DNA from: Acidobacteriota bacterium
Lineage (GTDB): Bacteria; Acidobacteriota; Terriglobia; Acidiferrales; UBA7541
NCBI GenBank assembly: GCA_003225315.1
Contig: QHZD01000039.1
Span: 1 to 64,000, forward strand
Direction of reading: 5' to 3'
Length of the DNA stretch: 64,000 nt
Shown here: in pieces, positions 1 through 64,000 of the stretch
How the letters are laid out: every line of letters begins with the position of its first letter
How positions within the stretch are numbered: position 1 is the stretch's first letter
Translations under genes and position numbers: made by a program
The notes under the pieces: model-generated
Seen by the model: the letters and a program-made list of their open reading frames with translations, nothing else
What the model was told of the DNA's origin: nothing
The model's database searches: none

Positions 1-106
1 CCTTTCTCTCGTGACTCAGCGCCCTCTCCAACATCTCTCCCGTCGCCTTGTCCCACATGACAATCTGCTGATAGCCCGGATGAAAATCACAGCCTATAAT
101 CTTCAT
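1..106 (-). CDS. IS110-family transposase, N-terminal part (cut by window edge)
   Basis: Read on the minus strand, the first 35 codons begin MKIIGCDFHPGYQQIVMW and continue to the window edge. The opening 'IGCDFHP' carries the first acidic residue of the DEDD (RuvC-like) domain of IS110 recombinases. A strong ribosome binding site (AGGAAGGAG) lies about 8 bases before the ATG at 106. Only the N-terminus is visible, so whether the element is intact cannot be judged. IS110 enzymes move circular intermediates without conventional inverted repeats and are guided by an RNA made from the element's own noncoding end. Confidence 0.75.
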   Translation of the reverse strand, partial: MKIIGCDFHPGYQQIVMWDKATGEMLERALSHERK

Positions 107-400
107 CGTTCGGCTCCTTCCTCCCGAGCCTTGGTCGCTCATCACGCCAAGTCTACCCGGGTCCAAGGAGCCGACCTCGTTATGAAATCAAAAGGACTCC
201 CGCATGGCGGTGAGGTTGTCGCCGGTACCAGGACCATCCACGCCTTCGGGGGCCGCCGAGCCCAAAGGGCTCATCGGTAGACCAAGGCCGCTGGCCGCGT
301 CTGTCCGAGTGGTGGCAGTGATGTGGCATCCGCCATAAAATCGGTCACAAAAGAAAATGGGCGAACCGTGATCGGCCCGCCCGTCTGGCCATCGTCAGTC
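107..400 (-). ncRNA. IS110 upstream noncoding region, candidate bridge RNA
   Basis: About 290 bases with no convincing gene lie directly upstream of the IS110 start, where IS110-group elements keep their left end and bridge RNA. The stretch has stem-forming sequence: a perfect GAGCCC-AAA-GGGCTC hairpin at 258-272 and further GC-rich complementary pieces on both sides. The RNA would be transcribed toward the transposase. Its exact ends and the guide loops cannot be set by eye, and the outer end of the element somewhere before 400 is not identified. The placement is known biology of the family; the RNA itself is inferred. Confidence 0.35.
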
Positions 401-724
401 TTATGCCGCGGCTCTTCCAGCTTTCAGGTGGTGTGCTGAGGAGTTCTCAACGGGAAGCGTCTGTACGGTTGGATTTCCCTGCATGAGTGGCACCAGGTTG
501 GTTGCCACTTCCTTGAACAGCCCGTTGTCGTAGTTCTCGACGTCAGACGCGGTTCTCCACAATGTCATGCAGCTGAATTGACCTGTGGCCGGGTCCAACG
601 ACTCGATGTTATCAACGAATCCGGGCTGCGCCTGGATACGCGGCAAAAACTGGTTGTTCAGTGCGTTCTTGAATTCATTTAGCTTGGCCGGGTTGATGGT
701 GCAAGTAACGAGGCGTGAATGCAT
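401..724 (-). CDS. ABM-superfamily (dimeric alpha-beta barrel) small protein
   Basis: A 107-residue protein starting MHSRLVTCTINPAKLNEF. The start is chosen because GGAGGAG sits 5 bases upstream; an in-frame extension upstream to 814 has no such site and covers an inverted repeat. The pattern of a strand, a helix with 'NEFKNALNNQFLPRI', then 'QPGFVDNIESLD' and 'TLWRTASDVENYD' fits the antibiotic biosynthesis monooxygenase fold, a small ferredoxin-like barrel that usually dimerises. Members range from quinol monooxygenases to proteins of unknown role, and no substrate can be assigned. It is a single-gene unit with a structured leader. Confidence 0.7.
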   Translation of the reverse strand: MHSRLVTCTINPAKLNEFKNALNNQFLPRIQAQPGFVDNIESLDPATGQFSCMTLWRTASDVENYDNGLFKEVATNLVPLMQGNPTVQTLPVENSSAHHLKAGRAAA

Positions 725-757
725 GTTCTCCTCCTTGTGGAAAGCATGGAACTGTGG

Positions 758-817
758 TGCGTGGGAGCCCCAAAGGGGACTTCCCCCGGGGAAGTAAGGG
801 AACCGTACTCCCACGCA
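758..817. repeat. Nested inverted repeats before the ABM gene
   Basis: A perfect 10-base inverted repeat (TGCGTGGGAG at 758-767, CTCCCACGCA at 808-817) encloses two more inverted pairs: CCCC-AAA-GGGG at 768-778 and ACTTCCCC-C-GGGGAAGT at 779-795. The 60-base block lies 34 bases upstream of the minus-strand start at 724, so it would fall in or near the transcript leader. It could be a cruciform or attenuator, an operator, or a small mobile palindrome. Confidence 0.7.
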
Positions 818-1053
818 GCCACGAGGTCAAGAACTGTGTGCACAAACGGCCCGGACGATAAATCCCAATTCTTCTTCGATCTTTGACTTTCCCTACCATT
901 GGGCCGGATGCCTCCCGGTCGCTTAAACCGGGACGTTTCAACGTCTTACAGCTCCATTCGGATGATGTCCAGCAAACCAGGAAACTTTATTGGGGGCACT
1001 CTCGTACCTATCTCCAAGGAACCGGCCCAGCGCCGGCTAGGAGGTGTGCTGTC

Positions 1054-1686
1054 ATGCTTGACCGCTACAAGATTTCATTCGCCAAGATCGCTCTCATCGC
1101 TAGTACGGCTCTTTTCCTGTCGCCCCTCGGCGCACTTGCGCAGACCACCGCCGCGCCGCCAAGTACGAGACAATCTACGACTTCTGTATCCAAAGACCGC
1201 TGGCTGCACGTCCGCGTTATCAGCTCGGACGCCAAAGGCGAGACCGTCCGCGTCAACGTCCCTCTCGAACTGGCGGAAAAGGTTCTCCCCGCTATCCATC
1301 AGGACCGCATCCATGACGGCAAGGTCAAGATCGACAACGCCCACGTCAACGATGTCGACCTGCGCGCACTCGTCGACGCCATCCGCACCACCAAGGACGG
1401 CGAATTCGTCACCGTGCAGAGTAACGATTGCGACGTGCGCGTGGCCAAACAGAGTAACCACCTGATCGTCCACGTCCTCGACAAACAGAATTCCAAGAAG
1501 TCCGAAGTCGAAGTCAAGGTTCCCATGAAGGTCATCGACGCGCTCTTTTCCGCCGGCAAGGATGAATTGGACCTTGTCGCCGCGCTTCATGCTCTCTCCA
1601 CGCAGGGCGACACCGAGCTTGTCTCCGTGAAAGACCATGAAAACACCGTGCGCGTCTGGCTCGATTCCAAAAACGTCACCGACTAG
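1054..1686 (+). CDS. Exported protein of unknown function with a repeated alpha-beta module
   Basis: 210 residues. The ATG at 1054 follows AGGAGGT and gives a clear signal peptide (MLDRYKISFAKIALIASTAL, ending near LGALAQ); the 171 bases of open frame upstream lack these features. The mature protein holds two copies of a module: a 'VRVNVPLELAEKVLPAI' stretch, a 'DLRALVDAI' helix, then 'GEFVTVQSNDCDVRV', and a second round with 'VEVKVPMKVIDALFSA', 'DLVAALHAL' and 'TELVSVKDHENTVRVW'. The next gene carries the same module once and probably shares the transcript. I do not recognise a named family. Confidence 0.75.
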   Translation: MLDRYKISFAKIALIASTALFLSPLGALAQTTAAPPSTRQSTTSVSKDRWLHVRVISSDAKGETVRVNVPLELAEKVLPAIHQDRIHDGKVKIDNAHVNDVDLRALVDAIRTTKDGEFVTVQSNDCDVRVAKQSNHLIVHVLDKQNSKKSEVEVKVPMKVIDALFSAGKDELDLVAALHALSTQGDTELVSVKDHENTVRVWLDSKNVTD

Positions 1687-1704
1687 GACCGGCTGGAGGT
1701 AAAT

Positions 1705-2142
1705 ATGATGTTACTCGCGAAAGCAGCTCTCACAGTTGGCGGAACTTTCGTCCTCGCAGGCGCTTACACCATGCGGGAAGGCGTGATCCGCATTGACGTT
1801 GACGAATACCGTGCCGGCGGCTCTCACGTTCATCTATGGGTTCCCGCCGCCGCCGTCCCCATGGTCCTGCATTTCGTGCCAACCGAGCATCTGCGGCACG
1901 GCTCCGAGCAGGCGCGCCAAGCCATGCCGATCCTTCGCGCCATCGTCAAAGAACTGAAAAAGTATCCAGATACTGAATTTGTTGAAGTGGACGATCATGA
2001 CGAACACGTGCGGATACGCACTCAAGGAGCGCGACTGCAGATTGACGTCGACGCGCCGGACCAGAAAGTTCACGTTCTCTGCCCGCTCTCGACCATCGAA
2101 GACGTAACCATCCAGCTTGAGGAGCACGGCCCGGCCGCTTGA
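1705..2142 (+). CDS. Paralogue of the preceding exported protein, one module
   Basis: 145 residues, 18 bases after the previous gene, with TGGAGG five bases before the start. A short hydrophobic N-terminus (LLAKAALTVGGTFVLAGAY) could be a signal peptide or anchor. The body repeats the neighbour's pattern: 'VHLWVPAAAVPMVLHF', a helix 'MPILRAIVKELKKYP', then 'TEFVEVDDHDEHVRIRTQG'. Close spacing and shared architecture suggest duplication and joint function. The similarity is seen in the translation; the function is unknown. Confidence 0.75.
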   Translation: MMLLAKAALTVGGTFVLAGAYTMREGVIRIDVDEYRAGGSHVHLWVPAAAVPMVLHFVPTEHLRHGSEQARQAMPILRAIVKELKKYPDTEFVEVDDHDEHVRIRTQGARLQIDVDAPDQKVHVLCPLSTIEDVTIQLEEHGPAA

Positions 2143-2196
2143 AATTCGCGGCGCGAAGGTCGTTACTAAATTTTCGGGATTAGAGGATTAGATTTG

Positions 2197-2221
2197 AATC
2201 GTAAGAATTCTTACGATTTTT
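2197..2221. terminator. Palindromic terminator between converging genes
   Basis: A perfect 22-base palindrome (2197-2218, centred on GAATTC) is followed by more T residues. It lies between the end of the plus-strand gene at 2142 and the end of the minus-strand gene at 2252, so it could stop transcription from both sides. The stem is AT-rich and therefore only moderately stable. Confidence 0.5.
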
Positions 2222-2251
2222 GCCAAGCAAGGTAAGCCGGAATTTGCTGCG

Positions 2252-3058
2252 CTAGCCCGCCCCGGCTGAGCCACTTTTGGCCTCTTGAAAATAAACCTCT
2301 TCAAACACCGTGTCCTTCTTCCAACCGGCTCGCTCGAGAATCCCCCTCGCATTCTCTACCATGACGGGATGCCCACACAGATAAGCCGTCGTTTCTTCCG
2401 CCCGCAACCCCCACTCATAAGCATATTTTCGTAACAAATCGTCCACGCGGCCTGTCTCGCCTTTCCAATTCGAATCCTCCCACGGCCGGCTCACTGTGGG
2501 AACGTACTTGAACCACGGCGCTTCGTTCGAGTAGCGTTCCAATTCTTCGCGATAGCCGAACTCCCACGAACGGCTGGCGCCCTGTAGGCAGTACAGCTTA
2601 TGGTTCCCGGGCATGGGGCTGTCGCCACTCTTCCAGTCCCGATAAAGCGTTCGAACGTAACTCACAAACGGGGCGATGCCGGTCACCGTGGAGACCAGTA
2701 GGTGATTGGTTCTGCCGCTGCGCAAATCCAGCATAAAGCGTCCCTTGGCAATTTTTCTGCACATCAGGGTATCGCCCTTTTTTAGCTTGAATAGGTCGGG
2801 GGTCAGATCTCCTTGCGGGACCAGCTCGACAAAAAACTCGAGCGCGTCTTCATACGGAGAGGAAACGATAGAGTAGGCCCTTTCTAGGCGTTTTCCCTCG
2901 TGCGCGACTCCCAGGGTCGCATACTGCCCGGCGCGGAATTCGAACGGCCCCCCAGGGTCGATTCGAACGATCCAAAGATCGGGCGAAATGTCCCGGCGCT
3001 CAAGAATCCGGGCTTGATAGTGCTTGCCCGGGGAAGAGGCCATTTGTTTTTCATCCAT
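2252..3058 (-). CDS. fpr: Ferredoxin/flavodoxin-NADP+ reductase
   Basis: 268 residues from the ATG at 3058; starts at 3124 or 3043 are also possible and none has a good ribosome binding site. The FAD-binding barrel comes first, with the RxYS-type motif RAYS near residues 60-63. The NADP domain follows with 'VTGIAPF' near 125-131 and 'CGHP' near the C-terminus. The enzyme moves electrons between NADPH and ferredoxin or flavodoxin in the cytoplasm. Length and motif order fit the bacterial Fpr family. It stands alone, with no ferredoxin gene beside it. Confidence 0.82.
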   Translation of the reverse strand: MDEKQMASSPGKHYQARILERRDISPDLWIVRIDPGGPFEFRAGQYATLGVAHEGKRLERAYSIVSSPYEDALEFFVELVPQGDLTPDLFKLKKGDTLMCRKIAKGRFMLDLRSGRTNHLLVSTVTGIAPFVSYVRTLYRDWKSGDSPMPGNHKLYCLQGASRSWEFGYREELERYSNEAPWFKYVPTVSRPWEDSNWKGETGRVDDLLRKYAYEWGLRAEETTAYLCGHPVMVENARGILERAGWKKDTVFEEVYFQEAKSGSAGAG

Positions 3059-3292
3059 GAGATTCAACACATTCACCAGAAAACGTACCGGGCGGAACCG
3101 TCGCCGCTCCGCCCGGAATTCCATTCCCGCTGCAACCGATGCGAGACGCCTTCCATGAGAGCTATAGAACCAAGGTCAAGGCGGCGGGCTTCTCGACGCA
3201 CCGCGACCAAGATGGACTAGAACCTATCAATTTCAGGCTCGCAGAGCAATCCTCTGTCCCAAACGTATGCTGAGCGGGACGCTGAATCTGCG

Positions 3293-4411
3293 CTATTCGT
3301 AGGCTAGGGCGACAACCGGATCGTAGCTGGCGGCGCGGAGAGCGGGATAGATGGCTCCGGCGGAGGCACCGACAAGAGCGAGAAGGGCAGCGGCGAAAAG
3401 CCAGGAAGAAGAAATCAAGATCGGTAGGTCCGGTTTTGCTTCTTTCAGAATGGCTTGTGTGAGGAAGGTAAGCGCAATGCCGAAGCCGGTTCCGAGCAGT
3501 GTGAGAACGAGAGTCTCACCCAGCAGCATTCGAACGACGTCGAATCGAGAAAAGCCCAGCGCTTTCAGAATGCCGATCTCGCGCGTGCGTTCCATCACCA
3601 TGGTGTGCATATTCAGGAGGACCACGAGGAAGCTCACGACGATTCCCAGCGCCACCATCGTGCGTGTGAAGGGGCGCAACTGCGGCAAATTCGAGGAAGT
3701 CATTAATGTCACGTACTCCGATAACGAGCGGACACTGTTCTCCGGCATCAATTTAAGGATTTGCGCGCGCGTGGCTTCCGTGTCTCCTTTGCTTCTCACG
3801 TAAAACATTGAAACGCGCTTCTCCGCCCCGGCAATCTCTTGCGCCGTCCGAATGGGAATGAAATATCGCGCGCCTTTCCCGTGTACGACGATCCCGCAGA
3901 CCGTAAAAGCATGATTTAACAGCGTTATCTGACTTCCCACCTTTAAGTGACGCGTTTGCGCGATGATGTCGTCGGCAATTACTTCGTCCGGTCCCTCAAA
4001 TGGCCGCCCGTCGCGAAACAGAAAGCCCTTGCTCAGCGCATTGAACCCCTTGTAATCGATTCCATACACCATCACTAAGTGCTTTGGTTCCGTGAGGATG
4101 ACCGTTGGCGCAACCTCATCGACGCCACTTAGCGCGGCAATTTTTTCTCCCAGCGATTCCTGCATCCCGACACTAACGAAAGCGAAAAAAATCGAGGAGT
4201 TGGGCGGCTGTACCAGGATGTCCGCGCCGACACCCTCGACACGCTTTCCCCATTCGGAAACAACCCCCGAAGTGAGACCGACAATCATCAAGATGAGAAT
4301 CACCTGGATTGCAATGGCGATCACGCTCAAAACACTACGCAGCGGCCGCGCAGTAATGCTGCCCCAGAACATTTGGAGGAGGGAAAACGGTCCGTCGTAG
4401 GTTTCTGTCAT
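3293..4411 (-). CDS. FtsX/MacB-like ABC transporter permease
   Basis: 372 residues. One membrane helix near residues 27-50 is followed by a large extracytoplasmic domain (about 51-245), then three helices near the C-terminus. The sequence 'MERTREIGILKALGFSRFDV' between the second and third helices is typical of the FtsX domain of MacB, LolC and LolE-type permeases. These export or move lipoproteins, peptides or macrolides with an ATPase and often an adaptor. No partner ATPase lies in the window beside it, so it either works with a distant one or is an orphan. Confidence 0.8.
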   Translation of the reverse strand: MTETYDGPFSLLQMFWGSITARPLRSVLSVIAIAIQVILILMIVGLTSGVVSEWGKRVEGVGADILVQPPNSSIFFAFVSVGMQESLGEKIAALSGVDEVAPTVILTEPKHLVMVYGIDYKGFNALSKGFLFRDGRPFEGPDEVIADDIIAQTRHLKVGSQITLLNHAFTVCGIVVHGKGARYFIPIRTAQEIAGAEKRVSMFYVRSKGDTEATRAQILKLMPENSVRSLSEYVTLMTSSNLPQLRPFTRTMVALGIVVSFLVVLLNMHTMVMERTREIGILKALGFSRFDVVRMLLGETLVLTLLGTGFGIALTFLTQAILKEAKPDLPILISSSWLFAAALLALVGASAGAIYPALRAASYDPVVALAYE

Positions 4412-4785
4412 CGACTGCCGCCAAATTTGTACTGTACCATTCTGATTTCGTACCGGTCAAAAATTACATTGCCGGCGACAGGGCAAGATGCATGCCGAAG
4501 TTCGCGTAAAATATTTCTTCTGCGTTAAGATTTCAACACGAATGTTGATAAGGTTGTGGAAATCCCTTCTCCGCGAACAGCTAACTTCCCGCCCTTCAAC
4601 ACCCTTCTCCTCTTTGCACCATTTGTGTGCAATTTTATTTTTTCACACGCATGTACGCCGGCAAAAAACTCCCTGACATTAGGAAACCAAGTCGTGGAAA
4701 GATCTCAAGTCATGAATCGAGGAGAAGAGTTTTTCTTTTGCTTTTCTTAAACTGTTGATTCTCAACGACTGGCCCGGATGCCCCC
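4412..4785. other. AT-richer intergenic stretch without a supported gene
   Basis: 374 bases between two minus-strand genes. It is clearly richer in A and T than its surroundings and should hold the promoter of the permease gene. A small TCAACA-CGAA-TGTTGA hairpin lies near 4533-4548. Short open frames here (for example 4488-4676) lack ribosome sites and recognisable sequence, so none is called. Confidence 0.4.
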
Positions 4786-5226
4786 TCAGTACCACTTCGG
4801 CGGCCGCTCGAGATGCACCTTGATCGTCTGCTTTGGGTCAGTGATATCCATCCAGTGTCCATACGTCTTCCATCCTTCGGCGACAACCTGGACCAGAACT
4901 CTTCCCATTGGCGCGTTCGGAACGTGAGCGATGCCGTCGCGGCTGGTTTTCACATTCATTTCCAGCTTCTTGTCCTTCCTTAGCGACCGTTCTTCAATGA
5001 ATTTCACGTACACGCTGGCGTTCTCAACGGGAATGCTCTTCTCACCGCCGGTCACTTCGATGGTGATGCGAGTCTGCGCATCGCCAGCGGGAGGCGGTGC
5101 TTTCGGTTTGGACGCCGGTGCCGGCGGATCCTGGCCTGCCACCCCATTGGCAATCACCGCGCAAGCAGCGATACAAACACAAGCAAAAAACTTTCCCTGC
5201 AATCGCATAAAGTCGATGGACTCCAT
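4786..5226 (-). CDS. Secreted protein with a carboxypeptidase-regulatory-like beta domain
   Basis: 146 residues, or 140 if translation begins at the second ATG (5208). A signal peptide (MRLQGKFFACVCIAACAVIA, cut near GVAGQ) leads into a proline-rich linker (PPAPASKPKAPPP) and then a beta-rich domain with 'VENASVYVKFIEE', 'TSRDGIAHVPNAPMGRVLVQ' and 'AEGWKTYG'. This resembles the transthyretin-like or Cna-B-type modules common on exported acidobacterial proteins. Its role is unknown. Confidence 0.7.
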   Translation of the reverse strand: MESIDFMRLQGKFFACVCIAACAVIANGVAGQDPPAPASKPKAPPPAGDAQTRITIEVTGGEKSIPVENASVYVKFIEERSLRKDKKLEMNVKTSRDGIAHVPNAPMGRVLVQVVAEGWKTYGHWMDITDPKQTIKVHLERPPKWY

Positions 5227-5492
5227 GGTCTACGGAACGGCTGGCTAGGTCAAGTGTCGCCGCGTTAAGATTGGATGCCGCTCGCGATTAGTGTGCTGCC
5301 CCGGCGCTGCTCTGCCGTGGAAACCCCGGACAACGGCGATTTGACTCATCAATATGGCTCCTGTAAGTTCTCTAGAAACTACTCGGCAGGCGAGATGAGG
5401 GCGCGGCCAATTTGAAATTTACCCCAAACCGTCAGCGCCGGACGTCCAAATGACGGCGTCACAATCAGGACAGCATTCGCAAGGAGAGCACA

Positions 5493-6632
5493 ATGGGTTT
5501 TGCCACCAACGCCATTCATGTCGGGCAGGAGCCCGATCCCGCCACTGGGTCCATCGTCGCGCCCATCTATCAGACGTCCACGTACATCAATGAAGAGCTG
5601 GGGAAAAACAAAGGATACGATTACGCGCGAACGAACCATCCGAATCGCAAAGCGCTGGAGCGCACCGTTGCCAAACTGGAAGGCGGCCACAGCGCTTACG
5701 TTTTCTCTTCCGGAATGGCTGGTATTGACGCCGTCTTCCGGCTACTGCGTCCGGGCGATCATGTAGTTCTTTCCGAAGCGGTTTACGGTGGCGTGTTCCG
5801 CCTTTCGACGCAGCTCCTGGTGCACTTCGGGCTCGAATTCAGCTTCGTGGACACGTCCGTTCCTGATTTTGTGCGTACCGCGTTGCGCCCCAATACGAAA
5901 ATGATTTACATCGAGACGCCGGCCAACCCCACTCTCAGCGTCACCGATATCGCGGCGATTTCCAAGCTGGCCGGCGAGCGCAACCTCACGGTGGCCGTCG
6001 ATAACACCTTTCTCAGTCCTTATTTGCAGCGTCCCATCGAGCTAGGCGCGCACATCGTTGTGCATTCCATGACAAAGTATTTGAACGGCCACAGTGACTC
6101 CACCGGCGGAGCAGTGGTGCTAACGCGTCCCGAAGATGCGGAAAGGATTTATTTCATCCAGCGCTCGGCCGGAACGGGACTGTCTCCCATGGATTGCTTC
6201 CTCGTTTCGCGCGGCATCAAGACCCTGGCCGTCCGCATGCTCCAACACAATGCCAATGGCATTACCGTGGCGCGCCATCTCGATGCTCATCCAAAAATAA
6301 AAAAGGTCTTCTACCCGGGCCTGCAGTCTCATCCACAACACGAAGTGGCCCGCCGCCAGCAGAAGGGCCCGGGAGCGATGCTTTCCTTCGACGTAGGTTC
6401 GCTGGATGCCGCGCGGCGACTCCTGAACCACCTCAAGCTTTGCTCGCTCGCCGAAAGCCTCGGAGGCGTGGAAACCTTGATTTCGCTTCCCGCAATGATG
6501 ACCCACGCTTCCATGCCCAAGGAAATTCAGGATCGCGTGGGCATCACGGAAGGCCTGGTGCGTCTGTCTGTGGGCATCGAGGATGTTGAAGATATCATCG
6601 CCGACCTCGACCAGGCGCTGCTCTATGTATAG
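5493..6632 (+). CDS. metB: Cystathionine gamma-synthase/beta-lyase-type PLP enzyme
   Basis: 379 residues, with AAGGAGAG just before the ATG. The Cys/Met metabolism PLP fold is plain: 'TSTYINEE', 'YDYARTNHPNRKALE', 'FSSGMAGIDAVF', and the cofactor-binding lysine K195 in SMTKYLNGH. Such enzymes make or break cystathionine during methionine and cysteine exchange. The gamma-synthase, gamma-lyase and beta-lyase subgroups cannot be separated with confidence by eye, so the symbol is the best guess. No methionine-pathway partner and no recognisable SAM riboswitch lies upstream. Confidence 0.8.
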   Translation: MGFATNAIHVGQEPDPATGSIVAPIYQTSTYINEELGKNKGYDYARTNHPNRKALERTVAKLEGGHSAYVFSSGMAGIDAVFRLLRPGDHVVLSEAVYGGVFRLSTQLLVHFGLEFSFVDTSVPDFVRTALRPNTKMIYIETPANPTLSVTDIAAISKLAGERNLTVAVDNTFLSPYLQRPIELGAHIVVHSMTKYLNGHSDSTGGAVVLTRPEDAERIYFIQRSAGTGLSPMDCFLVSRGIKTLAVRMLQHNANGITVARHLDAHPKIKKVFYPGLQSHPQHEVARRQQKGPGAMLSFDVGSLDAARRLLNHLKLCSLAESLGGVETLISLPAMMTHASMPKEIQDRVGITEGLVRLSVGIEDVEDIIADLDQALLYV

Positions 6633-6664
6633 CCGCGCTTGATCTTTTGCAAGCTGGCAAGCCT

Positions 6665-7078
6665 ATGAGCTGGACGAAAATTGCTTCTCCACTCGCTGGG
6701 CAAGTCATCGGTTCGGTTACCGATGCCTTTGTGATCGCCGAGTGGCGCGACCCAGGCGGTCCTCCAGGTCCACCTCGTCTCATCGCCCCGCCGCATCTTC
6801 ATCGCAGCGACGACGAAGCTTGGTACGTCTTGGAAGGCGCTCTCCGCGTTCGGGTTGGCACGGAGGAAATCGAGGCCCACGCGGGGTCGGCCGTGTTCGT
6901 GCCGCGTGGAACGCCTCACACATATTGGAATCCAGGTCCCGCTCCGACGCGCTATCTGCTGGTAATGACCGCCAACATCTACCGCTTAATTCAGGAAATT
7001 CATGGGATGAAAGAGCGCATTCCCGCCTCGTTGCGCGCCGTGTTCTCAAAATACGACTCCGAACTCCTCGACTCATAA
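6665..7078 (+). CDS. Cupin-domain protein
   Basis: 137 residues from the ATG at 6665; a TTG at 6647 would add six. The single cupin barrel shows both conserved blocks: 'PPHLHRSDDEAWYVLEG', with the metal-binding histidines and glutamate, and 'FVPRGTPHTYWNPG'. Small cupins of this kind are often isomerases, dioxygenases or sugar-binding proteins, and the substrate cannot be told. It follows the PLP enzyme gene by about 30 bases and may share its transcript. Confidence 0.75.
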   Translation: MSWTKIASPLAGQVIGSVTDAFVIAEWRDPGGPPGPPRLIAPPHLHRSDDEAWYVLEGALRVRVGTEEIEAHAGSAVFVPRGTPHTYWNPGPAPTRYLLVMTANIYRLIQEIHGMKERIPASLRAVFSKYDSELLDS

Positions 7079-7145
7079 TTGGAATCGCGCTCGGCGCGCC
7101 ATCAGCGTCGACCCCGTTGCTTCTCTGCGCTACGAATAACCCAGG

Positions 7146-7502
7146 CTATTTATGATTCTTACGCGCTCTCGCGACACTTTCGTTCAACCACGAAAGATAT
7201 TCTTTCGAGCCTTCGCTAATCGGCAGGGCAATAAATTCCGGCACCTCGTAGCAGTGAAGGTGTTTCACTTCGTATTCCAATGCAGCGAGCCGCTTTGCGC
7301 TCGTCTTCATGATAACCAGATATTCGCGCGCTTTCTCCAGCTTCCCCTTCCACGTATAAAACGATTCGACGGGGCTGTGAACGACGTTAACGCACGCAGC
7401 AAGGCGCGTCTGCACCGCAGCTCGAGCGATTTTGCGAGCCAGCGCACGAGTCGGGCAGGTGATGAAAACGACCCTCTTGTTCCTTGCTTCCGCTCGATTC
7501 AT
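7146..7502 (-). CDS. cutA: Divalent-cation tolerance protein CutA
   Basis: 118 residues. The family signature is complete: 'VVFITCPTRALARKIARA' at the start, 'RLAACVNVV', 'ESFYTWKGKLE', 'EYLVIMKTS' and 'YEVPEFIALPISEG'. CutA forms a very stable trimer resembling PII signal proteins; it was linked to copper tolerance in E. coli, but its true role is unsettled. It is transcribed away from the phosphohexomutase gene at 7560. Confidence 0.93.
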   Translation of the reverse strand: MNRAEARNKRVVFITCPTRALARKIARAAVQTRLAACVNVVHSPVESFYTWKGKLEKAREYLVIMKTSAKRLAALEYEVKHLHCYEVPEFIALPISEGSKEYLSWLNESVARARKNHK

Positions 7503-7559
7503 TGGTTTCTCATCATTATGACTTTCGCTCTATGACGCGGAGGACTAGAATACGGCCTC

Positions 7560-9005
7560 ATGAGCACGAGCACCAGTCTAGGAGCGACCTCGCCCATTAA
7601 GTTTGGCACGTCCGGCTGGCGCGGCCTCATCGCCGACGATTTCACTTTCGCCAACGTGCGCTTGGCTGTCACTGCCATCGCGGAACATGCGAAATCCAAA
7701 GCGAAAGAGCCCGCAATCCTGGTGGGCTACGACACGCGGTTCTACTCCGAAGAATTTTCTCAGCTCGCCGTGGACATCCTGCAGCACCACGGGATTCGCA
7801 CGCTGCTCTGCGAAACGTTCACGCCCACTCCGGCCGTGGCTTTCGAAATCATGCGCCGCAAACTCGATGGCGCCATCAATTTCACCGCCAGCCACAATCC
7901 CGCGCAATATCACGGCCTGAAATTTTCCTCTGCCGATGCCGGCCCCGCGCTGCCGGAAGTCACCAAGGACATCGAGGCGCGGGCCGCGAAACTCGCCGCG
8001 AATGGCGGCGTTCCGCCCCTTCCGCATGGTGCATCAAATTCGCCGCGGGGCGAAAAAGTCAATCTGCGTGAAAACTATTTGAAGCGCCTCGAAGAGCTCG
8101 TTCAGTTCGAGACGCTGCGCAAAATCAAGCCATCCTTGGTTGTTGACGCGCTCCACGGCTGCGGCGCCGGCTATCTCGACCGCACGCTCATCGATCACGG
8201 CGTCACCGTGCAAGCCATGCGCACCGAACGCGATTGCCTGTTCGACGGCACCGGCCCCGACGTTTCCGAAGAAAATCTCGCGCCGCTTCGCAAGGCCGTG
8301 GTGGATTCGAAGGCGACCGTTGGCTTGGCCACCGATGGCGACGCTGATCGCTTTGGCATCGTTGATAGCGATGGCGCATGGATCCAGCCCAACTTGGTCC
8401 TTGCCCTGGTCTACGACTATCTCGTCGAAACCCGCAAGTGGAAAATGCCTGCGGCGCGCAGCGTTGCGACCACTCAAATGATTGATGCCGTCGCCAAGTC
8501 GCAAGGCCAAACCGTCCATCAGACGCCCGTCGGTTTTAAGTACATCGGCCAGCTCATTCGCGAAGACAAAATTGCTCTGGGCGGCGAAGAGAGCGCCGGG
8601 CTCACCATTCGCGGCCACATCCCGGAAAAAGACGGCATCCTTGCGTGCTTGCTCGTCGCGGAAATGATTGCCGCCCGCGGCGCCTCCATCGGCGAACAGG
8701 TTCGCGCCATGTACAAAAAACTCGGCCGCGAATTCTGGCCGGTCCGCGAAAATCTTCATCTTTCCGACGAACAAAAGGCAAACGCCGTCAAGCGTGTGGC
8801 TGTTGACGCTTCGACACTCGCCGGCCGGAAAGTCGTATCCATTGACCGCACCGATGGCGCAAAATTTGTTTTCGACGACGGTTCGTGGATGTTGCTGCGC
8901 CTTTCCGGCACGGAGCCGCTACTTCGCCTGTACGTCGAAGCCGAAAGCGCCGCCGCTTCCGCAAAATTGACGCGAGACGCATCACAATGGGTTCTGCAAG
9001 ACTGA
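7560..9005 (+). CDS. Phosphoglucomutase/phosphomannomutase
   Basis: 481 residues with the four alpha-D-phosphohexomutase landmarks in order: the phosphoserine loop TASHNP (S111), the metal loop DGDADR (259-264), the sugar-binding loop GEESAG (342-347) and the phosphate-binding RLSGTEPLLR near the C-terminus. It interconverts hexose 1- and 6-phosphates, feeding glycogen, exopolysaccharide or nucleotide sugars. Glucose versus mannose preference cannot be read reliably. Its end lies close to the division gene that follows. Confidence 0.88.
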   Translation: MSTSTSLGATSPIKFGTSGWRGLIADDFTFANVRLAVTAIAEHAKSKAKEPAILVGYDTRFYSEEFSQLAVDILQHHGIRTLLCETFTPTPAVAFEIMRRKLDGAINFTASHNPAQYHGLKFSSADAGPALPEVTKDIEARAAKLAANGGVPPLPHGASNSPRGEKVNLRENYLKRLEELVQFETLRKIKPSLVVDALHGCGAGYLDRTLIDHGVTVQAMRTERDCLFDGTGPDVSEENLAPLRKAVVDSKATVGLATDGDADRFGIVDSDGAWIQPNLVLALVYDYLVETRKWKMPAARSVATTQMIDAVAKSQGQTVHQTPVGFKYIGQLIREDKIALGGEESAGLTIRGHIPEKDGILACLLVAEMIAARGASIGEQVRAMYKKLGREFWPVRENLHLSDEQKANAVKRVAVDASTLAGRKVVSIDRTDGAKFVFDDGSWMLLRLSGTEPLLRLYVEAESAAASAKLTRDASQWVLQD

Positions 9006-9028
9006 AGAAGACAAGTCCTGGCGAAAAC

Positions 9029-9349
9029 ATGCCGCTCTTCCTGCGCCAACACGGCCGCGCGCTCCTCGCGCTGCTTGTGCTAGTCCTCCTGGTGCACGAC
9101 ATTTTTGGTACGCACGGCTTTTTGGCCATGCGCCGAAAGCAACTGGAAATCAAGAAGGTAACCACAGATCTGGAGCAGTTGAATAAAGAAAATCTACAGC
9201 TCGAGCAGGAAGTAAGAGAGCTGAAGACCGATCCCCGCAAAATCGAAAAAATTGCCCGCGACGAGCTGGGTCTCGCCAAGCCCGGCGAAGTTATCATCAA
9301 GATCCCGCGGGCGCAGCAGTTGCCGCAGGATTCTTCGGTAAAGCCCTGA
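9029..9349 (+). CDS. ftsB: FtsB/DivIC-type septum formation protein
   Basis: 106 residues from the ATG at 9029; a start at 8987, inside the upstream gene, would add 14. One membrane helix near the N-terminus (RALLALLVLVLLVHDIF) is followed by a coiled coil with 'LEIKKVTTDLEQLNKENLQL' and then 'DPRKIEKIARDELGLAKPGE', the hallmark of the FtsB/DivIC family. The protein bridges early and late divisome parts with FtsL and FtsQ. Its last 53 bases overlap the end of the converging gene at 9297. Confidence 0.85.
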   Translation: MPLFLRQHGRALLALLVLVLLVHDIFGTHGFLAMRRKQLEIKKVTTDLEQLNKENLQLEQEVRELKTDPRKIEKIARDELGLAKPGEVIIKIPRAQQLPQDSSVKP

Positions 9350-10421
9350 CCCGCCATTTTTTCCACGTTGTGCGCGCCAGCGAAAGCCCCAGCATCGCCA
9401 GGAAAATCGTAATCAGTCCCGCCGTGGCCTTTAGCGCGCTGCACTGCCCCTTGGGCAGGATGGAGAATCTTCCATAGACAAATTCAATGTGCACCCAATA
9501 CACCAGCAGCGAAGTATTTCCGAGCTGGATGATGGGGCTGAATCCCTTCTGCGCCAGTCCCCACCGGCACCAGGCGTAAACCAAGAAAAGAATGATCAGC
9601 AAGACGCCGCAGCGCAGCAGCAAGAAATTTGGATTGCTATGCCAGTAGTCGTAAACCGCGTACAGCCGCACGCGCGACGAATCGAACAAGATCGACAAGT
9701 AGCACGCAGCGATTCCAGCGCCCCCGAGCGCGGCGAACGCAAGCCCTTCCCTGCGACGCGCAAAATCCGAAGACAGAAAAAAGCCCACCGCGAGTCCCAC
9801 GAATGCAAATGCCGACCACGGAAACAAAGGAAAGAGCCATGGCTGCGGCTCCTTAAATATATGCACGCCATTGATGTAAGACTCGAGGGGCCAGGGTAGG
9901 AACTTTGGCCAATGCGTCGTCCAAAGCGGCGGCGTCGCCATGGCCGCAATCACCGCCGCAAGAATTCCCGCGGCTAGTGTTCGGACTCTTGCCTCAGCAG
10001 CATCGCCATTCCCTGCGGCCCAGCACAACACTCCCATCACCATCATGGAAACCCCGAGGATGTTTAGCACGTCGACGCGCAGCAAGTCCGTCCACGGCGA
10101 CCACGGATAGCCCAGCGCAAACTCCTGCACGCGAAATAGCAGTCCCATCCCGAAGATTTCCGCGCCGCGCCAGATCGTCTGCCTCGCAATCGCGTTTCGT
10201 GCGATTCCCTTCTCGCGAAGTTTTTGTGTCACCAGAGCAAACGACACGCCTGCCAAAAAAATAAACAGCGGCGCCGGCAGCGTTCCACCTAGCCGCGACC
10301 ACCCAATGAGCGACGACGATTTCTTCGCCTCCGGGCTCATCCACGAGTCGTAGCAATGCGTCTGAAACATCAGCACGCACGCCAGCCCGCGCATCCAATC
10401 AATGTAAGCAAGACGTTTCAT
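9297..10421 (-). CDS. Multi-pass membrane protein of the DUF1624 / heparan-alpha-glucosaminide acetyltransferase-like family
   Basis: 374 residues. The N-terminus 'RLAYIDWMRGLACVLMFQTH' matches the opening of the DUF1624/HGSNAT catalytic family, which puts acyl groups on sugars across the membrane. About ten hydrophobic segments follow, with conserved-looking 'GGTLPAPLFIFLAGVSFAL' and 'GNTSLLVYWVH' stretches. The substrate is unknown. It is divergent from the gene at 10666, sharing a 244-base promoter region, and its 3' end overlaps ftsB. Confidence 0.7.
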   Translation of the reverse strand: MKRLAYIDWMRGLACVLMFQTHCYDSWMSPEAKKSSSLIGWSRLGGTLPAPLFIFLAGVSFALVTQKLREKGIARNAIARQTIWRGAEIFGMGLLFRVQEFALGYPWSPWTDLLRVDVLNILGVSMMVMGVLCWAAGNGDAAEARVRTLAAGILAAVIAAMATPPLWTTHWPKFLPWPLESYINGVHIFKEPQPWLFPLFPWSAFAFVGLAVGFFLSSDFARRREGLAFAALGGAGIAACYLSILFDSSRVRLYAVYDYWHSNPNFLLLRCGVLLIILFLVYAWCRWGLAQKGFSPIIQLGNTSLLVYWVHIEFVYGRFSILPKGQCSALKATAGLITIFLAMLGLSLARTTWKKWRVRALPKNPAATAAPAGS

Positions 10422-10665
10422 TTTTGTCGTAATGCGTCAGCCAGAGAACCCATACATACTACGAAACAAAGCGCTCTCTAGGTGCGTATAGTTCAACAAT
10501 GGAGGTGTCCTCTTGCACCCAACTTCCATCCGCCCGCGCTGCCTGCAACAGTTGAAAAACACCACTGCATCGAAAACGCGGAATCCTTTGCTGTTTACGG
10601 ACTTGGCCTTCGACTTTCCCTTCCTGCAAGATATAGTCGGGGCGGCGTAGAAGAAGAACCTCCAC

Positions 10666-11643
10666 ATGAAAGCAATTGTCTATTCTAATTACGGTTCGCC
10701 GGATGTTCTCAAGTGTGAGGAGATTGAAAAACCCGTTCCCAAGGACAATGAAGTTTTGATCAGAGTTCGCGCGGCTTCCCTCAATCCGGTTGACGGGCAC
10801 CTCATGCGAGGCCCGCTCCCGCTTCGCCCGATGACCGGGCTGCGCAAACCAAGGAACGCACGGCTAGGCGTGGATGTGTCCGGCCACGTTGAAGCGGTCG
10901 GCAGGAACGCAACCCAGTTCAAACCAGGCGACGAGGTGTTCGGCGCGTGCCGAGCGGCCCTTGCCGAGTATGCGTGTGCTTCCGAGTCAAGATTGGTTGT
11001 GAAGCCCAATAAAGTAACCTTTGAGCAAGCGGCGTCTGTACCTGTAGCCGGACTCACCGCATTGCAGGGTCTTCGCGACAAAGGAAAGATTCAGCCGGGG
11101 CAGAAGGTCTTGATTAATGGTGCGTCGGGAGGTGTCGGTACTTTCGCTGTACAGATCGCCAAGTCATTCGGTGCAGATGTGACCGGCGTGTGCAGTACGC
11201 GGAACGTGGCTATGGTCCGATCTATCGGCGCAGATCGCGTCATTGACTACACGAAAGAGGATTTCAGCCAGAGTGCGCAACGTTACGACCTTATTTTCGA
11301 TAACGTCAGCAACCATTCGTTCTCAGAGCGCCGGCGCATCTTAAGTTCTAATGGCACCTGCGTCTTGGCGGGGATTGGAGGAGCAGGATCGCACGAGGGT
11401 CAATGGGCGCGTTTGGGTGGTTCGCTTAAAGCGCTGGTGGCGTCATGGTTCGTAAGCCAGAAATTCGTCACGTTTATTGCGCGAATAACCAAGGAGGATC
11501 TGACCATCCTGGGTGAACTCATGTCGACTGGAAAGGTTACTCCGGTCATCGCCAAGCGTTACGGGTTGAATGAAGTCCCTCAAGCTCTCCGTTACCTTGA
11601 AGAAGGACATGCACAAGGCAAAGTCGTAATAACCGTTACATAG
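10666..11643 (+). CDS. NAD(P)-dependent quinone-reductase-like medium-chain dehydrogenase
   Basis: 325 residues. It has the MDR layout: a GroES-like domain ('ASLNPVDGHLMRG', 'GVDVSGHVEAVG', 'FKPGDEVFG') and a Rossmann domain with 'GASGGVGTFAVQIAKSFGA'. It lacks the structural-zinc cysteine cluster, placing it near zeta-crystallin or RTN4IP1-like quinone or enone reductases. The partner nucleotide is probably NADPH. The role may be detoxification of reactive carbonyls, inferred from the family only. It is a single-gene unit. Confidence 0.82.
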   Translation: MKAIVYSNYGSPDVLKCEEIEKPVPKDNEVLIRVRAASLNPVDGHLMRGPLPLRPMTGLRKPRNARLGVDVSGHVEAVGRNATQFKPGDEVFGACRAALAEYACASESRLVVKPNKVTFEQAASVPVAGLTALQGLRDKGKIQPGQKVLINGASGGVGTFAVQIAKSFGADVTGVCSTRNVAMVRSIGADRVIDYTKEDFSQSAQRYDLIFDNVSNHSFSERRRILSSNGTCVLAGIGGAGSHEGQWARLGGSLKALVASWFVSQKFVTFIARITKEDLTILGELMSTGKVTPVIAKRYGLNEVPQALRYLEEGHAQGKVVITVT

Positions 11644-11692
11644 GGCGACTGCGCTCGACAACCCACACGCCCGGCTGCGTTACAATCCTCTC

Positions 11693-12697
11693 TTGCCTGC
11701 CACCCGCCAACTCGGCCCGTTCTCGATGCTCGGTCTCTGGGCCGTGCTCACTCTCACCGGAGCGCTGTACTCCGCCTGGCAAGGCTACGGCGGCCGCGAG
11801 TTCGCCGCCACGCTCACGGCTTTCGCGTTTTTCTTTCTGGTGACTCTGCTCTTTGCCGCGCGCGGCGTCGAGGATCGCCTCGCTTCGCGCTTCGGTGCTG
11901 GCAGCGGCTACTTGCTCGGCACCGCCGTGTTCCTCTTCTATCTGATCTACGCGCTGGGGACAAATACCTTCGCCTTCTCGCGTTCTCTCGCCGTCGCCGC
12001 TCTCGTTTTCATTCCGCTGCTCCTCGCTGCCACTGCGGAACGTCAGCCGCCCGGCGCTTTCCAGGACTTCCTCACCATCGCGGGAATATGGCTGGCGGTG
12101 AAGCCGCTGCCGAATCCCTGGGGATGGTCCTTGTCGCACTGGCTCTGGCCTTTCCCTGGCGGTCGCCTCGCGTATGTTTTCACGGTGATGATGTGTGTGA
12201 ACATCGCGCTCGCAACATTCGTGCTGGCGCGCCGGGTCAACGGAACCGGCTATTCCATCGGCTGGGGCCATCATTGGACCTTTTTCATTCTTGGCAGTTT
12301 CCTGGCGTTCGCTTGCATCGCCATTCCGCTGGGCCACGCCATCCGCTTCATTCAATTCGAACCGCAATGGTCGCAATTGAAATCGCTTCCCCTGGTATCG
12401 CTCGGTATTTTATTTTTCACTGCCTGGCCTGAAGAGTTTCTCTTTCGCGGCCTGCTCCAAAACATCCTTGCGCGCGCCACCAAGAGCGATCTCACCGGTT
12501 GGTGGATCGCCTCAATTGTCTTTGGCTTTTCGCATATCACCAACATGGGCTTTCCCAATTGGCGCTACGTGATCCTGGCTTCCATCGCCGGGTTTTTCTA
12601 TGGCTGGACCTGGCGCAAGACCGGCTCAATCTTCGCCTCCGCCCTCGTCCACGCCGCCGTCGACATCACCTGGCACTTCTTCTTTCGAACCCTCTAG
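11693..12697 (+). CDS. CPBP-family intramembrane metalloprotease
   Basis: 334 residues if the TTG at 11693 is used; an ATG at 11726 would give 323. A TACAAT element lies only about 12 bases before the TTG, so the message may have almost no leader. Eight or so hydrophobic segments precede the CPBP (Abi) motifs: 'PEEFLFRGLLQN', 'FGFSHITN' and 'HAAVDITWH'. These bind metal inside the membrane in relatives of eukaryotic CAAX prenyl protease 2. Bacterial members process membrane peptides or give bacteriocin immunity. Confidence 0.82.
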   Translation: MPATRQLGPFSMLGLWAVLTLTGALYSAWQGYGGREFAATLTAFAFFFLVTLLFAARGVEDRLASRFGAGSGYLLGTAVFLFYLIYALGTNTFAFSRSLAVAALVFIPLLLAATAERQPPGAFQDFLTIAGIWLAVKPLPNPWGWSLSHWLWPFPGGRLAYVFTVMMCVNIALATFVLARRVNGTGYSIGWGHHWTFFILGSFLAFACIAIPLGHAIRFIQFEPQWSQLKSLPLVSLGILFFTAWPEEFLFRGLLQNILARATKSDLTGWWIASIVFGFSHITNMGFPNWRYVILASIAGFFYGWTWRKTGSIFASALVHAAVDITWHFFFRTL

Positions 12698-12821
12698 ATT
12701 GCACTCGGAATTCCTGCAACGAAGACCTTCCTCGTGCATCCAATCGGCAAGGAAGACCGGGGGCGGGCCTGTTCCGGCCCCGCACTTGTACAGAACGCAA
12801 AGCGCATTCAGGAGAAAACCG

Positions 12822-13355
12822 ATGGCCGATGCAATGACAGCGGATCAGGCAACTTTTTTGCTGCATGACTTGTATATGGGGACCTTGAAAACAGAAAGCC
12901 GCACCACCAAGAAGATTCTCGAAGCCGTTCCCGCAAATAAGGCGGATTACAAGCCGGACCCCGCCTCAAGAAGCGCGATCGAACTGGCTCGGCATATTGC
13001 CGCGGCGGACAACCGCTTCGTCGAAACGGTAATCAACGGCGTGTTCGACACCAACCCATCGATGATTCCAGAAAACGTCAAGACGCCCGCTGAAGTTGCT
13101 TCCTGGTACGAGGAGCGTTACGCGAAGAACTTCGAAGCGCTCGGAAAAGTCAGCGGCGCGCAATTGGTGAAGATCATCGATTTTCGCGGAATGTTCCAGT
13201 GGCCCGCCGTGAAATTTGTGATGTTCGGCCTGCACCACACCATTCATCATCGCGGCCAGCTCGCTTCGTACTTGCGCTGCATGGGCTCAAAAGTGCCGTC
13301 AATTTACGGCGAAAGCTACGACGACGCCCAAGCCCGCAAAGCCGCCCAAGCATAA
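12822..13355 (+). CDS. DinB-family protein
   Basis: 177 residues from an ATG preceded by AGGAG; an open frame runs upstream to 12600 but inside the protease gene. The four-helix DinB bundle is recognised from 'IELARHIAAADNRFVETV', 'GMFQWPAVKFVM' and 'HTIHHRGQLASYLR', with metal-binding histidines in helices two and four. DinB proteins include bacillithiol, mycothiol and glutathione transferases, and many are uncharacterised. No thiol partner gene is nearby. Confidence 0.8.
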   Translation: MADAMTADQATFLLHDLYMGTLKTESRTTKKILEAVPANKADYKPDPASRSAIELARHIAAADNRFVETVINGVFDTNPSMIPENVKTPAEVASWYEERYAKNFEALGKVSGAQLVKIIDFRGMFQWPAVKFVMFGLHHTIHHRGQLASYLRCMGSKVPSIYGESYDDAQARKAAQA

Positions 13356-13392
13356 AGAAATTCAGTAACCACTGCGATTTCAGTAACAGCGA

Positions 13393-14169
13393 TTAACGTA
13401 CGACTCCGCTCATGGGGCTGGAGGCCGAGGCATAAAGGCGCTTCGGCATGCGCCCAGCGAGGTAGGATTTGTGGCCGGCGATCACGGCGTCGCGCATGGC
13501 TTCCGCCATGAGGACGGCGTCCTGGGCTTCGGCAATCGCCGTGTTCATGAGCACGCCGTCGGCGCCAAGTTCCATGGCGACAGCAGCGTCGGATGCGGTG
13601 CCAACTCCTGCATCCACGATCATGGGAACTTCGGTGATGCGCTCGCGGAGGATGCGCAGGTTCGCCGGATTTTGCACCCCGAGCCCGGAACCGATGGGCG
13701 CGGCAAGCGGCATCACCGCGGAAGCGCCCGCGTCGATCAGTTTGCGCGCAGCGATTAAATCGTCATTCGTATAAGGCAGAACGACAAAACCCTCCTTCAC
13801 GAGGACGCGCGTCGCTTCGATGAGCTGCTCCGTATCCGGAAAAAGTGTTTGCTGGTCCCCGATCACTTCGAGCTTGACCCAATTCGAGAGGCCAACTTCC
13901 CGCGCCAACCGCGCCGTTCGTATCGCTTCGTCGGCGGTGTAGCAGGCAGCCGTGTTTGGGAGAATGAAAATCTTCTCGCGATCGATGTAGTTCAGCAGCG
14001 ATTCTTTGCTGCGGTCGGTGAGGTTCACTCGTCGGACCGCCACAGTAACCATGTCCGCGCCGGAAGCGGCATGCGCGCGCGCCATTTCCTGGAAGCTGCG
14101 GTACTTCCCTGTTCCGACGATCAGTCGGGATTTGAAAGCTCGGCCCGCGACGACCAAATTATCCGGCAT
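13393..14169 (-). CDS. thiG: Thiazole synthase ThiG
   Basis: 258 residues. The opening '[16 protein letters not shown]', the Schiff-base lysine K99 in '[10 protein letters not shown]', and '[11 protein letters not shown]' with '[11 protein letters not shown]' identify ThiG, the TIM-barrel enzyme that builds the thiazole phosphate of thiamine from deoxyxylulose phosphate, dehydroglycine and sulfur on ThiS. GAGGA precedes the start. No thiS, thiF, thiO or thiH is adjacent and no TPP riboswitch is visible upstream, so the rest of the pathway must lie elsewhere. Confidence 0.93.
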
Positions 14170-14294
14170 GTAGTCCTCAGAAAGATTTTAGACCTTCAGA
14201 GGCCCGCCGACAAATCGCTGGCGGCCCCGGTTCGAGAGCAATGCCCTCCCAGCGCAATCGCATCACTCAGCAACAGGTTTCTGGCGCGCCGTAA

Positions 14295-14801
14295 TCAGGA
14301 TTGGAGATGCGCTTCCAGAAACCAGAGATCCTTGTCGAGGTCGCGCATGATGGAAGTGAAAAGGTCGGCGGTAATTTTGTCGCCGAGGTCTTCGCTCTCA
14401 TTGATGGCCTGACGAAGCGCGTTGGCATGGTGCGCGACGTTGTGCACCAGCCATTTCAACTGCGAAGGGCCATCGGAGGCGCTGAGGTTCGCTTCCTTCA
14501 ATCCGGACTTCGCCGCAACTTCGCGGGCGGTGCCATTGGCAACGCCTCCGAGAGCGGCGATCCGCTCAGCGATGGAATCCGTCTGACCCTCGACGTGTTG
14601 GGCGACCGAATCGAACAATTCATGGAGCGCAATGAAGTTTATACCTTTGAGGTTCCAGTGGGCCCATTTGACCTGCGTGAAGAGATCGACGGCATCGGCA
14701 AGACGCGCATTGAGAAGCGCGGTGATGGCCTGCCGGTTTGACTCCGGAACTCCGACACTGCTTTTGTAAGTGCGAGCTGCTGCGGTTCCTGTTCCAGCCA
14801 T
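14295..14801 (-). CDS. dps: Dps-type DNA-protecting ferritin
   Basis: 168 residues with AGGAGGGAG before the start. The inter-subunit ferroxidase site is intact, with the exact Dps spacing H48-(12)-H60-(15)-D75-(4)-E79 in 'KWAHWNLKG...ALHELFD' and 'QTDSIAER'. Dps dodecamers oxidise and store iron with hydrogen peroxide and coat DNA in stressed cells. The lysine- and arginine-containing N-terminal tail could bind DNA. It lies between thiG and the acyl-CoA synthetase on the same strand but with wide gaps. Confidence 0.92.
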   Translation of the reverse strand: MAGTGTAAARTYKSSVGVPESNRQAITALLNARLADAVDLFTQVKWAHWNLKGINFIALHELFDSVAQHVEGQTDSIAERIAALGGVANGTAREVAAKSGLKEANLSASDGPSQLKWLVHNVAHHANALRQAINESEDLGDKITADLFTSIMRDLDKDLWFLEAHLQS

Positions 14802-14874
14802 GTGACTCCCTCCTTATGTGTTCCCCCGGTGTACTATCCGATGCTAGAAAAAGGCAATCGGTTTCGTACCCCAC

Positions 14875-16686
14875 CTAGTTTTGAAGGATAGGGCGGGGCT
14901 CGGCGACATCGGCGTAGAGGGACTCGATGACGGCGGCGTACTGCTGCTCGACGACGCGGCGCTTGAGCTTAAGGGTGAAGGTGAGACTGCCGTTATCGAA
15001 AGTAAAATCTTCGGGGAGAAGAGCGAAGCGCTTGATGGTTTCGTACTGCGCGAGATGGACGGTCAGGCGCTTGACCTCAGCGTCGATCAAAGCATGGACC
15101 CAGGGATGGGCGGCCAGTTCGGCGTTGGAGGCGAACTTGATTCCCTGGTCAGCGGCCTTGGCGGCGACCGTGGTGGGATTGGGAACGATAAGCGCGACGA
15201 TAAATTTGCGTCTATCGCCGACGACCATGGCGTTCAGGATGTAGGGGCTGGTCTTGAGCGCGTTTTCGATGGGTTGCGGAGCGACGAATTTTCCAGCGGC
15301 GGTTTTCAACAAATCTTTTTTGCGGTCGGTAATGAAGAGATAGTTGTCCTTGTCCACGTAGCCGATATCGCCGGTGCGGAACCAGCCGTCCTCGCTGAGA
15401 ACTTCGCGTGTGGCTTCGGCGTTTTTGTAGTAGCCGTGCATGACGCAAGGACCCTTGACGAGGATTTCTCCATCTTCGGCAACGCAGACTTGGACATTGG
15501 GAATGGGTTTGCCGGAACTGCCCATGCGATTTACTGGATAGTTGCTGGAGACGATGGGAGAAGTTTCCGTAAGACCATAACCCTGATAAATGGGAATACC
15601 GATAGTCCAGAAGAATTCCGCGAGCGCTTTGGAAAGTGGCGCGCCGCCGGAAGAGACGATGCGCAAATGGCCGCCGGTTCCCAGGCGGATTTTCTTGTAG
15701 ACCAATTTATCAGCGAGTTTCCACTGCGCTTTCAGGGCAAGGCTTGCATGAGCTCCGTTCGCGCGCCAGGGAGTGGCTCGCTGCGCCACGTTCATGGCCC
15801 AATTAAAAATCATTCTTTTTGAGCCGCTGGTTTTCGACCCTTGCTCGACGAGGCGGGCGTAGATTTTCTCGAAGAAGCGCGGGACGGCAGCGATGATGGT
15901 GGGACGGACTTCGAGGAGAGCCTGAGCGACAGCGTCGATGGATTCGACGTAGGCGAGAGCGGCGCCTTGAAAGATGTAGATGTAATCGAGCGTGCGGCCG
16001 TAGACGTGGGCAAGCGGAAGAAAGGAAAGCGCGACGTCTTTGGCGGGATCGAGGCTGAAATCGTGGCCCACGTCGTAGACGTTGGAGCAAAAATTGCTGT
16101 GAGTGAGCATGACGCCCTTGGGCTCGCCGGTGGTGCCGGAAGTGTAGATGAGGGAGGCGAGCTGGCCGGGAAGAACCTGGGCAGCGCGCAAACGGTAGGA
16201 GGAAACGTCCGCCGCGCTTGCTGCAGCGATGAGCGTTTCGTAGCGGAGACATTCGGCGGGGACGTCCGAGCCACCGTCGGCGACGATAATTTGTTCAAGC
16301 TCAGGGAGGCTGGCGCGGACGGCGAGAAGTTTATGCAACTGAGGCGCGCCAACTGCGAAAACGACTTTCGCGCCACAATGCTTGAGGATGTAGGTCATGC
16401 GGTCGGGCGATTCGTTGAAGTAGACGGGAACGGTGACGGCGCCTGCACCATTGATGGCGAAATCGGCGGTATGCCACTCCGGACGGTTGGCGGAAAAGAG
16501 GCCGACGCGGTCGCCGGGCTTCACGCCGAGTTCGACAAATGCGGTGGAAAGACCAGCGACGCGGCGAAGAAATTCCTGGGACGCAATGGCTTCCCAGCGG
16601 CCGTCGCGGCGAACCATTTGGGCACGCGGGTTCGGATGAGTGTCGACGGCATTCAGGAAGCGCGATGGAAGCGTGCCGTAATTCAT
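14875..16686 (-). CDS. Long-chain fatty acid-CoA ligase (AMP-forming)
   Basis: 603 residues from the ATG at 16686 (opening MNYGTLPSRF, which matches the family's usual start); an in-frame ATG at 16746 would add 20 residues of unlikely sequence. The adenylation motifs are present: 'YTSGTTGEPKG' near 181-191, 'YQGYGLTETSP', and 'GWFRTGDIGYVD' followed by 'ITDRKKDLLKTAAGKFVAP'. It activates fatty acids to acyl-CoA for degradation or lipid synthesis, in the FadD15/ACSL style. No beta-oxidation genes are adjacent. Confidence 0.88.
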   Translation of the reverse strand: MNYGTLPSRFLNAVDTHPNPRAQMVRRDGRWEAIASQEFLRRVAGLSTAFVELGVKPGDRVGLFSANRPEWHTADFAINGAGAVTVPVYFNESPDRMTYILKHCGAKVVFAVGAPQLHKLLAVRASLPELEQIIVADGGSDVPAECLRYETLIAAASAADVSSYRLRAAQVLPGQLASLIYTSGTTGEPKGVMLTHSNFCSNVYDVGHDFSLDPAKDVALSFLPLAHVYGRTLDYIYIFQGAALAYVESIDAVAQALLEVRPTIIAAVPRFFEKIYARLVEQGSKTSGSKRMIFNWAMNVAQRATPWRANGAHASLALKAQWKLADKLVYKKIRLGTGGHLRIVSSGGAPLSKALAEFFWTIGIPIYQGYGLTETSPIVSSNYPVNRMGSSGKPIPNVQVCVAEDGEILVKGPCVMHGYYKNAEATREVLSEDGWFRTGDIGYVDKDNYLFITDRKKDLLKTAAGKFVAPQPIENALKTSPYILNAMVVGDRRKFIVALIVPNPTTVAAKAADQGIKFASNAELAAHPWVHALIDAEVKRLTVHLAQYETIKRFALLPEDFTFDNGSLTFTLKLKRRVVEQQYAAVIESLYADVAEPRPILQN

Positions 16687-16767
16687 GGCCTGAGCGTCAC
16701 TGTACCTTACCCATTTGGATGACGCAATGAAGCGATGGATTGCCATTTTCGATGAGCGCCGAAAAGC

Positions 16768-16786
16768 GCGGGTCTAAAAGACCCGC
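16768..16786. repeat. Short palindromic repeat (GCGGGTCT-type)
   Basis: GCGGGTCTAAAAGACCCGC forms an 8-base stem with a short loop and is followed by CACTACA. It lies between the acyl-CoA synthetase start and the end of the next minus-strand gene. From memory, hairpins of this wording are scattered between genes in acidobacterial genomes, so it is called an interspersed palindrome rather than only a terminator. Confidence 0.5.
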
Positions 16787-16854
16787 CACTACAACGCTTC
16801 TTTTGGACGGCGCAATGTGACACGGTCCTGGCGTTTTTACGAAGGGCCTCCGTT

Positions 16855-17382
16855 CTACGCCGCGCGCTGCGGTTCATCCCTGCCGAGCTCGGCAGCAGCC
16901 CCGGCCGGTTGCTGATTACTGCGCGAGGCAAGTTCGGTGCTCCTTTGGCGAAGGCCGGCGATGAGGCTATCAAACACCGCTTCGTTCGCGCCCTCCGGTT
17001 CGTCGCCTGCACGTTGTCTGGCCATGGCGGTTTGGCTGGTGAGGATGAGTTGCGAGATGTAGGCAAGAGCGATGGCATCGCGGCGCGCGATGCGCTTGCG
17101 AACGAGTTGCCGGACGAGATTGCCAAGGAAGAGATTGACCTCATCGGCGGTGGTGAAACTGTCGATGTCAGTGAGAAGCTCGGCGGCGAGGACTTCGGGG
17201 TCAACGGCAGGAACACTCGCTTTGAGACGATCGGCGTGATAGGCGCAGAGCGTGGGGCGGTGCACGCCGTTGGGAAGCCGACGGTTTTGGTCGACTAGCA
17301 TATGGCAGCGCTGGCCTTTGGGGCTCACGTGCTGGCATTGGGAATCGAGGGTGACGCTAACTGAAGCGTTGGTTTGGGACAT
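16855..17382 (-). CDS. Conserved protein with an N-terminal Cys/His cluster, function unknown
   Basis: 175 residues from MSQTNASVSV; the open frame continues to 17511 but this ATG is preceded by GAAAGG and by noncoding-type sequence. Residues 14-45 carry 'CQHVSPKGQRCHM' and 'LCAYHADRL', a probable zinc-binding Cx1H...C...CxxH arrangement. The rest is helical, with 'LLTDIDSFTTADEVNLFLGN' and 'RKRIARRDAIALAYISQLIL', and a polar disordered tail. Similar proteins are, from memory, common and multi-copy in Acidobacteria. No function is known. Confidence 0.6.
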   Translation of the reverse strand: MSQTNASVSVTLDSQCQHVSPKGQRCHMLVDQNRRLPNGVHRPTLCAYHADRLKASVPAVDPEVLAAELLTDIDSFTTADEVNLFLGNLVRQLVRKRIARRDAIALAYISQLILTSQTAMARQRAGDEPEGANEAVFDSLIAGLRQRSTELASRSNQQPAGAAAELGRDEPQRAA

Positions 17383-17964
17383 GGTTGTGCCTTTCGGAAT
17401 TTGAAGTAACGACGTAACAGAACAAAGACACACAGAAAGGAAGGAAAAGAAGGTTCCCTCCCGACGAGGTCGGAACTCGCAGACTTCGCTCGTTGCCCGC
17501 CCCTCCCCCACGTTTTTTGTAAAGGATTGACAGGACGGGGTTTAGTGCTTGGGGGTCGGATAAAGAATTGTGGGGAAAGGAGTTACGAGATGAAGAGAGT
17601 CGAAAGTTAAAGGTTGAAAGTCGAAAGTTGAAGAAAAGAAAAGAGAAAGGGGCTAGATGCCGTACACGGAGACTTCGCGGAGGCAGCAGAGGGGATCGGC
17701 GATCGTGGCGACTAACTATCAAGCACCATATTACCATACGTGTACGGTACTTGTCAAGAAAAAGAATTAAGTGGATGAAGGGAAAGGGGTTATTGGGAGA
17801 GGAAAGTTGAGGGTCAGGAGTTGAAAGTTGAAGGATAAAGAAAACAAAGGAGAAAGCTGAGGCGGAGAATTGGGTTACAGAGCTGCCCATGGACCGTACA
17901 ACTGCTACAATCAAGTTGTATAGGAATCCGCAACGAGTAGATGGGCAATGAAGGGAAGGAAGAT
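17383..17964. other. Intergenic stretch with purine-rich degenerate repeats
   Basis: About 580 bases without a supported gene. Two blocks repeat variants of GAAAGTTGAA: 17599-17640 (CGAAAGTT, GTTGAAAG, CGAAAGTTG in a row) and 17801-17834 (GGAAAGTTGA, GTTGAAAGTTGAAGG). Between them, 17732-17749 is an imperfect 18-base palindrome around TACCATACGTGTACGGTA. The right end holds the promoter region of the antitoxin gene at 17965. Confidence 0.55.
17897..17920 (+). promoter_or_regulatory. Inverted repeat around a -10-like box, likely antitoxin operator
   Basis: TACAACT (17897-17903) and AGTTGTA (17914-17920) form a perfect inverted repeat separated by 10 bases that contain TACAAT, a good -10 hexamer (17906-17911). 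It ends 44 bases before the antitoxin ATG. A site laid over the -10 box is the usual place for antitoxin self-repression. No clear -35 box is seen. Confidence 0.5.
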
Positions 17965-18201
17965 ATGGCGTCAACCATAAGAGCCCGGTTTTCTCATGGC
18001 ACTTTGAAACCCTTGGAAGCCGTGGACCTGAGAGAGGGCGACGAAGTTACAATCACAATTGTCTCTTCACGTCCGGAGTCAGGAGGAGACTGGCTGGACC
18101 GCACGGCCGGCGGGTGGGCGGATTTAGTTGATGCCAATGAACTAAAACGAAGAATCTATGACAGCCGGTTGATCGCGACGCGAACCGAACCGCGGCTATG
18201 A
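17965..18201 (+). CDS. AF2212-like (DUF104) antitoxin
   Basis: 78 residues from MASTIRARFSHGTLKPLEAV, with GGAAGGAAG a few bases upstream. The small barrel 'IRARFSHGTLKPLEAVDL' and 'EGDEVTITI' is the DUF104/AF2212-like antitoxin pattern normally paired with a PIN toxin. The C-terminal part (WADLVDANELKRRIYDSRL) would be the toxin-binding tail. Its stop overlaps the next ATG (ATGA), as expected for a coupled toxin, but that toxin is cut short. Confidence 0.8.
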   Translation: MASTIRARFSHGTLKPLEAVDLREGDEVTITIVSSRPESGGDWLDRTAGGWADLVDANELKRRIYDSRLIATRTEPRL

Positions 18202-18250
18202 AGTCGCTTACTTTCCTCATTGATACGGATTGGATGATTGAGACGTCTTG
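18198..18250 (+). pseudogene. Severed PIN-domain toxin (VapC-like)
   Basis: The frame starting at 18198 overlaps the antitoxin stop by four bases and opens MKSLTFLIDTDWMIET, the first strand and catalytic aspartate of a PIN nuclease ('LIDTDW'). After about 16 residues the sequence no longer looks like a PIN domain and runs antisense into the neighbouring gene until a stop at 18404. The catalytic core is therefore missing and no active toxin can be made. The break point near 18245 is an estimate. Confidence 0.65.
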
Positions 18251-18276
18251 TGGATTGGCTGTCGGACACGCCACCA

Positions 18277-18783
18277 CTACTGGCTTGCATGGAGGTGTTG
18301 TGAAAGAAACTCGACAGCGCTTTCAAGAGCGTGCACAGTCCCTTTCTGATCCCTGTCAACAAAGAAGAGAGGTTTGGCGTCTTCGTTCGCGCCAACCAAC
18401 TTAACGTAGGCAAACCCAATGTCACGGGTTCCTCTGACAGAGACATCAAATCTTGGGTCTGCCGTGTTCTTGATTACACGGTTGTCGCTCACCGTTTCTC
18501 GCCACCAGACGATTTTGTAGGTTGCCTTGGCCGGGTCGTAACACGCTGCCGGGAATTTCTTCGCACCCTTCTTGTCCCACCATTTGCGCTGGGCATCGTT
18601 CATCCCCTCCAAAGTTCCACCTGGCAGATGGAGATCTGACTGCAAGACGGAGAAGGAAACCCTGCACGCTGCCTGACCGGGCTTATTCTTATCGGGCCCG
18701 CCTTGAGCGTGCACCCCCATAGCAAAGGAACAATAAGCTAGACCAACGGTTAGACCAAACAACAGTGAGCCAGCACTTCGCAC
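18277..18783 (-). CDS. Secreted protein of unknown function
   Basis: 168 residues. A signal peptide (SAGSLLFGLTVGLAYCSFAM, cut near GVHAQG) is followed by a soluble domain with two cysteines (C39 and C81) that could form a disulfide, and motifs 'PGGTLEGMNDAQRKWWDKKG' and 'YKIVWWRETVSDN'. I do not recognise the family. The gene ends about 30 bases from the severed toxin and may have arrived by the rearrangement that cut it. Confidence 0.65.
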   Translation of the reverse strand: MRSAGSLLFGLTVGLAYCSFAMGVHAQGGPDKNKPGQAACRVSFSVLQSDLHLPGGTLEGMNDAQRKWWDKKGAKKFPAACYDPAKATYKIVWWRETVSDNRVIKNTADPRFDVSVRGTRDIGFAYVKLVGANEDAKPLFFVDRDQKGTVHALESAVEFLSQHLHASQ

Positions 18784-18860
18784 CTGGGCCTCCTCCGCCC
18801 AACCATCGAGCCATGCATACCCCGAATCCTTGGATCACGCCATGACAACTGAGGACTGAT

Positions 18861-19547
18861 CTACGTAAGACATGCAGAAGATCCCCCAGTCTCTACAATC
18901 CATGGCGTACGAAAAATCGACTTCCAATCGTACAAGAAGGTCGGCAGAAGGGTGATCTTGGACTCGCCTTTCACAAGCTCTAAGTACTTCAACACCAATT
19001 CTTCCATCTCAAGCAAGCACTTGCTCAGATCATGGAATGTCGGAACCGGCTGCCTCAGACCCTTTTCATCATAGTGGGCAACGACTCGATCCGTGTAATG
19101 ATGGATTTTTTTCGACGCCGCAGCCAATAAGTCTATATCTATCTGGATTCTCGCTGGATCGAGCTCCGTGCGTCCCAGTCCCACATAATTGTCATAAGCA
19201 TGATCAACCAACTGCTGAACACGCGTTGATTTGTTTTTGAAAAGATTTCTATGGTACTCCCTTGTGACAAGATGGGGATATTTTTGGAGCTCGACGAGAA
19301 GCCTGTGGAGCGAAACGCTCTGGTCGTCAAGGGCTGCCTGCCTTCGCACGCCAACGGCTGCTGAATGTGCGAAGACGGAAACCATCCATTCAAAGAAGAC
19401 GCTCTCAGCATGTTGAAGTTCTTTATTAGCGCGGATGACCTCCTGAACCTGCCAGAAAGCATAATTATTAATCAGTAGTTCGACTACCTCTGCCGCGATT
19501 ATATCGAGCCACGCCAAGACTCTCTTTAGTCTTTCCTGATCTCTCAT
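18861..19547 (-). CDS. HEPN/AbiU2-like protein
   Basis: 228 residues from the ATG at 19547, preceded by AGAGAGG; the frame is open to 19763 but upstream sequence looks noncoding. The all-helical N-terminal half, with 'EVVELLINNYAFWQVQEVIR', 'FFEWMVSVFAHSAAVGVRRQ' and 'SLHRLLVELQKYP', resembles the AbiU2 branch of the HEPN superfamily. HEPN proteins are often RNases of toxin-antitoxin and abortive-infection systems. No clear Rx4-6H catalytic motif can be assigned with confidence. It is a lone gene between toxin-antitoxin loci. Confidence 0.6.
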   Translation of the reverse strand: MRDQERLKRVLAWLDIIAAEVVELLINNYAFWQVQEVIRANKELQHAESVFFEWMVSVFAHSAAVGVRRQAALDDQSVSLHRLLVELQKYPHLVTREYHRNLFKNKSTRVQQLVDHAYDNYVGLGRTELDPARIQIDIDLLAAASKKIHHYTDRVVAHYDEKGLRQPVPTFHDLSKCLLEMEELVLKYLELVKGESKITLLPTFLYDWKSIFRTPWIVETGGSSACLT

Positions 19548-19931
19548 GAGCCTAGCCTCTCTATCAGTATCGAGGACACGCGGCCCAGACTCAACAATTG
19601 AGTGCGGGTGCAAAATGGAGGTAGCGTGCGCTAATACATGGCAAGAGCCCGCGTGCAACTCCAACAGGTGGGGCTGCCTGGATCCTCCCTCGGTCCCAAT
19701 CCTACGAAATGCGAAGAGAGATTCCTCGACTGCGCAGGCCGACGTTTTCGTCCCGCAAACCATCCGGGACGCAAAAAACGCGCAGGAGCGAAAACGGAAT
19801 GACAGCTGGTGTATGGGCTGCGAAACGAAGGGCGTGATATTCCGGCTGCTGCCCGGAATCTGCGGTATCGTGCCCGTACAAGAAAAGCTGCCGGGCTTAA
19901 GCCAGGCGCTACGAAACCCGGAGGAGGCAGC

Positions 19932-19953
19932 GGACAGCCAGGAATGGCTGTCC
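19932..19953. repeat. Perfect 9-base stem hairpin
   Basis: GGACAGCCA and TGGCTGTCC flank a GGAA loop. There is no T-run after it on either strand, so it is unlikely to be an intrinsic terminator. With the palindromes at 16768 and 49296 it fits a class of short interspersed hairpins. Confidence 0.5.
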
Positions 19954-19975
19954 CACCTATTAAGCAGCTTACGGC

Positions 19976-20032
19976 CAGGCTTAACGGTCCTTTAGGAGAT
20001 CACGGAGACTTTGGTGGACGCGCTCGACGGAG
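19976..20032 (-). pseudogene. Duplicated 3' fragment of the PilZ-like gene
   Basis: These 57 bases differ at about seven positions from 20922-20978, the end of the PilZ-like gene. Read on the minus strand they encode SVERVHQSLRDLLKDR and a stop, matching the neighbour's C-terminal SVERVHQSLLALLKDP. The frame is closed by a TGA just upstream, so only the tail survives. Confidence 0.6.
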
Positions 20033-20099
20033 AGCTTCCTTCATGTCGGTAAAAATATTGACCTTGATTTTCCTCGGCATGTTCAGCCTCCAAGTCCCT

Positions 20100-20525
20100 T
20101 CAGGGGGTTTGGATGCGGGGAGCGAGGGCGGGGGCGAGTGACTGATAATGCTTGAGATTCCAGGTGAAGACGGCGTCGGCCTTGGATTTAGCAGCGCAGG
20201 CTAAAAGAAGGGCATCGTAGATGCGGCCACCGGTGAAACCAGTTGAGGCGGCGTTCTGGATGGCGGCGAAATACTCGTCGGCGGAGAGAGAAACGAGGGC
20301 CAGGCGATTGCGAACCTCTTCGATGAAGAGCAAGGCCTGTTCGGGCGGAATCAGCGGCTTAACGGGCAACGTGGTCATAACGGCGTAAACTTCGGCGAGA
20401 GTGTGAATACCGCAGCCGGAATGTTTTTTTTCAGCTGAAGCGAAGAGCTTGAGGCTGGGCGCATGGTGAACATGGCCGCCCCAGAAGGCAGCAACCAGGA
20501 CGGAGGTGTCAAAAAACTCCTTCAT
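20100..20525 (-). CDS. PIN-domain toxin (VapC-like)
   Basis: 141 residues from MKEFFDTSVLVAAF; upstream open frame belongs to the antitoxin region. Acidic PIN residues are visible in 'FFDTSV', 'HTLAEVYAVM' and 'GRIYDALLLACA', followed by the usual ending 'VFTWNLKHYQSL'. VapC toxins are Mg-dependent RNases that cut tRNA or rRNA. It lies 22 bases after the AbrB-like antitoxin, as a classic pair. No key acidic residue appears to be missing. Confidence 0.85.
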   Translation of the reverse strand: MKEFFDTSVLVAAFWGGHVHHAPSLKLFASAEKKHSGCGIHTLAEVYAVMTTLPVKPLIPPEQALLFIEEVRNRLALVSLSADEYFAAIQNAASTGFTGGRIYDALLLACAAKSKADAVFTWNLKHYQSLAPALAPRIQTP

Positions 20526-20547
20526 TGGCGGACTTGACTCAATAACT

Positions 20548-20808
20548 TCATTGGATGAGGTCGCGGAGGCGATTCTCGCGTTGACGGTCGATAAGATCGG
20601 CGATGGAGGTGTCCGTCGATTCTCCCTGGTACACCCAGACGCCAAGTTCCTTTTTGAGCGTGACGTTTGCGCGGACAGGGCGCAGCGTGATGCGCTCGCC
20701 TTCCGATTCCAGATGGAGGGTGTCGCCGGGAGCGAGTTGCAAGCGGTCACGAAGGGGCTTAGGCAGAACGACGCGACCGGCTTTATCGAGGGTGAGCTTG
20801 GCAGTCAT
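20548..20808 (-). CDS. AbrB/MazE-type antitoxin
   Basis: 86 residues. The N-terminal swapped-hairpin DNA-binding domain is typical: 'KLTLDKAGRVVLPKPLRDRL', 'LAPGDTLHLESEGERITLRP'. The C-terminal stretch 'STDTSIADLIDRQRENRLRD' should wrap the toxin. It binds DNA to repress its own operon and neutralises the PIN toxin next to it. No ribosome site precedes the ATG, and a palindrome covers the start, so the message may be leaderless or nearly so. Confidence 0.85.
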   Translation of the reverse strand: MTAKLTLDKAGRVVLPKPLRDRLQLAPGDTLHLESEGERITLRPVRANVTLKKELGVWVYQGESTDTSIADLIDRQRENRLRDLIQ

Positions 20809-20820
20809 AATGGCATTATG
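20806..20820 (-). promoter_or_regulatory. Palindrome over the AbrB-like antitoxin start
   Basis: CATAATG-G-CATTATG is a perfect inverted repeat around one central base; its left arm contains the antitoxin's start codon. AbrB/MazE-like proteins bind short AT-rich palindromes, so this is the likely operator. Binding here would block the start of transcription and translation together. Confidence 0.5.
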
Positions 20821-20920
20821 AGATGGGAGAAACCAATAGTCAACGGCACAGTCTGACAGTGGGTGAGGCGCCCAGGTTCGAGCAGAACAATGGTTGGCAA
20901 CCGCCCGCTAACGCCTTCAG

Positions 20921-21610
20921 TCAGGCTTTAGGATCCTTTAAGAGAGCAAGGAGGCTTTGGTGGACGCGCTCGACGGAGCGGAAGAATTCATCGATGCCCA
21001 CGGTTTCGCGGGCTACTTCGTCGGCAGCCACGCCCGCCGTTATAGCGTCACAGAGCTGAGTGGCGCGGCGGATACCTTCGGCGGTCAGCAGAGGGATCAC
21101 AGTGAGTGGATCTTGTTTCCGCGATTGGCGCTCTTGCCACTCTTGAACGGCCCACGCCGTCTTGCGCACGTTATCCACGGCATCCCGGAATTCCCTGAGG
21201 ATGCGCGGATCGAATGGCCCCGAGCGCATCTCGTACTCCAGCCTGACCAGGTCGGCGCAAGTTTTCTTTAGCTGGAGATTCTTGCCCCAGAAAGTCTCAC
21301 TAGGGACGAAAAGCTCGACGGCAACGCCTAACAAGCGGCCTTCGCTATTGCGACGAACGCCGACAACGCGAGCTTGTGAAGTTTCGTGGGTAACGAGATT
21401 CGTCAACTCAATCTGAGTGCCGGCGGCAGGGTAAGTCTTCATCTCCAACAAACCACCCTGAGCGTTTACTTCCGTGGCTTGCCCCGCTTCACGGAAAACT
21501 TTGCCGTTAGCCTCCTGCCAGGTCGCTTCCACCGGGGAGATGAAGGGAAAACGCCTGCTCCGCCGCTTTTGGGGTGTGGAAGAAGGTTGATTCGCGATCG
21601 GCTGTGCCAT
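20921..21610 (-). CDS. PilZ-domain protein
   Basis: 229 residues, GGGAG before the start. The N-terminal domain has the cyclic-di-GMP-type motifs in weakened form: 'RRSRRFPF' at about 16-23 and 'EVNAQGGLLEM' for D/NxSxxG, where Ser is replaced by Gln. Nucleotide binding is therefore uncertain. The C-terminal half is helical and ends 'SVERVHQSLLALLKD', the part copied at 19976. Such PilZ proteins are numerous in Acidobacteria; the target is unknown. Confidence 0.7.
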   Translation of the reverse strand: MAQPIANQPSSTPQKRRSRRFPFISPVEATWQEANGKVFREAGQATEVNAQGGLLEMKTYPAAGTQIELTNLVTHETSQARVVGVRRNSEGRLLGVAVELFVPSETFWGKNLQLKKTCADLVRLEYEMRSGPFDPRILREFRDAVDNVRKTAWAVQEWQERQSRKQDPLTVIPLLTAEGIRRATQLCDAITAGVAADEVARETVGIDEFFRSVERVHQSLLALLKDPKA

Positions 21611-21783
21611 TGAGGCGCTCCCATCAAGGTGATTGAGTGGATTTATAACATTAATATAGCTCTCTTTGCCGAGATAAACGAAACGTCGAATTTGGCGGAG
21701 TTAGGGGAGAAGAGCGTTGGTGGTTGATGGTTGAAAAGGTACACATGGGGCACTCTCTATGATGGCAAGTTGGCGTATCGGCC

Positions 21784-22179
21784 TCACGAGAGGCGGGTAA
21801 TTCCAGGGAAGCCGTCGAAACCAGAGTCAAAACTCAGGACCTGTTTGATTCCGTGCTGCTCCATGACGGCCAGGTGGACGGCGTCACGCGCGGACATCTG
21901 CCGGCGTCCCATCACGATCTCTTTTGCACGCTGGGCTGTGGCCCGGTCGATGGCCAGTACCTCATCAGCGATTCCTAACAAAGCATCGAATGCGGGCTGG
22001 ATGGCATCCCGCCGGTTTATTGCCACATAGCGGTGCAGGATTTCCTGCAGTACCTCCGCATCCGTGACAAGGCGTTGGCGGTCGCTGATCAGATTTTCCA
22101 GTAATCGCTGGGCGTCGGCCTTGTGGGGATGGGGCGCGCCGACGAGGTACATTGGAATATTGGAGTCGACCAGAATCAA
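21784..22179 (-). CDS. PIN-domain toxin (VapC-like)
   Basis: 131 residues starting from a TTG that overlaps the antitoxin stop by four bases (TTGA), which implies coupled translation. PIN residues are seen in '[13 protein letters not shown]', '[13 protein letters not shown]', '[12 protein letters not shown]' and 'VLSFDSGFD'. It is probably an Mg-dependent RNase toxin. The sequence is unrelated at a glance to the PIN toxin at 20100, so the two pairs are independent arrivals. Confidence 0.87.
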
Positions 22180-22433
22180 GAATGCGTACCAGCGCCGTAC
22201 CCGCTCTCGATCTCCGCAAGCATCCGGTCGATATCAGCCGAGGGAAAGTCGTGCCGCGTCGCAGCACGAATCACTTCGAGCTTCTTGCCCACTCCAGTGC
22301 CAGGCTCACGGCGGCGAGCTAGATCGAGAGCCTGGCGGACCCACTCCGCGATGGACATGCGGCGAGAGCGCGCGACACGTTGAATTTCCCGGTATTCGGG
22401 GTCCTTTAGAATCACTTGGAGACGTTTGGCCAT
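22176..22433 (-). CDS. Ribbon-helix-helix antitoxin
   Basis: 85 residues from [20 protein letters not shown]; the open frame goes back to 22478 but that part overlaps the operator repeats. The start is a beta strand plus '[22 protein letters not shown]', the ribbon-helix-helix fold that dimerises on DNA. The C-terminal half ([18 protein letters not shown]) is the likely toxin clamp. It pairs with the overlapping PIN toxin. Confidence 0.85.
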
Positions 22434-22438
22434 AGGTA

Positions 22439-22467
22439 TGAGTCTATTTGACTCAAGCTTATGAGTC
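22439..22467. promoter_or_regulatory. Three alternating half-sites, antitoxin operator
   Basis: TGAGTC (22439), GACTCA (22450) and TGAGTC (22462) are spaced by 5 and 6 bases, immediately upstream of the ribbon-helix-helix antitoxin start at 22433. Repeated, alternating six-base half-sites roughly one helical turn apart are what cooperative ribbon-helix-helix dimers bind. The identity of the sites is seen directly; the binding is inferred. Confidence 0.6.
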
Positions 22468-22566
22468 AAGACGACCAACAGGTAGTGAAGCGCGGCCTAC
22501 TAGGGAGGCCAAGCGAGTGCAAAAGGGGATGGCGTGGGTTAGTATGAGCGGCGGAGAGGGAAATTC

Positions 22567-24267
22567 ATGAGTTCGACGCTGTCACGGGGCGCGCCAGGAA
22601 CGGTGACGGAGGCAGGATTGTCGAAAGGGCCGTTTCGGGCGCTGCGGGGAACGGAGATTTCGTGCAAGGGCTGGCAGCAGGAGGCGGCGCTGCGGATGCT
22701 CATGAACAACCTCGATCCGGAAGTGGCGGAGAAGCCGGAAGACTTGGTGGTGTACGGGGGGACGGGCAAGGCGGCGCGGAATTGGGAATGCTTTCACGCG
22801 ATTGTGCGGTCGCTGAAGGCGCTGGAAGCGGACGAGACGCTGCTGGTGCAATCGGGAAAGCCGGTGGGGGTTTTTCGCACGCATGAATACGCGCCGCGGG
22901 TGCTGCTGTGCAATTCGAATCTGGTGGGGCATTGGAACAATTGGGACCGCTTTCATGAGCTGGACCGCGCGGGATTGATGATGTACGGGCAAATGACGGC
23001 GGGGAGCTGGATTTATATCGGGACGCAAGGGATTTTACAGGGAACGTACGAAACGTTTGCCGCGGCAGCGAAAAAGCATTTTGGCGGGGATCTGAAGGGC
23101 AAACTCGTTGTGACCGGCGGGATGGGCGGGATGGGAGGAGCGCAGCCGCTGGCCGCTACGATGAATGGCGCGGCGTTCCTGGGGATTGACGTGGACCCGG
23201 AACGCATCAAGCGGCGTGTGAAGGCAGGTTATTGCGACGTGATGGTGACTTCGCTGGATGAGGCGCTGCGGATTCTGAAAAATGCGGTGCGCAAAGGCGA
23301 AGCAACTTCGGTGGGGCTGGTGGGCAATTGCGCGGACTTGATTCCGGAACTGGCAAAGCGCGGCGTGGTGCCGGATTTGCTGACGGACCAAACGAGCGCG
23401 CACGATCCCATCGGCGGATATGTGCCGAATGGAATGACGCTGGAAGCAGCGCTGGAACTCCGGAAGAAGAGTCCCGAGGAATACAAGAAGCGGGCAGTGG
23501 CGGCGATGGCGGCGCACGTCCAGGGGATGCTGGATTTGCAGAAGCTGGGCGCGGTGACGTTTGATTACGGGAACAACATTCGAACGTTTGCGTTTCAGCA
23601 GGGCGTGAAGAACGCGTACGACTTTCCGGGATTTGTGCCGGCGTACATCCGGCCGCTGTTTTGCGAAGGCAAAGGGCCGTTCCGGTGGGCGGCGCTTTCC
23701 GGAGAGGCTTCGGATATCGCGAGGACGGATCAACTAGTGCTGGAAATGTTTCCGCAGGACGAGCACCTGAATCGGTGGATCAGGCTGGCGCAAAAGCGCG
23801 TGAAGTTTCAGGGGCTGCCTTCGCGGATTTGCTGGCTCGGATATGGCGAGCGCGACAAGTTTGGGTTGGCGCTGAATGAGTTGGTGGCGAAGGGAGAAAT
23901 AAAAGCGCCCGTCGTAATGGGGCGCGACCATCTGGATTGCGGGTCGGTGGCGTCGCCGTACCGCGAGACGGAATCGATGCGGGATGGTTCCGACGCGATT
24001 GCGGATTGGCCGCTGCTGAATGCGCTGATCAATACGGCGAGCGGGGCGTCGTGGGTGTCCATTCATAATGGCGGGGGCGTGGGGATCGGCTATTCGCAGC
24101 ATTCGGGGCAAGTGACCGTGGCGGATGGAACGAAAGAAATGGCGAAGCGCATCGAGCGCGTGCTGACAAACGATCCCGGGATGGGCGTGGTGCGGCACGT
24201 GGACGCGGGATATCCCGAGGCGATTGCGTTCGCGAAGAAAAGCGGTGTTAAAGTGCCGATGGAGTAG
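22567..24267 (+). CDS. hutU: Urocanate hydratase
   Basis: 566 residues, GAGAGGG before the start. The NAD-dependent HutU signature runs throughout: '[20 protein letters not shown]', '[20 protein letters not shown]', '[18 protein letters not shown]', '[10 protein letters not shown]' and '[15 protein letters not shown]'. It converts urocanate to imidazolonepropionate, step two of histidine breakdown, in the cytoplasm. The length is normal. HutI and the fused FTCD follow, but histidine ammonia-lyase (hutH), which makes the substrate, is not in the window. Confidence 0.95.
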
Positions 24268-24359
24268 AGCTGGACGGCCTGCCGGTGTCGGCATAATTTC
24301 CACGAAGCGTCTTTTTTGCTTCGAATTGCATCGTATTCGTGCAGTATCAGGAGGAAATC

Positions 24360-25262
24360 ATGTACGTCATCTTGGGAGCGACGGGAAACACAGGATCAGT
24401 GGTTGCCAGGAGATTACTCGATAGAGGCAAAAGAGTCCGCGTGGTCGGACGGGACAACAAGAAACTAGCACCGTTTGTGAGCCGGGGTGCGGACGCATTT
24501 GCAGCGGATGTTCTCGATACGGACGCGCTGAGCCGGGCGTTCGCCGGGGCGCAAGGCGTGTATGCGCTGATTCCGCCGGATATGACGAGTCCCGATTTCC
24601 GCGCGTATCAGGATCGCGTGACGGAATCCATCGCAAAAGCACTTGAAAAAGGAGGCGTGACTCATGCTGTGACGCTTAGCAGCGTGGGGGCCGACAAACC
24701 GGAAAAGACCGGGCCGGTCGTGGGATTGCACAAGATGGAAATGCGGCTGGCACAAGTCCGCGGGCTGAACGCGTTGCACCTGCGCGCGGGATACTTCATG
24801 GAGAATACTCTGGCGCAGATCGGTATCATCCGGAGTTTCGGCGTTATGGCAGGGCCGGTTCGCGCAGACCTTCCGCTGCCGATGATTGCGACGCGCGACA
24901 TCGGCGCTGCGGCCGCAGAGGCCCTGCTCCGGCTGGACTTCCGCGGGCAGCAGACGCAGGAACTGCTGGGGGCGCGGGATGTGACTTACAATGAAGGCGC
25001 GAAGATCGTCGGCACGGCGATTGGGAAACCGGCCCTCACCTACACACAATTGCCCGATGAGCAGGTAATCGAGGCGATGACCGGGATGGGAATCTCCAGG
25101 AACATCGCGCAACTGCTTTGCGAAATGTCCGCGGCGCTTAACAACGGATACATGCACGCGCTGGAGCCGCGGTCGGAGAAGAATACGACTCCGATGTCGT
25201 TTGAGACGTTTGTACAGGAAGTGTTTTTGCCGGCGTACAAGGGGCAGGCGGCGAAAGCGTAA
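24360..25262 (+). CDS. NmrA-like NAD(P)-binding protein
   Basis: 300 residues from the ATG at 24360, preceded by AGGAGGAAA. An atypical short-chain dehydrogenase fold opens with 'MYVILGATGNTGSVVARRLL' (GxxGxxG), then 'GADAFAADVLDTDALSRAFA' and 'GVYALIPPD'. It lacks the Tyr-xxx-Lys pair, as in NmrA and QOR2-like quinone reductases and redox sensors. It sits between hutU and hutI; a hairpin terminator follows it, so it may not belong to the histidine pathway. Confidence 0.78.
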   Translation: MYVILGATGNTGSVVARRLLDRGKRVRVVGRDNKKLAPFVSRGADAFAADVLDTDALSRAFAGAQGVYALIPPDMTSPDFRAYQDRVTESIAKALEKGGVTHAVTLSSVGADKPEKTGPVVGLHKMEMRLAQVRGLNALHLRAGYFMENTLAQIGIIRSFGVMAGPVRADLPLPMIATRDIGAAAAEALLRLDFRGQQTQELLGARDVTYNEGAKIVGTAIGKPALTYTQLPDEQVIEAMTGMGISRNIAQLLCEMSAALNNGYMHALEPRSEKNTTPMSFETFVQEVFLPAYKGQAAKA

Positions 25263-25284
25263 TATCAATGCAAGGATGAAAGTA

Positions 25285-25325
25285 ACCGGCAGGAGGGCTG
25301 AAAGCCTGTCCTGCCGGTCTTGTTT
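25285..25325 (+). terminator. Intrinsic terminator after the NmrA-like gene
   Basis: ACCGGCAGGA (25285-25294) pairs perfectly with TCCTGCCGGT (25309-25318), with extra pairing (GGGCT/AGCCT-like) inside the loop, and is followed by CTTGTTTT. It ends the transcript of the upstream gene. A CATAATAC element at 25329 just beyond could be the -10 box of a new promoter for hutI. Confidence 0.75.
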
Positions 25326-25344
25326 TGGGCATAATACGGAGGCC

Positions 25345-26622
25345 TTGGCGGATTCGCTGCTTATCACGGGTGCATCGCAATTGTTGACGCTGCGCGGGCA
25401 TGGTCCACGGCGCGGCAATTCCCTTTCCAACTTGAGCTTGATCAAAGATGGCGCGCTGCTGGTGCGCGATGGATTGATTTCCGCAGTGGGGACACGCGCG
25501 GAAGTCGAAAAACTGGCGGAAGCGCAGGCGGCGGAGAAACTCGATTTGGGCGGGCGCGTGGCGCTGCCCGGGTTTGTGGATTCGCACACGCACCTGGTTC
25601 ATGCCTCGAGCCGGGCAGAAGAATATGAATTGAAGATTGCCGGGGCGAGTTATGAGGAGATCGCGCGAAAAGGCGGCGGGATTCTCAACTCGGTGAAGAA
25701 GCTGCGCGCAGCGACTGGCGAGGCTTTGAAGCAGCGAGCGCTGGCGGCGCTGAAACGGTTCGCGGCGCACGGAACGACAACGCTGGAAGCCAAGAGCGGG
25801 TACGGGTTAGACGTGGCGAGCGAGCTAAAGATTTTGCGATTGCATAAAGAGGTGGCGGCGGAGCAGCCGCTCGAAATTGTGTCCACGTTTCTTGGAGCGC
25901 ATGTGGTGCCGGCAGAGTTCCGAGGAAAGGCTGGCGGAGCGGAACGTTACATTCAGATGATCGAGCAGAGGATGCTGCCACATATCGGCGAGGGCCGGCT
26001 GGCGGAGTTTTGCGATGTGTTTTGCGACCGCGGCGCGTTTACCGTCGAGCAGTCTAAGCGTGTGCTGCAAGCGGGCCGGCAGTGGGGATTGGAGCCACGG
26101 GTTCACGCCGAGCAGCTTTCGCGGACGGGCGCGGCACGACTAGCGATCCTGCTGCGAGCGGCAAGCTGCGACCACCTGGAGAAAGTGAGCAAGAGCGACA
26201 TCGTAGCACTGGGGAAATCGGAGACGGTGGCGACGCTCCTGCCCGGATGCGATTTTCATCTGGGACTGAAGGAATACGCGCCGGCGCGGGCGCTGATTGA
26301 GGCGGGGGCAATTGTTTCGCTGGCGACGGATTACAATCCGGGAACAAGTCCGACCCTGAGCATGCCCATGATTCTCTCGCTGGCCTGCACGCAATTGCGC
26401 ATGACGCCGGCGGAGGCGATTGTGGCCGCGACAATCAACGCGGCGCATGCATTGCGGAGGGAAGAGTCGATTGGATCGCTGGAGGTTGGCAAACAGGCGG
26501 ACGTGGCCGTATTCGAGGTGGCCGACTACCGGGAAATTCCCTATTATTTTGGTGTGAACCATTGCTGGATGACCGTAAAGCGTGGTCGCGTAATCCATGC
26601 CACCGAACAAGCCACAATCTAA
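25345..26622 (+). CDS. hutI: Imidazolonepropionase
   Basis: 425 residues from a TTG at 25345; this start gives the family's usual opening (ADSLLITGASQLLTLRG), though GGAGG is only two bases before it, so the start is uncertain. Amidohydrolase metal ligands are in 'GFVDSHTHLVHA', 'STFLGAHVVP' and 'VSLATDYNPGTSPT'; the substrate loop 'RTGAARLAILLRAASCDHLE' also fits. It opens the imidazolone ring to give formiminoglutamate. The end overlaps the next gene by 26 bases. Confidence 0.92.
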   Translation: MADSLLITGASQLLTLRGHGPRRGNSLSNLSLIKDGALLVRDGLISAVGTRAEVEKLAEAQAAEKLDLGGRVALPGFVDSHTHLVHASSRAEEYELKIAGASYEEIARKGGGILNSVKKLRAATGEALKQRALAALKRFAAHGTTTLEAKSGYGLDVASELKILRLHKEVAAEQPLEIVSTFLGAHVVPAEFRGKAGGAERYIQMIEQRMLPHIGEGRLAEFCDVFCDRGAFTVEQSKRVLQAGRQWGLEPRVHAEQLSRTGAARLAILLRAASCDHLEKVSKSDIVALGKSETVATLLPGCDFHLGLKEYAPARALIEAGAIVSLATDYNPGTSPTLSMPMILSLACTQLRMTPAEAIVAATINAAHALRREESIGSLEVGKQADVAVFEVADYREIPYYFGVNHCWMTVKRGRVIHATEQATI

Positions 26623-27199
26623 CTTTTCGAAGAGGCCGATAAGGAGGGTGCGCCTCCTGAAGATCGTGCCGCGCAAGAGCAAAAGTCTGCTCGAAGAATA
26701 TTTCTACAGGTTTGTGGCGGTGATCTGCGTGGCCGTGATGATTTTGGGAAAAGCAGGGGGGCTGAGTGGATATGATGCGGTGGTTACCGGACTGTGGGTC
26801 GGAGCCTTCCTGTGGTTTGCCCGGCAAGTGAGGAATTACAGAAAACAGCAAGCCGTCACAGCCACGATTGAACAATCAAAACAAGCGGTGCCAGCAGCGC
26901 CGCAATTAATGAAAAACGCGCTGCCTCCGAACATGAAGCCGATGATCGGGCCGCAGTGGCCGGTAAAAATGGCGCCAGGGGCAGCAAGGCCGCGGCTGCA
27001 AAGGCCCCCTTTGCCGACGCGGGAGTCGGTAAAGCCCGCGCAACCGCCAGCGCCGGCCGGACAAACACCAGGAACGACGATCGAGCCAGGCAATCCGGGA
27101 AAGAAGGCGTTCGTGTATGAAAGGCCGACATTACCGGATCGCAAGCCGAAACTGCCGAACAATTGGGCGGGCAAACAGGACAAAAAGCCGAAAAAATGA
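26597..27199 (+). CDS. Small membrane protein with a proline-rich tail, unknown function
   Basis: 200 residues. After a basic N-terminus come one or two membrane segments (FVAVICVAVMILGKAGGL, VVTGLWVGAFLWFA), then a long tail rich in Pro, Ala and Lys (for example KPAQPPAPAGQTPGT) ending in KKPKK. It overlaps hutI by 26 bases and FTCD by 4 (ATGA), so it is translated within the hut message. I recognise no family. Tight overlap at both ends argues that it is real. Confidence 0.6.
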   Translation: MPPNKPQSNFSKRPIRRVRLLKIVPRKSKSLLEEYFYRFVAVICVAVMILGKAGGLSGYDAVVTGLWVGAFLWFARQVRNYRKQQAVTATIEQSKQAVPAAPQLMKNALPPNMKPMIGPQWPVKMAPGAARPRLQRPPLPTRESVKPAQPPAPAGQTPGTTIEPGNPGKKAFVYERPTLPDRKPKLPNNWAGKQDKKPKK

Positions 27200-28734
27200 A
27201 ACGACTGATTGAGTGCGTGCCCAATTTTTCCGAAGGACGCGACGCCGCCAAAGTCGATGCCATTGTCACGGCGATGAGCAGCGTGCCCGGCGTGTACGTG
27301 CTGGACCGCGAGATGGACGCGGACCACAATCGTTCGGTGGTCACGCTGGCGGGCGAGCCGGACCCCGTGGCGGAAGCCGCGCTGCTGGGCACGGGCAAGG
27401 CCATGGAATTGATTGACCTGACGAAGCACACCGGCGCACACCCCCGGGTAGGTGCGACAGACGTGCTGCCGTTTATTCCCATTGAAGGCGTGACCATCGA
27501 GGATTGCGTGGCACTGGCACGGAGAGTGGGCAACGAAATCTGGAAACGCTACCGGATACCGGTGTTCTTTTACGAAGCGGCGGCGACGCGGCCGGACCGC
27601 GTCAACCTTGAAAACGTGCGGCGCGGACAGTTCGAAGGGCTGCGCGAGGAGTTGAAGAAGAACCTCGAGCGCCAACCGGACGTTGGCGAACCGAAAGTGC
27701 ATCCGACGGCCGGCGTAACCGTGGTGGGTGCGCGGAAGTTTCTCATCGCCTACAACGTGAATCTGAATACGTCCGATGTCGGCATCGCGAATAAGATTGC
27801 AAAGGCGATCCGGTTTTCGTCTGGCGGGCTGCGGTATGTGAAGTCGATGGGCGTAGAACTGAAGGCGCGCAACCTGGCGCAGGTGTCCATTAACCTGACG
27901 GACTTCGAGCAGACGCCGATGCATCGCGTGTATGAAATGGTGAAGCGCGAAGCGGAACGCTATGGGGCAGTTCCGGTGGGCAGCGAAATCGTCGGGCTGA
28001 TTCCGAAAAAAGCGATCGAGATGGCGGCGGACTTTTTCCTGCAATTGGAAGACTTCTCGCCCGCCCAGGTATTTGAAAACAGGCTGGCGGATGTGTTGAG
28101 CGGCGCGCCGCTGGCGATGGCGAAAGACGGAAAGCTGGCAGGCCTGGCGCGACCGTTTCTGGAGGCGGTGGCGTCTCCGGCAGCCACGCCCGGAGGAGGA
28201 AGCGTCTCCGCACTTGCGGGAGCGCTGGCGGCGGCGCTGGGGCAAATGGTTGCGGGGCTTTCGCGGAAAAAGAAATCGCAGGCGGGATACGCGGACCAGC
28301 TCTCAACGGCGCTGGATGAAATGCGAAAGACCGCGGACGAGCTTGCCGACGCTATCGACCGCGATGCAGCGTCGTACGACGCCGTCATGGCAGCATTCAA
28401 ATTACCGCAAGAAAACCCGCAGGAAACACGGCAGCGCGAGGAAGCCATTCAGAAAGCAACAAAGGGCGCGTCGGAAATGCCGCTGCAAGTGGCCGAGCGC
28501 GCTGTTGAGCTTTTCGAACGGCTTGGACAACTGGACAGTATCGTCGCGGCATCCATGAAGTCAGACTTGCAAGTGGCCAGGTTGATGGCGGAAGCGGGAG
28601 CTCGCGGAGCACTGGCCAATGTCGAGATCAATCTCGATGGCCTGAAGAACGCAACTTACGTCGCGTCGATGCGCACGAAGATTACAACACTGCGGGAGCG
28701 GCTGGGCAATGCAGCCCGCGCGACAAGAGCGTAG
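27196..28734 (+). CDS. ftcD: Fused glutamate formimidoyltransferase / formimidoyl-THF cyclodeaminase
   Basis: 512 residues from MKRLIECVPNFSEGRD, whose ATG overlaps the upstream stop. Residues 1-300 or so are the transferase (H in 'DADHNRSVVTL', 'TGAHPRVGATDVLPF'). Residues about 310-510 are the all-helical cyclodeaminase ('ASPAATPGGGSVSALAGALA'). It moves the formimino group of formiminoglutamate to tetrahydrofolate, then releases ammonia to give methenyl-THF. The two-domain fusion is the arrangement of the animal enzyme and occurs in some bacteria; others use separate proteins. Confidence 0.93.
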   Translation: MKRLIECVPNFSEGRDAAKVDAIVTAMSSVPGVYVLDREMDADHNRSVVTLAGEPDPVAEAALLGTGKAMELIDLTKHTGAHPRVGATDVLPFIPIEGVTIEDCVALARRVGNEIWKRYRIPVFFYEAAATRPDRVNLENVRRGQFEGLREELKKNLERQPDVGEPKVHPTAGVTVVGARKFLIAYNVNLNTSDVGIANKIAKAIRFSSGGLRYVKSMGVELKARNLAQVSINLTDFEQTPMHRVYEMVKREAERYGAVPVGSEIVGLIPKKAIEMAADFFLQLEDFSPAQVFENRLADVLSGAPLAMAKDGKLAGLARPFLEAVASPAATPGGGSVSALAGALAAALGQMVAGLSRKKKSQAGYADQLSTALDEMRKTADELADAIDRDAASYDAVMAAFKLPQENPQETRQREEAIQKATKGASEMPLQVAERAVELFERLGQLDSIVAASMKSDLQVARLMAEAGARGALANVEINLDGLKNATYVASMRTKITTLRERLGNAARATRA

Positions 28735-28773
28735 ACTAGAAGTTTCCCCTGCCCCGTTCGAAAGGAGCAGTAC

Positions 28774-29829
28774 ATGAGATTGACCAGCAATTCAGGTGTG
28801 ACCCCACGGAAACCAGGGGCGATGCGCCAGCTCGTGGCCGCCGGCGTTTTGGTGGCGATGTCCTTAGCAATGGCGAAGTCCACGCGGGCGGGACGCCTTG
28901 GCCCGGATATCATCGCGCTCTTCCCCAAGGAGATTGGGGAATTCGCTTACGCCGATTTGAAAAAGGCGCGCTCGCTGAAATGGTTTCCGCAATTGCAGGA
29001 GCAGATGCTGCCGGACCGCTTCCGGCAATTCGAAAAATTCCTGGCTGCGGCGGGAGTCGATCCGAATTCGCAAGTCGATGAACTTGCCTGGGGGCTGGTT
29101 GCCGAGGGGATGAGCGCGAAGACGGAAGGCGCGGGCTCTACGGATGTTCCCACGGGTGAAGAGGTCGTCGGCGTGGCGCTCGGGAATTACAATCCGGGTT
29201 CAACGGAAGGATACTTCAAGCAGCAAAAGCTCCCCACGTTTAAGGCGCGCGGCTACACGCTCTACGCGTTCGGCACTGGTTCGGGAGCGAACGATTTGTT
29301 CTTCTTTTTCATCGACTCGAACACCGCCGCGTTTGGTCACCGCGCCGTACTCGAAAAAATGGTCGAAGTGCGCTTTGGCGCTGAAGAAGGATTGCTGCGC
29401 AACGAGAGGCTTTTCCCGCTGATCAACGAAGCAAACGGCAGCGGCGTGGTCTGGGCGGTGCTGAATCCCGCTTACACGCGTTTGGCGATGCAGCAACTGG
29501 CCCCGGAGGTGGAGCAGTTCCCCGAAGCGGCGAAGCTGGTCGCGCGCATGCAGAACATGATTATCAACGTGGACGCGAGCAGCGGGATTGACGGCAAATT
29601 CCAGGCGGTGTGCGGATCGACCGAAGATGCGAACACGCTGGGACAATTGCTGCAGGCGGGATTCCTCTACAAACGGTATCAAACGCAGAAAGATAATCCG
29701 GATCTGGCGCAATTGCTGGATCAGGCGCGGGTGACGCCGGCGGGTGACCGAGTGATGCTGCGAATGTCGCTTAGCGACGACCAGATGACGTCGCTGATTC
29801 GCAAGAATACGTTCGCGCTGAAAATGTGA
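28774..29829 (+). CDS. Exported protein of unknown function
   Basis: 351 residues, with GAAAGGAGCAG before the start. A signal-like segment (QLVAAGVLVAMSLAMAKS) follows a short basic leader. The mature part opens 'LGPDIIALFPKEIGEFAYAD' and contains 'LFFFFIDSNTAAFGHRAVLE' and a C-terminal 'VMLRMSLSDDQMTSLI'. I read it as a member of a family of exported acidobacterial proteins without known function; similarity to proteins that track 'distance' or substrate scoring cannot be claimed. It ends at a strong terminator. Confidence 0.65.
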   Translation: MRLTSNSGVTPRKPGAMRQLVAAGVLVAMSLAMAKSTRAGRLGPDIIALFPKEIGEFAYADLKKARSLKWFPQLQEQMLPDRFRQFEKFLAAAGVDPNSQVDELAWGLVAEGMSAKTEGAGSTDVPTGEEVVGVALGNYNPGSTEGYFKQQKLPTFKARGYTLYAFGTGSGANDLFFFFIDSNTAAFGHRAVLEKMVEVRFGAEEGLLRNERLFPLINEANGSGVVWAVLNPAYTRLAMQQLAPEVEQFPEAAKLVARMQNMIINVDASSGIDGKFQAVCGSTEDANTLGQLLQAGFLYKRYQTQKDNPDLAQLLDQARVTPAGDRVMLRMSLSDDQMTSLIRKNTFALKM

Positions 29830-29855
29830 ATTTTAATAAGGGTAGCGTGCAAGAG

Positions 29856-29890
29856 AAAAGGCCAGACAGCCGCGCTGTCTGGCCTTTTTT
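29856..29890. terminator. Bidirectional intrinsic terminator
   Basis: GGCCAGACAGC (29860-29870) and GCTGTCTGGCC (29874-29884) form a perfect 11-base stem around CGC, flanked by AAAA on the left and TTTTTT on the right. It lies between the converging ends at 29829 and 29905 and can serve both. Confidence 0.9.
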
Positions 29891-29904
29891 GTCTCGAGCA
29901 GCAC

Positions 29905-30333
29905 CTAAACGCTGGGAGCGACGCGGCCGATATATTTCGTCAGGCGAGTGATGGCTTCCCCATCGTGCGTTTCGTACTGAACGCGGTCGAATCCGGCGAA
30001 AACAACCTGAACGGACTCCGTAGCGCCAACGTGCGAGGCAAAGCCGGCGATGGTGTCAAGGCCAATCGCCGGAGAGTCTTCGTCCATAAGGGACAGAGCG
30101 ACTTCCATGCGATCGGTAAAACGTGTGAACGTAACTTCCAGTTGAGGATGAGCCGCGCTTAGATGTTCGAACGCTTCCGAGCACGCGGCGATGATGGCGG
30201 ATTGCAGCCGGGCGGCAGCGTCGTTCTCGACTCCCGCAGCGTCGGCGAGAAAGCGTCCAACGCCTCCCGCTGCGGCCGCCAGGCGGGAGTCGGCGTCCAG
30301 AAGCAGGCGGAATGTTTTTGTTTCAGTGGCCAC
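29905..30333 (-). CDS. RsbW-like (HATPase-fold) protein, degenerate
   Basis: 142 residues from a GTG at 30333 that overlaps the upstream gene's stop by 11 bases. The length and the pattern 'RLQSAIIAACSEAFEHLSAAHP' followed by 'VTFTRFTDRMEVALSLMDED' recall the N-box and second strand of small anti-sigma histidine-kinase-like proteins such as RsbW, but the N-box asparagine is not where expected (SEAFEH). ATP binding is therefore doubtful. With a cysteine-rich partner it may act in a signalling switch. The assignment is tentative. Confidence 0.6.
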   Translation of the reverse strand: MATETKTFRLLLDADSRLAAAAGGVGRFLADAAGVENDAAARLQSAIIAACSEAFEHLSAAHPQLEVTFTRFTDRMEVALSLMDEDSPAIGLDTIAGFASHVGATESVQVVFAGFDRVQYETHDGEAITRLTKYIGRVAPSV

Positions 30334-30502
30334 GGGTGCTGGCCAGAGAAACGTCGCAAGCTTCCCGGCAATCTGGACAATAGTAGAGGCCGTCGGAGCA
30401 CAGGCGTACGTTCATCTGGCCCTTGCAGATGGTGCAATATCTTTCGCAGGAGCAGCGATCTTCCGGCAAGTCGCATTGCGCGCAAAGGGTCTGACCTTGC
30501 AT
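30323..30502 (-). CDS. 59-residue cysteine-rich zinc-ribbon-like protein
   Basis: The frame opens MQGQTLCAQCDLPEDRCSC and has ten cysteines in 59 residues: C7, C10, C17, C19, C23, C26, C35, C42, C45 and C49. CxxC pairs at 7-10, 23-26 and 42-45 suggest two zinc knuckles or ribbons. GAGG lies six bases before the ATG. Its stop overlaps the next start (GTGGCCACTGA), so it is translationally coupled to the RsbW-like protein. It would be easily missed for its size. No function can be given. Confidence 0.7.
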   Translation of the reverse strand: MQGQTLCAQCDLPEDRCSCERYCTICKGQMNVRLCSDGLYYCPDCREACDVSLASTRGH

Positions 30503-30624
30503 GGGAGCCTCTAGAGAAAACTCTACCTGAGCAGGTGAGGATGCGGCAAGGCGAAGGTGGCGACGCTGTGCGAGTCATTCAACTCCGTAAGACGGTAGAA
30601 GGATTCCCTCACGGCGGGCTTCTT

Positions 30625-30653
30625 TTGACCAGTTCGGGAGCGCATGCTAGTAT
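30625..30653 (+). promoter_or_regulatory. Sigma-70-type promoter of the gcv genes
   Basis: TTGACC (30625-30630) and TAGTAT (30648-30653) are spaced by exactly 17 bases, ending 23 bases before the gcvT start. Transcription would begin near 30660, leaving a leader of under 20 bases. That is too short for a glycine riboswitch, which is also not seen further upstream. Confidence 0.65.
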
Positions 30654-30676
30654 CGGTTTCTGCTTGAGACATTGGA

Positions 30677-31855
30677 ATGGAATCCGCCGCAACTCCTCAC
30701 AAGAGCGAGCTTCGTAAGACGCCGCTGAACGCCTTGCACCGCCGCCTGGGCGCCAAGATGGTCAACTTCGGCGGATGGGACATGCCTGTCGAATATCCGT
30801 CGAGCGGCGGGCTGATCGCGGAGCACAAGGCGGTGCGCGCCGGCGTGGGCGTTTTTGACGTCAGCCACATGGGAGACATTCGCATCCGCAGCGGCGCGAA
30901 ACCCGGCGGGGCGCTGGCGGCGGTGCAGCACATCAGCATGAACGATGCATCGAAGCTGGCCATCGGCCAGGCGCAGTATTCGGCGATGCTCTATCCGGAA
31001 GGCACGTTTGTGGACGATGTGATCGTGCACCGGCTGGGCGAAGATGATTTTCTAGTGGTGATCAACGCCGGGACGCGCGAGAAAGACGTTAATTGGGTGC
31101 GCGAGAACACGAAGAATTTCGATTGCGTTGTCGAGGACCTGAGCGACGCCTACACGCAATTGGCGATTCAGGGACCGCGCGCCGTCGATGTGATGAAGAA
31201 ACTGACGGATGCAAATCTCGATGGCATCAAGAATTACTGGTTCACACATGGAACGGTCTGCGGCTTGAAGAACACGCTGATCGCACGCACCGGTTATACC
31301 GGCGAGGATGGTTTTGAGATTTACGTGCCCACCGATGTGGCGACCAGCGAGAGGGTCTGGAATCAGGTAATCGAAGCGGGGCGTGAATTCGGGATTGTCC
31401 CCTGCGGCCTGGGATGCCGGAATACGCTGCGGCTGGAGTCGAAGATGGCGCTATATGGTCACGAAATCAGCGACAAGATCAATGTGTGGGAAGCGGGGCT
31501 GGATCGCTATTGCAAGATGGAAAAGGGCGATTTCATCGGGCGCGCGGCGCTAGAACGCGCGAAAGCCGCAGGATTGAAGCGCACGCTGATGGGCATCGAG
31601 ATGATCGACCGAGGCATTGCGCGGGACGAGTATTGCTGCTGCAATGATGCAGGAGAAGCCATCGGCGTGGTGACGAGCGGCTCGCCTTCGCCGACGCTGG
31701 GAAAAAATATTGCGTTGGCGTATGTTCCGCCGGCGTTCTCTCCTGTTGGCACAGTTTTGTATGTGGAAATACGCGGACAGAAGTGCAAGGCGCAAGTGGT
31801 CCCGACGCCGTTTTACAAGCGGCCAAAGAAAACTGTGGTTCAACAAGTGTCCTGA
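30677..31855 (+). CDS. gcvT: Glycine cleavage system aminomethyltransferase (T-protein)
   Basis: 392 residues. The folate-binding enzyme is shown by 'LGAKMVNFGGWDMPVEYPS', 'GVFDVSHMGDIRI', 'QLAIQGPRAVDVM', 'RTGYTGEDGFEIYVP' and 'GLGCRNTLRLESKM'. It moves the aminomethyl carbon from the lipoyl arm of GcvH to tetrahydrofolate, releasing ammonia. Ribosome binding is weak and the leader short. It heads a four-gene run gcvT-gcvH-gcvPA-gcvPB on the same strand. Confidence 0.95.
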   Translation: MESAATPHKSELRKTPLNALHRRLGAKMVNFGGWDMPVEYPSSGGLIAEHKAVRAGVGVFDVSHMGDIRIRSGAKPGGALAAVQHISMNDASKLAIGQAQYSAMLYPEGTFVDDVIVHRLGEDDFLVVINAGTREKDVNWVRENTKNFDCVVEDLSDAYTQLAIQGPRAVDVMKKLTDANLDGIKNYWFTHGTVCGLKNTLIARTGYTGEDGFEIYVPTDVATSERVWNQVIEAGREFGIVPCGLGCRNTLRLESKMALYGHEISDKINVWEAGLDRYCKMEKGDFIGRAALERAKAAGLKRTLMGIEMIDRGIARDEYCCCNDAGEAIGVVTSGSPSPTLGKNIALAYVPPAFSPVGTVLYVEIRGQKCKAQVVPTPFYKRPKKTVVQQVS

Positions 31856-31885
31856 CGATCGGGAACGATTCCGAAGGGGTGACTG

Positions 31886-32287
31886 ATGGCGTATCCGAAG
31901 AATTATCGTTACACCAAGGAACACGAGTGGATCAGCGTGGACGGCCCGCTGGCGACGATCGGGATTACCGACTACGCGCAGCACGAGCTGGGCGACGTGG
32001 TCTTTGTGGAGCTGCCCAAGCCTGGGGCAAAGCTTGAGACTGGAAAATCGTTTGGCACTGTGGAGTCGGTCAAGGCCGTCAGCGAGATTTACGCACCGGC
32101 TGCGGGCGAAGTGATTGAATCCAATGCCGAACTCCAGAATACGCCCGAGAAAATCAATACCGATCCGCACAGTTCAGGATGGTTGGTCAAAGTGCGCCTG
32201 ACGAATGCCGCCGAACTCAACGGGCTGATGGACGCGCCTGCCTACGAGGCCTATATCGCGGCCAAAAGTACGGAAGCTTCGGCCTGA
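31886..32287 (+). CDS. gcvH: Glycine cleavage system H protein
   Basis: 133 residues. The lipoyl carrier signature 'TVESVKAVSEIYAP' places the lipoylated lysine at K63. It starts 'YPKNYRYTKEHEWIS', the usual H-protein opening. It shuttles the aminomethyl group between P, T and L proteins. The stop overlaps the gcvPA start by one base (TGATG), so the two are coupled. No L protein gene (lpd) is in the window. Confidence 0.95.
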   Translation: MAYPKNYRYTKEHEWISVDGPLATIGITDYAQHELGDVVFVELPKPGAKLETGKSFGTVESVKAVSEIYAPAAGEVIESNAELQNTPEKINTDPHSSGWLVKVRLTNAAELNGLMDAPAYEAYIAAKSTEASA

Positions 32288-33633
32288 TGCGCTATCTCCC
32301 AAAGAGCCCCGCCGAGCGGCAAGAGATGCTCGCAGCCATCGGCGCAAAATCCATCGGCCAACTTTTTTCCGGCATTCCGGAACGCTTCCGGCTGCGCGAG
32401 GCGCTGAAGATTCCCGGACCGTATTCGGAAGCCGAGGTCATTCAGTATTTCAAGGACCGTGCGGCGGAAAATTCGAACGGCTACACGAGTTTTCTGGGCG
32501 CGGGCGTCTACAATCACTTGCGCTCGGTAGTGACGGACGCAATCATCCAGCGCGGAGAGTTCCTGACGTCGTACACGCCCTATCAAGCGGAGATTACGCA
32601 GGGCACGCTGCAGGCAATCTTCGAGTTTCAAACGCTGATGTGCCAGCTTACGGGGCAGGAAGTGGCCAACGCCTCGATGTACGACGGGTCGACAGCCATG
32701 ACCGAAACCGTGTTGATGGCGGAGCGGCTGACCGACCGCCAGCGTGTACTTGTGGCGCGATCCGTGCATCCGGAATACCGCGAGGTGTTGAAGACCTACG
32801 CGAAGAATTCCGGCTTGCGGGTGGAGGAGATTCCTTACACGGCAAGAGGAACCGTGGATGCAAAGGCGGTGCAAGCGGCGTTGAAGGACGATGTCGCTGC
32901 GGTGGTTGTGCAGTCGCCGAATTTTTTCGGTGTAATCGAATCGTACGCGCCGCTCGCGGAATTCGCGCATGCTTCGGGCGCCATGTTCGTTGTTGTGGTG
33001 ACGGAAGGCGTCTCACTCGGCCTCTTGAGGCCGCCGGCGGAGGCGGACATCGTCGCGATGGAAGGCCAGAGCTTCGGACTGCCGCCCAGTTATGGCGGGC
33101 CGTTTGCTGGTGTGATTGCTTCGCGGGACAAGTATGTGCGCCAGATGCCGGGACGGCTCTCCGGCCAAACGACGGATTCCGAGGGCCAGCGCGGCTTTGT
33201 GCTAACCCTTGCCACGCGCGAACAGCACATTCGCCGCGAGAAGGCCACCTCAAATATTTGCACCAACCAGGCGCTTTGTGCGCTCGCGGCCACCGTGCAC
33301 TTGACGCTGCTCGGCAAGGAGGGCCTGCGCGAGATGGCGGAGCAGAATTTGTCGAAGGCGCAATTCGCGCTTTCAGAATTGCTGAAAATTCCGGGCGTGC
33401 GGCGCGCGTTTGACGAGCCGTTTTTCAACGAATTCACGATAGAGCTTCCGCGCTCCGTCAAAATTCTGAATTCGCACCTGCTGCGTGACAAAATCATCGG
33501 GCCGCTCGCACTGGGCACGGCGTACCCGGAATTGACCAAGCACGCGCTGGTCTGCGTCACGGAAACGACGCCGCGCGCGGAAATCGAGCGATTTGCATGC
33601 GCCTTGAAGCACGCGCTCGAGCGGCCGGTTTAG
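32287..33633 (+). CDS. gcvPA: Glycine dehydrogenase (decarboxylating) subunit 1
   Basis: 448 residues from the ATG that overlaps the gcvH stop. It is the N-terminal half of P-protein: 'SYTPYQAEITQGTLQAIFEF', 'ASMYDGSTAMTETVLMA', 'SYGGPFAGVIASRDKYVRQ' and 'KATSNICTNQALCAL'. It lacks the PLP lysine, which sits in subunit 2. Together the two decarboxylate glycine and load the lipoyl arm of GcvH. Split P-protein is common outside proteobacteria. Confidence 0.95.
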   Translation: MRYLPKSPAERQEMLAAIGAKSIGQLFSGIPERFRLREALKIPGPYSEAEVIQYFKDRAAENSNGYTSFLGAGVYNHLRSVVTDAIIQRGEFLTSYTPYQAEITQGTLQAIFEFQTLMCQLTGQEVANASMYDGSTAMTETVLMAERLTDRQRVLVARSVHPEYREVLKTYAKNSGLRVEEIPYTARGTVDAKAVQAALKDDVAAVVVQSPNFFGVIESYAPLAEFAHASGAMFVVVVTEGVSLGLLRPPAEADIVAMEGQSFGLPPSYGGPFAGVIASRDKYVRQMPGRLSGQTTDSEGQRGFVLTLATREQHIRREKATSNICTNQALCALAATVHLTLLGKEGLREMAEQNLSKAQFALSELLKIPGVRRAFDEPFFNEFTIELPRSVKILNSHLLRDKIIGPLALGTAYPELTKHALVCVTETTPRAEIERFACALKHALERPV

Positions 33634-33637
33634 TCGG

Positions 33638-33667
33638 AGCGTGTTCCCTTTAGGGACATAGCACGCT
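33638..33667 (+). promoter_or_regulatory. Hairpin between gcvPA and gcvPB
   Basis: AGCGTG (33638-33643) pairs with CACGCT (33662-33667), and inside it TCCCT (33645-33649) pairs with AGGGA (33652-33656). No T-run follows, so it is not an ordinary terminator. It may stabilise the message or tune expression of gcvPB. Confidence 0.4.
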
Positions 33668-33693
33668 GCGCCCCTAGAGGCAAGAACTGGGAA

Positions 33694-35205
33694 ATGAACA
33701 AAAAAATCAAAAAGGCATCGCGCCACACCAGCCAGAACGAGGGGCTGATCTTCGAGAAGTCGTCTCCCGGAAAGCGCGCGTTCGAATTGCCGCCGCTTGA
33801 CGTCCCGGCGGCCGATCCCGCCAAGGCTCTTGGCGTGAACCATCGGCGCGCGGGCATTGAAGGTTTCCCGGAAGTCAGCGAGATCGAAGTTCTCCGCCAC
33901 TTCACGCGCCTTTCGACATGGAACTACGCCATCGATCTGGGCATGTACCCGCTGGGTTCCTGCACGATGAAGTACAACCCGCGCGTAAATGAATTTGTTG
34001 CCCGGCTCGATGGCATCGCCACCGAGCATCCTTATCAGCCGCAAGAGCTTTCGCAGGGCTGCTTGAAAATTATGCGGCTGCTGGAAAAATGCCTCCTGGA
34101 AATCACCGGCATGGATGCGATCACGTTGCAGCCGGCTGCGGGAGCGCACGGAGAAATGACCGGCCTGATGCTGATCCGCGCGTATCTGGAGAAGCTGGGG
34201 AATCCGCGCAAGAAAGTTTTGATTCCGGACTCCGCGCACGGAACGAATCCGGCAACGGCAGTGATCGCGGGGTACGAAGTCGAAAACATTAAGTCCGAAT
34301 CGCACGGCCAGATTGATGTCGATAAGCTGCGTGACTTGGTGACCGGAGACGTTGCGGCACTGATGATCACGAATCCATCGACGCTGGGAATTTTCGAGCA
34401 GCGCATTCCGGAGATCGCGGAAATCCTGCACGCCAAAGGCGCGCTGCTGTACATGGACGGCGCGAATATGAACGCACTTACCGGTGTCACGCGGCCGGGC
34501 GACCTGGGCGTCGACCTGATGCACTTGAACCTGCACAAGACATTTTCAACGCCACACGGCGGAGGGGGACCTGGCGCTGGTCCAGTGGCGATGAAGAAAA
34601 TCCTCGAACCTTTCCGGCCGGTGCCGATCCTGGTTGAAAAAGAAGGCGGCCGGCTGGCGCTCGAACCAGTGCGGCCGGATTCCATCGGCAGAGTAAAAGC
34701 CTTCAGCGGAAATTTTGGCGTGCTGGTTCGCGCCCTGGCATACATCCTCGCCTACGGCCCGGGAGTGCGGCAGGCCACGGAAGACGCGGTGCTGAATGCA
34801 AATTACATTCGAAAGCACCTTGAGGGCGTATACGAACTGCCCTATTCCCTGCCCTCGATGCACGAAGTGGTCTTCAGCGACGCCATTCAAAAGAAAAACG
34901 GTGTGAGCACGATGGACATCGCGAAGCGCCTGATCGATTACGGCTTTCATCCGTATACCACAGCGTTTCCACTCATTGTCGCTGGAGCGATGATGATTGA
35001 GCCGACGGAATCCGAGTCCAAGGAAGAATGCGATCTTTTTATTGATGCGATGAAATCAATCGCAGTGGAAGCCGCCACGACGCCGGAGATTGTGAAGACC
35101 GCGCCGCACACCACGCGTGTCCGCCGTCTCGACGAAGTCGGGGCCGCCCGCAAGCCCGTTTTGCGCTGGAAGCCAGCGGTTCCGCGCAGCGAAGCGGCGG
35201 ACTGA
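33694..35205 (+). CDS. gcvPB: Glycine dehydrogenase (decarboxylating) subunit 2
   Basis: 503 residues. The PLP-binding lysine K282 sits in 'LNLHKTFSTPHGGGGPG'. Other family stretches are 'YPLGSCTMKYNPRVNE', 'SAHGTNPATAV' and 'ITNPSTLGIFE'. It forms the catalytic half of split P-protein with gcvPA, 60 bases upstream. The C-terminus carries about 15 extra residues rich in Pro, Ala and Arg. Confidence 0.95.
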   Translation: MNKKIKKASRHTSQNEGLIFEKSSPGKRAFELPPLDVPAADPAKALGVNHRRAGIEGFPEVSEIEVLRHFTRLSTWNYAIDLGMYPLGSCTMKYNPRVNEFVARLDGIATEHPYQPQELSQGCLKIMRLLEKCLLEITGMDAITLQPAAGAHGEMTGLMLIRAYLEKLGNPRKKVLIPDSAHGTNPATAVIAGYEVENIKSESHGQIDVDKLRDLVTGDVAALMITNPSTLGIFEQRIPEIAEILHAKGALLYMDGANMNALTGVTRPGDLGVDLMHLNLHKTFSTPHGGGGPGAGPVAMKKILEPFRPVPILVEKEGGRLALEPVRPDSIGRVKAFSGNFGVLVRALAYILAYGPGVRQATEDAVLNANYIRKHLEGVYELPYSLPSMHEVVFSDAIQKKNGVSTMDIAKRLIDYGFHPYTTAFPLIVAGAMMIEPTESESKEECDLFIDAMKSIAVEAATTPEIVKTAPHTTRVRRLDEVGAARKPVLRWKPAVPRSEAAD

Positions 35206-35342
35206 GCGAACGAACACAAGCTGAATCACGACGCGCCAGACCAAGATTCCCTTCAAGGCACACATTCACCTCGCCGCGCGGTCACCTTCGCTTACTTCTT
35301 GCTAGAATCTTCCTAGATGTTTTTCCCTGGACAGAAAGCCGC

Positions 35343-37046
35343 ATGACATCCGCTCTCGAAGCCTGGCTCCCGAAATCGATACTCCTGCTGCGCGGCTATG
35401 ATCGCCACAAATTCCTTTCCGACTTAATCGCCGGCGTGACTGTTGGCCTCGTGGCGCTTCCCCTGGCGATGGCGTTTGCGATCGCTTCTGGAGTGTCCCC
35501 GCAAGCGGGGCTGTACTGCGCCATTGTTACGGGCTTCCTGATCTCTGCGCTGGGCGGCTCGAAAACGCAAATCGGCGGGCCGACGGGCGCGTTCGTGGTG
35601 GTCGTAGCGGGCATTATCGCCAAGCACGGCATCGACGGGCTGTTCATCTGCACAATGATGGCGGGCGTTCTTCTGGTCCTGCTCGGCGTGACCGGCATGG
35701 GAACCATGGTGAAATACTTTCCCCGGCCGGTCGTCGTTGGCTTCACCAATGGCATCGCCATTCTGATTGCCAGCACGCAGATTCGCGATTTTTTTGGATT
35801 GAAGATGGATCACGTGCCCGGCGATTTCTTTCACCGCATGATGGCCTTTGGGCGGGCGTGGAATACGTTCTCTGTGCCGGCAACTGCCGTATCCATACTT
35901 TCGATTGCCGTGATGGTTTTCTGCCTGAGATATGCGAGGAAAATCCCGGGCGCCATCCTGGTCACGTTTGGTGCTACGGCGGCCGTTATACTTCTGCATC
36001 TGCCCGTTGAAACCATCGGAACGCGTTTCGGGGGAATCCCCAGCGGTTTGCCAAGAATTGCCGTTCCGCATTTCCACTACGACGTCTTTCGGCAGCTCCT
36101 GTCGGCCGCGTTTACAGTGGCGATGCTGGGGGCCATCGAGTCGCTGATGTCCGCGGTCGTCTCCGACCGCATGAGCAACGACAAGCACAATCCCAACGTG
36201 GAATTGATTGGCCAGGGCATTGCGAATATCGTTTCACCGCTCTTCGGCGGACTCCCTGCGACCGGAGCGATTGCGCGGACTGCCACAAACGTGCGCTCCG
36301 GAGCGAGAACACCCATTGCCGGAATGATTCACGCGTTGACGCTTCTGGCGATCGTTCTGTTTGCTGCGCCACTCGTGAAGAGCGTACCGCTAGCTGCTTT
36401 GGCCGCGATTCTCATGATTGTCGCCTACAACATGGGCGACTGGGAGGAAATTCCCGAGATTCTAAAACTCAGCGCTGCGGACATTGCCGTTTGGCTGCTG
36501 ACGTTTACATTAACCGTCGTCACCGACCTGACGTTTGCCGTGGAAGTCGGAATGGTGCTGGCCGCGCTCACGTTCATTCGTAAGGTTTCCAGAACGACCA
36601 CCGTGAGCCCCGTGACCAAGGATTACGTGGAAGACAGCCGCGTGCATGTCTTGCAAGGCAAAGACATTCCGGACTACGCGATTGTTTACCGCATTCATGG
36701 GCCATTCCTTTTTGGCGCAACCGATAAGTTCGCGGACATTCTGCATTCCCTCGACAAGTTGCCGCCCATTGTTATCCTTCGTCTGCGCAACATGACCGCG
36801 ATTGACGCCACAGGCTTGGGCGCTATTCGCGATCTCGCGGACACGCTGCACGCCTCTGGACGCTCGTTGCTTCTCTGCGGTGCGCGCGAGCAGCCCTCGC
36901 AACTGATGAAGCAGGCGGAGTTCGAACGCCACGTCGGTGCGGAAAATATTTGCGGCAGCATCAGCGAAGCCTTGCAACGCGCCGCCGAAGTTTATCGTCA
37001 GCGCCTTACAGAAAAGGCCGCAAGCGAAGTACCCGTAACTCGATAA
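35343..37046 (+). CDS. SulP-family anion transporter with STAS domain
   Basis: 567 residues. Ten or more membrane helices span about residues 25-420, with the SulP stretch 'DLIAGVTVGLVALPLAMAFA' and 'GGSKTQIGGPTGAFVVVVAG'. A cytoplasmic STAS domain follows (about 440-550) with 'ILRLRNMTAIDATGLGAI'. SulP proteins carry sulfate, bicarbonate or other anions; the substrate cannot be told. No carbonic anhydrase is beside it. It converges on the M48 protease gene with only 14 bases between. Confidence 0.9.
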   Translation: MTSALEAWLPKSILLLRGYDRHKFLSDLIAGVTVGLVALPLAMAFAIASGVSPQAGLYCAIVTGFLISALGGSKTQIGGPTGAFVVVVAGIIAKHGIDGLFICTMMAGVLLVLLGVTGMGTMVKYFPRPVVVGFTNGIAILIASTQIRDFFGLKMDHVPGDFFHRMMAFGRAWNTFSVPATAVSILSIAVMVFCLRYARKIPGAILVTFGATAAVILLHLPVETIGTRFGGIPSGLPRIAVPHFHYDVFRQLLSAAFTVAMLGAIESLMSAVVSDRMSNDKHNPNVELIGQGIANIVSPLFGGLPATGAIARTATNVRSGARTPIAGMIHALTLLAIVLFAAPLVKSVPLAALAAILMIVAYNMGDWEEIPEILKLSAADIAVWLLTFTLTVVTDLTFAVEVGMVLAALTFIRKVSRTTTVSPVTKDYVEDSRVHVLQGKDIPDYAIVYRIHGPFLFGATDKFADILHSLDKLPPIVILRLRNMTAIDATGLGAIRDLADTLHASGRSLLLCGAREQPSQLMKQAEFERHVGAENICGSISEALQRAAEVYRQRLTEKAASEVPVTR

Positions 37047-37060
37047 CTCCCTGTTGTTGG

Positions 37061-38440
37061 TTATCTTGAGAACCGCAAGGAGTCCAGAATCGTGGAAAAA
37101 ACCTTGTCGTAATTGTCGTAGGCAGATTGCGGGGCCACGCACACGAAATAAACCAGGCCCTCCGGACGCAGAACACTTACAACCCAATCCGTCTCCTGGC
37201 CGCCGGCGGGAGAAACATTGCTTAAATAAATCGAGAGCCCCGGCTGTCCGTTCAAGCGCAACCGTTCGCCTTGCCGCGTTATTTTCATGCTGGGGTTCGA
37301 CTTTTGAAGATCCTGAATCACCTGGCTTGTCGCGCTATTCAGGGCTTTTCCATCATTGGGATCGCCCTTAGCCTGCGCCACGCCTATGATTAGCCCATAC
37401 GCGACGCTGCTATGGCCGCTGCCATCGTCCAAGATCCCCCCTTCGGGAGCGAACGAAACGCCGGGTCCGTCGCTGTCGGGATACTTCTTCCAATTGTCCG
37501 GATACTTGAGCGCGTACGAACCTGCCTGATACTCGGCGAAGTGGCGCGATGGCGGCGCAGGAGCAGCGGCGGAGCCAGGCGCTCCGGGCGCCGGTTTTTT
37601 CACCACCGGCAGGGCCAGCACCTCGCGCTTGATGGCTTCGAATTCAGCAGAGTCCCTCTTGAAGTTTGGCTGAACGCCGCCAAGTTTTTCGACTTCCTCA
37701 TCCACGCGCTCGACGCGGTGCTCCGGATTCGGGTGGTCGGAAAAAAATTCCGGAGGATTCTTACCCTTCGACTCCGCTTCGAGCTTCTCGAAAAACTGCG
37801 CCATCGCTCGCGGGTCGTACCCCGAATCGTACAAGACCTGAGTGCCCATGACGTCGGCTTGCGATTCGGCCGTTCGTGAATAGCGCAGGAGCACTCCTCC
37901 TGCCGCAAAAGTGCCCAGGGTTGTCACGAGCGCACCACCCGTGCTGTCTCCGAAAACCGCGCCGAAGATCCCCAACCCTGTTTCGGCCAGCATCGCTTTC
38001 GACGCCTGGTTCGTTCCGTGACGAAGAGCGACGTGCGACAGCTCGTGGGCCATCACGCCTGCAAGCTGCGCCTCGTTGTCAGCGGCTTCGATCGCTCCAC
38101 GGTTCACAAACACGTAGCCGCCGGGCAAAGCAAACGCGTTGATGGCTTTGTCATTCACGCAATGAAATTCGAACGGATACTGCACTCCGCCAGTCGGCAG
38201 CTTTTGCGCCAGGCGCGTGCCCAGTTGTGTCAGGTAGGCATCGACTTTTGGCGCGTTGCAAAAAGGCAACTGCTTTTCCGCATCCGTCGCTGCTCGCTTG
38301 CCGAGAGTTATATCGTCTTGGGGAGAAAATTTGTTCCAGCCTGGCTTGAGTTGTGTCCTCTGCGCCGAAGCGCCCGGAACCAGGAGTAAGGACAGACCCA
38401 CAAAGAAGCCCACCGCTAGTTCGCGATGCGCCCGGCGCAT
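37061..38440 (-). CDS. M48-family metalloprotease, exported
   Basis: 459 residues from the ATG at 38440, which gives a signal peptide (LAVGFFVGLSLLLVPGASAQ); the frame is open to 38548. The zinc site is HELSH in 'GVMAHELSHVALRHGT', with the third ligand in 'TAESQADVMG'. This is the BepA/LoiP-type periplasmic branch that handles misfolded envelope proteins. A second domain after about residue 290 ('AGSYALKYPDNWKKYPD') resembles a lipid- or ligand-binding module and is extra to the core protease. Confidence 0.88.
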   Translation of the reverse strand: MRRAHRELAVGFFVGLSLLLVPGASAQRTQLKPGWNKFSPQDDITLGKRAATDAEKQLPFCNAPKVDAYLTQLGTRLAQKLPTGGVQYPFEFHCVNDKAINAFALPGGYVFVNRGAIEAADNEAQLAGVMAHELSHVALRHGTNQASKAMLAETGLGIFGAVFGDSTGGALVTTLGTFAAGGVLLRYSRTAESQADVMGTQVLYDSGYDPRAMAQFFEKLEAESKGKNPPEFFSDHPNPEHRVERVDEEVEKLGGVQPNFKRDSAEFEAIKREVLALPVVKKPAPGAPGSAAAPAPPSRHFAEYQAGSYALKYPDNWKKYPDSDGPGVSFAPEGGILDDGSGHSSVAYGLIIGVAQAKGDPNDGKALNSATSQVIQDLQKSNPSMKITRQGERLRLNGQPGLSIYLSNVSPAGGQETDWVVSVLRPEGLVYFVCVAPQSAYDNYDKVFSTILDSLRFSR

Positions 38441-38579
38441 TCGCAGGTCTCGCCTGGCAATCCTTCTGAGTGTTCCTGATTTCGACCAGCGGAAACTCAC
38501 TTCAACCTCCGGAAACGCCTCTGAGGAAGGATGGCACTTCTCTCCCAAAGGTTACTTTACCACCTGGCGAACGACAAAG

Positions 38580-38608
38580 AAAAAGCCCGGGCGGCGAACC
38601 ACCCGGGC
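38580..38608 (-). terminator. Intrinsic terminator with UUCG loop
   Basis: On the minus strand GCCCGGGTGG and CCGCCCGGGC form a 10-base stem (one G-U pair) closed by TTCG and followed by TTTTT. It lies 27 bases after the stop of the AAA+ gene ending at 38636 and is a textbook terminator for it. Confidence 0.9.
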
Positions 38609-38635
38609 GGGATTCAGGGTTGGGAAAAAGTTTGA

Positions 38636-39799
38636 TTAGCGAGCCAATCGTGGCGTCGGTTCCGGCGAAAGCGTCACTCCCGGCGTATCCACGGCCTTGC
38701 CACCTTTTGCGGGAGCGGTTCGCGCTGGAGCCGCCGGCTCCGGCTTGCGCGCCGGAATCGCCAGGTTTTCACCTTCGCGGACGAAGGTAAGGCGGTCCTG
38801 CTCCTTGTTCCAATCAATGCAAATCAGATCGCCGAGGTGAACCTGCTCGGTCGCCAGCAAGTTTGCAAGCGGATAGACGACGTGGCGTTCGATGGCACGC
38901 TTCAGGTGCCGTGCGCCGTAGCGCTGGTCCGTTCCTTCCTGCAGCAGGAAGTCGCGGCCGCCGTCCGTCACGCGAAACAGGAACTGCCCCTTGGCGGTTT
39001 CCAGAACGCGCTGCTGCACCTGACCAAGTTCGATCTCCAGCACCTTCTCAAGCTGCTCGCGCCTCAGTGGATGAAACACCACCACTTTGTCGAGGCGATT
39101 CATGAACTCCGGAGAAAACTTGCGGCGAGCCGCTTCCACGGCGGTGCGCTCCACCTTTTCGTCGAGGCCGGCGGCTGGCTTGTCCTTCGGCTGAATGAAG
39201 CCCATACCGCCCTGCATGAGTTCGGTAATTTCTCCGCCGCCTAGGTTCGAAGTCAGGAAAATGACAGTCTGCGAAAGGTCCACGCGGCGGTTGTCGCCCA
39301 GCGTGAGCGTAGCCTTGTCCAGCATGCCAAGGAGCAATTGCCAAAGGGCATCGCTGGCCTTTTCGATTTCGTCGAAGAGCAGGAAGCTGAGCTTCAGCTT
39401 CTCCGTATGGCTGGCCGCCAGCGCTTCTTGGGTGATTAAGGGATGGGTCTCGCGGTGGCCCAGGTAGCCTGGAGGCGAGCCAATCAGCTTGGCGATTTCG
39501 TGCGAGTGCTGGAACTCCGCGCAATCAACCTTGATTACCGCGCGGGCGTCTCCAAACAGGATTTCCGCGGCCGCTTCCACGATTCGGGTCTTTCCTGAAC
39601 CCGTCGGTCCCAGGAACAGCAGGTTGCCAACAGGACGGCCGGGCGAATTCAGGCCGGCGCAAAAAACCTGAAACATGTCGACGAGGGACTGTACGCCCTC
39701 TTCCTGACCTACAATCTTGGCTCGCAAGGAAGCGTGAAAATCGCAGGTGTCATTGCTGCGAATGGTTGGATCCAGTTGATGGCGGACGGCAGCTTTCAT
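38636..39799 (-). CDS. Single-ring ClpB-like AAA+ ATPase, copy 2
   Basis: 387 residues. Walker A GPTGSGKT, Walker B 'FLLFDEIEKA', sensor 1 'VIFLTSN', arginine finger 'FSPEFMNRLDKVV' and sensor 2 'GARHLKRAI' are all present, as in the second ATPase ring of ClpB/ClpC with its small domain. The ClpB N-domain, first ring and coiled-coil middle domain are missing. It is almost identical in the core to the copy at 40102; only the first 25 residues and the Pro/Ala-rich tail differ. No ClpP-binding loop is evident. Substrates are unknown. Confidence 0.85.
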   Translation of the reverse strand: MKAAVRHQLDPTIRSNDTCDFHASLRAKIVGQEEGVQSLVDMFQVFCAGLNSPGRPVGNLLFLGPTGSGKTRIVEAAAEILFGDARAVIKVDCAEFQHSHEIAKLIGSPPGYLGHRETHPLITQEALAASHTEKLKLSFLLFDEIEKASDALWQLLLGMLDKATLTLGDNRRVDLSQTVIFLTSNLGGGEITELMQGGMGFIQPKDKPAAGLDEKVERTAVEAARRKFSPEFMNRLDKVVVFHPLRREQLEKVLEIELGQVQQRVLETAKGQFLFRVTDGGRDFLLQEGTDQRYGARHLKRAIERHVVYPLANLLATEQVHLGDLICIDWNKEQDRLTFVREGENLAIPARKPEPAAPARTAPAKGGKAVDTPGVTLSPEPTPRLAR

Positions 39800-40101
39800 T
39801 TCATCAACCCTTCATCGCGTCTAGTTCCTCCAACGCGAAGCGCGTCTCAAAGTCGTGCATCCTTGAGATGTAGCATGGGGGTTGCCAATCTTTTCCACAG
39901 CTTGCATAGTCAAGAAGCGACCTAGTCTCAACAACATACAAGATTTGGAATCCTGAAGATTGTCTCAAGCCATGAGACTGTGATTCATCTGCAAACAAAA
40001 TCAGAGACGCAGAACAGTTTATGTCACGGGCCAGACGACAAAAAGGGGCGCGCTTTGTCGGCGCGCCCGGGGTCTACAATTAAAGTGCTGCTTTAACTAT
40101 T
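39800..40101. other. Spacer between the two AAA+ copies, with a terminator
   Basis: 302 bases with no supported gene. At 40041-40068, GGGCGCGC and GCGCGCCC flank a 7-base loop; read on the minus strand the stem is followed by CCTTTTT, so it ends the transcript of the gene at 40102. A GTCTCA-N5-TGAGAC repeat at 39962-39978 could be a control site for the second copy, which must have its own promoter here. Confidence 0.65.
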
Positions 40102-41313
40102 TCAACGGTCTTGCTTCTTGCGTCCTTGCGCGGGAGCCGCGGAGCCCCCACCGGGCTGCGCTACCCGCGATTTCCTCTCGTCCGCGGTGGTTTCGGTAGG
40201 TGTCTCGGCGGACTTCCCGTCTTTCGCCTCAACAGCAGTAACCTTGCTTCCGCCTCCCTGCGTGGCGGCTTGAACCAATGCCCCTTCGCCCTCCCGCACA
40301 AAAGTAAGCTGCTTATGGCTCTCATCCCAGTCGATGCGCACCAGGTCGCCCAGGCTGACCTGATCCGTAGCCAGCAGATTCGCCAGGGGATAAACGACAT
40401 GCCGCTCGATGGCACGCTTCAGATGGCGGGCGCCATAGCGCTGATCCGTGCCTTCCTTGAGCAGAAACTCGCGGCCGGTATCCGTCACGCGAAAGAGAAA
40501 CTGCCCCTTGGCTGTGTCCAGGACTCTCTGCTGCACCTGGCCCAGCTCAATATTGAGCACTTCCTGAAGCTGCTCGCGCCGCAATGGATGGAAGACCACC
40601 ACCTTGTCCAAGCGGTTCATGAATTCCGGCGAAAACTTGCGCCGAGCCGCTTCCACGGCCGTGCGCTCCACTTTCTCGTCCAGCCCGGTGACCGGCTTAT
40701 CCTTGGGTTGAACAAAACCCATCCCACCCTGCATTAGTTCGGCAATCTCGCCGCCGCCAAGGTTGGACGTCAGGAAGATCACCGTTTGAGACAAATCCAC
40801 CTTCCGGTTGTCTCCTAAGGTGAGCGTGGCCTTGTCCAGCATTCCCAGGAGCAACTGCCATAATGCGTCGCTGGCCTTCTCGATCTCGTCGAACAGTAGG
40901 AAACTCAGCTTCAAGTCGTCACGATGGCTAGCCGCAAGCGTTTCCTGGGTGATTAGCGGATGGGTTTCCCGATGGCCCAGATAGCCCGGGGGCGATCCGA
41001 TTAGCTTGGCAATTTCGTGCGAGTGCTGGAACTCCGCGCAATCGACCTTGATCACCGCGCGAGCGTCCCCAAACAGGATTTCCGCGGCCGCTTCCACGAT
41101 GCGCGTCTTCCCGGACCCCGTCGGCCCAAGAAAAAGGAGGTTCCCTACCGGGCGGCCCGGCGAATTCAGCCCGGCGCGAAAAACCTGGTACAAATCGACC
41201 AGCGCCTGGACGCCCTCTTCCTGTCCGACAATCTTCTCCCTCAGCGCCGTCTGGAAATCAATCGTGTCCGTGCTGCGTTTGCTGGGGTCGAGTGGCAGGA
41301 TAGTTTCGCTCAT
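40102..41313 (-). CDS. Single-ring ClpB-like AAA+ ATPase, copy 1
   Basis: 403 residues. Walker A at 63-70, Walker B at about 138-145, the pore-type loop 'GSPPGYLGHRETHP', sensor 1 and sensor 2 are intact. The core opens 'LREKIVGQEEGVQALVDLYQ', the usual lead-in of a Clp D2 ring. The tail after about residue 350 is disordered and ends KKQDR. It begins 9 bases after the stop of the small gene at 41323, so the pair is an operon. It should form a hexameric unfoldase or remodelling ring; targets and partners are unknown. Confidence 0.87.
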   Translation of the reverse strand: MSETILPLDPSKRSTDTIDFQTALREKIVGQEEGVQALVDLYQVFRAGLNSPGRPVGNLLFLGPTGSGKTRIVEAAAEILFGDARAVIKVDCAEFQHSHEIAKLIGSPPGYLGHRETHPLITQETLAASHRDDLKLSFLLFDEIEKASDALWQLLLGMLDKATLTLGDNRKVDLSQTVIFLTSNLGGGEIAELMQGGMGFVQPKDKPVTGLDEKVERTAVEAARRKFSPEFMNRLDKVVVFHPLRREQLQEVLNIELGQVQQRVLDTAKGQFLFRVTDTGREFLLKEGTDQRYGARHLKRAIERHVVYPLANLLATDQVSLGDLVRIDWDESHKQLTFVREGEGALVQAATQGGGSKVTAVEAKDGKSAETPTETTADERKSRVAQPGGGSAAPAQGRKKQDR

Positions 41314-41322
41314 GACCGCCTC

Positions 41323-41763
41323 CTAGTGCGCCCGCGCTGCCGGGCTCACGTTGCCGAATCTCCCGCGTACACGGCCAAACTGGTCGAGCTTAACCTGAAT
41401 GGTGGACTGCAAGAGCCGCATTTGTACAAGCAGTTCCCGTGCCACCACGGGGGATTCAGAAATTCGGAGGAGCGGCGGAACGATGTCCGCTAGTTCGAGA
41501 TTCAGGGCTCGAAGAGAGGAAACAAGTTTTTGAACCGCCGGCGAGTTTGGATTCGCCAGGTCCACTTGACCGTTCAATTGTTCGCGCAGCGCTTTCCAGT
41601 CCAGCTCCACGAAAGGATGCTTCTTGGAAACTTCGCGAACGACATCATCCGTAATTCGCGCCCGGGCTCCGAGTCGGGCCAGGTGGAGCTGGCGCACTTT
41701 TCCGCCGCGGCGCACGTTGTGCACCAGATACAACGAATTCCCTTTGCGGCGGACAAAAGCCAC
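41323..41763 (-). CDS. Small protein encoded with the AAA+ ATPase, unknown function
   Basis: 146 residues. A basic beta-rich N-terminus (MAFVRRKGNSLYLVHNVRRG then KVRQLHLARLG) could bind nucleic acid, and resembles the N-terminal fold of some transposases and ribbon proteins. A helical C-terminal half follows with 'SSLRALNLELADIVPPLLRI' and 'LLVQMRLLQSTIQVKLDQFG', likely a coiled coil. Its position 9 bases before the ATPase suggests an adaptor or substrate. I recognise no named family. Confidence 0.65.
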   Translation of the reverse strand: MAFVRRKGNSLYLVHNVRRGGKVRQLHLARLGARARITDDVVREVSKKHPFVELDWKALREQLNGQVDLANPNSPAVQKLVSSLRALNLELADIVPPLLRISESPVVARELLVQMRLLQSTIQVKLDQFGRVRGRFGNVSPAARAH

Positions 41764-42142
41764 GACATCACCTCAAACTGCCGTCACGCTGCGTAGTGTA
41801 ATTCTCTTCCACTACGCTCTACAATATTAGACACATGTTTTGGCATAAAGTTGCATCCAATCAGTAACGGCTTTCAACGTAGAGCAAACACCGGAGAAAT
41901 CCCCATCACAAATTTTGCTGTTTTTCATCGAAATAACGCATTCTCGTTTCATCGCGCTGTTTTCGCCAATTTCTCTGCCGTTCCAATCGAATGCTTGCTG
42001 TTTCTGCCACTTCATGAATCTGCGGCGCTATTTAGCTACCGTATTAAGCCCTGGAGGCGCACTTTTCTCTTGTTCCCTCAGCTAGAGACACCTAGAATTT
42101 GTCACAGGTTTCTTGTCATCTCTCTTTGGAGCTCGATTCGAC
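41764..42142. other. Intergenic stretch upstream of divergent genes
   Basis: 379 bases that are AT-richer than the coding sequence on both sides. It should hold the promoter of the AAA+ operon (minus) and of the alkyltransferase-like gene (plus). Open frames inside (41827-42015, 41851-42219) lack ribosome sites or familiar sequence and are not called. Confidence 0.4.
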
Positions 42143-42487
42143 ATGTCTTGGGATCCTGTCTTCCGATTCGTAAAACAAATTCCCCGCGGCTGGGTTTTAA
42201 CTTATGGGGCCTTGGCTAAAGCCTTGCGTCTTCCCGGTGGCGCGCGCAGCGCCGGACGCGCTATGGCCGCGACTCCTTCCGGAAAAGGCATCCCCTGGCA
42301 TCGCGTCCTCGGCGAACGCGGCAAAATCCTCATTCGCGAGCCTTACGCATCCCTGCAAAGAAAACTCCTCGAAAGCGAAGGCGTCGCGATCAGCGAGTCT
42401 CGCGTGGACCTGAAACGCCACCTCTGGAAGCCGCCGAAAAAATCCGCGCCGAAATTCCGCGCCTTCAAAAAGCGTATTCACAAATGA
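42143..42487 (+). CDS. atl: Alkyltransferase-like DNA-binding protein
   Basis: 114 residues from the ATG at 42143. The DNA-binding domain of O6-alkylguanine transferases is evident ('VFRFVKQIPRGWVLTYGALA', 'GARSAGRAMAATP'), but the active-site PCHRV reads PWHRV (51-55). Tryptophan for cysteine means it cannot accept alkyl groups; such ATL proteins flag alkylated guanine for nucleotide excision repair. The length is right for ATL. The C-terminus is basic. Confidence 0.87.
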   Translation: MSWDPVFRFVKQIPRGWVLTYGALAKALRLPGGARSAGRAMAATPSGKGIPWHRVLGERGKILIREPYASLQRKLLESEGVAISESRVDLKRHLWKPPKKSAPKFRAFKKRIHK

Positions 42488-42588
42488 AGCGGCAGTCAGT
42501 CTGTTCTGCCGTTACGAACCGGCTGCTTATCTGCGGTATGCTATAGCCTCTTTTCTCAGCGCGCCCCGGGTGGTGCGGGGCAACGAAC

Positions 42589-43509
42589 ATGGCTAATCCC
42601 GTTCTTCAGGTGGAGAATCTCGTCAAGCGCTACGGCGACGTCGAAGCCGTTCGCGGCGTCAGCTTCAACGTGGAAGAAGGAGAAGTTTTCGGCCTGCTCG
42701 GGCCGAACGGCGCCGGCAAAACCACTACCGTTGAAATTCTCGAAGGCCTCCGCGATCCCGACGGCGGCAGCGTTTCCGTCTGTGGCCTTGATCCGCAGCG
42801 CGAATCGGAGGCTCTCAAACACGAAATCGGCGCTGCGCTGCAATCCACCTCGCTCCCGGACAAGCTGCGCGTCATGGAAGCTCTTCGTCTCTTCGCCAGC
42901 TTCTACAAACGCGGCCGCAAGCCTGAGGAATTGCTTAAACGTTTCGGCCTGGAAGAAAAGCGCAACACTTTTTACAACCAGCTTTCCGGCGGCCAGAAGC
43001 AGCGCCTCGCCCTCGCCATGGCTCTGGTCAACGATCCGAAGGTAATCTTCCTGGACGAACCAACCGCGGGACTTGATCCACAAGTGCGCCGCGAAATCTA
43101 CGACGTTATCGAGGAACTGCGCCGCGAGAAAAAAACCATCCTGATGACGACGCATTACATTGAAGAGGCCGAACGACTCTGCGACCGCGTTGCCATCGTG
43201 GACTTCGGCAAGGTAATCGCTCTCGGCACGCCTCGCGAACTGAAAGCGCATTCCGGCGGCGCCACTCGCATCGAAGTGCGCCTCTCGAAGCCGGAATCGA
43301 ACGGCGCACTTACGAACCTCGAAGGCGTGGCCGACGCGCGCGAAGTGGATGGCACCTATGTGCTGCACTCCAAACGCCCGCCGCAAACCATCGTTTCCCT
43401 CGTCAAGCATCTGGAAGCTGGCGGCAATGAACTTGTCAGCCTCGAGATCGCTACGCCGTCCCTCGAAGATGTCTTTATCGAAATGACCGGAAGGAGGCTA
43501 CGCGATTGA
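42589..43509 (+). CDS. ABC transporter ATP-binding protein
   Basis: 306 residues. Walker A 'GPNGAGKTT', signature 'LSGGQKQRLALAMAL', Walker B 'VIFLDEPTAGLDP' and the switch histidine 'MTTHYIEEAE' are all present. A C-terminal DUF4162-like extension follows, as in CcmA/NatA and drug-export subunits. Its last bases overlap the permease start (TTGA). Together they form an ABC-2 type exporter, possibly for drugs, polysaccharide or lipids. Confidence 0.92.
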   Translation: MANPVLQVENLVKRYGDVEAVRGVSFNVEEGEVFGLLGPNGAGKTTTVEILEGLRDPDGGSVSVCGLDPQRESEALKHEIGAALQSTSLPDKLRVMEALRLFASFYKRGRKPEELLKRFGLEEKRNTFYNQLSGGQKQRLALAMALVNDPKVIFLDEPTAGLDPQVRREIYDVIEELRREKKTILMTTHYIEEAERLCDRVAIVDFGKVIALGTPRELKAHSGGATRIEVRLSKPESNGALTNLEGVADAREVDGTYVLHSKRPPQTIVSLVKHLEAGGNELVSLEIATPSLEDVFIEMTGRRLRD

Positions 43510-44405
43510 GCAACTTTGCCAGTTTGACCCGCACGCGCATTCTGCTTGCCCTGCGTAACAAAATGTTTTTCTTCTTCAGCGTGGTCTTCCCCCTCGGCAT
43601 GTTTTTTCTGTATGCCGGCATTTTCGCCCGCAGCAATCCTCGCGCCGTCAGTTATTTCCTGGGCCCGGTCATCGCTTTCAACGTGATGGGCAGCTTCTGG
43701 GGACTTAGCGCCACTCTCGTGATGTTTCGCGAACAAGGGATTCTGCGCCGCTTCCATGTCACCCCCGTCACCGCCACGGATATGCTTGCCTCCAGCCTCC
43801 TGGCAAACTATGTGCTCACTCTCCCCACCGTTTCCGTTGAAGTATTCTTGGCGCGTTTCATCTTTCATGTTCCGAGTCTCGGTAATCTTTTTTCGCTTGC
43901 AGTTTTGGTCACCGTCGGAACGGTTTCCTTCGGCTCGCTCGGCCTCGTGGTCGCCAGCGTCACCAACACCATGCAGGAGACTCAGGTGCTCAACCAGATT
44001 ATCTGGCTGCCGCTGATCTTTCTTTCTGGCGCCACGTTCCCTCTTGCCTACTTGCCCAACTCCGTCCAACATGTCGGCCTGTTTTTGCCGGCCACCTACC
44101 TTGTTACCGCGCTACAGGGCGCCCTTTATCAGTCTTTTTCCGTCTCGCAACTCATGGTTCAAATTCTGGCCCTCGCCGTTTGGGCTATCCTCACTTTTTT
44201 CGTTGCGGCGCAGCTCTTTCGCTGGGAGCCCGAGGTCAAAATTCCGCGCAAAGCCAAGCTTTGGGCTTTGGCTACCGCGCTGCCTTTTTTTCTCTTGGGC
44301 GCCTGGGAAAACACGAACGGCGATATCCTGAAACAGGCGCAAGCCGCCTTCCATTCTTTGGAGCGCCCCTCGAATTCCGATCAGCCGTCCAAGACTGCGC
44401 GGTAA
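43506..44405 (+). CDS. ABC-2 type transporter permease
   Basis: 299 residues from a TTG with AGGAGG upstream, overlapping the ATPase stop by four bases. Six membrane helices are seen, with the ABC-2 signature region 'NQIIWLPLIFLSGATFPLAYLP' before the fifth. It is the membrane half of the exporter with the preceding gene. The final 30 residues are polar and probably cytoplasmic. Confidence 0.9.
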   Translation: MSNFASLTRTRILLALRNKMFFFFSVVFPLGMFFLYAGIFARSNPRAVSYFLGPVIAFNVMGSFWGLSATLVMFREQGILRRFHVTPVTATDMLASSLLANYVLTLPTVSVEVFLARFIFHVPSLGNLFSLAVLVTVGTVSFGSLGLVVASVTNTMQETQVLNQIIWLPLIFLSGATFPLAYLPNSVQHVGLFLPATYLVTALQGALYQSFSVSQLMVQILALAVWAILTFFVAAQLFRWEPEVKIPRKAKLWALATALPFFLLGAWENTNGDILKQAQAAFHSLERPSNSDQPSKTAR

Positions 44406-44553
44406 CAACGTAGCATCTTCAAACGCCGCGCCAATTTGGTTTAAGCCGGTTCTCTCCTGGCGCACGCCGTGCATTGACGCTCGCCGCCCCGTACCGTATT
44501 CTGCGATTTCGAGCCGTGCCGCGGCGAATGGCACTGCCAAACAGGGAGCATCT

Positions 44554-45501
44554 ATGCCGATTCAGGCCACCGAGAAAATCTGGCACAACGGAAAGTGGAT
44601 CAACTGGGACGACGCTAAATTGCACGTCCTTTCGCACGTCGTAAGCTACGGCTCCGCGGTCTTCGAAGGCATCCGCTGCTACGAAACCAAGCAAGGCCCC
44701 GCGATCTTCCGCCTCCGTGAGCACATGCAGCGCCTTATCAACTCCGCGAAAATATACCGCATGGAGCTTCCCTACTCCGTCGACCAATTCGCCAGCACCG
44801 CCTGCGAACTTGTCCGTCTCAACAAATTAAATTCCTGTTATGTGAAGCCCATCGTGTTGCGCGGCTACGGCGAAGTAGGAGTGAATCCGCTGAATTCGCC
44901 CATCGACATTTACATGGCCTGCTGGAGCTGGGGCGCGTATCTCGGCCCGGAAGCTCTTTCGAAAGGTGTCGACGTCGGCGTCAGCTCCTGGACACGCATC
45001 GCCCCGAACACTCTTCCCGCCATGTCTAAGGCCGCTGCGAATTACATGAACTCGCAGCTCATTCGCATGGAAGCGTCATTCAACGGGTACACTGAGGGAA
45101 TCGCTCTCGATTCCGACGGCCACGTCAGCGAAGGCTCCGGAATGAACGTTTTTCTCGTCCACGACGGCGTGCTTTACACTCCGCCTCTAGCCACCAGCAT
45201 TCTTCCCGGCATTACCCGCGATGCCGTGGTCAAACTCGCGGCGGACCTTAACATTCCTTTCAAGGAAACGGTTATCCCGCGCGAAATGCTCTACATTGCC
45301 GACGAAGTTTTCTTCGTGGGCACCGCCGTCGAAATCACTCCCATTCGTTCCGTCGACCACATCCAGGTCGGCAAAGGCGTCGCCGGACCAATCACCCTCA
45401 CATTGCAAGCGGAATTCTTCGCCATCACTAAAGGCACCAAACCCGACCGCCACAACTGGCTCACTCCAGTAAGCGCTCCCGTCAGCGCCGCCACACGCTA
45501 G
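44554..45501 (+). CDS. ilvE: Branched-chain amino acid aminotransferase
   Basis: 315 residues, class IV PLP fold. The cofactor lysine is K159 in 'TLPAMSKAAANYMNSQL'; 'HVVSYGSAVFEGIRCYET' and 'HVSEGSGMNVFLVHDG' are further family marks. It does the last step of leucine, isoleucine and valine synthesis and the first of their breakdown, with 2-oxoglutarate. The short C-terminal tail is Ser/Ala-rich. It is a single-gene unit. Confidence 0.93.
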   Translation: MPIQATEKIWHNGKWINWDDAKLHVLSHVVSYGSAVFEGIRCYETKQGPAIFRLREHMQRLINSAKIYRMELPYSVDQFASTACELVRLNKLNSCYVKPIVLRGYGEVGVNPLNSPIDIYMACWSWGAYLGPEALSKGVDVGVSSWTRIAPNTLPAMSKAAANYMNSQLIRMEASFNGYTEGIALDSDGHVSEGSGMNVFLVHDGVLYTPPLATSILPGITRDAVVKLAADLNIPFKETVIPREMLYIADEVFFVGTAVEITPIRSVDHIQVGKGVAGPITLTLQAEFFAITKGTKPDRHNWLTPVSAPVSAATR

Positions 45502-45624
45502 ACACTCGATTCGAATGCTCTGATTTCCCTTGTCATTCGACTATAGCGTTCGGTGTCGCATTCCGGCTAGAATGCGTCCGTTCGAATCAAGCACGCTTCC
45601 TTTTCTCTGCGTGGAGGATCATCG

Positions 45625-46311
45625 ATGTACGGCACATCGCAAAAGCTGATCGCGGAATTCCTGGGAACGTTTGCGCTGATTTTTTTCGGCGCTGGTTCGA
45701 TTTGCACCGACCAATATTTGCACGGCACGGGCGGCCTTGGCCTTCTCGGGATCGCCCTCGCTCACGGCCTCGCCATCGGCGTTATGGTTTCCGCGCTCGG
45801 CCACATCTCCGGCGGACATTTCAATCCCGCCGTGACCATCGGCTTCTGGGTCACCAAGCGCGTGAACACCGTGGACACCATCCTCTACTGGGCCGCGCAA
45901 CTTGCCGGGGCAACGGCTGCGGCATTTTTGCTGAAGTCGGTCGTCCCCGAAGAAACCTGGCGCGCCGTCACCCTGGGTACGCCGGAGCTGGCCCGGGATT
46001 TTCCGCGCTGGGCAGGCATGGCTCTCGAAGCCGTAACCACTTTCTTCCTCGTGCTCACCGTTTTCGCCACCGCCGTCGATGAAAAAGGCGCATTTCGCTC
46101 CATCGCTGGCTTTGGCATCGGTTTGTCGATCACCCTCGGCATCCTCGTCGCTGGTCCGCTCACAGGTGCAGCCTTGAACCCCGCGCGCGCCTTTGGACCT
46201 GCTTTGGCGTCCACCCATTGGGCCAATCACGGCGTCTACTGGGTCGGCCCGCTGGCCGGAGGCTTTGTCGCCGGCCTCCTCTACGATTCGCTCTATCTGA
46301 AGAAGCCTTAA
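45625..46311 (+). CDS. Aquaporin (MIP family)
   Basis: 228 residues, GGAGG before the start. Six membrane helices and two half-helices carry the NPA boxes 'GGHFNPAVTIGFW' and 'GAALNPARAFGPALA'. Arginine follows the second NPA, as in the selectivity filter of both water channels and glycerol facilitators. The length and loop sizes favour a water channel of the AqpZ type. No glycerol kinase gene is nearby. Confidence 0.9.
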   Translation: MYGTSQKLIAEFLGTFALIFFGAGSICTDQYLHGTGGLGLLGIALAHGLAIGVMVSALGHISGGHFNPAVTIGFWVTKRVNTVDTILYWAAQLAGATAAAFLLKSVVPEETWRAVTLGTPELARDFPRWAGMALEAVTTFFLVLTVFATAVDEKGAFRSIAGFGIGLSITLGILVAGPLTGAALNPARAFGPALASTHWANHGVYWVGPLAGGFVAGLLYDSLYLKKP

Positions 46312-46446
46312 TCTTCCATTTGCACTGAAAAACCAGTCCCAAGGCCAGTTAACTAGCGCGCAACCGGCCTCTGCGCTTTCCTTGCTCGCCCTTCCCTCGG
46401 ATGCTAGTTTCGTATCTTAGCTGCATTCTTGCGGGGTTCACACGAT

Positions 46447-47592
46447 ATGGCCATCAGCATTGACGATCTTCTGCGCCGCGCTGTCGAAAGCAAAGCGTCC
46501 GACTTGCACCTGAAAGTCGGCAATCACCCCTATTTGCGCATAGACGGCCTGCTCACCCCGCTCACCGATGTGGCTCGCGTCACGCCCGAAGAGATGCTTT
46601 CCATGGCCTTCAGCATGATGACCAACCGCCAGAAGCAAAAGTTCAAGGAAACGGCGGAATTGGACATGGCTTATGGCGTGGCGGGCTTAGGCCGTTTCCG
46701 CGTCAACGTTTTCCAGCAGCGCGGCAACGTCGGCATGGTGCTTCGCGTCATCCCCACGAAAATCCGCACCAACGAAGAGCTGAACCTTCCCTCGGTCGTC
46801 AACAAAATTTGCGAAGAACAGCGCGGCCTGATTCTGGTCACGGGAACCACCGGTTCCGGTAAGTCCACAACGCTGGCGGCTATCATCGACCGGATCAATG
46901 CCACGCGCGCTGACCACTTGATCACCATCGAAGACCCCATCGAATTCTTACACCGCGACAAGAAAAGTTTCATCAACCAGCGTGAAGTCGAAGTGGACAC
47001 CGCGAACTTTTCCACCGCGTTGCGCGCCGCCCTTCGTCAGGACCCCGACGTGATTCTGGTCGGCGAAATGCGCGACCTGGAAACCATTTCTACCGCGCTG
47101 CTCGCCGCGGAAACGGGCCATCTGGTTCTTTCCACGCTGCACACTCTCGACGCCACGGAAACCATTCAGCGTATTATCGCGGTCTTCCCGCCACCGGAGC
47201 AGAAGCAGATTCGCTTGCAGCTTGCCGCCACGCTGAAAGCTGTCATTTCCCAGCGCCTGGTTCGCCGCGCGGACGACAAAGGCCGCGTGCCCGCTTGCGA
47301 AATCATGATCGCCACCGGCTACATTCGCGATTGCATCATCAACGCGGACAAGACGCGCCTGATTCACGACGCCATCGCCGCCGGCACCAGCCAATACGGC
47401 ATGCAGACGTTCGATCAATCGCTCTTCGATCTTTATTCCAAGCAGCTCATCACCCTTGACGAAGCTCTCGCGCGCGCCTCCAACGCCGACGAATTCAAGC
47501 TCCGCATCCAGGGTATTCGCTCCGCCTCCGACTCCGCCCGCGAGGAAATGGAGCGCCAAATGGCCGACTTCGAGCGCTTCGCCCGCAAATAA
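46447..47592 (+). CDS. pilT: Twitching motility ATPase PilT
   Basis: 381 residues from the ATG at 46447; a TTG at 46429 would add six. Walker A 'GTTGSGKST' (133-141), Asp box 'LITIEDPIEFLH', Walker B 'DPDVILVGEMRD', His box 'HLVLSTLHT' and the PilT-specific 'AIAAGTSQYGMQTFDQSL' are intact. It drives type IV pilus retraction. Other pilus genes are not in the window. An intrinsic terminator follows. Confidence 0.94.
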   Translation: MAISIDDLLRRAVESKASDLHLKVGNHPYLRIDGLLTPLTDVARVTPEEMLSMAFSMMTNRQKQKFKETAELDMAYGVAGLGRFRVNVFQQRGNVGMVLRVIPTKIRTNEELNLPSVVNKICEEQRGLILVTGTTGSGKSTTLAAIIDRINATRADHLITIEDPIEFLHRDKKSFINQREVEVDTANFSTALRAALRQDPDVILVGEMRDLETISTALLAAETGHLVLSTLHTLDATETIQRIIAVFPPPEQKQIRLQLAATLKAVISQRLVRRADDKGRVPACEIMIATGYIRDCIINADKTRLIHDAIAAGTSQYGMQTFDQSLFDLYSKQLITLDEALARASNADEFKLRIQGIRSASDSAREEMERQMADFERFARK

Positions 47593-47600
47593 TTTGGAGT

Positions 47601-47624
47601 GCGGCAGCCTTGCTGCCGCTTTTT
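47601..47624 (+). terminator. Intrinsic terminator of pilT
   Basis: GCGGCAG (47601-47607), loop CCTTG and CTGCCGC (47613-47619) are followed by TTTTT, starting eight bases after the pilT stop. Confidence 0.85.
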
Positions 47625-47646
47625 CCTGAGATAAGATGGATGCAAC

Positions 47647-48279
47647 GTGAAGACAGCCTCGCTAGGCTTAGTAATATTCTTGGCCTTTGCCAATTCGACC
47701 ACAGGCGCTCCCACAAAAGATAGGGCTGACATTCGGAGCATCGATTTCAAGAATTTCTCCTTCGAGTGGGATGACGACACAGCTGCGCCTCCGTCGTTCA
47801 CTGCTACGCCATGGCATTGGATTGATTCGAAGCCGAAATCCCACACGCATGTTACAAGCGGCTTTCATCATTTTTACGCACCCGGTCAATCGCGGCTGGA
47901 ACACGAGCACTCTCCGCTAATCAGTGTGGATTCCGTCACATACGGCGACTTGGATGGCCACGGAGAGGAAGAGGCCGCAGTTCATTTGAACTACAGCACC
48001 GGGGGCACAATGAACTGGGACTATCTCTACGTCTACAAGTTCGCTCGTGGAGGCCCCAGGCTCATGGGTATCCTCCAGAGCGGTTCGCGTGGTTACGGCG
48101 GTCTCGTGCGAACCTCGATTCAAAGCGGAATGTTAGTATTGGACTTTGCCGACCCAGAGAGACTCGCAGGCGATTGCTGCTCCGAAGGATACATCCGTGT
48201 TCACTATCGCTGGCAAAATAAGGGTTTCATCGAGGAAGGCCCACGAGAACGCGGTGACCTGGATTTGAACTCCCGCTAA
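47647..48279 (+). CDS. Exported protein of unknown function
   Basis: 210 residues from a GTG at 47647; the start is weakly supported. The opening 'KTASLGLVIFLAFANSTTG' looks like a signal peptide. The mature part has 'VDSVTYGDLDGHGEEEAAVH', a D-rich loop like those of calcium- or FG-GAP-type repeats, then 'TMNWDYLYVYKFARG' and a CC pair ('GDCCSEGYIRVHY'). I do not recognise the family. Confidence 0.6.
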   Translation: MKTASLGLVIFLAFANSTTGAPTKDRADIRSIDFKNFSFEWDDDTAAPPSFTATPWHWIDSKPKSHTHVTSGFHHFYAPGQSRLEHEHSPLISVDSVTYGDLDGHGEEEAAVHLNYSTGGTMNWDYLYVYKFARGGPRLMGILQSGSRGYGGLVRTSIQSGMLVLDFADPERLAGDCCSEGYIRVHYRWQNKGFIEEGPRERGDLDLNSR

Positions 48280-48334
48280 ATTGCTCGCCTTATTCCTCTC
48301 TGCGCCCTCGGTGTTAGATCTTTTTCTTCTGTTC

Positions 48335-48362
48335 TCGCCACTCGCCACTAGCCACTCGCCAC
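48335..48362. repeat. Four tandem copies of a 7-base unit
   Basis: TCGCCAC, TCGCCAC, TAGCCAC, TCGCCAC run head to tail just before recX. The unit copy number could vary by slippage. Its location 20 bases upstream of the recX start places it in the leader or promoter. Confidence 0.75.
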
Positions 48363-48383
48363 TTTCTCTTCTATCCTTCCTCT

Positions 48384-48908
48384 ATGTTCAGTAGGCCCCG
48401 CCAACTGGAAACCGAAGCGGAAATGTACGACGTAGCGGTGCGCGCCTTAATGCGGCGGGCGCACTCCATCCACGAAATGAAGCAGAAGCTGGAGCGCCGC
48501 AGCGACAACAAGCTGCTGGTGCAAGTAGTGATGGCGCGCCTGAAAGAAAACGGCTTGATGGACGACGCGCGGTACGCCAAACAATTTGCCCGCCAGCGCA
48601 CCGAATCCCGCAAGCAAGGAAAATACCGTGTCGCGCGCGACCTCCGCGCCCGCGGCATTCCCGACCGTCACATCTCCTCCGCCCTCGAAGAAGTGGCCCA
48701 GACTTCCGACGAAGCCGCCATGGTCCGCCAGCGCATCGAGCGCAAGCTGCGCTCGTATCGCGGCCCCGATACAGGAAAAAAGATCGACGAAAAGAAGATG
48801 GCCTCCCTGTACGGGAGCTTGCTGCGCGCCGGATTCTCCGCCGACGTCGTGCGCCGCGAATTGAAAGCGCTAACAAGGGAAGAATTACCCGAAGTCGAGA
48901 TGGAGTAA
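48384..48908 (+). CDS. recX: Regulatory protein RecX
   Basis: 174 residues. Three-helix repeats typical of RecX are visible: 'AVRALMRRAHSIHEMKQKLE', 'VVMARLKENGLMDDARYAKQ', 'RVARDLRARGIPDRHISSAL', and 'LYGSLLRAGFSADVVRRELK'. It binds RecA filaments and limits strand exchange. recA is not adjacent; the gene lies 5' of alaS with a long intergenic stretch between. Confidence 0.9.
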   Translation: MFSRPRQLETEAEMYDVAVRALMRRAHSIHEMKQKLERRSDNKLLVQVVMARLKENGLMDDARYAKQFARQRTESRKQGKYRVARDLRARGIPDRHISSALEEVAQTSDEAAMVRQRIERKLRSYRGPDTGKKIDEKKMASLYGSLLRAGFSADVVRRELKALTREELPEVEME

Positions 48909-49022
48909 CTTTCTCTGCTGGCCCATGAATCCGGCTTCATTTTTCGGAAGGGGCCAGTTTGAATTTTCTTGATCGTGACAATAGGGGTCAGAATTCAACC
49001 TGTCCCACTATCCATTTTTCAT

Positions 49023-49050
49023 TTGACTTCTTCTTACTTTGTGGTATACT
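49023..49050 (+). promoter_or_regulatory. Sigma-70-type promoter without a gene
   Basis: TTGACT (49023-49028) and TATACT (49045-49050) are spaced by 16 bases. Transcription from here would begin near 49057 and meet the terminator at 49078 almost at once. Confidence 0.6.
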
Positions 49051-49077
49051 CTGTTTTGTAGATTACTGCGTATAAAA

Positions 49078-49100
49078 GCGGGAGCGCCCTCCCGCTTTTT
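49078..49100 (+). terminator. Intrinsic terminator
   Basis: GCGGGAG (49078-49084) and CTCCCGC (49089-49095) close a CGCC loop, preceded by AAAA and followed by TTTTT. It may end the recX transcript, or a very short RNA from the promoter at 49023, or act as an attenuator ahead of alaS. Confidence 0.88.
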
Positions 49101-49289
49101 CTTTTCTGGGCGGCCGTTTCGGCCTTTGCTAATCCAAAACAACCAAAATCGCGCCCTTTAGAATCAATCGATTACGAAATGCTTTTTTTGTAAGTCCTTT
49201 CCTTTGATATCCATGCAATTTCATGCCGGGGGTGGGGGGAGGGTGATCTTCAGTTCAGAACAAAAAGGAAAGCCGCCCGACGAATCGAG

Positions 49290-49328
49290 CGATTGGTAGG
49301 GGCACGATATATCGTGCCCCTACGATTG
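49290..49328. repeat. 28-base perfect palindrome flanked by 6-base direct repeats
   Basis: 49296-49323 is a perfect palindrome whose arms begin GTAGGGGCACGAT and meet at ATAT. CGATTG occurs on both sides (49290-49295 and 49323-49328), as a target duplication would. Palindromes built on GGGGCACG/CGTGCCCC are, from memory, frequent between acidobacterial genes. Confidence 0.7.
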
Positions 49329-49445
49329 CTGCGCAGATAGGCGTCTGCCATAATCCAAGAACCTGTTCGCCTAAAGAATCATGGGGAATACGTGACGGAG
49401 AACGACACAAAAGGAAAGTTGACGGCGCCCAGTAAGGGCACGCAC

Positions 49446-52298
49446 ATGAAAATGACCGGCAACGAAATCCGCGAAACCTTCCTGCGCTTCTTTGAGTCCA
49501 AGGGCCACCGTCGCGTGCGCAGCTCGTCGCTCGTTCCTCATGGCGATCCCACATTGCTCTTCACCAACGCGGGGATGAACCAGTTCAAGGACGTTTTCCT
49601 CGGCCTCGAAAAACGCGACTACAACAAAGCCACCTCCGCCCAGAAATGCGTGCGCGCGGGCGGCAAGCACAACGACCTGGAAAATGTCGGCTTCACCAAG
49701 CGCCATCACACCTTCTTCGAGATGCTCGGCAATTTTTCATTCGGCGACTATTTCAAAGAGGACGCGATTAAGTACGCGTGGGAGCTGCTCACTTCGCCCG
49801 AATGGTTCGCCATCCCAAAGGAAAAACTTTACGTAACCGTATTTAAGGCGTCAAATCCGCCAGATACCAATTTTTCGTGGGCTGTTCCCGATGATGACGC
49901 TTCCAAGAAGCATTGGTTAGATCAAGGAGTTCCGTCTAACCGAATTGGCGAGCTTGGATTCCGGGACAATTTCTGGCAGATGGGCGATACCGGCCCCTGC
50001 GGTCCGTGTAGCGAAGTTCACTACGACATGGGCCCCGCCGCATCCGACGAGGGCCATACGGATTGCAAATTCCCCTGCGACTGCGGCCGCTACGTTGAAA
50101 TCTGGAATCTTGTCTTCATGCAATATAACCGAGAACCAAGCGGTCTTTCTGAGCTACCCAAACGGTCTGTGGATACCGGCGTGGGCCTTGAACGTGTTGC
50201 GGCCGTCCTCGAAGGCGTCATCTCCAATTACGATACCGATCTATTTCTTCCACTGATGAAGCGGGCTGCGGAACTCTGCGGCGTGGATTATGAAAAAGAA
50301 ATTAGCTCCGAAGTCGGCAAAGGTGGCGCTGCTTCGCTTCGGGTCATCGCCGATCACGCTCGTGCGACGACGTTTCTGATTACCGACGGCGTTTTACCGT
50401 CTAACGAAGGGCGCGGCTATGTTCTGCGCAAGATCATGCGCCGTGCGATTTACCATGGACGCCTGCTGGGCGCGACACAGCCGTTTCTCTCCGAAATGGT
50501 GAATGCTGTTCGCAACATCATGGGTGCGGCCTATCCGGAGTTGATCGAACCTGGCGCTTCAGGCGTGGTAGACATCGTATTGGGCGAAGAGGTCCGATTT
50601 GGACGCACATTAGCGTTGGGTCTGAAGAAACTACAAGATGACTTGATTCCGCTCGACCAATACAGAACTCGATTTGAGCAATTGGAAATTCAGAAGCTGC
50701 GTGCGTCGCCGATACCGCACTACGACGCCGAATATGCAAAAGCCCGTTTGTTGATGACTTATTCTGGCGCGAAAGCATTTAGGCTTCAGGATACTTACGG
50801 GCTGCCGAAGGACCTTATTCGTGACGTAGTTCGAGACGCGGGATTGTCATTCGACGAAGCAGGTTTTGAAGCAGCGATGGAAGAGCAACGCAAGCGAGCG
50901 CGAGCGTCGTGGAAGGGTGGGGCGAAGGAAGCGGCAAATCTGGCGTATGCGAAGATTGCGGACCGCTTCACCACGGAACTGGACTTCTATCATGGGACGA
51001 CGGCGAGAGATTGTGAGATAGAAGCAATCATTTTGACTGGCAGCGCTCACCGCGCTGACACAAAGAACGGTCCGGTGAATGAACTGAAAGCCGGCGAGAG
51101 CGGAGAAGTTGTTCTCGACCGCACGGCGATTTATGCGGAGTCTGGCGGGCAGGTGGCGGACACCGGCGCGTTTTACGACAATTCGGAATCGCAATTGCTC
51201 GCCGAAGTGAAGGGCGCGTTTTATCCCGTCGCCGGACTCGTGGCGCACAAAGTTGTAGCGAAGGAAACGCTGCGCGTGGGCGATCGCGTTGCGGTGGTCG
51301 CGGACGCGGAGCGGCGCGCGCGCATCATTCGCAATCACACCGGAACGCATCTTGTGAATGCGGCGCTGCGCAATATTCTCGGCACGCACGTGAAGCAGTC
51401 CGGCTCGCTGAACGCGCCAGACCGGCTGCGCTTTGACTTCTCGCACTTCGCGCACGTGGACGCGGAAGAGCTGCGGGACATCGAGCAGCAAGTGAACGAC
51501 GAGATTCGCCTGAACACCGAGATCGAGACGAATGTCACGTCGCTCGAAGAGGCGCTGGCTTCCGGCGCGCTCGCGTTTTTCGGCGACAAGTATCCGGAGC
51601 ACAACGTTCGCGTGGTGACCATCCCCGATCCCCGTGCCGCCCGCGGCTTCTACTCCAAGGAGCTTTGCGGCGGGACGCACGTGCAGCGCGTCGGCGACAT
51701 TGGCGTGCTCAAAATTGTCAGCGAAGAATCCGTGGCCGCCGGCGTTCGCCGCATCGAAGCCGTGACCGGCATCGGCGCGCTGGAGCATTTTCAAAAGCAG
51801 GCGGACACTCTGCGTCAGCTAGCCGGCCAGCTCAACGTAGGCGAAGACGGCATCCTGGCCCAGGTGGAGAAGCTCTCCCAGACCGCCAAGCAGCTCGAAA
51901 AGGAGCTGGAAACGCAGAAGCGCAAAGGCGCGCTCAGCCAGATCGACGAGCTAGCGGGGCGCGTGCAAGTTGTTAAAGGGATTAAGCTTATTGCCGCCGA
52001 AGTGCAAAACGTTGACCGCGAAGGACTTAGGCAGCTGGTGGACAGCCTGCGCCAGAAGCTGGGTTCCGGAGTGGTCGCCCTAGGCATGCCGGAAAATGGA
52101 AAAGTGGCCCTGATCGCCGGAGTCACCAAAGATCTGACCGCTAAAGTCCATGCTGGCAAGCTGATACAGGCACTGGCCAAGCAGCTAGGCGGTTCAGGGG
52201 GCGGGAGGCCTGACCTTGCGGAGGCTGGCGCAAAAGACACAGCTGGCCTAAAAAGTGCCCTATTGAGCATCCCCTCCCTGCTAGAGCCTTTGTTATAA
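49446..52298 (+). CDS. alaS: Alanyl-tRNA synthetase
   Basis: 950 residues from the ATG at 49446. The class II catalytic domain ('FTNAGMNQFKDVFLG', 'KHNDLENVGFTKRHHTFFEM'), the helical tRNA domain, the editing domain with zinc ligands in 'NHTGTHLVNAAL' and 'ELCGGTHVQRVGD', and the C-terminal oligomerising region (after about 800) are all present. It charges tRNA-Ala and clears mischarged Ser and Gly. It is longer than the usual 870-880 residues, mainly from an insert of about 30 residues before 'AFRLQDTYGLPKDL' and extra N-terminal residues. Confidence 0.96.
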   Translation: MKMTGNEIRETFLRFFESKGHRRVRSSSLVPHGDPTLLFTNAGMNQFKDVFLGLEKRDYNKATSAQKCVRAGGKHNDLENVGFTKRHHTFFEMLGNFSFGDYFKEDAIKYAWELLTSPEWFAIPKEKLYVTVFKASNPPDTNFSWAVPDDDASKKHWLDQGVPSNRIGELGFRDNFWQMGDTGPCGPCSEVHYDMGPAASDEGHTDCKFPCDCGRYVEIWNLVFMQYNREPSGLSELPKRSVDTGVGLERVAAVLEGVISNYDTDLFLPLMKRAAELCGVDYEKEISSEVGKGGAASLRVIADHARATTFLITDGVLPSNEGRGYVLRKIMRRAIYHGRLLGATQPFLSEMVNAVRNIMGAAYPELIEPGASGVVDIVLGEEVRFGRTLALGLKKLQDDLIPLDQYRTRFEQLEIQKLRASPIPHYDAEYAKARLLMTYSGAKAFRLQDTYGLPKDLIRDVVRDAGLSFDEAGFEAAMEEQRKRARASWKGGAKEAANLAYAKIADRFTTELDFYHGTTARDCEIEAIILTGSAHRADTKNGPVNELKAGESGEVVLDRTAIYAESGGQVADTGAFYDNSESQLLAEVKGAFYPVAGLVAHKVVAKETLRVGDRVAVVADAERRARIIRNHTGTHLVNAALRNILGTHVKQSGSLNAPDRLRFDFSHFAHVDAEELRDIEQQVNDEIRLNTEIETNVTSLEEALASGALAFFGDKYPEHNVRVVTIPDPRAARGFYSKELCGGTHVQRVGDIGVLKIVSEESVAAGVRRIEAVTGIGALEHFQKQADTLRQLAGQLNVGEDGILAQVEKLSQTAKQLEKELETQKRKGALSQIDELAGRVQVVKGIKLIAAEVQNVDREGLRQLVDSLRQKLGSGVVALGMPENGKVALIAGVTKDLTAKVHAGKLIQALAKQLGGSGGGRPDLAEAGAKDTAGLKSALLSIPSLLEPLL

Positions 52299-52545
52299 TG
52301 GGGTTGCGCCAGAACCGTGTCCTACGGGAGACAGTGTCCGTTCCCGTGTGTGCGGAGTACCAAGATGAGCCACCGCCGGGCGACCTCCCTTCGGGTAGAC
52401 CGTTCGTGCGGGGGCCTAGTACGGAAGGAACATTGACGGTAGAACGTCAATGTTGAAAACTGTCTGCTGTGTAGTGGGTTCCAAGATTGTTGTAGCCTTC
52501 CCCAAGGCAGAACCCCGGCAAAACCGGGGTAACAGTCGACCGGGC
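52294..52545 (+). ncRNA. Candidate structured noncoding RNA after alaS
   Basis: An extended -10 promoter (TGTTATAAT, 52291-52299) overlaps the alaS stop. The next 250 bases lack an open frame of merit but are rich in stems: AACATTGACG/CGTCAATGTT (52429-52454), GCCTT/AAGGC (52495-52508), ACCCCGG/CCGGGGT (52512-52530), plus a longer imperfect arm in which GCCACCGC near 52369 can pair with GCGGGGGC near 52408. A 6S-like RNA or a long regulatory leader for the next gene are both possible; neither is proven. Confidence 0.45.
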
Positions 52546-52552
52546 TAATGGA

Positions 52553-52732
52553 ATGACGAGACGCACGGCAATCACGGCAGGGCTAATTAGGACCACGCTG
52601 GCTTTTTGCGCGATTTTCTTCGCATCGTTTTTCGCGAAAGGTGCGAACGCGCAGATCGCCAAGGTCCTGAATGATGACGGCCGGCAATTTTTCGTGAACG
52701 CCGAACCGCCATCGCCGAAGCTCTCTGCCGCG
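52553..52732 (+). pseudogene. Signal-peptide part of a frameshifted lytic transglycosylase
   Basis: The frame from 52553 encodes a signal peptide (TTLAFCAIFFASFFAKGANA) and a short mature start ending 'DGRQFFVNAEPPSPKLSA'. It then runs into unrelated sequence. The catalytic domain continues in another frame as 'RIYLPSETSFTG'. Dropping one base near 52727-52732 joins the two into a continuous exported protein. It is either a genuine disabling frameshift or a sequencing error. Confidence 0.7.
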
Positions 52733-52739
52733 AATCTAC

Positions 52740-53264
52740 TTGCCCTCCGAAACTTCTTTTACGGGACGCAGCCGTCTGGCCCTGGACATGGGCCGCGACG
52801 GCGTCGAAAAAATCGTACGAGAAGCGGCGGACCGCCATCGCGTGGATCCTGCACTGGTCCGCGCGGTGATCGAAACGGAGTCGAACTGGAATCCCAAGGC
52901 GTGGTCGCACAAGGGCGCCGGCGGATTGATGCAGTTGATTCCCACGACGGCACAACGATATGGAGCCTATGACGTGTTCGACCCGCAACAAAATATCGAC
53001 GCCGGGGTTAAACATTTGAAGTGGTTGCTAGAACGATACAATGGCAACCTTGACCTGGCCCTGGCGGCGTACAATGCGGGTGAGGGTGCTGTGGACAAGG
53101 TTCACGGCGTCCCCGCGTACCGAGAGACGCGGAACTATGTGCAGAAAGTACAGAACGCCTACTTCCGGCCGGGCTCGGGACGTCTTGCTGGCGCTTACGT
53201 CGGTTCCCACGCGATCCACAAAGACGTCACGCCAGAAGGCCGCATCGTATTCACCAACGAATAG
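52740..53264 (+). CDS. Lytic transglycosylase (SLT domain), catalytic part
   Basis: 174 residues counted from a TTG at 52740; the true gene probably begins at 52553 and is shifted by one base. The SLT fold is complete: 'DPALVRAVIETESNWNPKAW' with the catalytic glutamate in ETESN, 'KGAGGLMQLIPTTAQRYG', 'NIDAGVKHLKWLLERYNG' and 'ALAAYNAGEGAVDKV'. It cuts peptidoglycan glycan strands. Without the leader the enzyme would stay in the cytoplasm. A cell-wall amidase gene follows. Confidence 0.85.
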   Translation: MPSETSFTGRSRLALDMGRDGVEKIVREAADRHRVDPALVRAVIETESNWNPKAWSHKGAGGLMQLIPTTAQRYGAYDVFDPQQNIDAGVKHLKWLLERYNGNLDLALAAYNAGEGAVDKVHGVPAYRETRNYVQKVQNAYFRPGSGRLAGAYVGSHAIHKDVTPEGRIVFTNE

Positions 53265-53421
53265 AAAGAGCTGCTCGTGGTTGGCAGCTGGCTATTTTTC
53301 CGGGAGCCGGAATTTGGGTCTCGGAAGTTTGATTTTTTCGGCGTTTGTTTTTTCTGAGGTTTGATTTTTTTCTGAAGTGCGTGGCGGTTTCTCGGCTACA
53401 AGGTTTGGGGGATGCGGGCTG

Positions 53422-55653
53422 ATGTTTTTGGCGGAAAACAATTCGCGGATCAGGTTCGCCCGTCTTTCGCCGATTTTTGCCGCGTTAAGCGCCGCGCTGT
53501 TTTTTGTTTCTGCGGCACAGGCGAAAACGAATGCGGAAGCCGCCGCCACCGCGTCGCTGAAGCGCCAGTCGGCGACAGCGCAATTTGCGCGAGCCGAAGA
53601 GCAGCGCGCGGCGCTGAACAGCAAACCCCCCGAAAAACGCACGCTTGCGGATTACAAACAAGCGGTTTTGGTTTATCGCCGCGTAGCCATGATTACGCCG
53701 CGGGCTCCGGAAGTTCCCGATTCCCTGCTGGCCGTTGCGGAACTTTACACCGAAATGGGCGACCGTTTTGGACGCGCTTACTATCAGTCGGCCGTGGACA
53801 CTTACCAATTCCTGATTCGCGAATATCCGACGAGCAAGTATTGCCAGGATGCGATTCTGCGAACGGCGAAGTTGCAGCGCGAGCATTTGGGGGATTCGGG
53901 GCTGGCGAAGAAAACTTATGAAGATTTCCTGAAACGCTATCCGCGTTCCCCGAGAAAACGCGAAGCGCAAGAAGCGCTGGCGGAATTGGCTCTGCTGCGG
54001 AACGGCGACGTACCGCCCGACGCGAACAGTGCGGCTTCGAATGCAAAGACGGCATGGTCAAGTATTGAGGAACCGCGCGCGGAGGCGCCAGCACACTCCG
54101 GCGGCAAGTCCGCAAGCAGCAAAGGATCACGCGGGATCCCGCAGGTGCAGCGGATTCGCGCGGCTGTCAACGGCGATGCCACGCGGGTGACTATCGATCT
54201 CGATGACAGCGTGCAATACACTTCCGGGCGCATCGCGAGTCCTGAGCGCATCTTTTTTGATTTGCATTCGGCCCGGCTGACGCCGGAAGCGGCGCGCGCG
54301 AATATCCACGTGGACGGCGGCCTGCTGCTGGCGGTGCGCGTGGCGCAAAATCACAACGGCGTGGTGCGCGTGGTGCTGGACGTAGACAGAGTTAAGAATT
54401 ATGCCGCTTCGCTGTCCGGCAATCCGCCGCAGCTTTTGATTGATTTATTTGGGGACTCTTCGGCAGCTGTGCCGGTACGAACTGCAATAGGGAAGCCCGC
54501 GCAGGAAGCTGGCGCGGAAGACGCGAACAAGAGCGCGGCGGCCGGCGGCGGAATGCAAACCGCTCAGAATGGTTCGGGAAAGGAACCGCCGGCGGAAACT
54601 ACTTCTCCTTTGCAAAAGATAGTGGCGAATGCGAAGAGCGCCATAAATACGACGATCAACGGCGGCGCGGTTAACGCTGGCGCGACTAACGGAGGTTCAG
54701 TTGGCGGAAGTAACGGCTCAAGCGCGGGGGATAGTTCTTCCGCGGTGGCGCGCAATGCGCCTCTGGCCGCGAAAAACTCCAAGTCGACACCATTGAAAAC
54801 AGCGGCTGCAGGCGCGAAGCCGGACTTGGTCCGGCCAGCAAGCACGCCACAGCCAACGCGCGACGGCCAGTCCACGCTGACCCGCACGCTGGGCTTGAAG
54901 ATTGGAAGAATTGTGATCGATGCTGGCCACGGCGGCCACGATACGGGAACGATTGGCCCAACGGGCTTGATGGAAAAAGACCTGTGCCTGGACGTGGCGC
55001 TGCGGCTGGGGAAAATTATCGAGCAGCGGCTGCCGGGCGCGGACGTGGTGTACACGCGTTCGGATGACACGTTTGTTCCGCTGGAAGAGCGGACAAACAT
55101 GGCGAACCAGGCCAAAGCGGACCTGTTTATTTCCATTCATGCGAATTCGAGCCGGGACCATGGGGCGCGCGGCATAGAGACGTATTACTTGAACCTGAAA
55201 GGCTCGGCGGAAGCGATGGAAGTGGCGGCGCGCGAGAACGCCACGGCACAAGGAGGCGTGCACGACCTCCAGGACCTGGTGCTGAAAATCACGAGGACGG
55301 AAAAGATTGACGAGTCCAGGGAACTTGCCGAGGATATCCAGGATTCCCTTTCGAGGCGGATTCAAAAGACCAACAACCCGGTGAAGAACCGCGGGGTGCG
55401 CAAAGCTCCTTTCGTAGTGCTGATTGGCGCGGCCATGCCGTCGATCCTGACGGAGATATCTTTCCTGAGCAATCCGGCGGACGAACAATTGCTAAAGAAG
55501 CCCGAACAGCGGCAAAAAGTGGCGGAAGGGCTTTACCAGGGCATGGCCAGCTACCTGGAAAGTATGAACAGCGTGACCATGAATCTGCCCGCTAAACCAG
55601 GGGCCGTGCGTCCAGCCGCGGCAGCTGTTGAACAATCTCGCAACCAAAACTAG
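53422..55653 (+). CDS. amiC: N-acetylmuramoyl-L-alanine amidase with TPR and AMIN domains
   Basis: 743 residues from the ATG at 53422. A signal peptide (ending near AAQAKT) leads to TPR-like helices ('AYYQSAVDTYQFLIREYP', 'KTYEDFLKRYP'), an AMIN domain (about 235-340), a low-complexity Ala/Gly/Ser linker, and an amidase_3 domain from about 490 with 'VIDAGHGGHDTGT', 'DLFISIHANSS' and the catalytic glutamate in 'ILTEISFLSN'. It cleaves the peptide from muramic acid during cell separation. The TPR fusion is unusual for the E. coli AmiC type, so the symbol is approximate. Confidence 0.87.
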   Translation: MFLAENNSRIRFARLSPIFAALSAALFFVSAAQAKTNAEAAATASLKRQSATAQFARAEEQRAALNSKPPEKRTLADYKQAVLVYRRVAMITPRAPEVPDSLLAVAELYTEMGDRFGRAYYQSAVDTYQFLIREYPTSKYCQDAILRTAKLQREHLGDSGLAKKTYEDFLKRYPRSPRKREAQEALAELALLRNGDVPPDANSAASNAKTAWSSIEEPRAEAPAHSGGKSASSKGSRGIPQVQRIRAAVNGDATRVTIDLDDSVQYTSGRIASPERIFFDLHSARLTPEAARANIHVDGGLLLAVRVAQNHNGVVRVVLDVDRVKNYAASLSGNPPQLLIDLFGDSSAAVPVRTAIGKPAQEAGAEDANKSAAAGGGMQTAQNGSGKEPPAETTSPLQKIVANAKSAINTTINGGAVNAGATNGGSVGGSNGSSAGDSSSAVARNAPLAAKNSKSTPLKTAAAGAKPDLVRPASTPQPTRDGQSTLTRTLGLKIGRIVIDAGHGGHDTGTIGPTGLMEKDLCLDVALRLGKIIEQRLPGADVVYTRSDDTFVPLEERTNMANQAKADLFISIHANSSRDHGARGIETYYLNLKGSAEAMEVAARENATAQGGVHDLQDLVLKITRTEKIDESRELAEDIQDSLSRRIQKTNNPVKNRGVRKAPFVVLIGAAMPSILTEISFLSNPADEQLLKKPEQRQKVAEGLYQGMASYLESMNSVTMNLPAKPGAVRPAAAAVEQSRNQN

Positions 55654-55679
55654 TCTGTTGGTGTCTAATAGAAGCCGGG

Positions 55680-56777
55680 ATGCAAAAATTTCGTTTTATT
55701 GCTGCGTTGTCTCTGGCGCTTGCCGCCTCGCCGTATTTGTCCGCTCAGCGGCAACAGAAGCTGCCCACGCATTTCGCCGGTTGGTCCGGCCAGCCAAGTC
55801 CGATGTGGGTGGAAACGGAAGCTGCGCCAGATTATTTAGACCTGTGGAAGGAAACCGGGCGCGCGCCCGGAGAATTCTGCGAGTACTCCTCCGGCGGCGC
55901 CAAAATCCAAGTAAATCTGCAGAAGTATCATGATCCCAGCAGCGCGTACGAAATGTATACCGCGCTGATCCGACCGGAAATGCATCCATCGACACTGAAC
56001 AGGACTTCGGCCGTGGATGGCGACCGGCTGTTTGTCCTGGTGGGGAGTTCCATTCTGGAGGTACGGCCGGCGCCGGCTATTTCCACAGCGGATTTGGTAA
56101 CACTGGTGAACGCGGTGAGCGCGCATGCCGACCAGACGCCGCTGCCGCCGATTCGAACGTACCTGCCGCGGGGATTCAGCGACGGGACGCAAAGATATGC
56201 GCGAGGGCTGGCGGCATTCCAGAATGCCATTGCCGCGCTAAAGCGGGATGAGTTCGCGAACCTGGCGAGCGAAGCTGGATTCGACATGAACGCGGAAGCG
56301 ATGCTGGCGCAATACCGCGAAGGAAAAGAGGAAGCAGTGCTGCTACTGCTCGTCTATCCCACGCCGCAACTCGCGGAGCAACATTTGCGGCATTTGGAGC
56401 AGGCGATTTCGCCCGCGGCGAAGCAAGCAGGAACCAGCATCGAACGCAAAGCGTCGCTGCTTTCCGTGGTATTGAAGCCATCCTCGGCGAAGTATGGCGA
56501 TTCGCTGCGCCGGGCGGTGAATTACGAAACGGAAGTGACCTGGAACGAGCCGCACCAGACGGTCACCGACCCACCGCTGATCAACAGACTTGTCGTGATT
56601 ATCCTCGCGACAATCTTGTTCATGGTGGCCGCCGTGGTGCTGGGCGCGGCGTTTGGCGGCGTGCGCTTGCTGACGAAAAGGCTTTTTCCGGGGAAGGTTT
56701 TTGACCGGCCGGAGCAGATGGACGTGCTGCAACTCGGACTTTCCAGCAAGAGAATCGATTCCCGCGATTTTTATTGA
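55680..56777 (+). CDS. Exported membrane-anchored protein, DUF6599-like
   Basis: 365 residues. It has a signal peptide (MQKFRFIAALSLALAASPYL), a soluble domain with 'FAGWSGQPSPMWVE', 'LDLWKETGRAPGEFCEYSSG' and 'YHDPSSAYEMYTALI', then one membrane helix near 305-330 (VVIILATILFMVAAVVLGAA) and a cytoplasmic tail. I associate the pattern with an acidobacterial family of unknown function (DUF6599-like). It lies 26 bases after the amidase gene and may share its transcript. Confidence 0.65.
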   Translation: MQKFRFIAALSLALAASPYLSAQRQQKLPTHFAGWSGQPSPMWVETEAAPDYLDLWKETGRAPGEFCEYSSGGAKIQVNLQKYHDPSSAYEMYTALIRPEMHPSTLNRTSAVDGDRLFVLVGSSILEVRPAPAISTADLVTLVNAVSAHADQTPLPPIRTYLPRGFSDGTQRYARGLAAFQNAIAALKRDEFANLASEAGFDMNAEAMLAQYREGKEEAVLLLLVYPTPQLAEQHLRHLEQAISPAAKQAGTSIERKASLLSVVLKPSSAKYGDSLRRAVNYETEVTWNEPHQTVTDPPLINRLVVIILATILFMVAAVVLGAAFGGVRLLTKRLFPGKVFDRPEQMDVLQLGLSSKRIDSRDFY

Positions 56778-57069
56778 GTGTCGACTGCGGAAGAATGGGC
56801 CCGGCGAGCCAGCTGCCGGCGGGGTACAATTGACACGGTGGCTTCTGAGGCGCAGATTGCCGCAGGCTCGCAATGCAACTCGCGAAAAATAACGCATTTC
56901 CCTCGTTGGCGTCTAATCTAGTCTTGGGTGTGCCTAACTTTATGAGCAGAACCGGGCCTCACAAACTTCAGAGGTGCGTGCAGGGCGTGACGTCGACTAT
57001 GGGCTGTTGGGCTCGGCCCGCAATATACCCTTGGCTGGTAGCGTATAGACAAACGAGGGGAGGCTAAAA

Positions 57070-58236
57070 ATGAAGTTGAAGGTCGGATTTCTGTATGTCC
57101 TACCGTTGTTTGGCTTGCAAATCGCAGCTTTGGGTTGTAACCGAGCGAATCCCCAAGCTGCAGGTCCTCAACTCCCGCCTCCGCCCCTAGTGAGTGTAGT
57201 CAAGGCGCAAGCCCAAGATGTGCCCGTGTACCTCGACGAGATCGGCAAGAGCTTCGCTTTCGAGTCGGTTACCGTAACCCCGCAAGTCGGCGGCCGCATT
57301 ACGCAAAGGCAATTCCAGGATGGCGCTGATCTGGCCAAAGGGCAGTTGCTCTTTGTGATTGATCCGCGTCCGTATCAAGCCCAGCTCGATTCGGCAAAGG
57401 GCACTTTGGCCCAAGCAAAAGCGGCGCTCGAACTCGCGAAAGTAGAGTTCGCGCGCAGCTCGGAGCTATTCAACTCGAAGGTCATCGCAAAGCAGGATTA
57501 TGACGCCAAAAAGAGCACCGTCGCCGTCGATCAGGCGCAGGTGGAATCGGCGGAAGCGGCCCTCGAAACCGCCCAGCTCAACCTGGAGTATTGTTATATT
57601 CAATCGCCCATCCAAGGGCGTGCCGGCGCACGACTCGTTGACGTCGGAAACGTGGTGCAGGCGAACACAACAGGGTTGTTGCTAATCCAGCGCCTGGACC
57701 CCATTTATGCGGACTTCACGATAACTGAGCGCGACCTCCCCAATGTGCAAAAAGAGATGACCCGCGGAACGCTAAAGACCTTGGTGAGGCTGCCCTCCGA
57801 TCCGGAAGAGCACGTCCGCGGCGGTAAGCTCACATTTCTCGATAACACCGTCCAGAACGGCACCGGCACGGTCTTTTTGCGCGCCACCATCTCCAACCCC
57901 GATCACCATTTCTGGCCGGGGCAATTTCTCAACGTCAGGCTAGTCCTGGCAACGCAGAAGGGGGCGGTGCTGATCCCCAACCAAGCCACACAGATCAGCC
58001 AAAAGGGTTCCTTCGTCTACGTGGTGAAACCCGACAACACCGCGGACCTTCGACTCGTGACCTTAGGCCAGCGGCAAGGCGATAACGTGGTGATTACCCA
58101 AGGTGTCGCCGCGGGTGAGAACGTCATCATGGCCGGCCAGATGACCGTAGCTCCGAACAGCAAGGTGCGCGTGGATACCGCCGGCGCGGGACCTGCAGGG
58201 GGCACGCCGGCGGATGCGCCGGCGAGGGCAAAGTAA
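57070..58236 (+). CDS. RND efflux periplasmic adaptor (membrane fusion protein)
   Basis: 388 residues. A lipobox (ALGC, cysteine C23) makes it a lipoprotein. The lipoyl-like domain ('SVTVTPQVGGRITQRQFQDG', 'LLFVIDPRPYQAQLDSA'), helical hairpin ('TLAQAKAALELAKVEFARSS') and beta-barrel with C-terminal membrane-proximal part follow the MdtA/AcrA order. It couples the next gene's pump to an outer-membrane TolC-like channel, which is not in the window. GGGGAGG precedes the start. Confidence 0.92.
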   Translation: MKLKVGFLYVLPLFGLQIAALGCNRANPQAAGPQLPPPPLVSVVKAQAQDVPVYLDEIGKSFAFESVTVTPQVGGRITQRQFQDGADLAKGQLLFVIDPRPYQAQLDSAKGTLAQAKAALELAKVEFARSSELFNSKVIAKQDYDAKKSTVAVDQAQVESAEAALETAQLNLEYCYIQSPIQGRAGARLVDVGNVVQANTTGLLLIQRLDPIYADFTITERDLPNVQKEMTRGTLKTLVRLPSDPEEHVRGGKLTFLDNTVQNGTGTVFLRATISNPDHHFWPGQFLNVRLVLATQKGAVLIPNQATQISQKGSFVYVVKPDNTADLRLVTLGQRQGDNVVITQGVAAGENVIMAGQMTVAPNSKVRVDTAGAGPAGGTPADAPARAK

Positions 58237-58251
58237 TGGGAACGAAGATCC

Positions 58252-61200
58252 ATGAATCTGTCTGAACCATTTATTCGCCGCCCGGTGATGACCGCGGTGC
58301 TGACGATCTCGGCCATCGTTTTTGGCGTACTCGCTTATTTTGTCTTGCCGGTCAATGACTTGCCCGCTGTCGACTATCCCGTCATTCAAGTTAACGTAGG
58401 TTATCCCGGCGCAACGCCAGAGACCATGGCGAACAACGTGGCCACCCCGCTCGAGCGTCAGTTCATGCAGATTCCCGGCCTTGAGTTGGTGACCTCTAAC
58501 AGTGGACAAGGGCACTCGAGTTTCGTCCTGCAGTTCGATCTCTCCAAGAGTGTAGATGCTGCGGCAACCGACGTTCAGGCGGCCATTACGCGCGCGACGG
58601 CGCAACTTCCCGTGGATTTACCGAGCCCGCCCACCTTCACCAAAACCAATCCGAACGACCAGCCCATCATGTACGTCGGGATCACCAGTGACAGCGCCAC
58701 GCAGGGCCAGCTCTTCGACTATGCCAATACGCAAGTCGGCGAGCGCATCAGCATTCTCCCTGGCGTGAGCCAAGTGGCCGTGTACGGCGCTCAGTCCGCA
58801 GTGCGCATCAAGGCCGACCCTTCCGCGATGGCCGCGCGCAGTCTAACCATTGATGATTTGACGGCGGCGCTGAAGAACGGCACCAGCTCCACGGGAGCGG
58901 GCCAATTTGACGGCGCGCATCACACCTTCTTGCTTCAGCCCGAAGGGCAGCTCAGCGAAGCGCATCAGTATGAAGATTTAATCGTCAGGCAAGGCAACGG
59001 CGCTCCGGTCTATCTGAAAGACGTCGCAACTGTAAAAAACGGATTGCAAGACGAACGCATCAGCATGCGTTTTTGGTATCGCGGACACGAGGTTCCGGCC
59101 GCTACGGTGGTCGTTGCGGTTTTCCGGCGCGCGGGATCAAACGCCGTCGAAGTTGCCAAATCCATCCGCGACCTCCTTCCCACGGTGCAGGCCCAGCTCC
59201 CAAGTTCTGTTGGAATCGTTCCCATTTATGACCGTTCGCAAAGCATCGTGAACAGCGTCAAGGATGTTCAGGCGACGCTGTTCATCGCGTTCGCCTTGGT
59301 TGTCCTGGTGATCTTTATTTTTCTAGGCCGCGTGCGCGACACCTTGATACCGGTTGTGGCGCTGCCCCTCTCCCTCCTGCTCACCTTCGTGGTCATGAAC
59401 ATCCTAGGCTACAGCCTGGACAACCTGTCCTTAATGGCCCTGACGCTGGCCATCGGATTCTTGGTCGATGACGCCATCGTCTTCCTGGAGAATACCGTTC
59501 GCCTCATGGAGAGCGGCCTCGGTGCCCTCGAAGCCGCCCTGCAATCCGCCAGGGAAATCAGCTTCACGATTCTCGCCATGACCATTTCCCTAGCCGCCGT
59601 ATTCCTCCCGCTGGTCTTTATGAGCGGCCTGGTGGGGCGCATTTTTCGCGAGTTCTCCATCACCATCATCGTTTCGATTTTTGCCAGCGGCATCGTTTCG
59701 CTGACGCTCACGCCCTTGATGTGTTCCGGCCTGCTTCGGGAGCGCGGAGAGCGGGCGGAGAGGAACTGGATCGAGCGCGTCATCGGCGGCGCAGAAAAAA
59801 GCGTACTAGCCGTCTATGGGCGCTCGTTGTGGTTTTTCCTTCGGTATCGCTGGATTTCCCTGGCGATTTGGGTGGTTTGTCTGCTGGGAACCGGCTATCT
59901 TTTCTATATCGTCCCGAAGGCCTTCCTCCCCATCGGCGACAGTTCCTTCGCCCTCGGCGTGTTCATCGCTCAGGAGGGTACGTCGCACTACGAAATGCAT
60001 ACCCACCAAATAGAGGTCGAGGACGTCCTCCATGCCAACCCCGCCGTGGACATGACCTTCACCATGAGCGGCAACAATTCATTTTTCCCCGCCAACCAAG
60101 GCCTGGTGCTCGCGTTCCTGAAGGCTCCCGATAAGCGTCCTCCCATTCAGGTCGTAACCGGGCAGTTGATGGGGCAGTTGAACTCTAAGATCCCCGGTCT
60201 GCTGACATTTCTCAAGCCCCAGCCCGTCCTGCAGATCAGCACCGGAGCCACGGCGCAGTTGCAGGGCCAGTTTGCTTATTCCATTTCCGGGATCGATCCG
60301 AACGAGGTCTATGCCAGCTCAGGAACCCTGATGCGCAAAATGTTCGAGTTCCCGGGGTTCCTCTTTGTCAACTCCGACCTGTTCAACCATACCCCGAATC
60401 TGCAGGTCGACATCCTCCGCGAGCAATCCAAGACCTACGGCGTCTCCGAGACGAGGGTTCTCAACCTCCTGCACCAAGCGTACGCGCAGAACTACGTCTA
60501 TCTCATCAAGAAGCCCACCGACCAATACCAGGTGATCCTGGAAGTTGCCGACGAGCAGCGTTCCGAGCCTCAGGATCTTCATCTGCTGTACATCAAGAGC
60601 GACGACGGCTCGCGCATGGTTCCGCTCAACGCCCTAGCGACTTGGCACCCGATGTTGGGCCCGCAATCCGTCAATCACATCAACCAATTCACGAGCGCCA
60701 CCCTGTTCTTCAACTTGAAGCCAGGCTATTCCATCGGGCAGGCAACTGATTTCGTGGAGAAGGCTGCGAAGCAAGTCTTGCCGGCGGGAATTCGCGGCGA
60801 GTTCCGGGGTGAAGCGCTTACGTTCCGCGACACGGTATCGAGCCTTACCATCCTCATGTTTCTCGCGGTCTTTGTCATGTACGTGATTTTGGCCATTTTG
60901 TACGAGAGCTACTTGCATCCGATCACCGTGCTCTCCTCGTTGCCGGTTGCGCTCGTCGGTGGCCTCCTGACCCTGTGGCTGTTTGGCGCCGAGGCTTCTT
61001 TATACGGGTTCATCGGCATGTTCATGCTCATGGGCATCGTGAAGAAAAACGGAATCATGGTCGTGGACTTCGCGCAACAGCGGGTCGAGCACGGTGTACC
61101 AGACGATCAAGCAATTCACGACGCCAGCATGGAGCGCTTCCGTCCCATCATGATGACCACCATGGCCGCGCTCATGGGAGCGCTGCCGATCGCCCTTGGC

Positions 61201-61413
61201 TACGGGACAGATGGCGCTTCACGCCGGCCGCTGGGGCTCGTTGTGGTCGGTGGGCTGATTGTGTCGCAGTTCATCACCCTTTTCATTACTCCGGCGATCT
61301 ATCTCTACCTCGAAGAGTTCCAGGAAAAGGTCCTGGATCGCTTTGCCTTCTTCCGGGCGCGACATTCGCGGCCTGCGGACGTAGCCGTCCCGGGACATGC
61401 AACCGCGGACTAG
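58252..61413 (+). CDS. RND efflux permease (HAE1/MdtBC type)
   Basis: 1053 residues, 15 bases after the adaptor gene. It starts 'FIRRPVMTAVLTISAIVFG'. The first half shows the proton-relay aspartates in 'GFLVDDAIVFLENT', the two porter domains and twelve membrane helices in the usual duplicate order. It exports drugs or other amphipathic compounds, using the proton gradient. The substrate is not known. The gene ends directly against a fragment of another RND pump. Confidence 0.94.
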   Translation: MNLSEPFIRRPVMTAVLTISAIVFGVLAYFVLPVNDLPAVDYPVIQVNVGYPGATPETMANNVATPLERQFMQIPGLELVTSNSGQGHSSFVLQFDLSKSVDAAATDVQAAITRATAQLPVDLPSPPTFTKTNPNDQPIMYVGITSDSATQGQLFDYANTQVGERISILPGVSQVAVYGAQSAVRIKADPSAMAARSLTIDDLTAALKNGTSSTGAGQFDGAHHTFLLQPEGQLSEAHQYEDLIVRQGNGAPVYLKDVATVKNGLQDERISMRFWYRGHEVPAATVVVAVFRRAGSNAVEVAKSIRDLLPTVQAQLPSSVGIVPIYDRSQSIVNSVKDVQATLFIAFALVVLVIFIFLGRVRDTLIPVVALPLSLLLTFVVMNILGYSLDNLSLMALTLAIGFLVDDAIVFLENTVRLMESGLGALEAALQSAREISFTILAMTISLAAVFLPLVFMSGLVGRIFREFSITIIVSIFASGIVSLTLTPLMCSGLLRERGERAERNWIERVIGGAEKSVLAVYGRSLWFFLRYRWISLAIWVVCLLGTGYLFYIVPKAFLPIGDSSFALGVFIAQEGTSHYEMHTHQIEVEDVLHANPAVDMTFTMSGNNSFFPANQGLVLAFLKAPDKRPPIQVVTGQLMGQLNSKIPGLLTFLKPQPVLQISTGATAQLQGQFAYSISGIDPNEVYASSGTLMRKMFEFPGFLFVNSDLFNHTPNLQVDILREQSKTYGVSETRVLNLLHQAYAQNYVYLIKKPTDQYQVILEVADEQRSEPQDLHLLYIKSDDGSRMVPLNALATWHPMLGPQSVNHINQFTSATLFFNLKPGYSIGQATDFVEKAAKQVLPAGIRGEFRGEALTFRDTVSSLTILMFLAVFVMYVILAILYESYLHPITVLSSLPVALVGGLLTLWLFGAEASLYGFIGMFMLMGIVKKNGIMVVDFAQQRVEHGVPDDQAIHDASMERFRPIMMTTMAALMGALPIALGYGTDGASRRPLGLVVVGGLIVSQFITLFITPAIYLYLEEFQEKVLDRFAFFRARHSRPADVAVPGHATAD

Positions 61414-61415
61414 GG

Positions 61416-61625
61416 ACTTCGCTGGCGTTCATTCTTGGTGTTGTGCCGCTGGTGCTGGCGCAGGGGACCGGACGAGCGGGACGCATTTCCGTCGGTGCAA
61501 CCGTCTTTGGCGGAATGATTGCCGCGACGACGCTGAACCTCGTTTTCATTCCCGTGCTATACGTGATCGTGCGGAGTCTCGTGCCTGGGCGCGAGGCGGT
61601 GAAGGCAATGTCGCATGCCGATTGA
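61416..61625 (+). pseudogene. C-terminal fragment of a second RND permease
   Basis: Directly after the stop at 61413, in another frame, about 70 codons read TSLAFILGVVPLVLAQGTG, then 'ISVGATVFGGMIAATTLNLV' and 'FIPVLYVIVRSL' before a stop. This is the final membrane-helix pair of an HAE1-type RND pump. The other 95 per cent is missing, so it is a remnant, perhaps left by recombination between tandem pump genes. Confidence 0.8.
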
Positions 61626-61663
61626 GTTTTTGTTACGATTCCGTCTGGCATGAGGATTCAGTC

Positions 61664-62512
61664 ATGACCCCACGCACACTTTCGCGGCGGTCGTTTATTG
61701 CTTTTTCGGCGATGCTGCCATGGGCGCTTTCGGCTCGCGCGGCGAAATCGATTCCCGCCGGACTGGAACTCTATTCTGTGCGCGAGGAATTCAAAAAAGA
61801 TTCCGAGGGCACGGTTCGCGCCGTCGCGGAAATGGGATATCAGGGCGTTGAATTCTATGCGCCCTATTTCGAGTGGTCGGAAGCGCAAGCCAAGCAGATG
61901 CGAAAGCTTCTGGACGATCTCGGGATTCGATGCTTCTCAACGCACAACGATAGTTCGAATCTGAGTCCGGAGAAAATCGGCAAAGCGCGCGACTTCAACT
62001 TGATTTTGGGCAGCAAATACGTGGTCATGGCTTCGGCGAAACCCCAGCCCGGCCTGGATGGCTGGAAGACCGTGGCCGATGCGCTGAATGCCGCCGCCGA
62101 TCAACTGGAGACTTCCGGACTGAAAGCCGGATATCACAATCACCGGTTGGAGTTCACTGCGGTTGACGGCCAGCGCCCGATGGAAATCTTGGCGAAAAAT
62201 ACGAAACCTTCCGTCATGCTGCAACTGGATGTGGGCACTTGCCTGGAGGCCGGCTCCGATCCAGTTGCATGGATACGCGCGAATCCTGGGCGAATTCACT
62301 CTCTTCATCTGAAGGACTGGTCGCCGGACCCAGAGAAGGGTTACAAGGTTTTGTTTGGGGAAGGCGCTGCAGAGTGGAAAAATATTTTCGAGGCAGCCGA
62401 GAGCGGCGGCGGAGTGGAATATTATCTGATTGAGCAGGAAGGCAGCCGCTTTACGGAACTTGATACCGCGCGCCGCTGCTTGCAATCCTTCCGGCAAATC
62501 CGTCCAGCATGA
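61664..62512 (+). CDS. Sugar phosphate isomerase/epimerase-like TIM barrel, Tat-exported
   Basis: 282 residues from the ATG at 61664; the frame is open upstream but only noncoding-like. The twin-arginine signal SRRSFIA (7-13) precedes a hydrophobic segment ending at 'ARA'. The barrel follows the xylose isomerase-like AP2Ec pattern: 'GLELYSVREEFKKD', 'MGYQGVEFYAPY', 'AGYHNHRLEFTAVDG', 'MLQLDVGTCLEAG' and 'IHSLHLKDWS'. Tat export means it would fold with its metal in the cytoplasm. The substrate is unknown, probably a sugar or inositol. Confidence 0.85.
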   Translation: MTPRTLSRRSFIAFSAMLPWALSARAAKSIPAGLELYSVREEFKKDSEGTVRAVAEMGYQGVEFYAPYFEWSEAQAKQMRKLLDDLGIRCFSTHNDSSNLSPEKIGKARDFNLILGSKYVVMASAKPQPGLDGWKTVADALNAAADQLETSGLKAGYHNHRLEFTAVDGQRPMEILAKNTKPSVMLQLDVGTCLEAGSDPVAWIRANPGRIHSLHLKDWSPDPEKGYKVLFGEGAAEWKNIFEAAESGGGVEYYLIEQEGSRFTELDTARRCLQSFRQIRPA

Positions 62513-63003
62513 TGTCGCGTGAAACTTCGCTCCCGGTTTGGATAATTCCACGAGAACTCTGGAGCCGAGAGTGGGAGTCGTGTCTGGCCCGTTCAAAAAA
62601 AGTGCGGCCTGTGCGCGGCCGCCCTTTCCCGGAATCCAGGAAATGCCAATAACTGGATGACTTTCAATTGACAGGCTCTAAAGATAATCGGATGGCCATC
62701 GGAGCGCAGCTCAAAGTGACCACCGAGGACGGCGCCACCAGTACGATATTGTCTCGACAAGCGTAGGCTACGGAGCTTCACGGGATCCGCGCCCGCATTT
62801 CGGCCGGGGTCCGTTCAAGGCTGTGAAACAAATCGAAGTGCACTGGCCCAGCGGCGTGCGCCAAGCGCTGAAAGATCTGCCCGCCAATCAGGTCCATCGC
62901 ATCGCGGAGCCATGACGCAGCCGCGGCCACAGCCTGGGACCGCTGATTGTAGGCAATCGGTACGAATTGCAACCCAGTATGGTAAAGACCTCGGCGACAA
63001 TGT
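62513..63003. other. Remnant region between the isomerase and the LacI gene
   Basis: About 490 bases without an intact gene. Most of it (62648-62915) is a broken ASPIC/UnbV-type gene. The rest, 62513-62647 and 62916-63003, shows no motif I can support; the left part may be further eroded sequence of the same gene. Confidence 0.45.
62648..62915 (+). pseudogene. ASPIC/UnbV-domain fragment with frameshifts
   Basis: Pieces in different frames give NNWMTF, then LTGSKDNRMAIGAQLKVTTE, then QYDIVSTSVGYGASRDPRPH followed by 'FGRGPFKAVKQIEVHWPSG' and 'LPANQVHRIAEP' and a stop. Together they follow the ASPIC/UnbV module found after FG-GAP repeats in secreted proteins. At least two frame changes and no upstream repeats mean the gene is dead. 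Confidence 0.75.
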
Positions 63004-64000
63004 TCAGTCGTAGTTCCAATAGGCAAAGTCAGAAGGCATATCGTTTGCGGCGGCTGCAGCCCTCGCGCCGGTCCCACTGGAAGCCCGCTTCTCCAGAAAG
63101 AAATCCAGATTACCCCGCATGATCAAGTGCGGTGCGAGAGTGACACGAAAGGCAGGGCCTCTGCCATGGAACAAGAACTCCTGCAGAACGCGAAACGCGA
63201 GTCTGCCCTGGGTGCGCGGCCGCTGATAGATCGTTGCGGCTACATTGCCGTCGCGAATTTGGTCGATGATGGCGGGGAACAAATCAGTGGCAATGATGGT
63301 AAGACGGTCCAGTAATTGAGCGTCCCTAGCTGCCTCGACCACCGGCATCGAGGCTTCCGTGGTCACGTAAATCCCCGCTAAATCGGGATGGGAGGCAAGC
63401 AGCTTCCTGCACTTGTCATAAGCTTCCGATTCGACGTCGTGATCCTCAATGGGATCAACGAGCGAAATGTCGGAATGCAAGGATTTGAGCGTCTTCTCGA
63501 AGGCAGCCAGTTTTTCCGCGTGCTCGGTCACGGCCAGTGCGCTCAGTGTCACCGCGACTTTGCCCTTCCGATTCAGAAATCTCCCCATCAGGTCGGCTGC
63601 CAAGGAGCCGCTTGCCATGGTGTCCACGGAAACGGCGGCAAGCCTGCTTGTTTCCGGTGCGTCCGTGGACACGCAAACGACAGGAATTCTTGGCCGCGTG
63701 GCGCGCCGCATCCAGTCACGCAGGCTGCTTGGACGGCTTGGGAACAGGATGATGCCATCCGACTCCGCAGCCATCGCCGCTTCAAAGGCCTCTTCTTCCC
63801 CTTCTCCCAAGCGCGGGAACGTGCGGAATTCGACATCTTCAGCATGCATGCCGAGGGCCTGAGCCTCTTCACCAATGCCGCTGCGGACCTCATCCCAGAA
63901 GGAAGTCGTGCCTTTCAGCGTGTTCACAGAAACGCGAAAGTGCTTTTTTTGCGAGAGTAGGCGCGCAACCATGTTAGGGCGATAACCCATGTTCTTCGAC
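63004..64000 (-). CDS. LacI-family transcriptional regulator (start beyond window)
   Basis: The frame is open through the right edge. The last helix of the DNA-binding domain is visible as 'GYRPNMVARLLSQKKHF' near the edge, so the first 30-40 residues lie outside. The rest is a periplasmic-binding-protein-like sensor ('SDGIILFPSRPSSLRDWM', 'RIPVVCVSTDAPET', 'DLAGIYVTTEASMPVVEAAR', 'IIATDLFPAIIDQIRDG'). It should bind a sugar and control sugar-use genes, perhaps the isomerase-like gene nearby; that link is a guess. Confidence 0.85.
   Translation of the reverse strand, partial: SKNMGYRPNMVARLLSQKKHFRVSVNTLKGTTSFWDEVRSGIGEEAQALGMHAEDVEFRTFPRLGEGEEEAFEAAMAAESDGIILFPSRPSSLRDWMRRATRPRIPVVCVSTDAPETSRLAAVSVDTMASGSLAADLMGRFLNRKGKVAVTLSALAVTEHAEKLAAFEKTLKSLHSDISLVDPIEDHDVESEAYDKCRKLLASHPDLAGIYVTTEASMPVVEAARDAQLLDRLTIIATDLFPAIIDQIRDGNVAATIYQRPRTQGRLAFRVLQEFLFHGRGPAFRVTLAPHLIMRGNLDFFLEKRASSGTGARAAAAANDMPSDFAYWNYD

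Follow-up and report, generated by a model that had tools for sequence, protein, structure and literature searches.

The alaS-slt locus and its embedded promoter

The window examined here is a stretch of 64,000 nucleotides from a genome of the group 2 Acidobacteria (order Candidatus Acidiferrales, class Terriglobia) that is assembled in 57 contigs, and its subject is the non-coding stretch of approximately 250 bases between the genes alaS and slt. The upstream neighbour alaS (49392-52298, + strand; Pfam tRNA-synt_2c, E 7.2e-180) carries a promoter inside its end. The lytic-transglycosylase gene slt (52553-53264, + strand) has a probable ATG at 52553 and is read in two frames (52553-52972 and 52740-53264), the second part of which matches Pfam SLT (E 2.8e-32). 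Relative to the homologous loci L014 and L017, some 14 nt are missing near 52715-52725 (some 17 relative to L012), and the resulting split is either an assembly slip or the mark of a decaying gene (pseudogene). In another homologue, L015, there is no start in the frame of the best SLT match. The gene after slt (53377-55653) encodes an AMIN plus Amidase_3 protein, and alaS thus precedes two genes for cell-wall hydrolases.

An extended -10 promoter element, TGTTATAAT (52291-52299, + strand), can be read directly from the DNA and overlaps the alaS stop codon TAA (52296-52298). Both this overlap and the absence of a gene from the 250 bases that follow had been pointed out in an earlier, sequence-only reading of the region, and both are borne out, the list of open reading frames containing none of at least 60 amino acids that begins on the + strand after 52299 and before 52553, the probable slt start. 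Homologous loci were collected by a search with alaS, which gave matches in 32 of 36 genomes of the window's genus and in 84 of 95 genomes of the order. Downstream DNA was used for 83 of these 84, G069 being dropped as its alaS match stops short of the gene's end, and 12 loci from the class with alaS identity of at least 45% served as outgroups. Loci from the class with lower similarity (such as L059-L062 and L064) were left out of the outgroup count; TATAAT at the alaS stop was found in 0 of these 5. Of the 83 order genomes, 76 have a TAT(AA/AG/GA)T hexamer (TAT + stop + T) at the alaS stop, against 2 of the 12 outgroups. A T directly follows the stop in 77 of the 83, and the TG of the extended -10 is found in 68 of the 76 promoter-bearing genomes. 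In addition, slt lies downstream of alaS in all 32 genus loci, within 700 nt of it in 42 of 46 family loci, and after it in four of five further loci of the order, the contig of the fifth ending early. Gene order in these genomes shows that the leader keeps its place ahead of one kind of gene, slt.

Boxes and hairpins conserved across the order

The predicted fold energy of the leader is -100.7 kcal/mol, against -92.07 (sd 5.08) for shuffled sequences (z -1.70), a value equalled by 13 of 200 shuffles, and the reverse strand of the leader gives z -1.55. The overall fold of the window's leader beats chance only mildly. Single-sequence stability proves little, so the case for structure rests on comparison, and the leader exemplifies a structured RNA that stands barely above chance when one sequence is folded and is revealed when many are compared. 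Both anchors were located, with permissive patterns, in 76 of the 83 leaders, of which 67 remained after removal of near-duplicates. Identity in the leader was 0.62-0.72, against 0.52-0.67 at fourfold sites of alaS in eight relatives, with the leader more alike in 7/7 comparisons; these relatives were picked for having leaders that can be aligned, a choice that favours such an outcome. The most conserved part of the leader is the 5' box (0.77-1.00).

The 5' box, GCGCCAGAACCG (52306-52317, + strand) and of the type GCGCCAGAA, is found in its strict form in 60 of the 83 order genomes, 0 of the 12 outgroups and approximately 3% of shuffles. Measured with permissive patterns, it begins 6-9 nt past the -10 in 69 of 76 order genomes. 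Seven loci of the order have a displaced alaS stop, and in these a -10-like hexamer could be identified by eye 6-8 nt from the box, suggesting that the box is tied to the promoter and not to alaS. This locked spacing points to a box at the start of the transcript, and transcription is likely to begin at or beside it, at about 52306. A subgroup of the window's genus (L018, L021-L024 and L026) has a divergent 5' box of the GGGAGTTGTGTCC type, together with a repeated GGGGTTAAATCC-like motif ahead of the 3' box. In the L013 leader, a larger insertion of GC-rich hairpins separates the -10 from the 5' box, with a distance of 33 nt between them.

Hairpin P2 (52315-52355, + strand), found by local folding, consists of an outer helix (CCGTGT at 52315-52320 with GTGCGG at 52350-52355) and an inner helix (ACGGGA at 52324-52329 with TCCCGT at 52342-52347). 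In an unbiased scan for covariation, in which 12-nt segments were swapped among the 67 non-redundant leaders, P2 ranked first among 502 segment pairs (z -7.27); z was below -3 for 12 pairs and above +3 for one. With one sequence per genus it still reached z -3.53 (p 0.0006). Changes on both sides were seen in five of nine pairs in model alignment A7, where the covariation score was reached by 0 of 500 shuffles, this alignment leaning toward the P2 structure by construction, and in three of 12 pairs in the window's own group. These data argue that P2 covaries across the order as a conserved RNA structure with compensatory changes. They also bear on the proposal that a transcription regulator binds the boxes as DNA, with the hairpins being incidental: a 5' box locked to the -10 would suit such a site, whereas compensatory pairing in P2 needs RNA and the 3' box lies at a variable distance from the promoter, so that this proposal is very unlikely.

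The 3' box, GCCTTCCCC, forms the 5' arm plus the loop of a small C-loop hairpin, P4 (52495-52508, + strand; RNA GCCUU-CCCC-AAGGC), the 3' arm of which is Shine-Dalgarno (SD)-like. The box is present in 71 of the 83 order genomes, 1 of the 12 outgroups and approximately 4% of shuffles; both boxes occur together in 54 of the 83 against 0 of the 12. Among sequences with the box, P4 folds in 28 of 31 from the genus and 30 of 44 others, and several outgroup genera retain a 3' box without P4. A P4 stem of at least five pairs forms in 36 of the 67 leaders; shuffles give an expected 6.2 (maximum 14). Swapping of its arms gave z -3.30 over all sequences and p 0.075 when each genus was represented once, and its covariation appears weaker than that of P2. 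An SD-like word follows the box in 22 of the 31 genus members and in only 18 of the 44 others, and masking of an SD therefore cannot be the function of P4 everywhere. In the window, P4 lies 45 nt ahead of the slt ATG, the two being separated by a 39-nt insertion (52509-52547, + strand) with a perfect CCCCGG/CCGGGG hairpin of its own (52512-52530); the nearest relatives in the alignment have their ATG within about 20 nt after the box. Longer gaps between P4 and the ATG are also found in some other members, with L040, L098 and L121 carrying different sequences there.

The occurrence of the element away from alaS was examined with an exact -10/5' box pattern and with a covariance model. The exact pattern matched once in the window's own genome, at the window's leader (control, 1), and in three of 395 other genomes of the phylum, against eight reversed-control matches; these three, outside the order, had no alaS or slt nearby. 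The model, R2, comprises the 5' box and P2, was built from 11 family sequences and misses the window's own leader above noise. Its best ten among the matches listed in the order are all alaS-slt loci of a single genus (g31), and the 11 weaker matches inspected beside the alaS-slt leader L150 had neither alaS nor slt and look like chance. The element may be used more widely in genomes, with R2 too narrow even for the window's own copy.

The middle domain and long-range pairings

The domain between P2 and P4 (52369-52494) can be aligned solely among the window's close relatives, where eight sequences were compared. Its first hairpin, M1 (52369-52415, + strand), was predicted in the window fold and aligns in these relatives; its two helices have 84.4% and 83.3% of their cells paired, and two of 11 pairs are changed on both sides. 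A conserved unpaired stretch follows, TAGTACGGAAGG (52417-52428, + strand), whose TAGTAC and GAAG columns do not vary among the eight. The second hairpin, M2 (52429-52454, + strand), pairs AACATTGACG (52429-52438) with CGTCAATGTT (52445-52454) over 10 perfect base pairs; 88.8% of its cells are paired and four of 10 pairs are changed on both sides. M2 is the perfect 10-base hairpin to which the sequence-only reading had drawn attention. It is real, a perfect Watson-Crick stem of at least 10 pairs arising once when 52300-52552 was shuffled 400 times with dinucleotides preserved, but it is confined to a domain of close relatives, and wide conservation belongs to the 5' box, P2 and the 3' box instead. 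For P2, M1, M2 and P4 taken together, 11 of 38 pairs were changed on both sides in the close group, above all but 1 of 500 shuffles. The compensatory changes in homologues that the earlier reading had proposed looking for are accordingly found at both levels, across the order in P2 and among close relatives in this set. The close-group evidence is moderate, since RNAalifold gave a covariation term of +1.27 and the structure was derived from, and then scored on, one alignment of eight sequences.

Two long-range pairings were considered and set aside. The first, a closing helix (P1) between the 5' box and bases ahead of the 3' box, gave native pairings that beat swapped ones in only 31 of 72 cases. 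P1 reached a z of about -3.2 in the segment-swap scan; closer tests gave p 0.0008 with certain choices of segment inside the window's genus, p of at least 0.085 outside the genus and p of at least 0.10 with one sequence per genus, and 0 of 6 pairs in the alignment of close relatives were changed on both sides. Any hint of P1 is thus confined to the window's genus. The second, a pseudoknot (P3) between an upstream GGAAG and the CUUCC of the 3' box, beat 95% of shuffles in five of 67 leaders, and swapping of the box had no effect (z 0.94); P3 is rejected. As neither P1 nor P3 has consistent support, a global fold is not claimed, and among the long-range pairings tried no supported multistem junction or pseudoknot was found.

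These observations bear on several readings of the region. It could be a passive 5' untranslated region, in which P2 is an ordinary hairpin for stability of the 5' end and the 3' box an enhancer of translation, with no sensing or switch. The position of P2, some 15-20 nt from the predicted 5' end, would fit, as would a P2 sequence that varies freely while its pairing is kept, a middle whose length changes freely and long-range helices that lack consistent support. Across genera, however, both the 5' box and the loop rich in C are kept as sequence, beyond what a stability hairpin needs, and a passive region is a possible but tentative explanation. A ligand-binding riboswitch of a new class, sensing a cell-wall or signalling molecule, is rather unlikely. 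It would account for two covarying hairpins and conserved unpaired sequence ahead of one class of gene, and P4 lying across SD-like bases resembles a translational expression platform; a lytic-transglycosylase leader of Streptococcus has, moreover, independently been listed as a weak riboswitch candidate (PMC11109978). The lack of a supported junction or pseudoknot among the pairings tried speaks against it, and with one gene in one order the gene context names no ligand. A free small RNA of some 200 bases, from which slt would be reached only through read-through, is more improbable still. The strong promoter of its own and the structured middle domain in the window's group would speak for such an RNA, but simple scans of the + strand found no terminator-like site in the leader, the terminator scan gave no mark of a 3' end ahead of slt, and the length varies widely (43 to 241 nt from 5' box to 3' box across the order) while the 3' box remains ahead of slt. 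A simple scan of the same strand also found no sigma-70 two-hexamer site inside the leader.

A probable leader for slt and its relation to known systems

Sequence comparison brings out the promoter, the two boxes, P2, P4 and the place before slt, while regulation, with its direction and its trigger, is what we infer. The region most likely makes up the 5' untranslated leader of the slt gene, with transcription from a promoter in the alaS stop and translational control through P4 (a probability of roughly 0.55). Transcription would start from the extended -10 embedded in the alaS stop codon, and the RNA, beginning at or next to the 5' box, would fold P2 near its 5' end and present P4 at its end ahead of slt. 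Members of the window's genus usually have SD-like bases (AAGG/GAGG) in the 3' arm of P4, which makes control of translation the most likely mechanism: a closed P4 would reduce access of the ribosome, and an open P4 would expose its site. The 5' box and P2 may receive a signal or may shield the 5' end. In other genera, where the start codon lies further on, details of the mechanism must presumably differ. A more elaborate version is doubtful. It would be an order-specific riboswitch of a new class or a protein-sensing leader, made up of a recognition box at the 5' terminus, P2 and a C-loop hairpin covering the ribosome site, and would couple slt synthesis to a cell-wall or stress signal.

Lytic transglycosylases need to be held in check, and to our knowledge little is known of their regulation in uncultured soil Acidobacteria. 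The slt leader probably tunes the amount of enzyme made. It is a defined and testable element, shared across an order and served by a promoter that is integrated in the preceding gene's stop codon, and if it senses something it would represent a new class of regulatory RNA.

Probably the alaS-slt leader constitutes a new family, matching no known RNA family and shared across one order. At gathering thresholds, Rfam 15 gave nothing in the window, 6S included, and nothing in 20 related loci. A search of 52000-52800 that admitted E values up to 10 gave three weak sub-threshold matches near the region, none of them 6S, and ARAGORN found 0 tRNA or tmRNA genes in the window. The sequence-only reading had suggested a structured RNA or long leader, possibly 6S-like. 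The first part stands, given the constraint, the compensatory changes and the fixed place before slt; the 6S part does not. The leader is of a size class similar to 6S RNA (RF00013) and has GC-rich stems, but it has no RF00013 match and no supported or covarying closing helix, its box-to-box length is highly variable, and it is tied to a single gene. The best 6S match of the genome lies elsewhere, a full-length RF00013 match on contig C46 (L156, C46:23800-24300, positions 158-381, + strand) at 37.9 bits against a cut-off of 46.4. A search for 6S at a permissive threshold also matched in the archaeon Haloferax volcanii, and the sub-threshold match on C46 is therefore likely, not proven, to be the 6S gene of this genome. 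That the leader itself is 6S or another known Rfam RNA is extremely improbable.

The c-di-AMP (ydaO/yuaA) riboswitch precedes cell-wall hydrolase genes, and the slt leader resembles it as an RNA leader that would control wall-lytic enzymes; it differs in lacking an Rfam match. A search of mainly open-access literature found no publication describing an alaS-slt leader. Acido-1 (RF01686) and Acido-Lenti-1 (RF01687) are, like the leader, acidobacterial RNA candidates, described as probably not cis-regulatory (PMC2864571); they are Rfam entries according to that source, and Rfam 15 has no match in the window at gathering. The YjbJ motif (WRC-39-1) of Streptococcus is a weak riboswitch candidate before a predicted lytic transglycosylase, and shares with the leader two hairpins, a downstream gene of this kind, restriction to a single lineage and no assigned ligand (PMC11109978). 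In that account its second hairpin is terminator-like and the motif has a place about 30 nt ahead of the SD, whereas that of the slt leader has a C-rich loop, has no U run and often holds SD-like bases. The motif comes from another phylum. On this basis, the YjbJ motif would be the nearest described system, and an independent leader.
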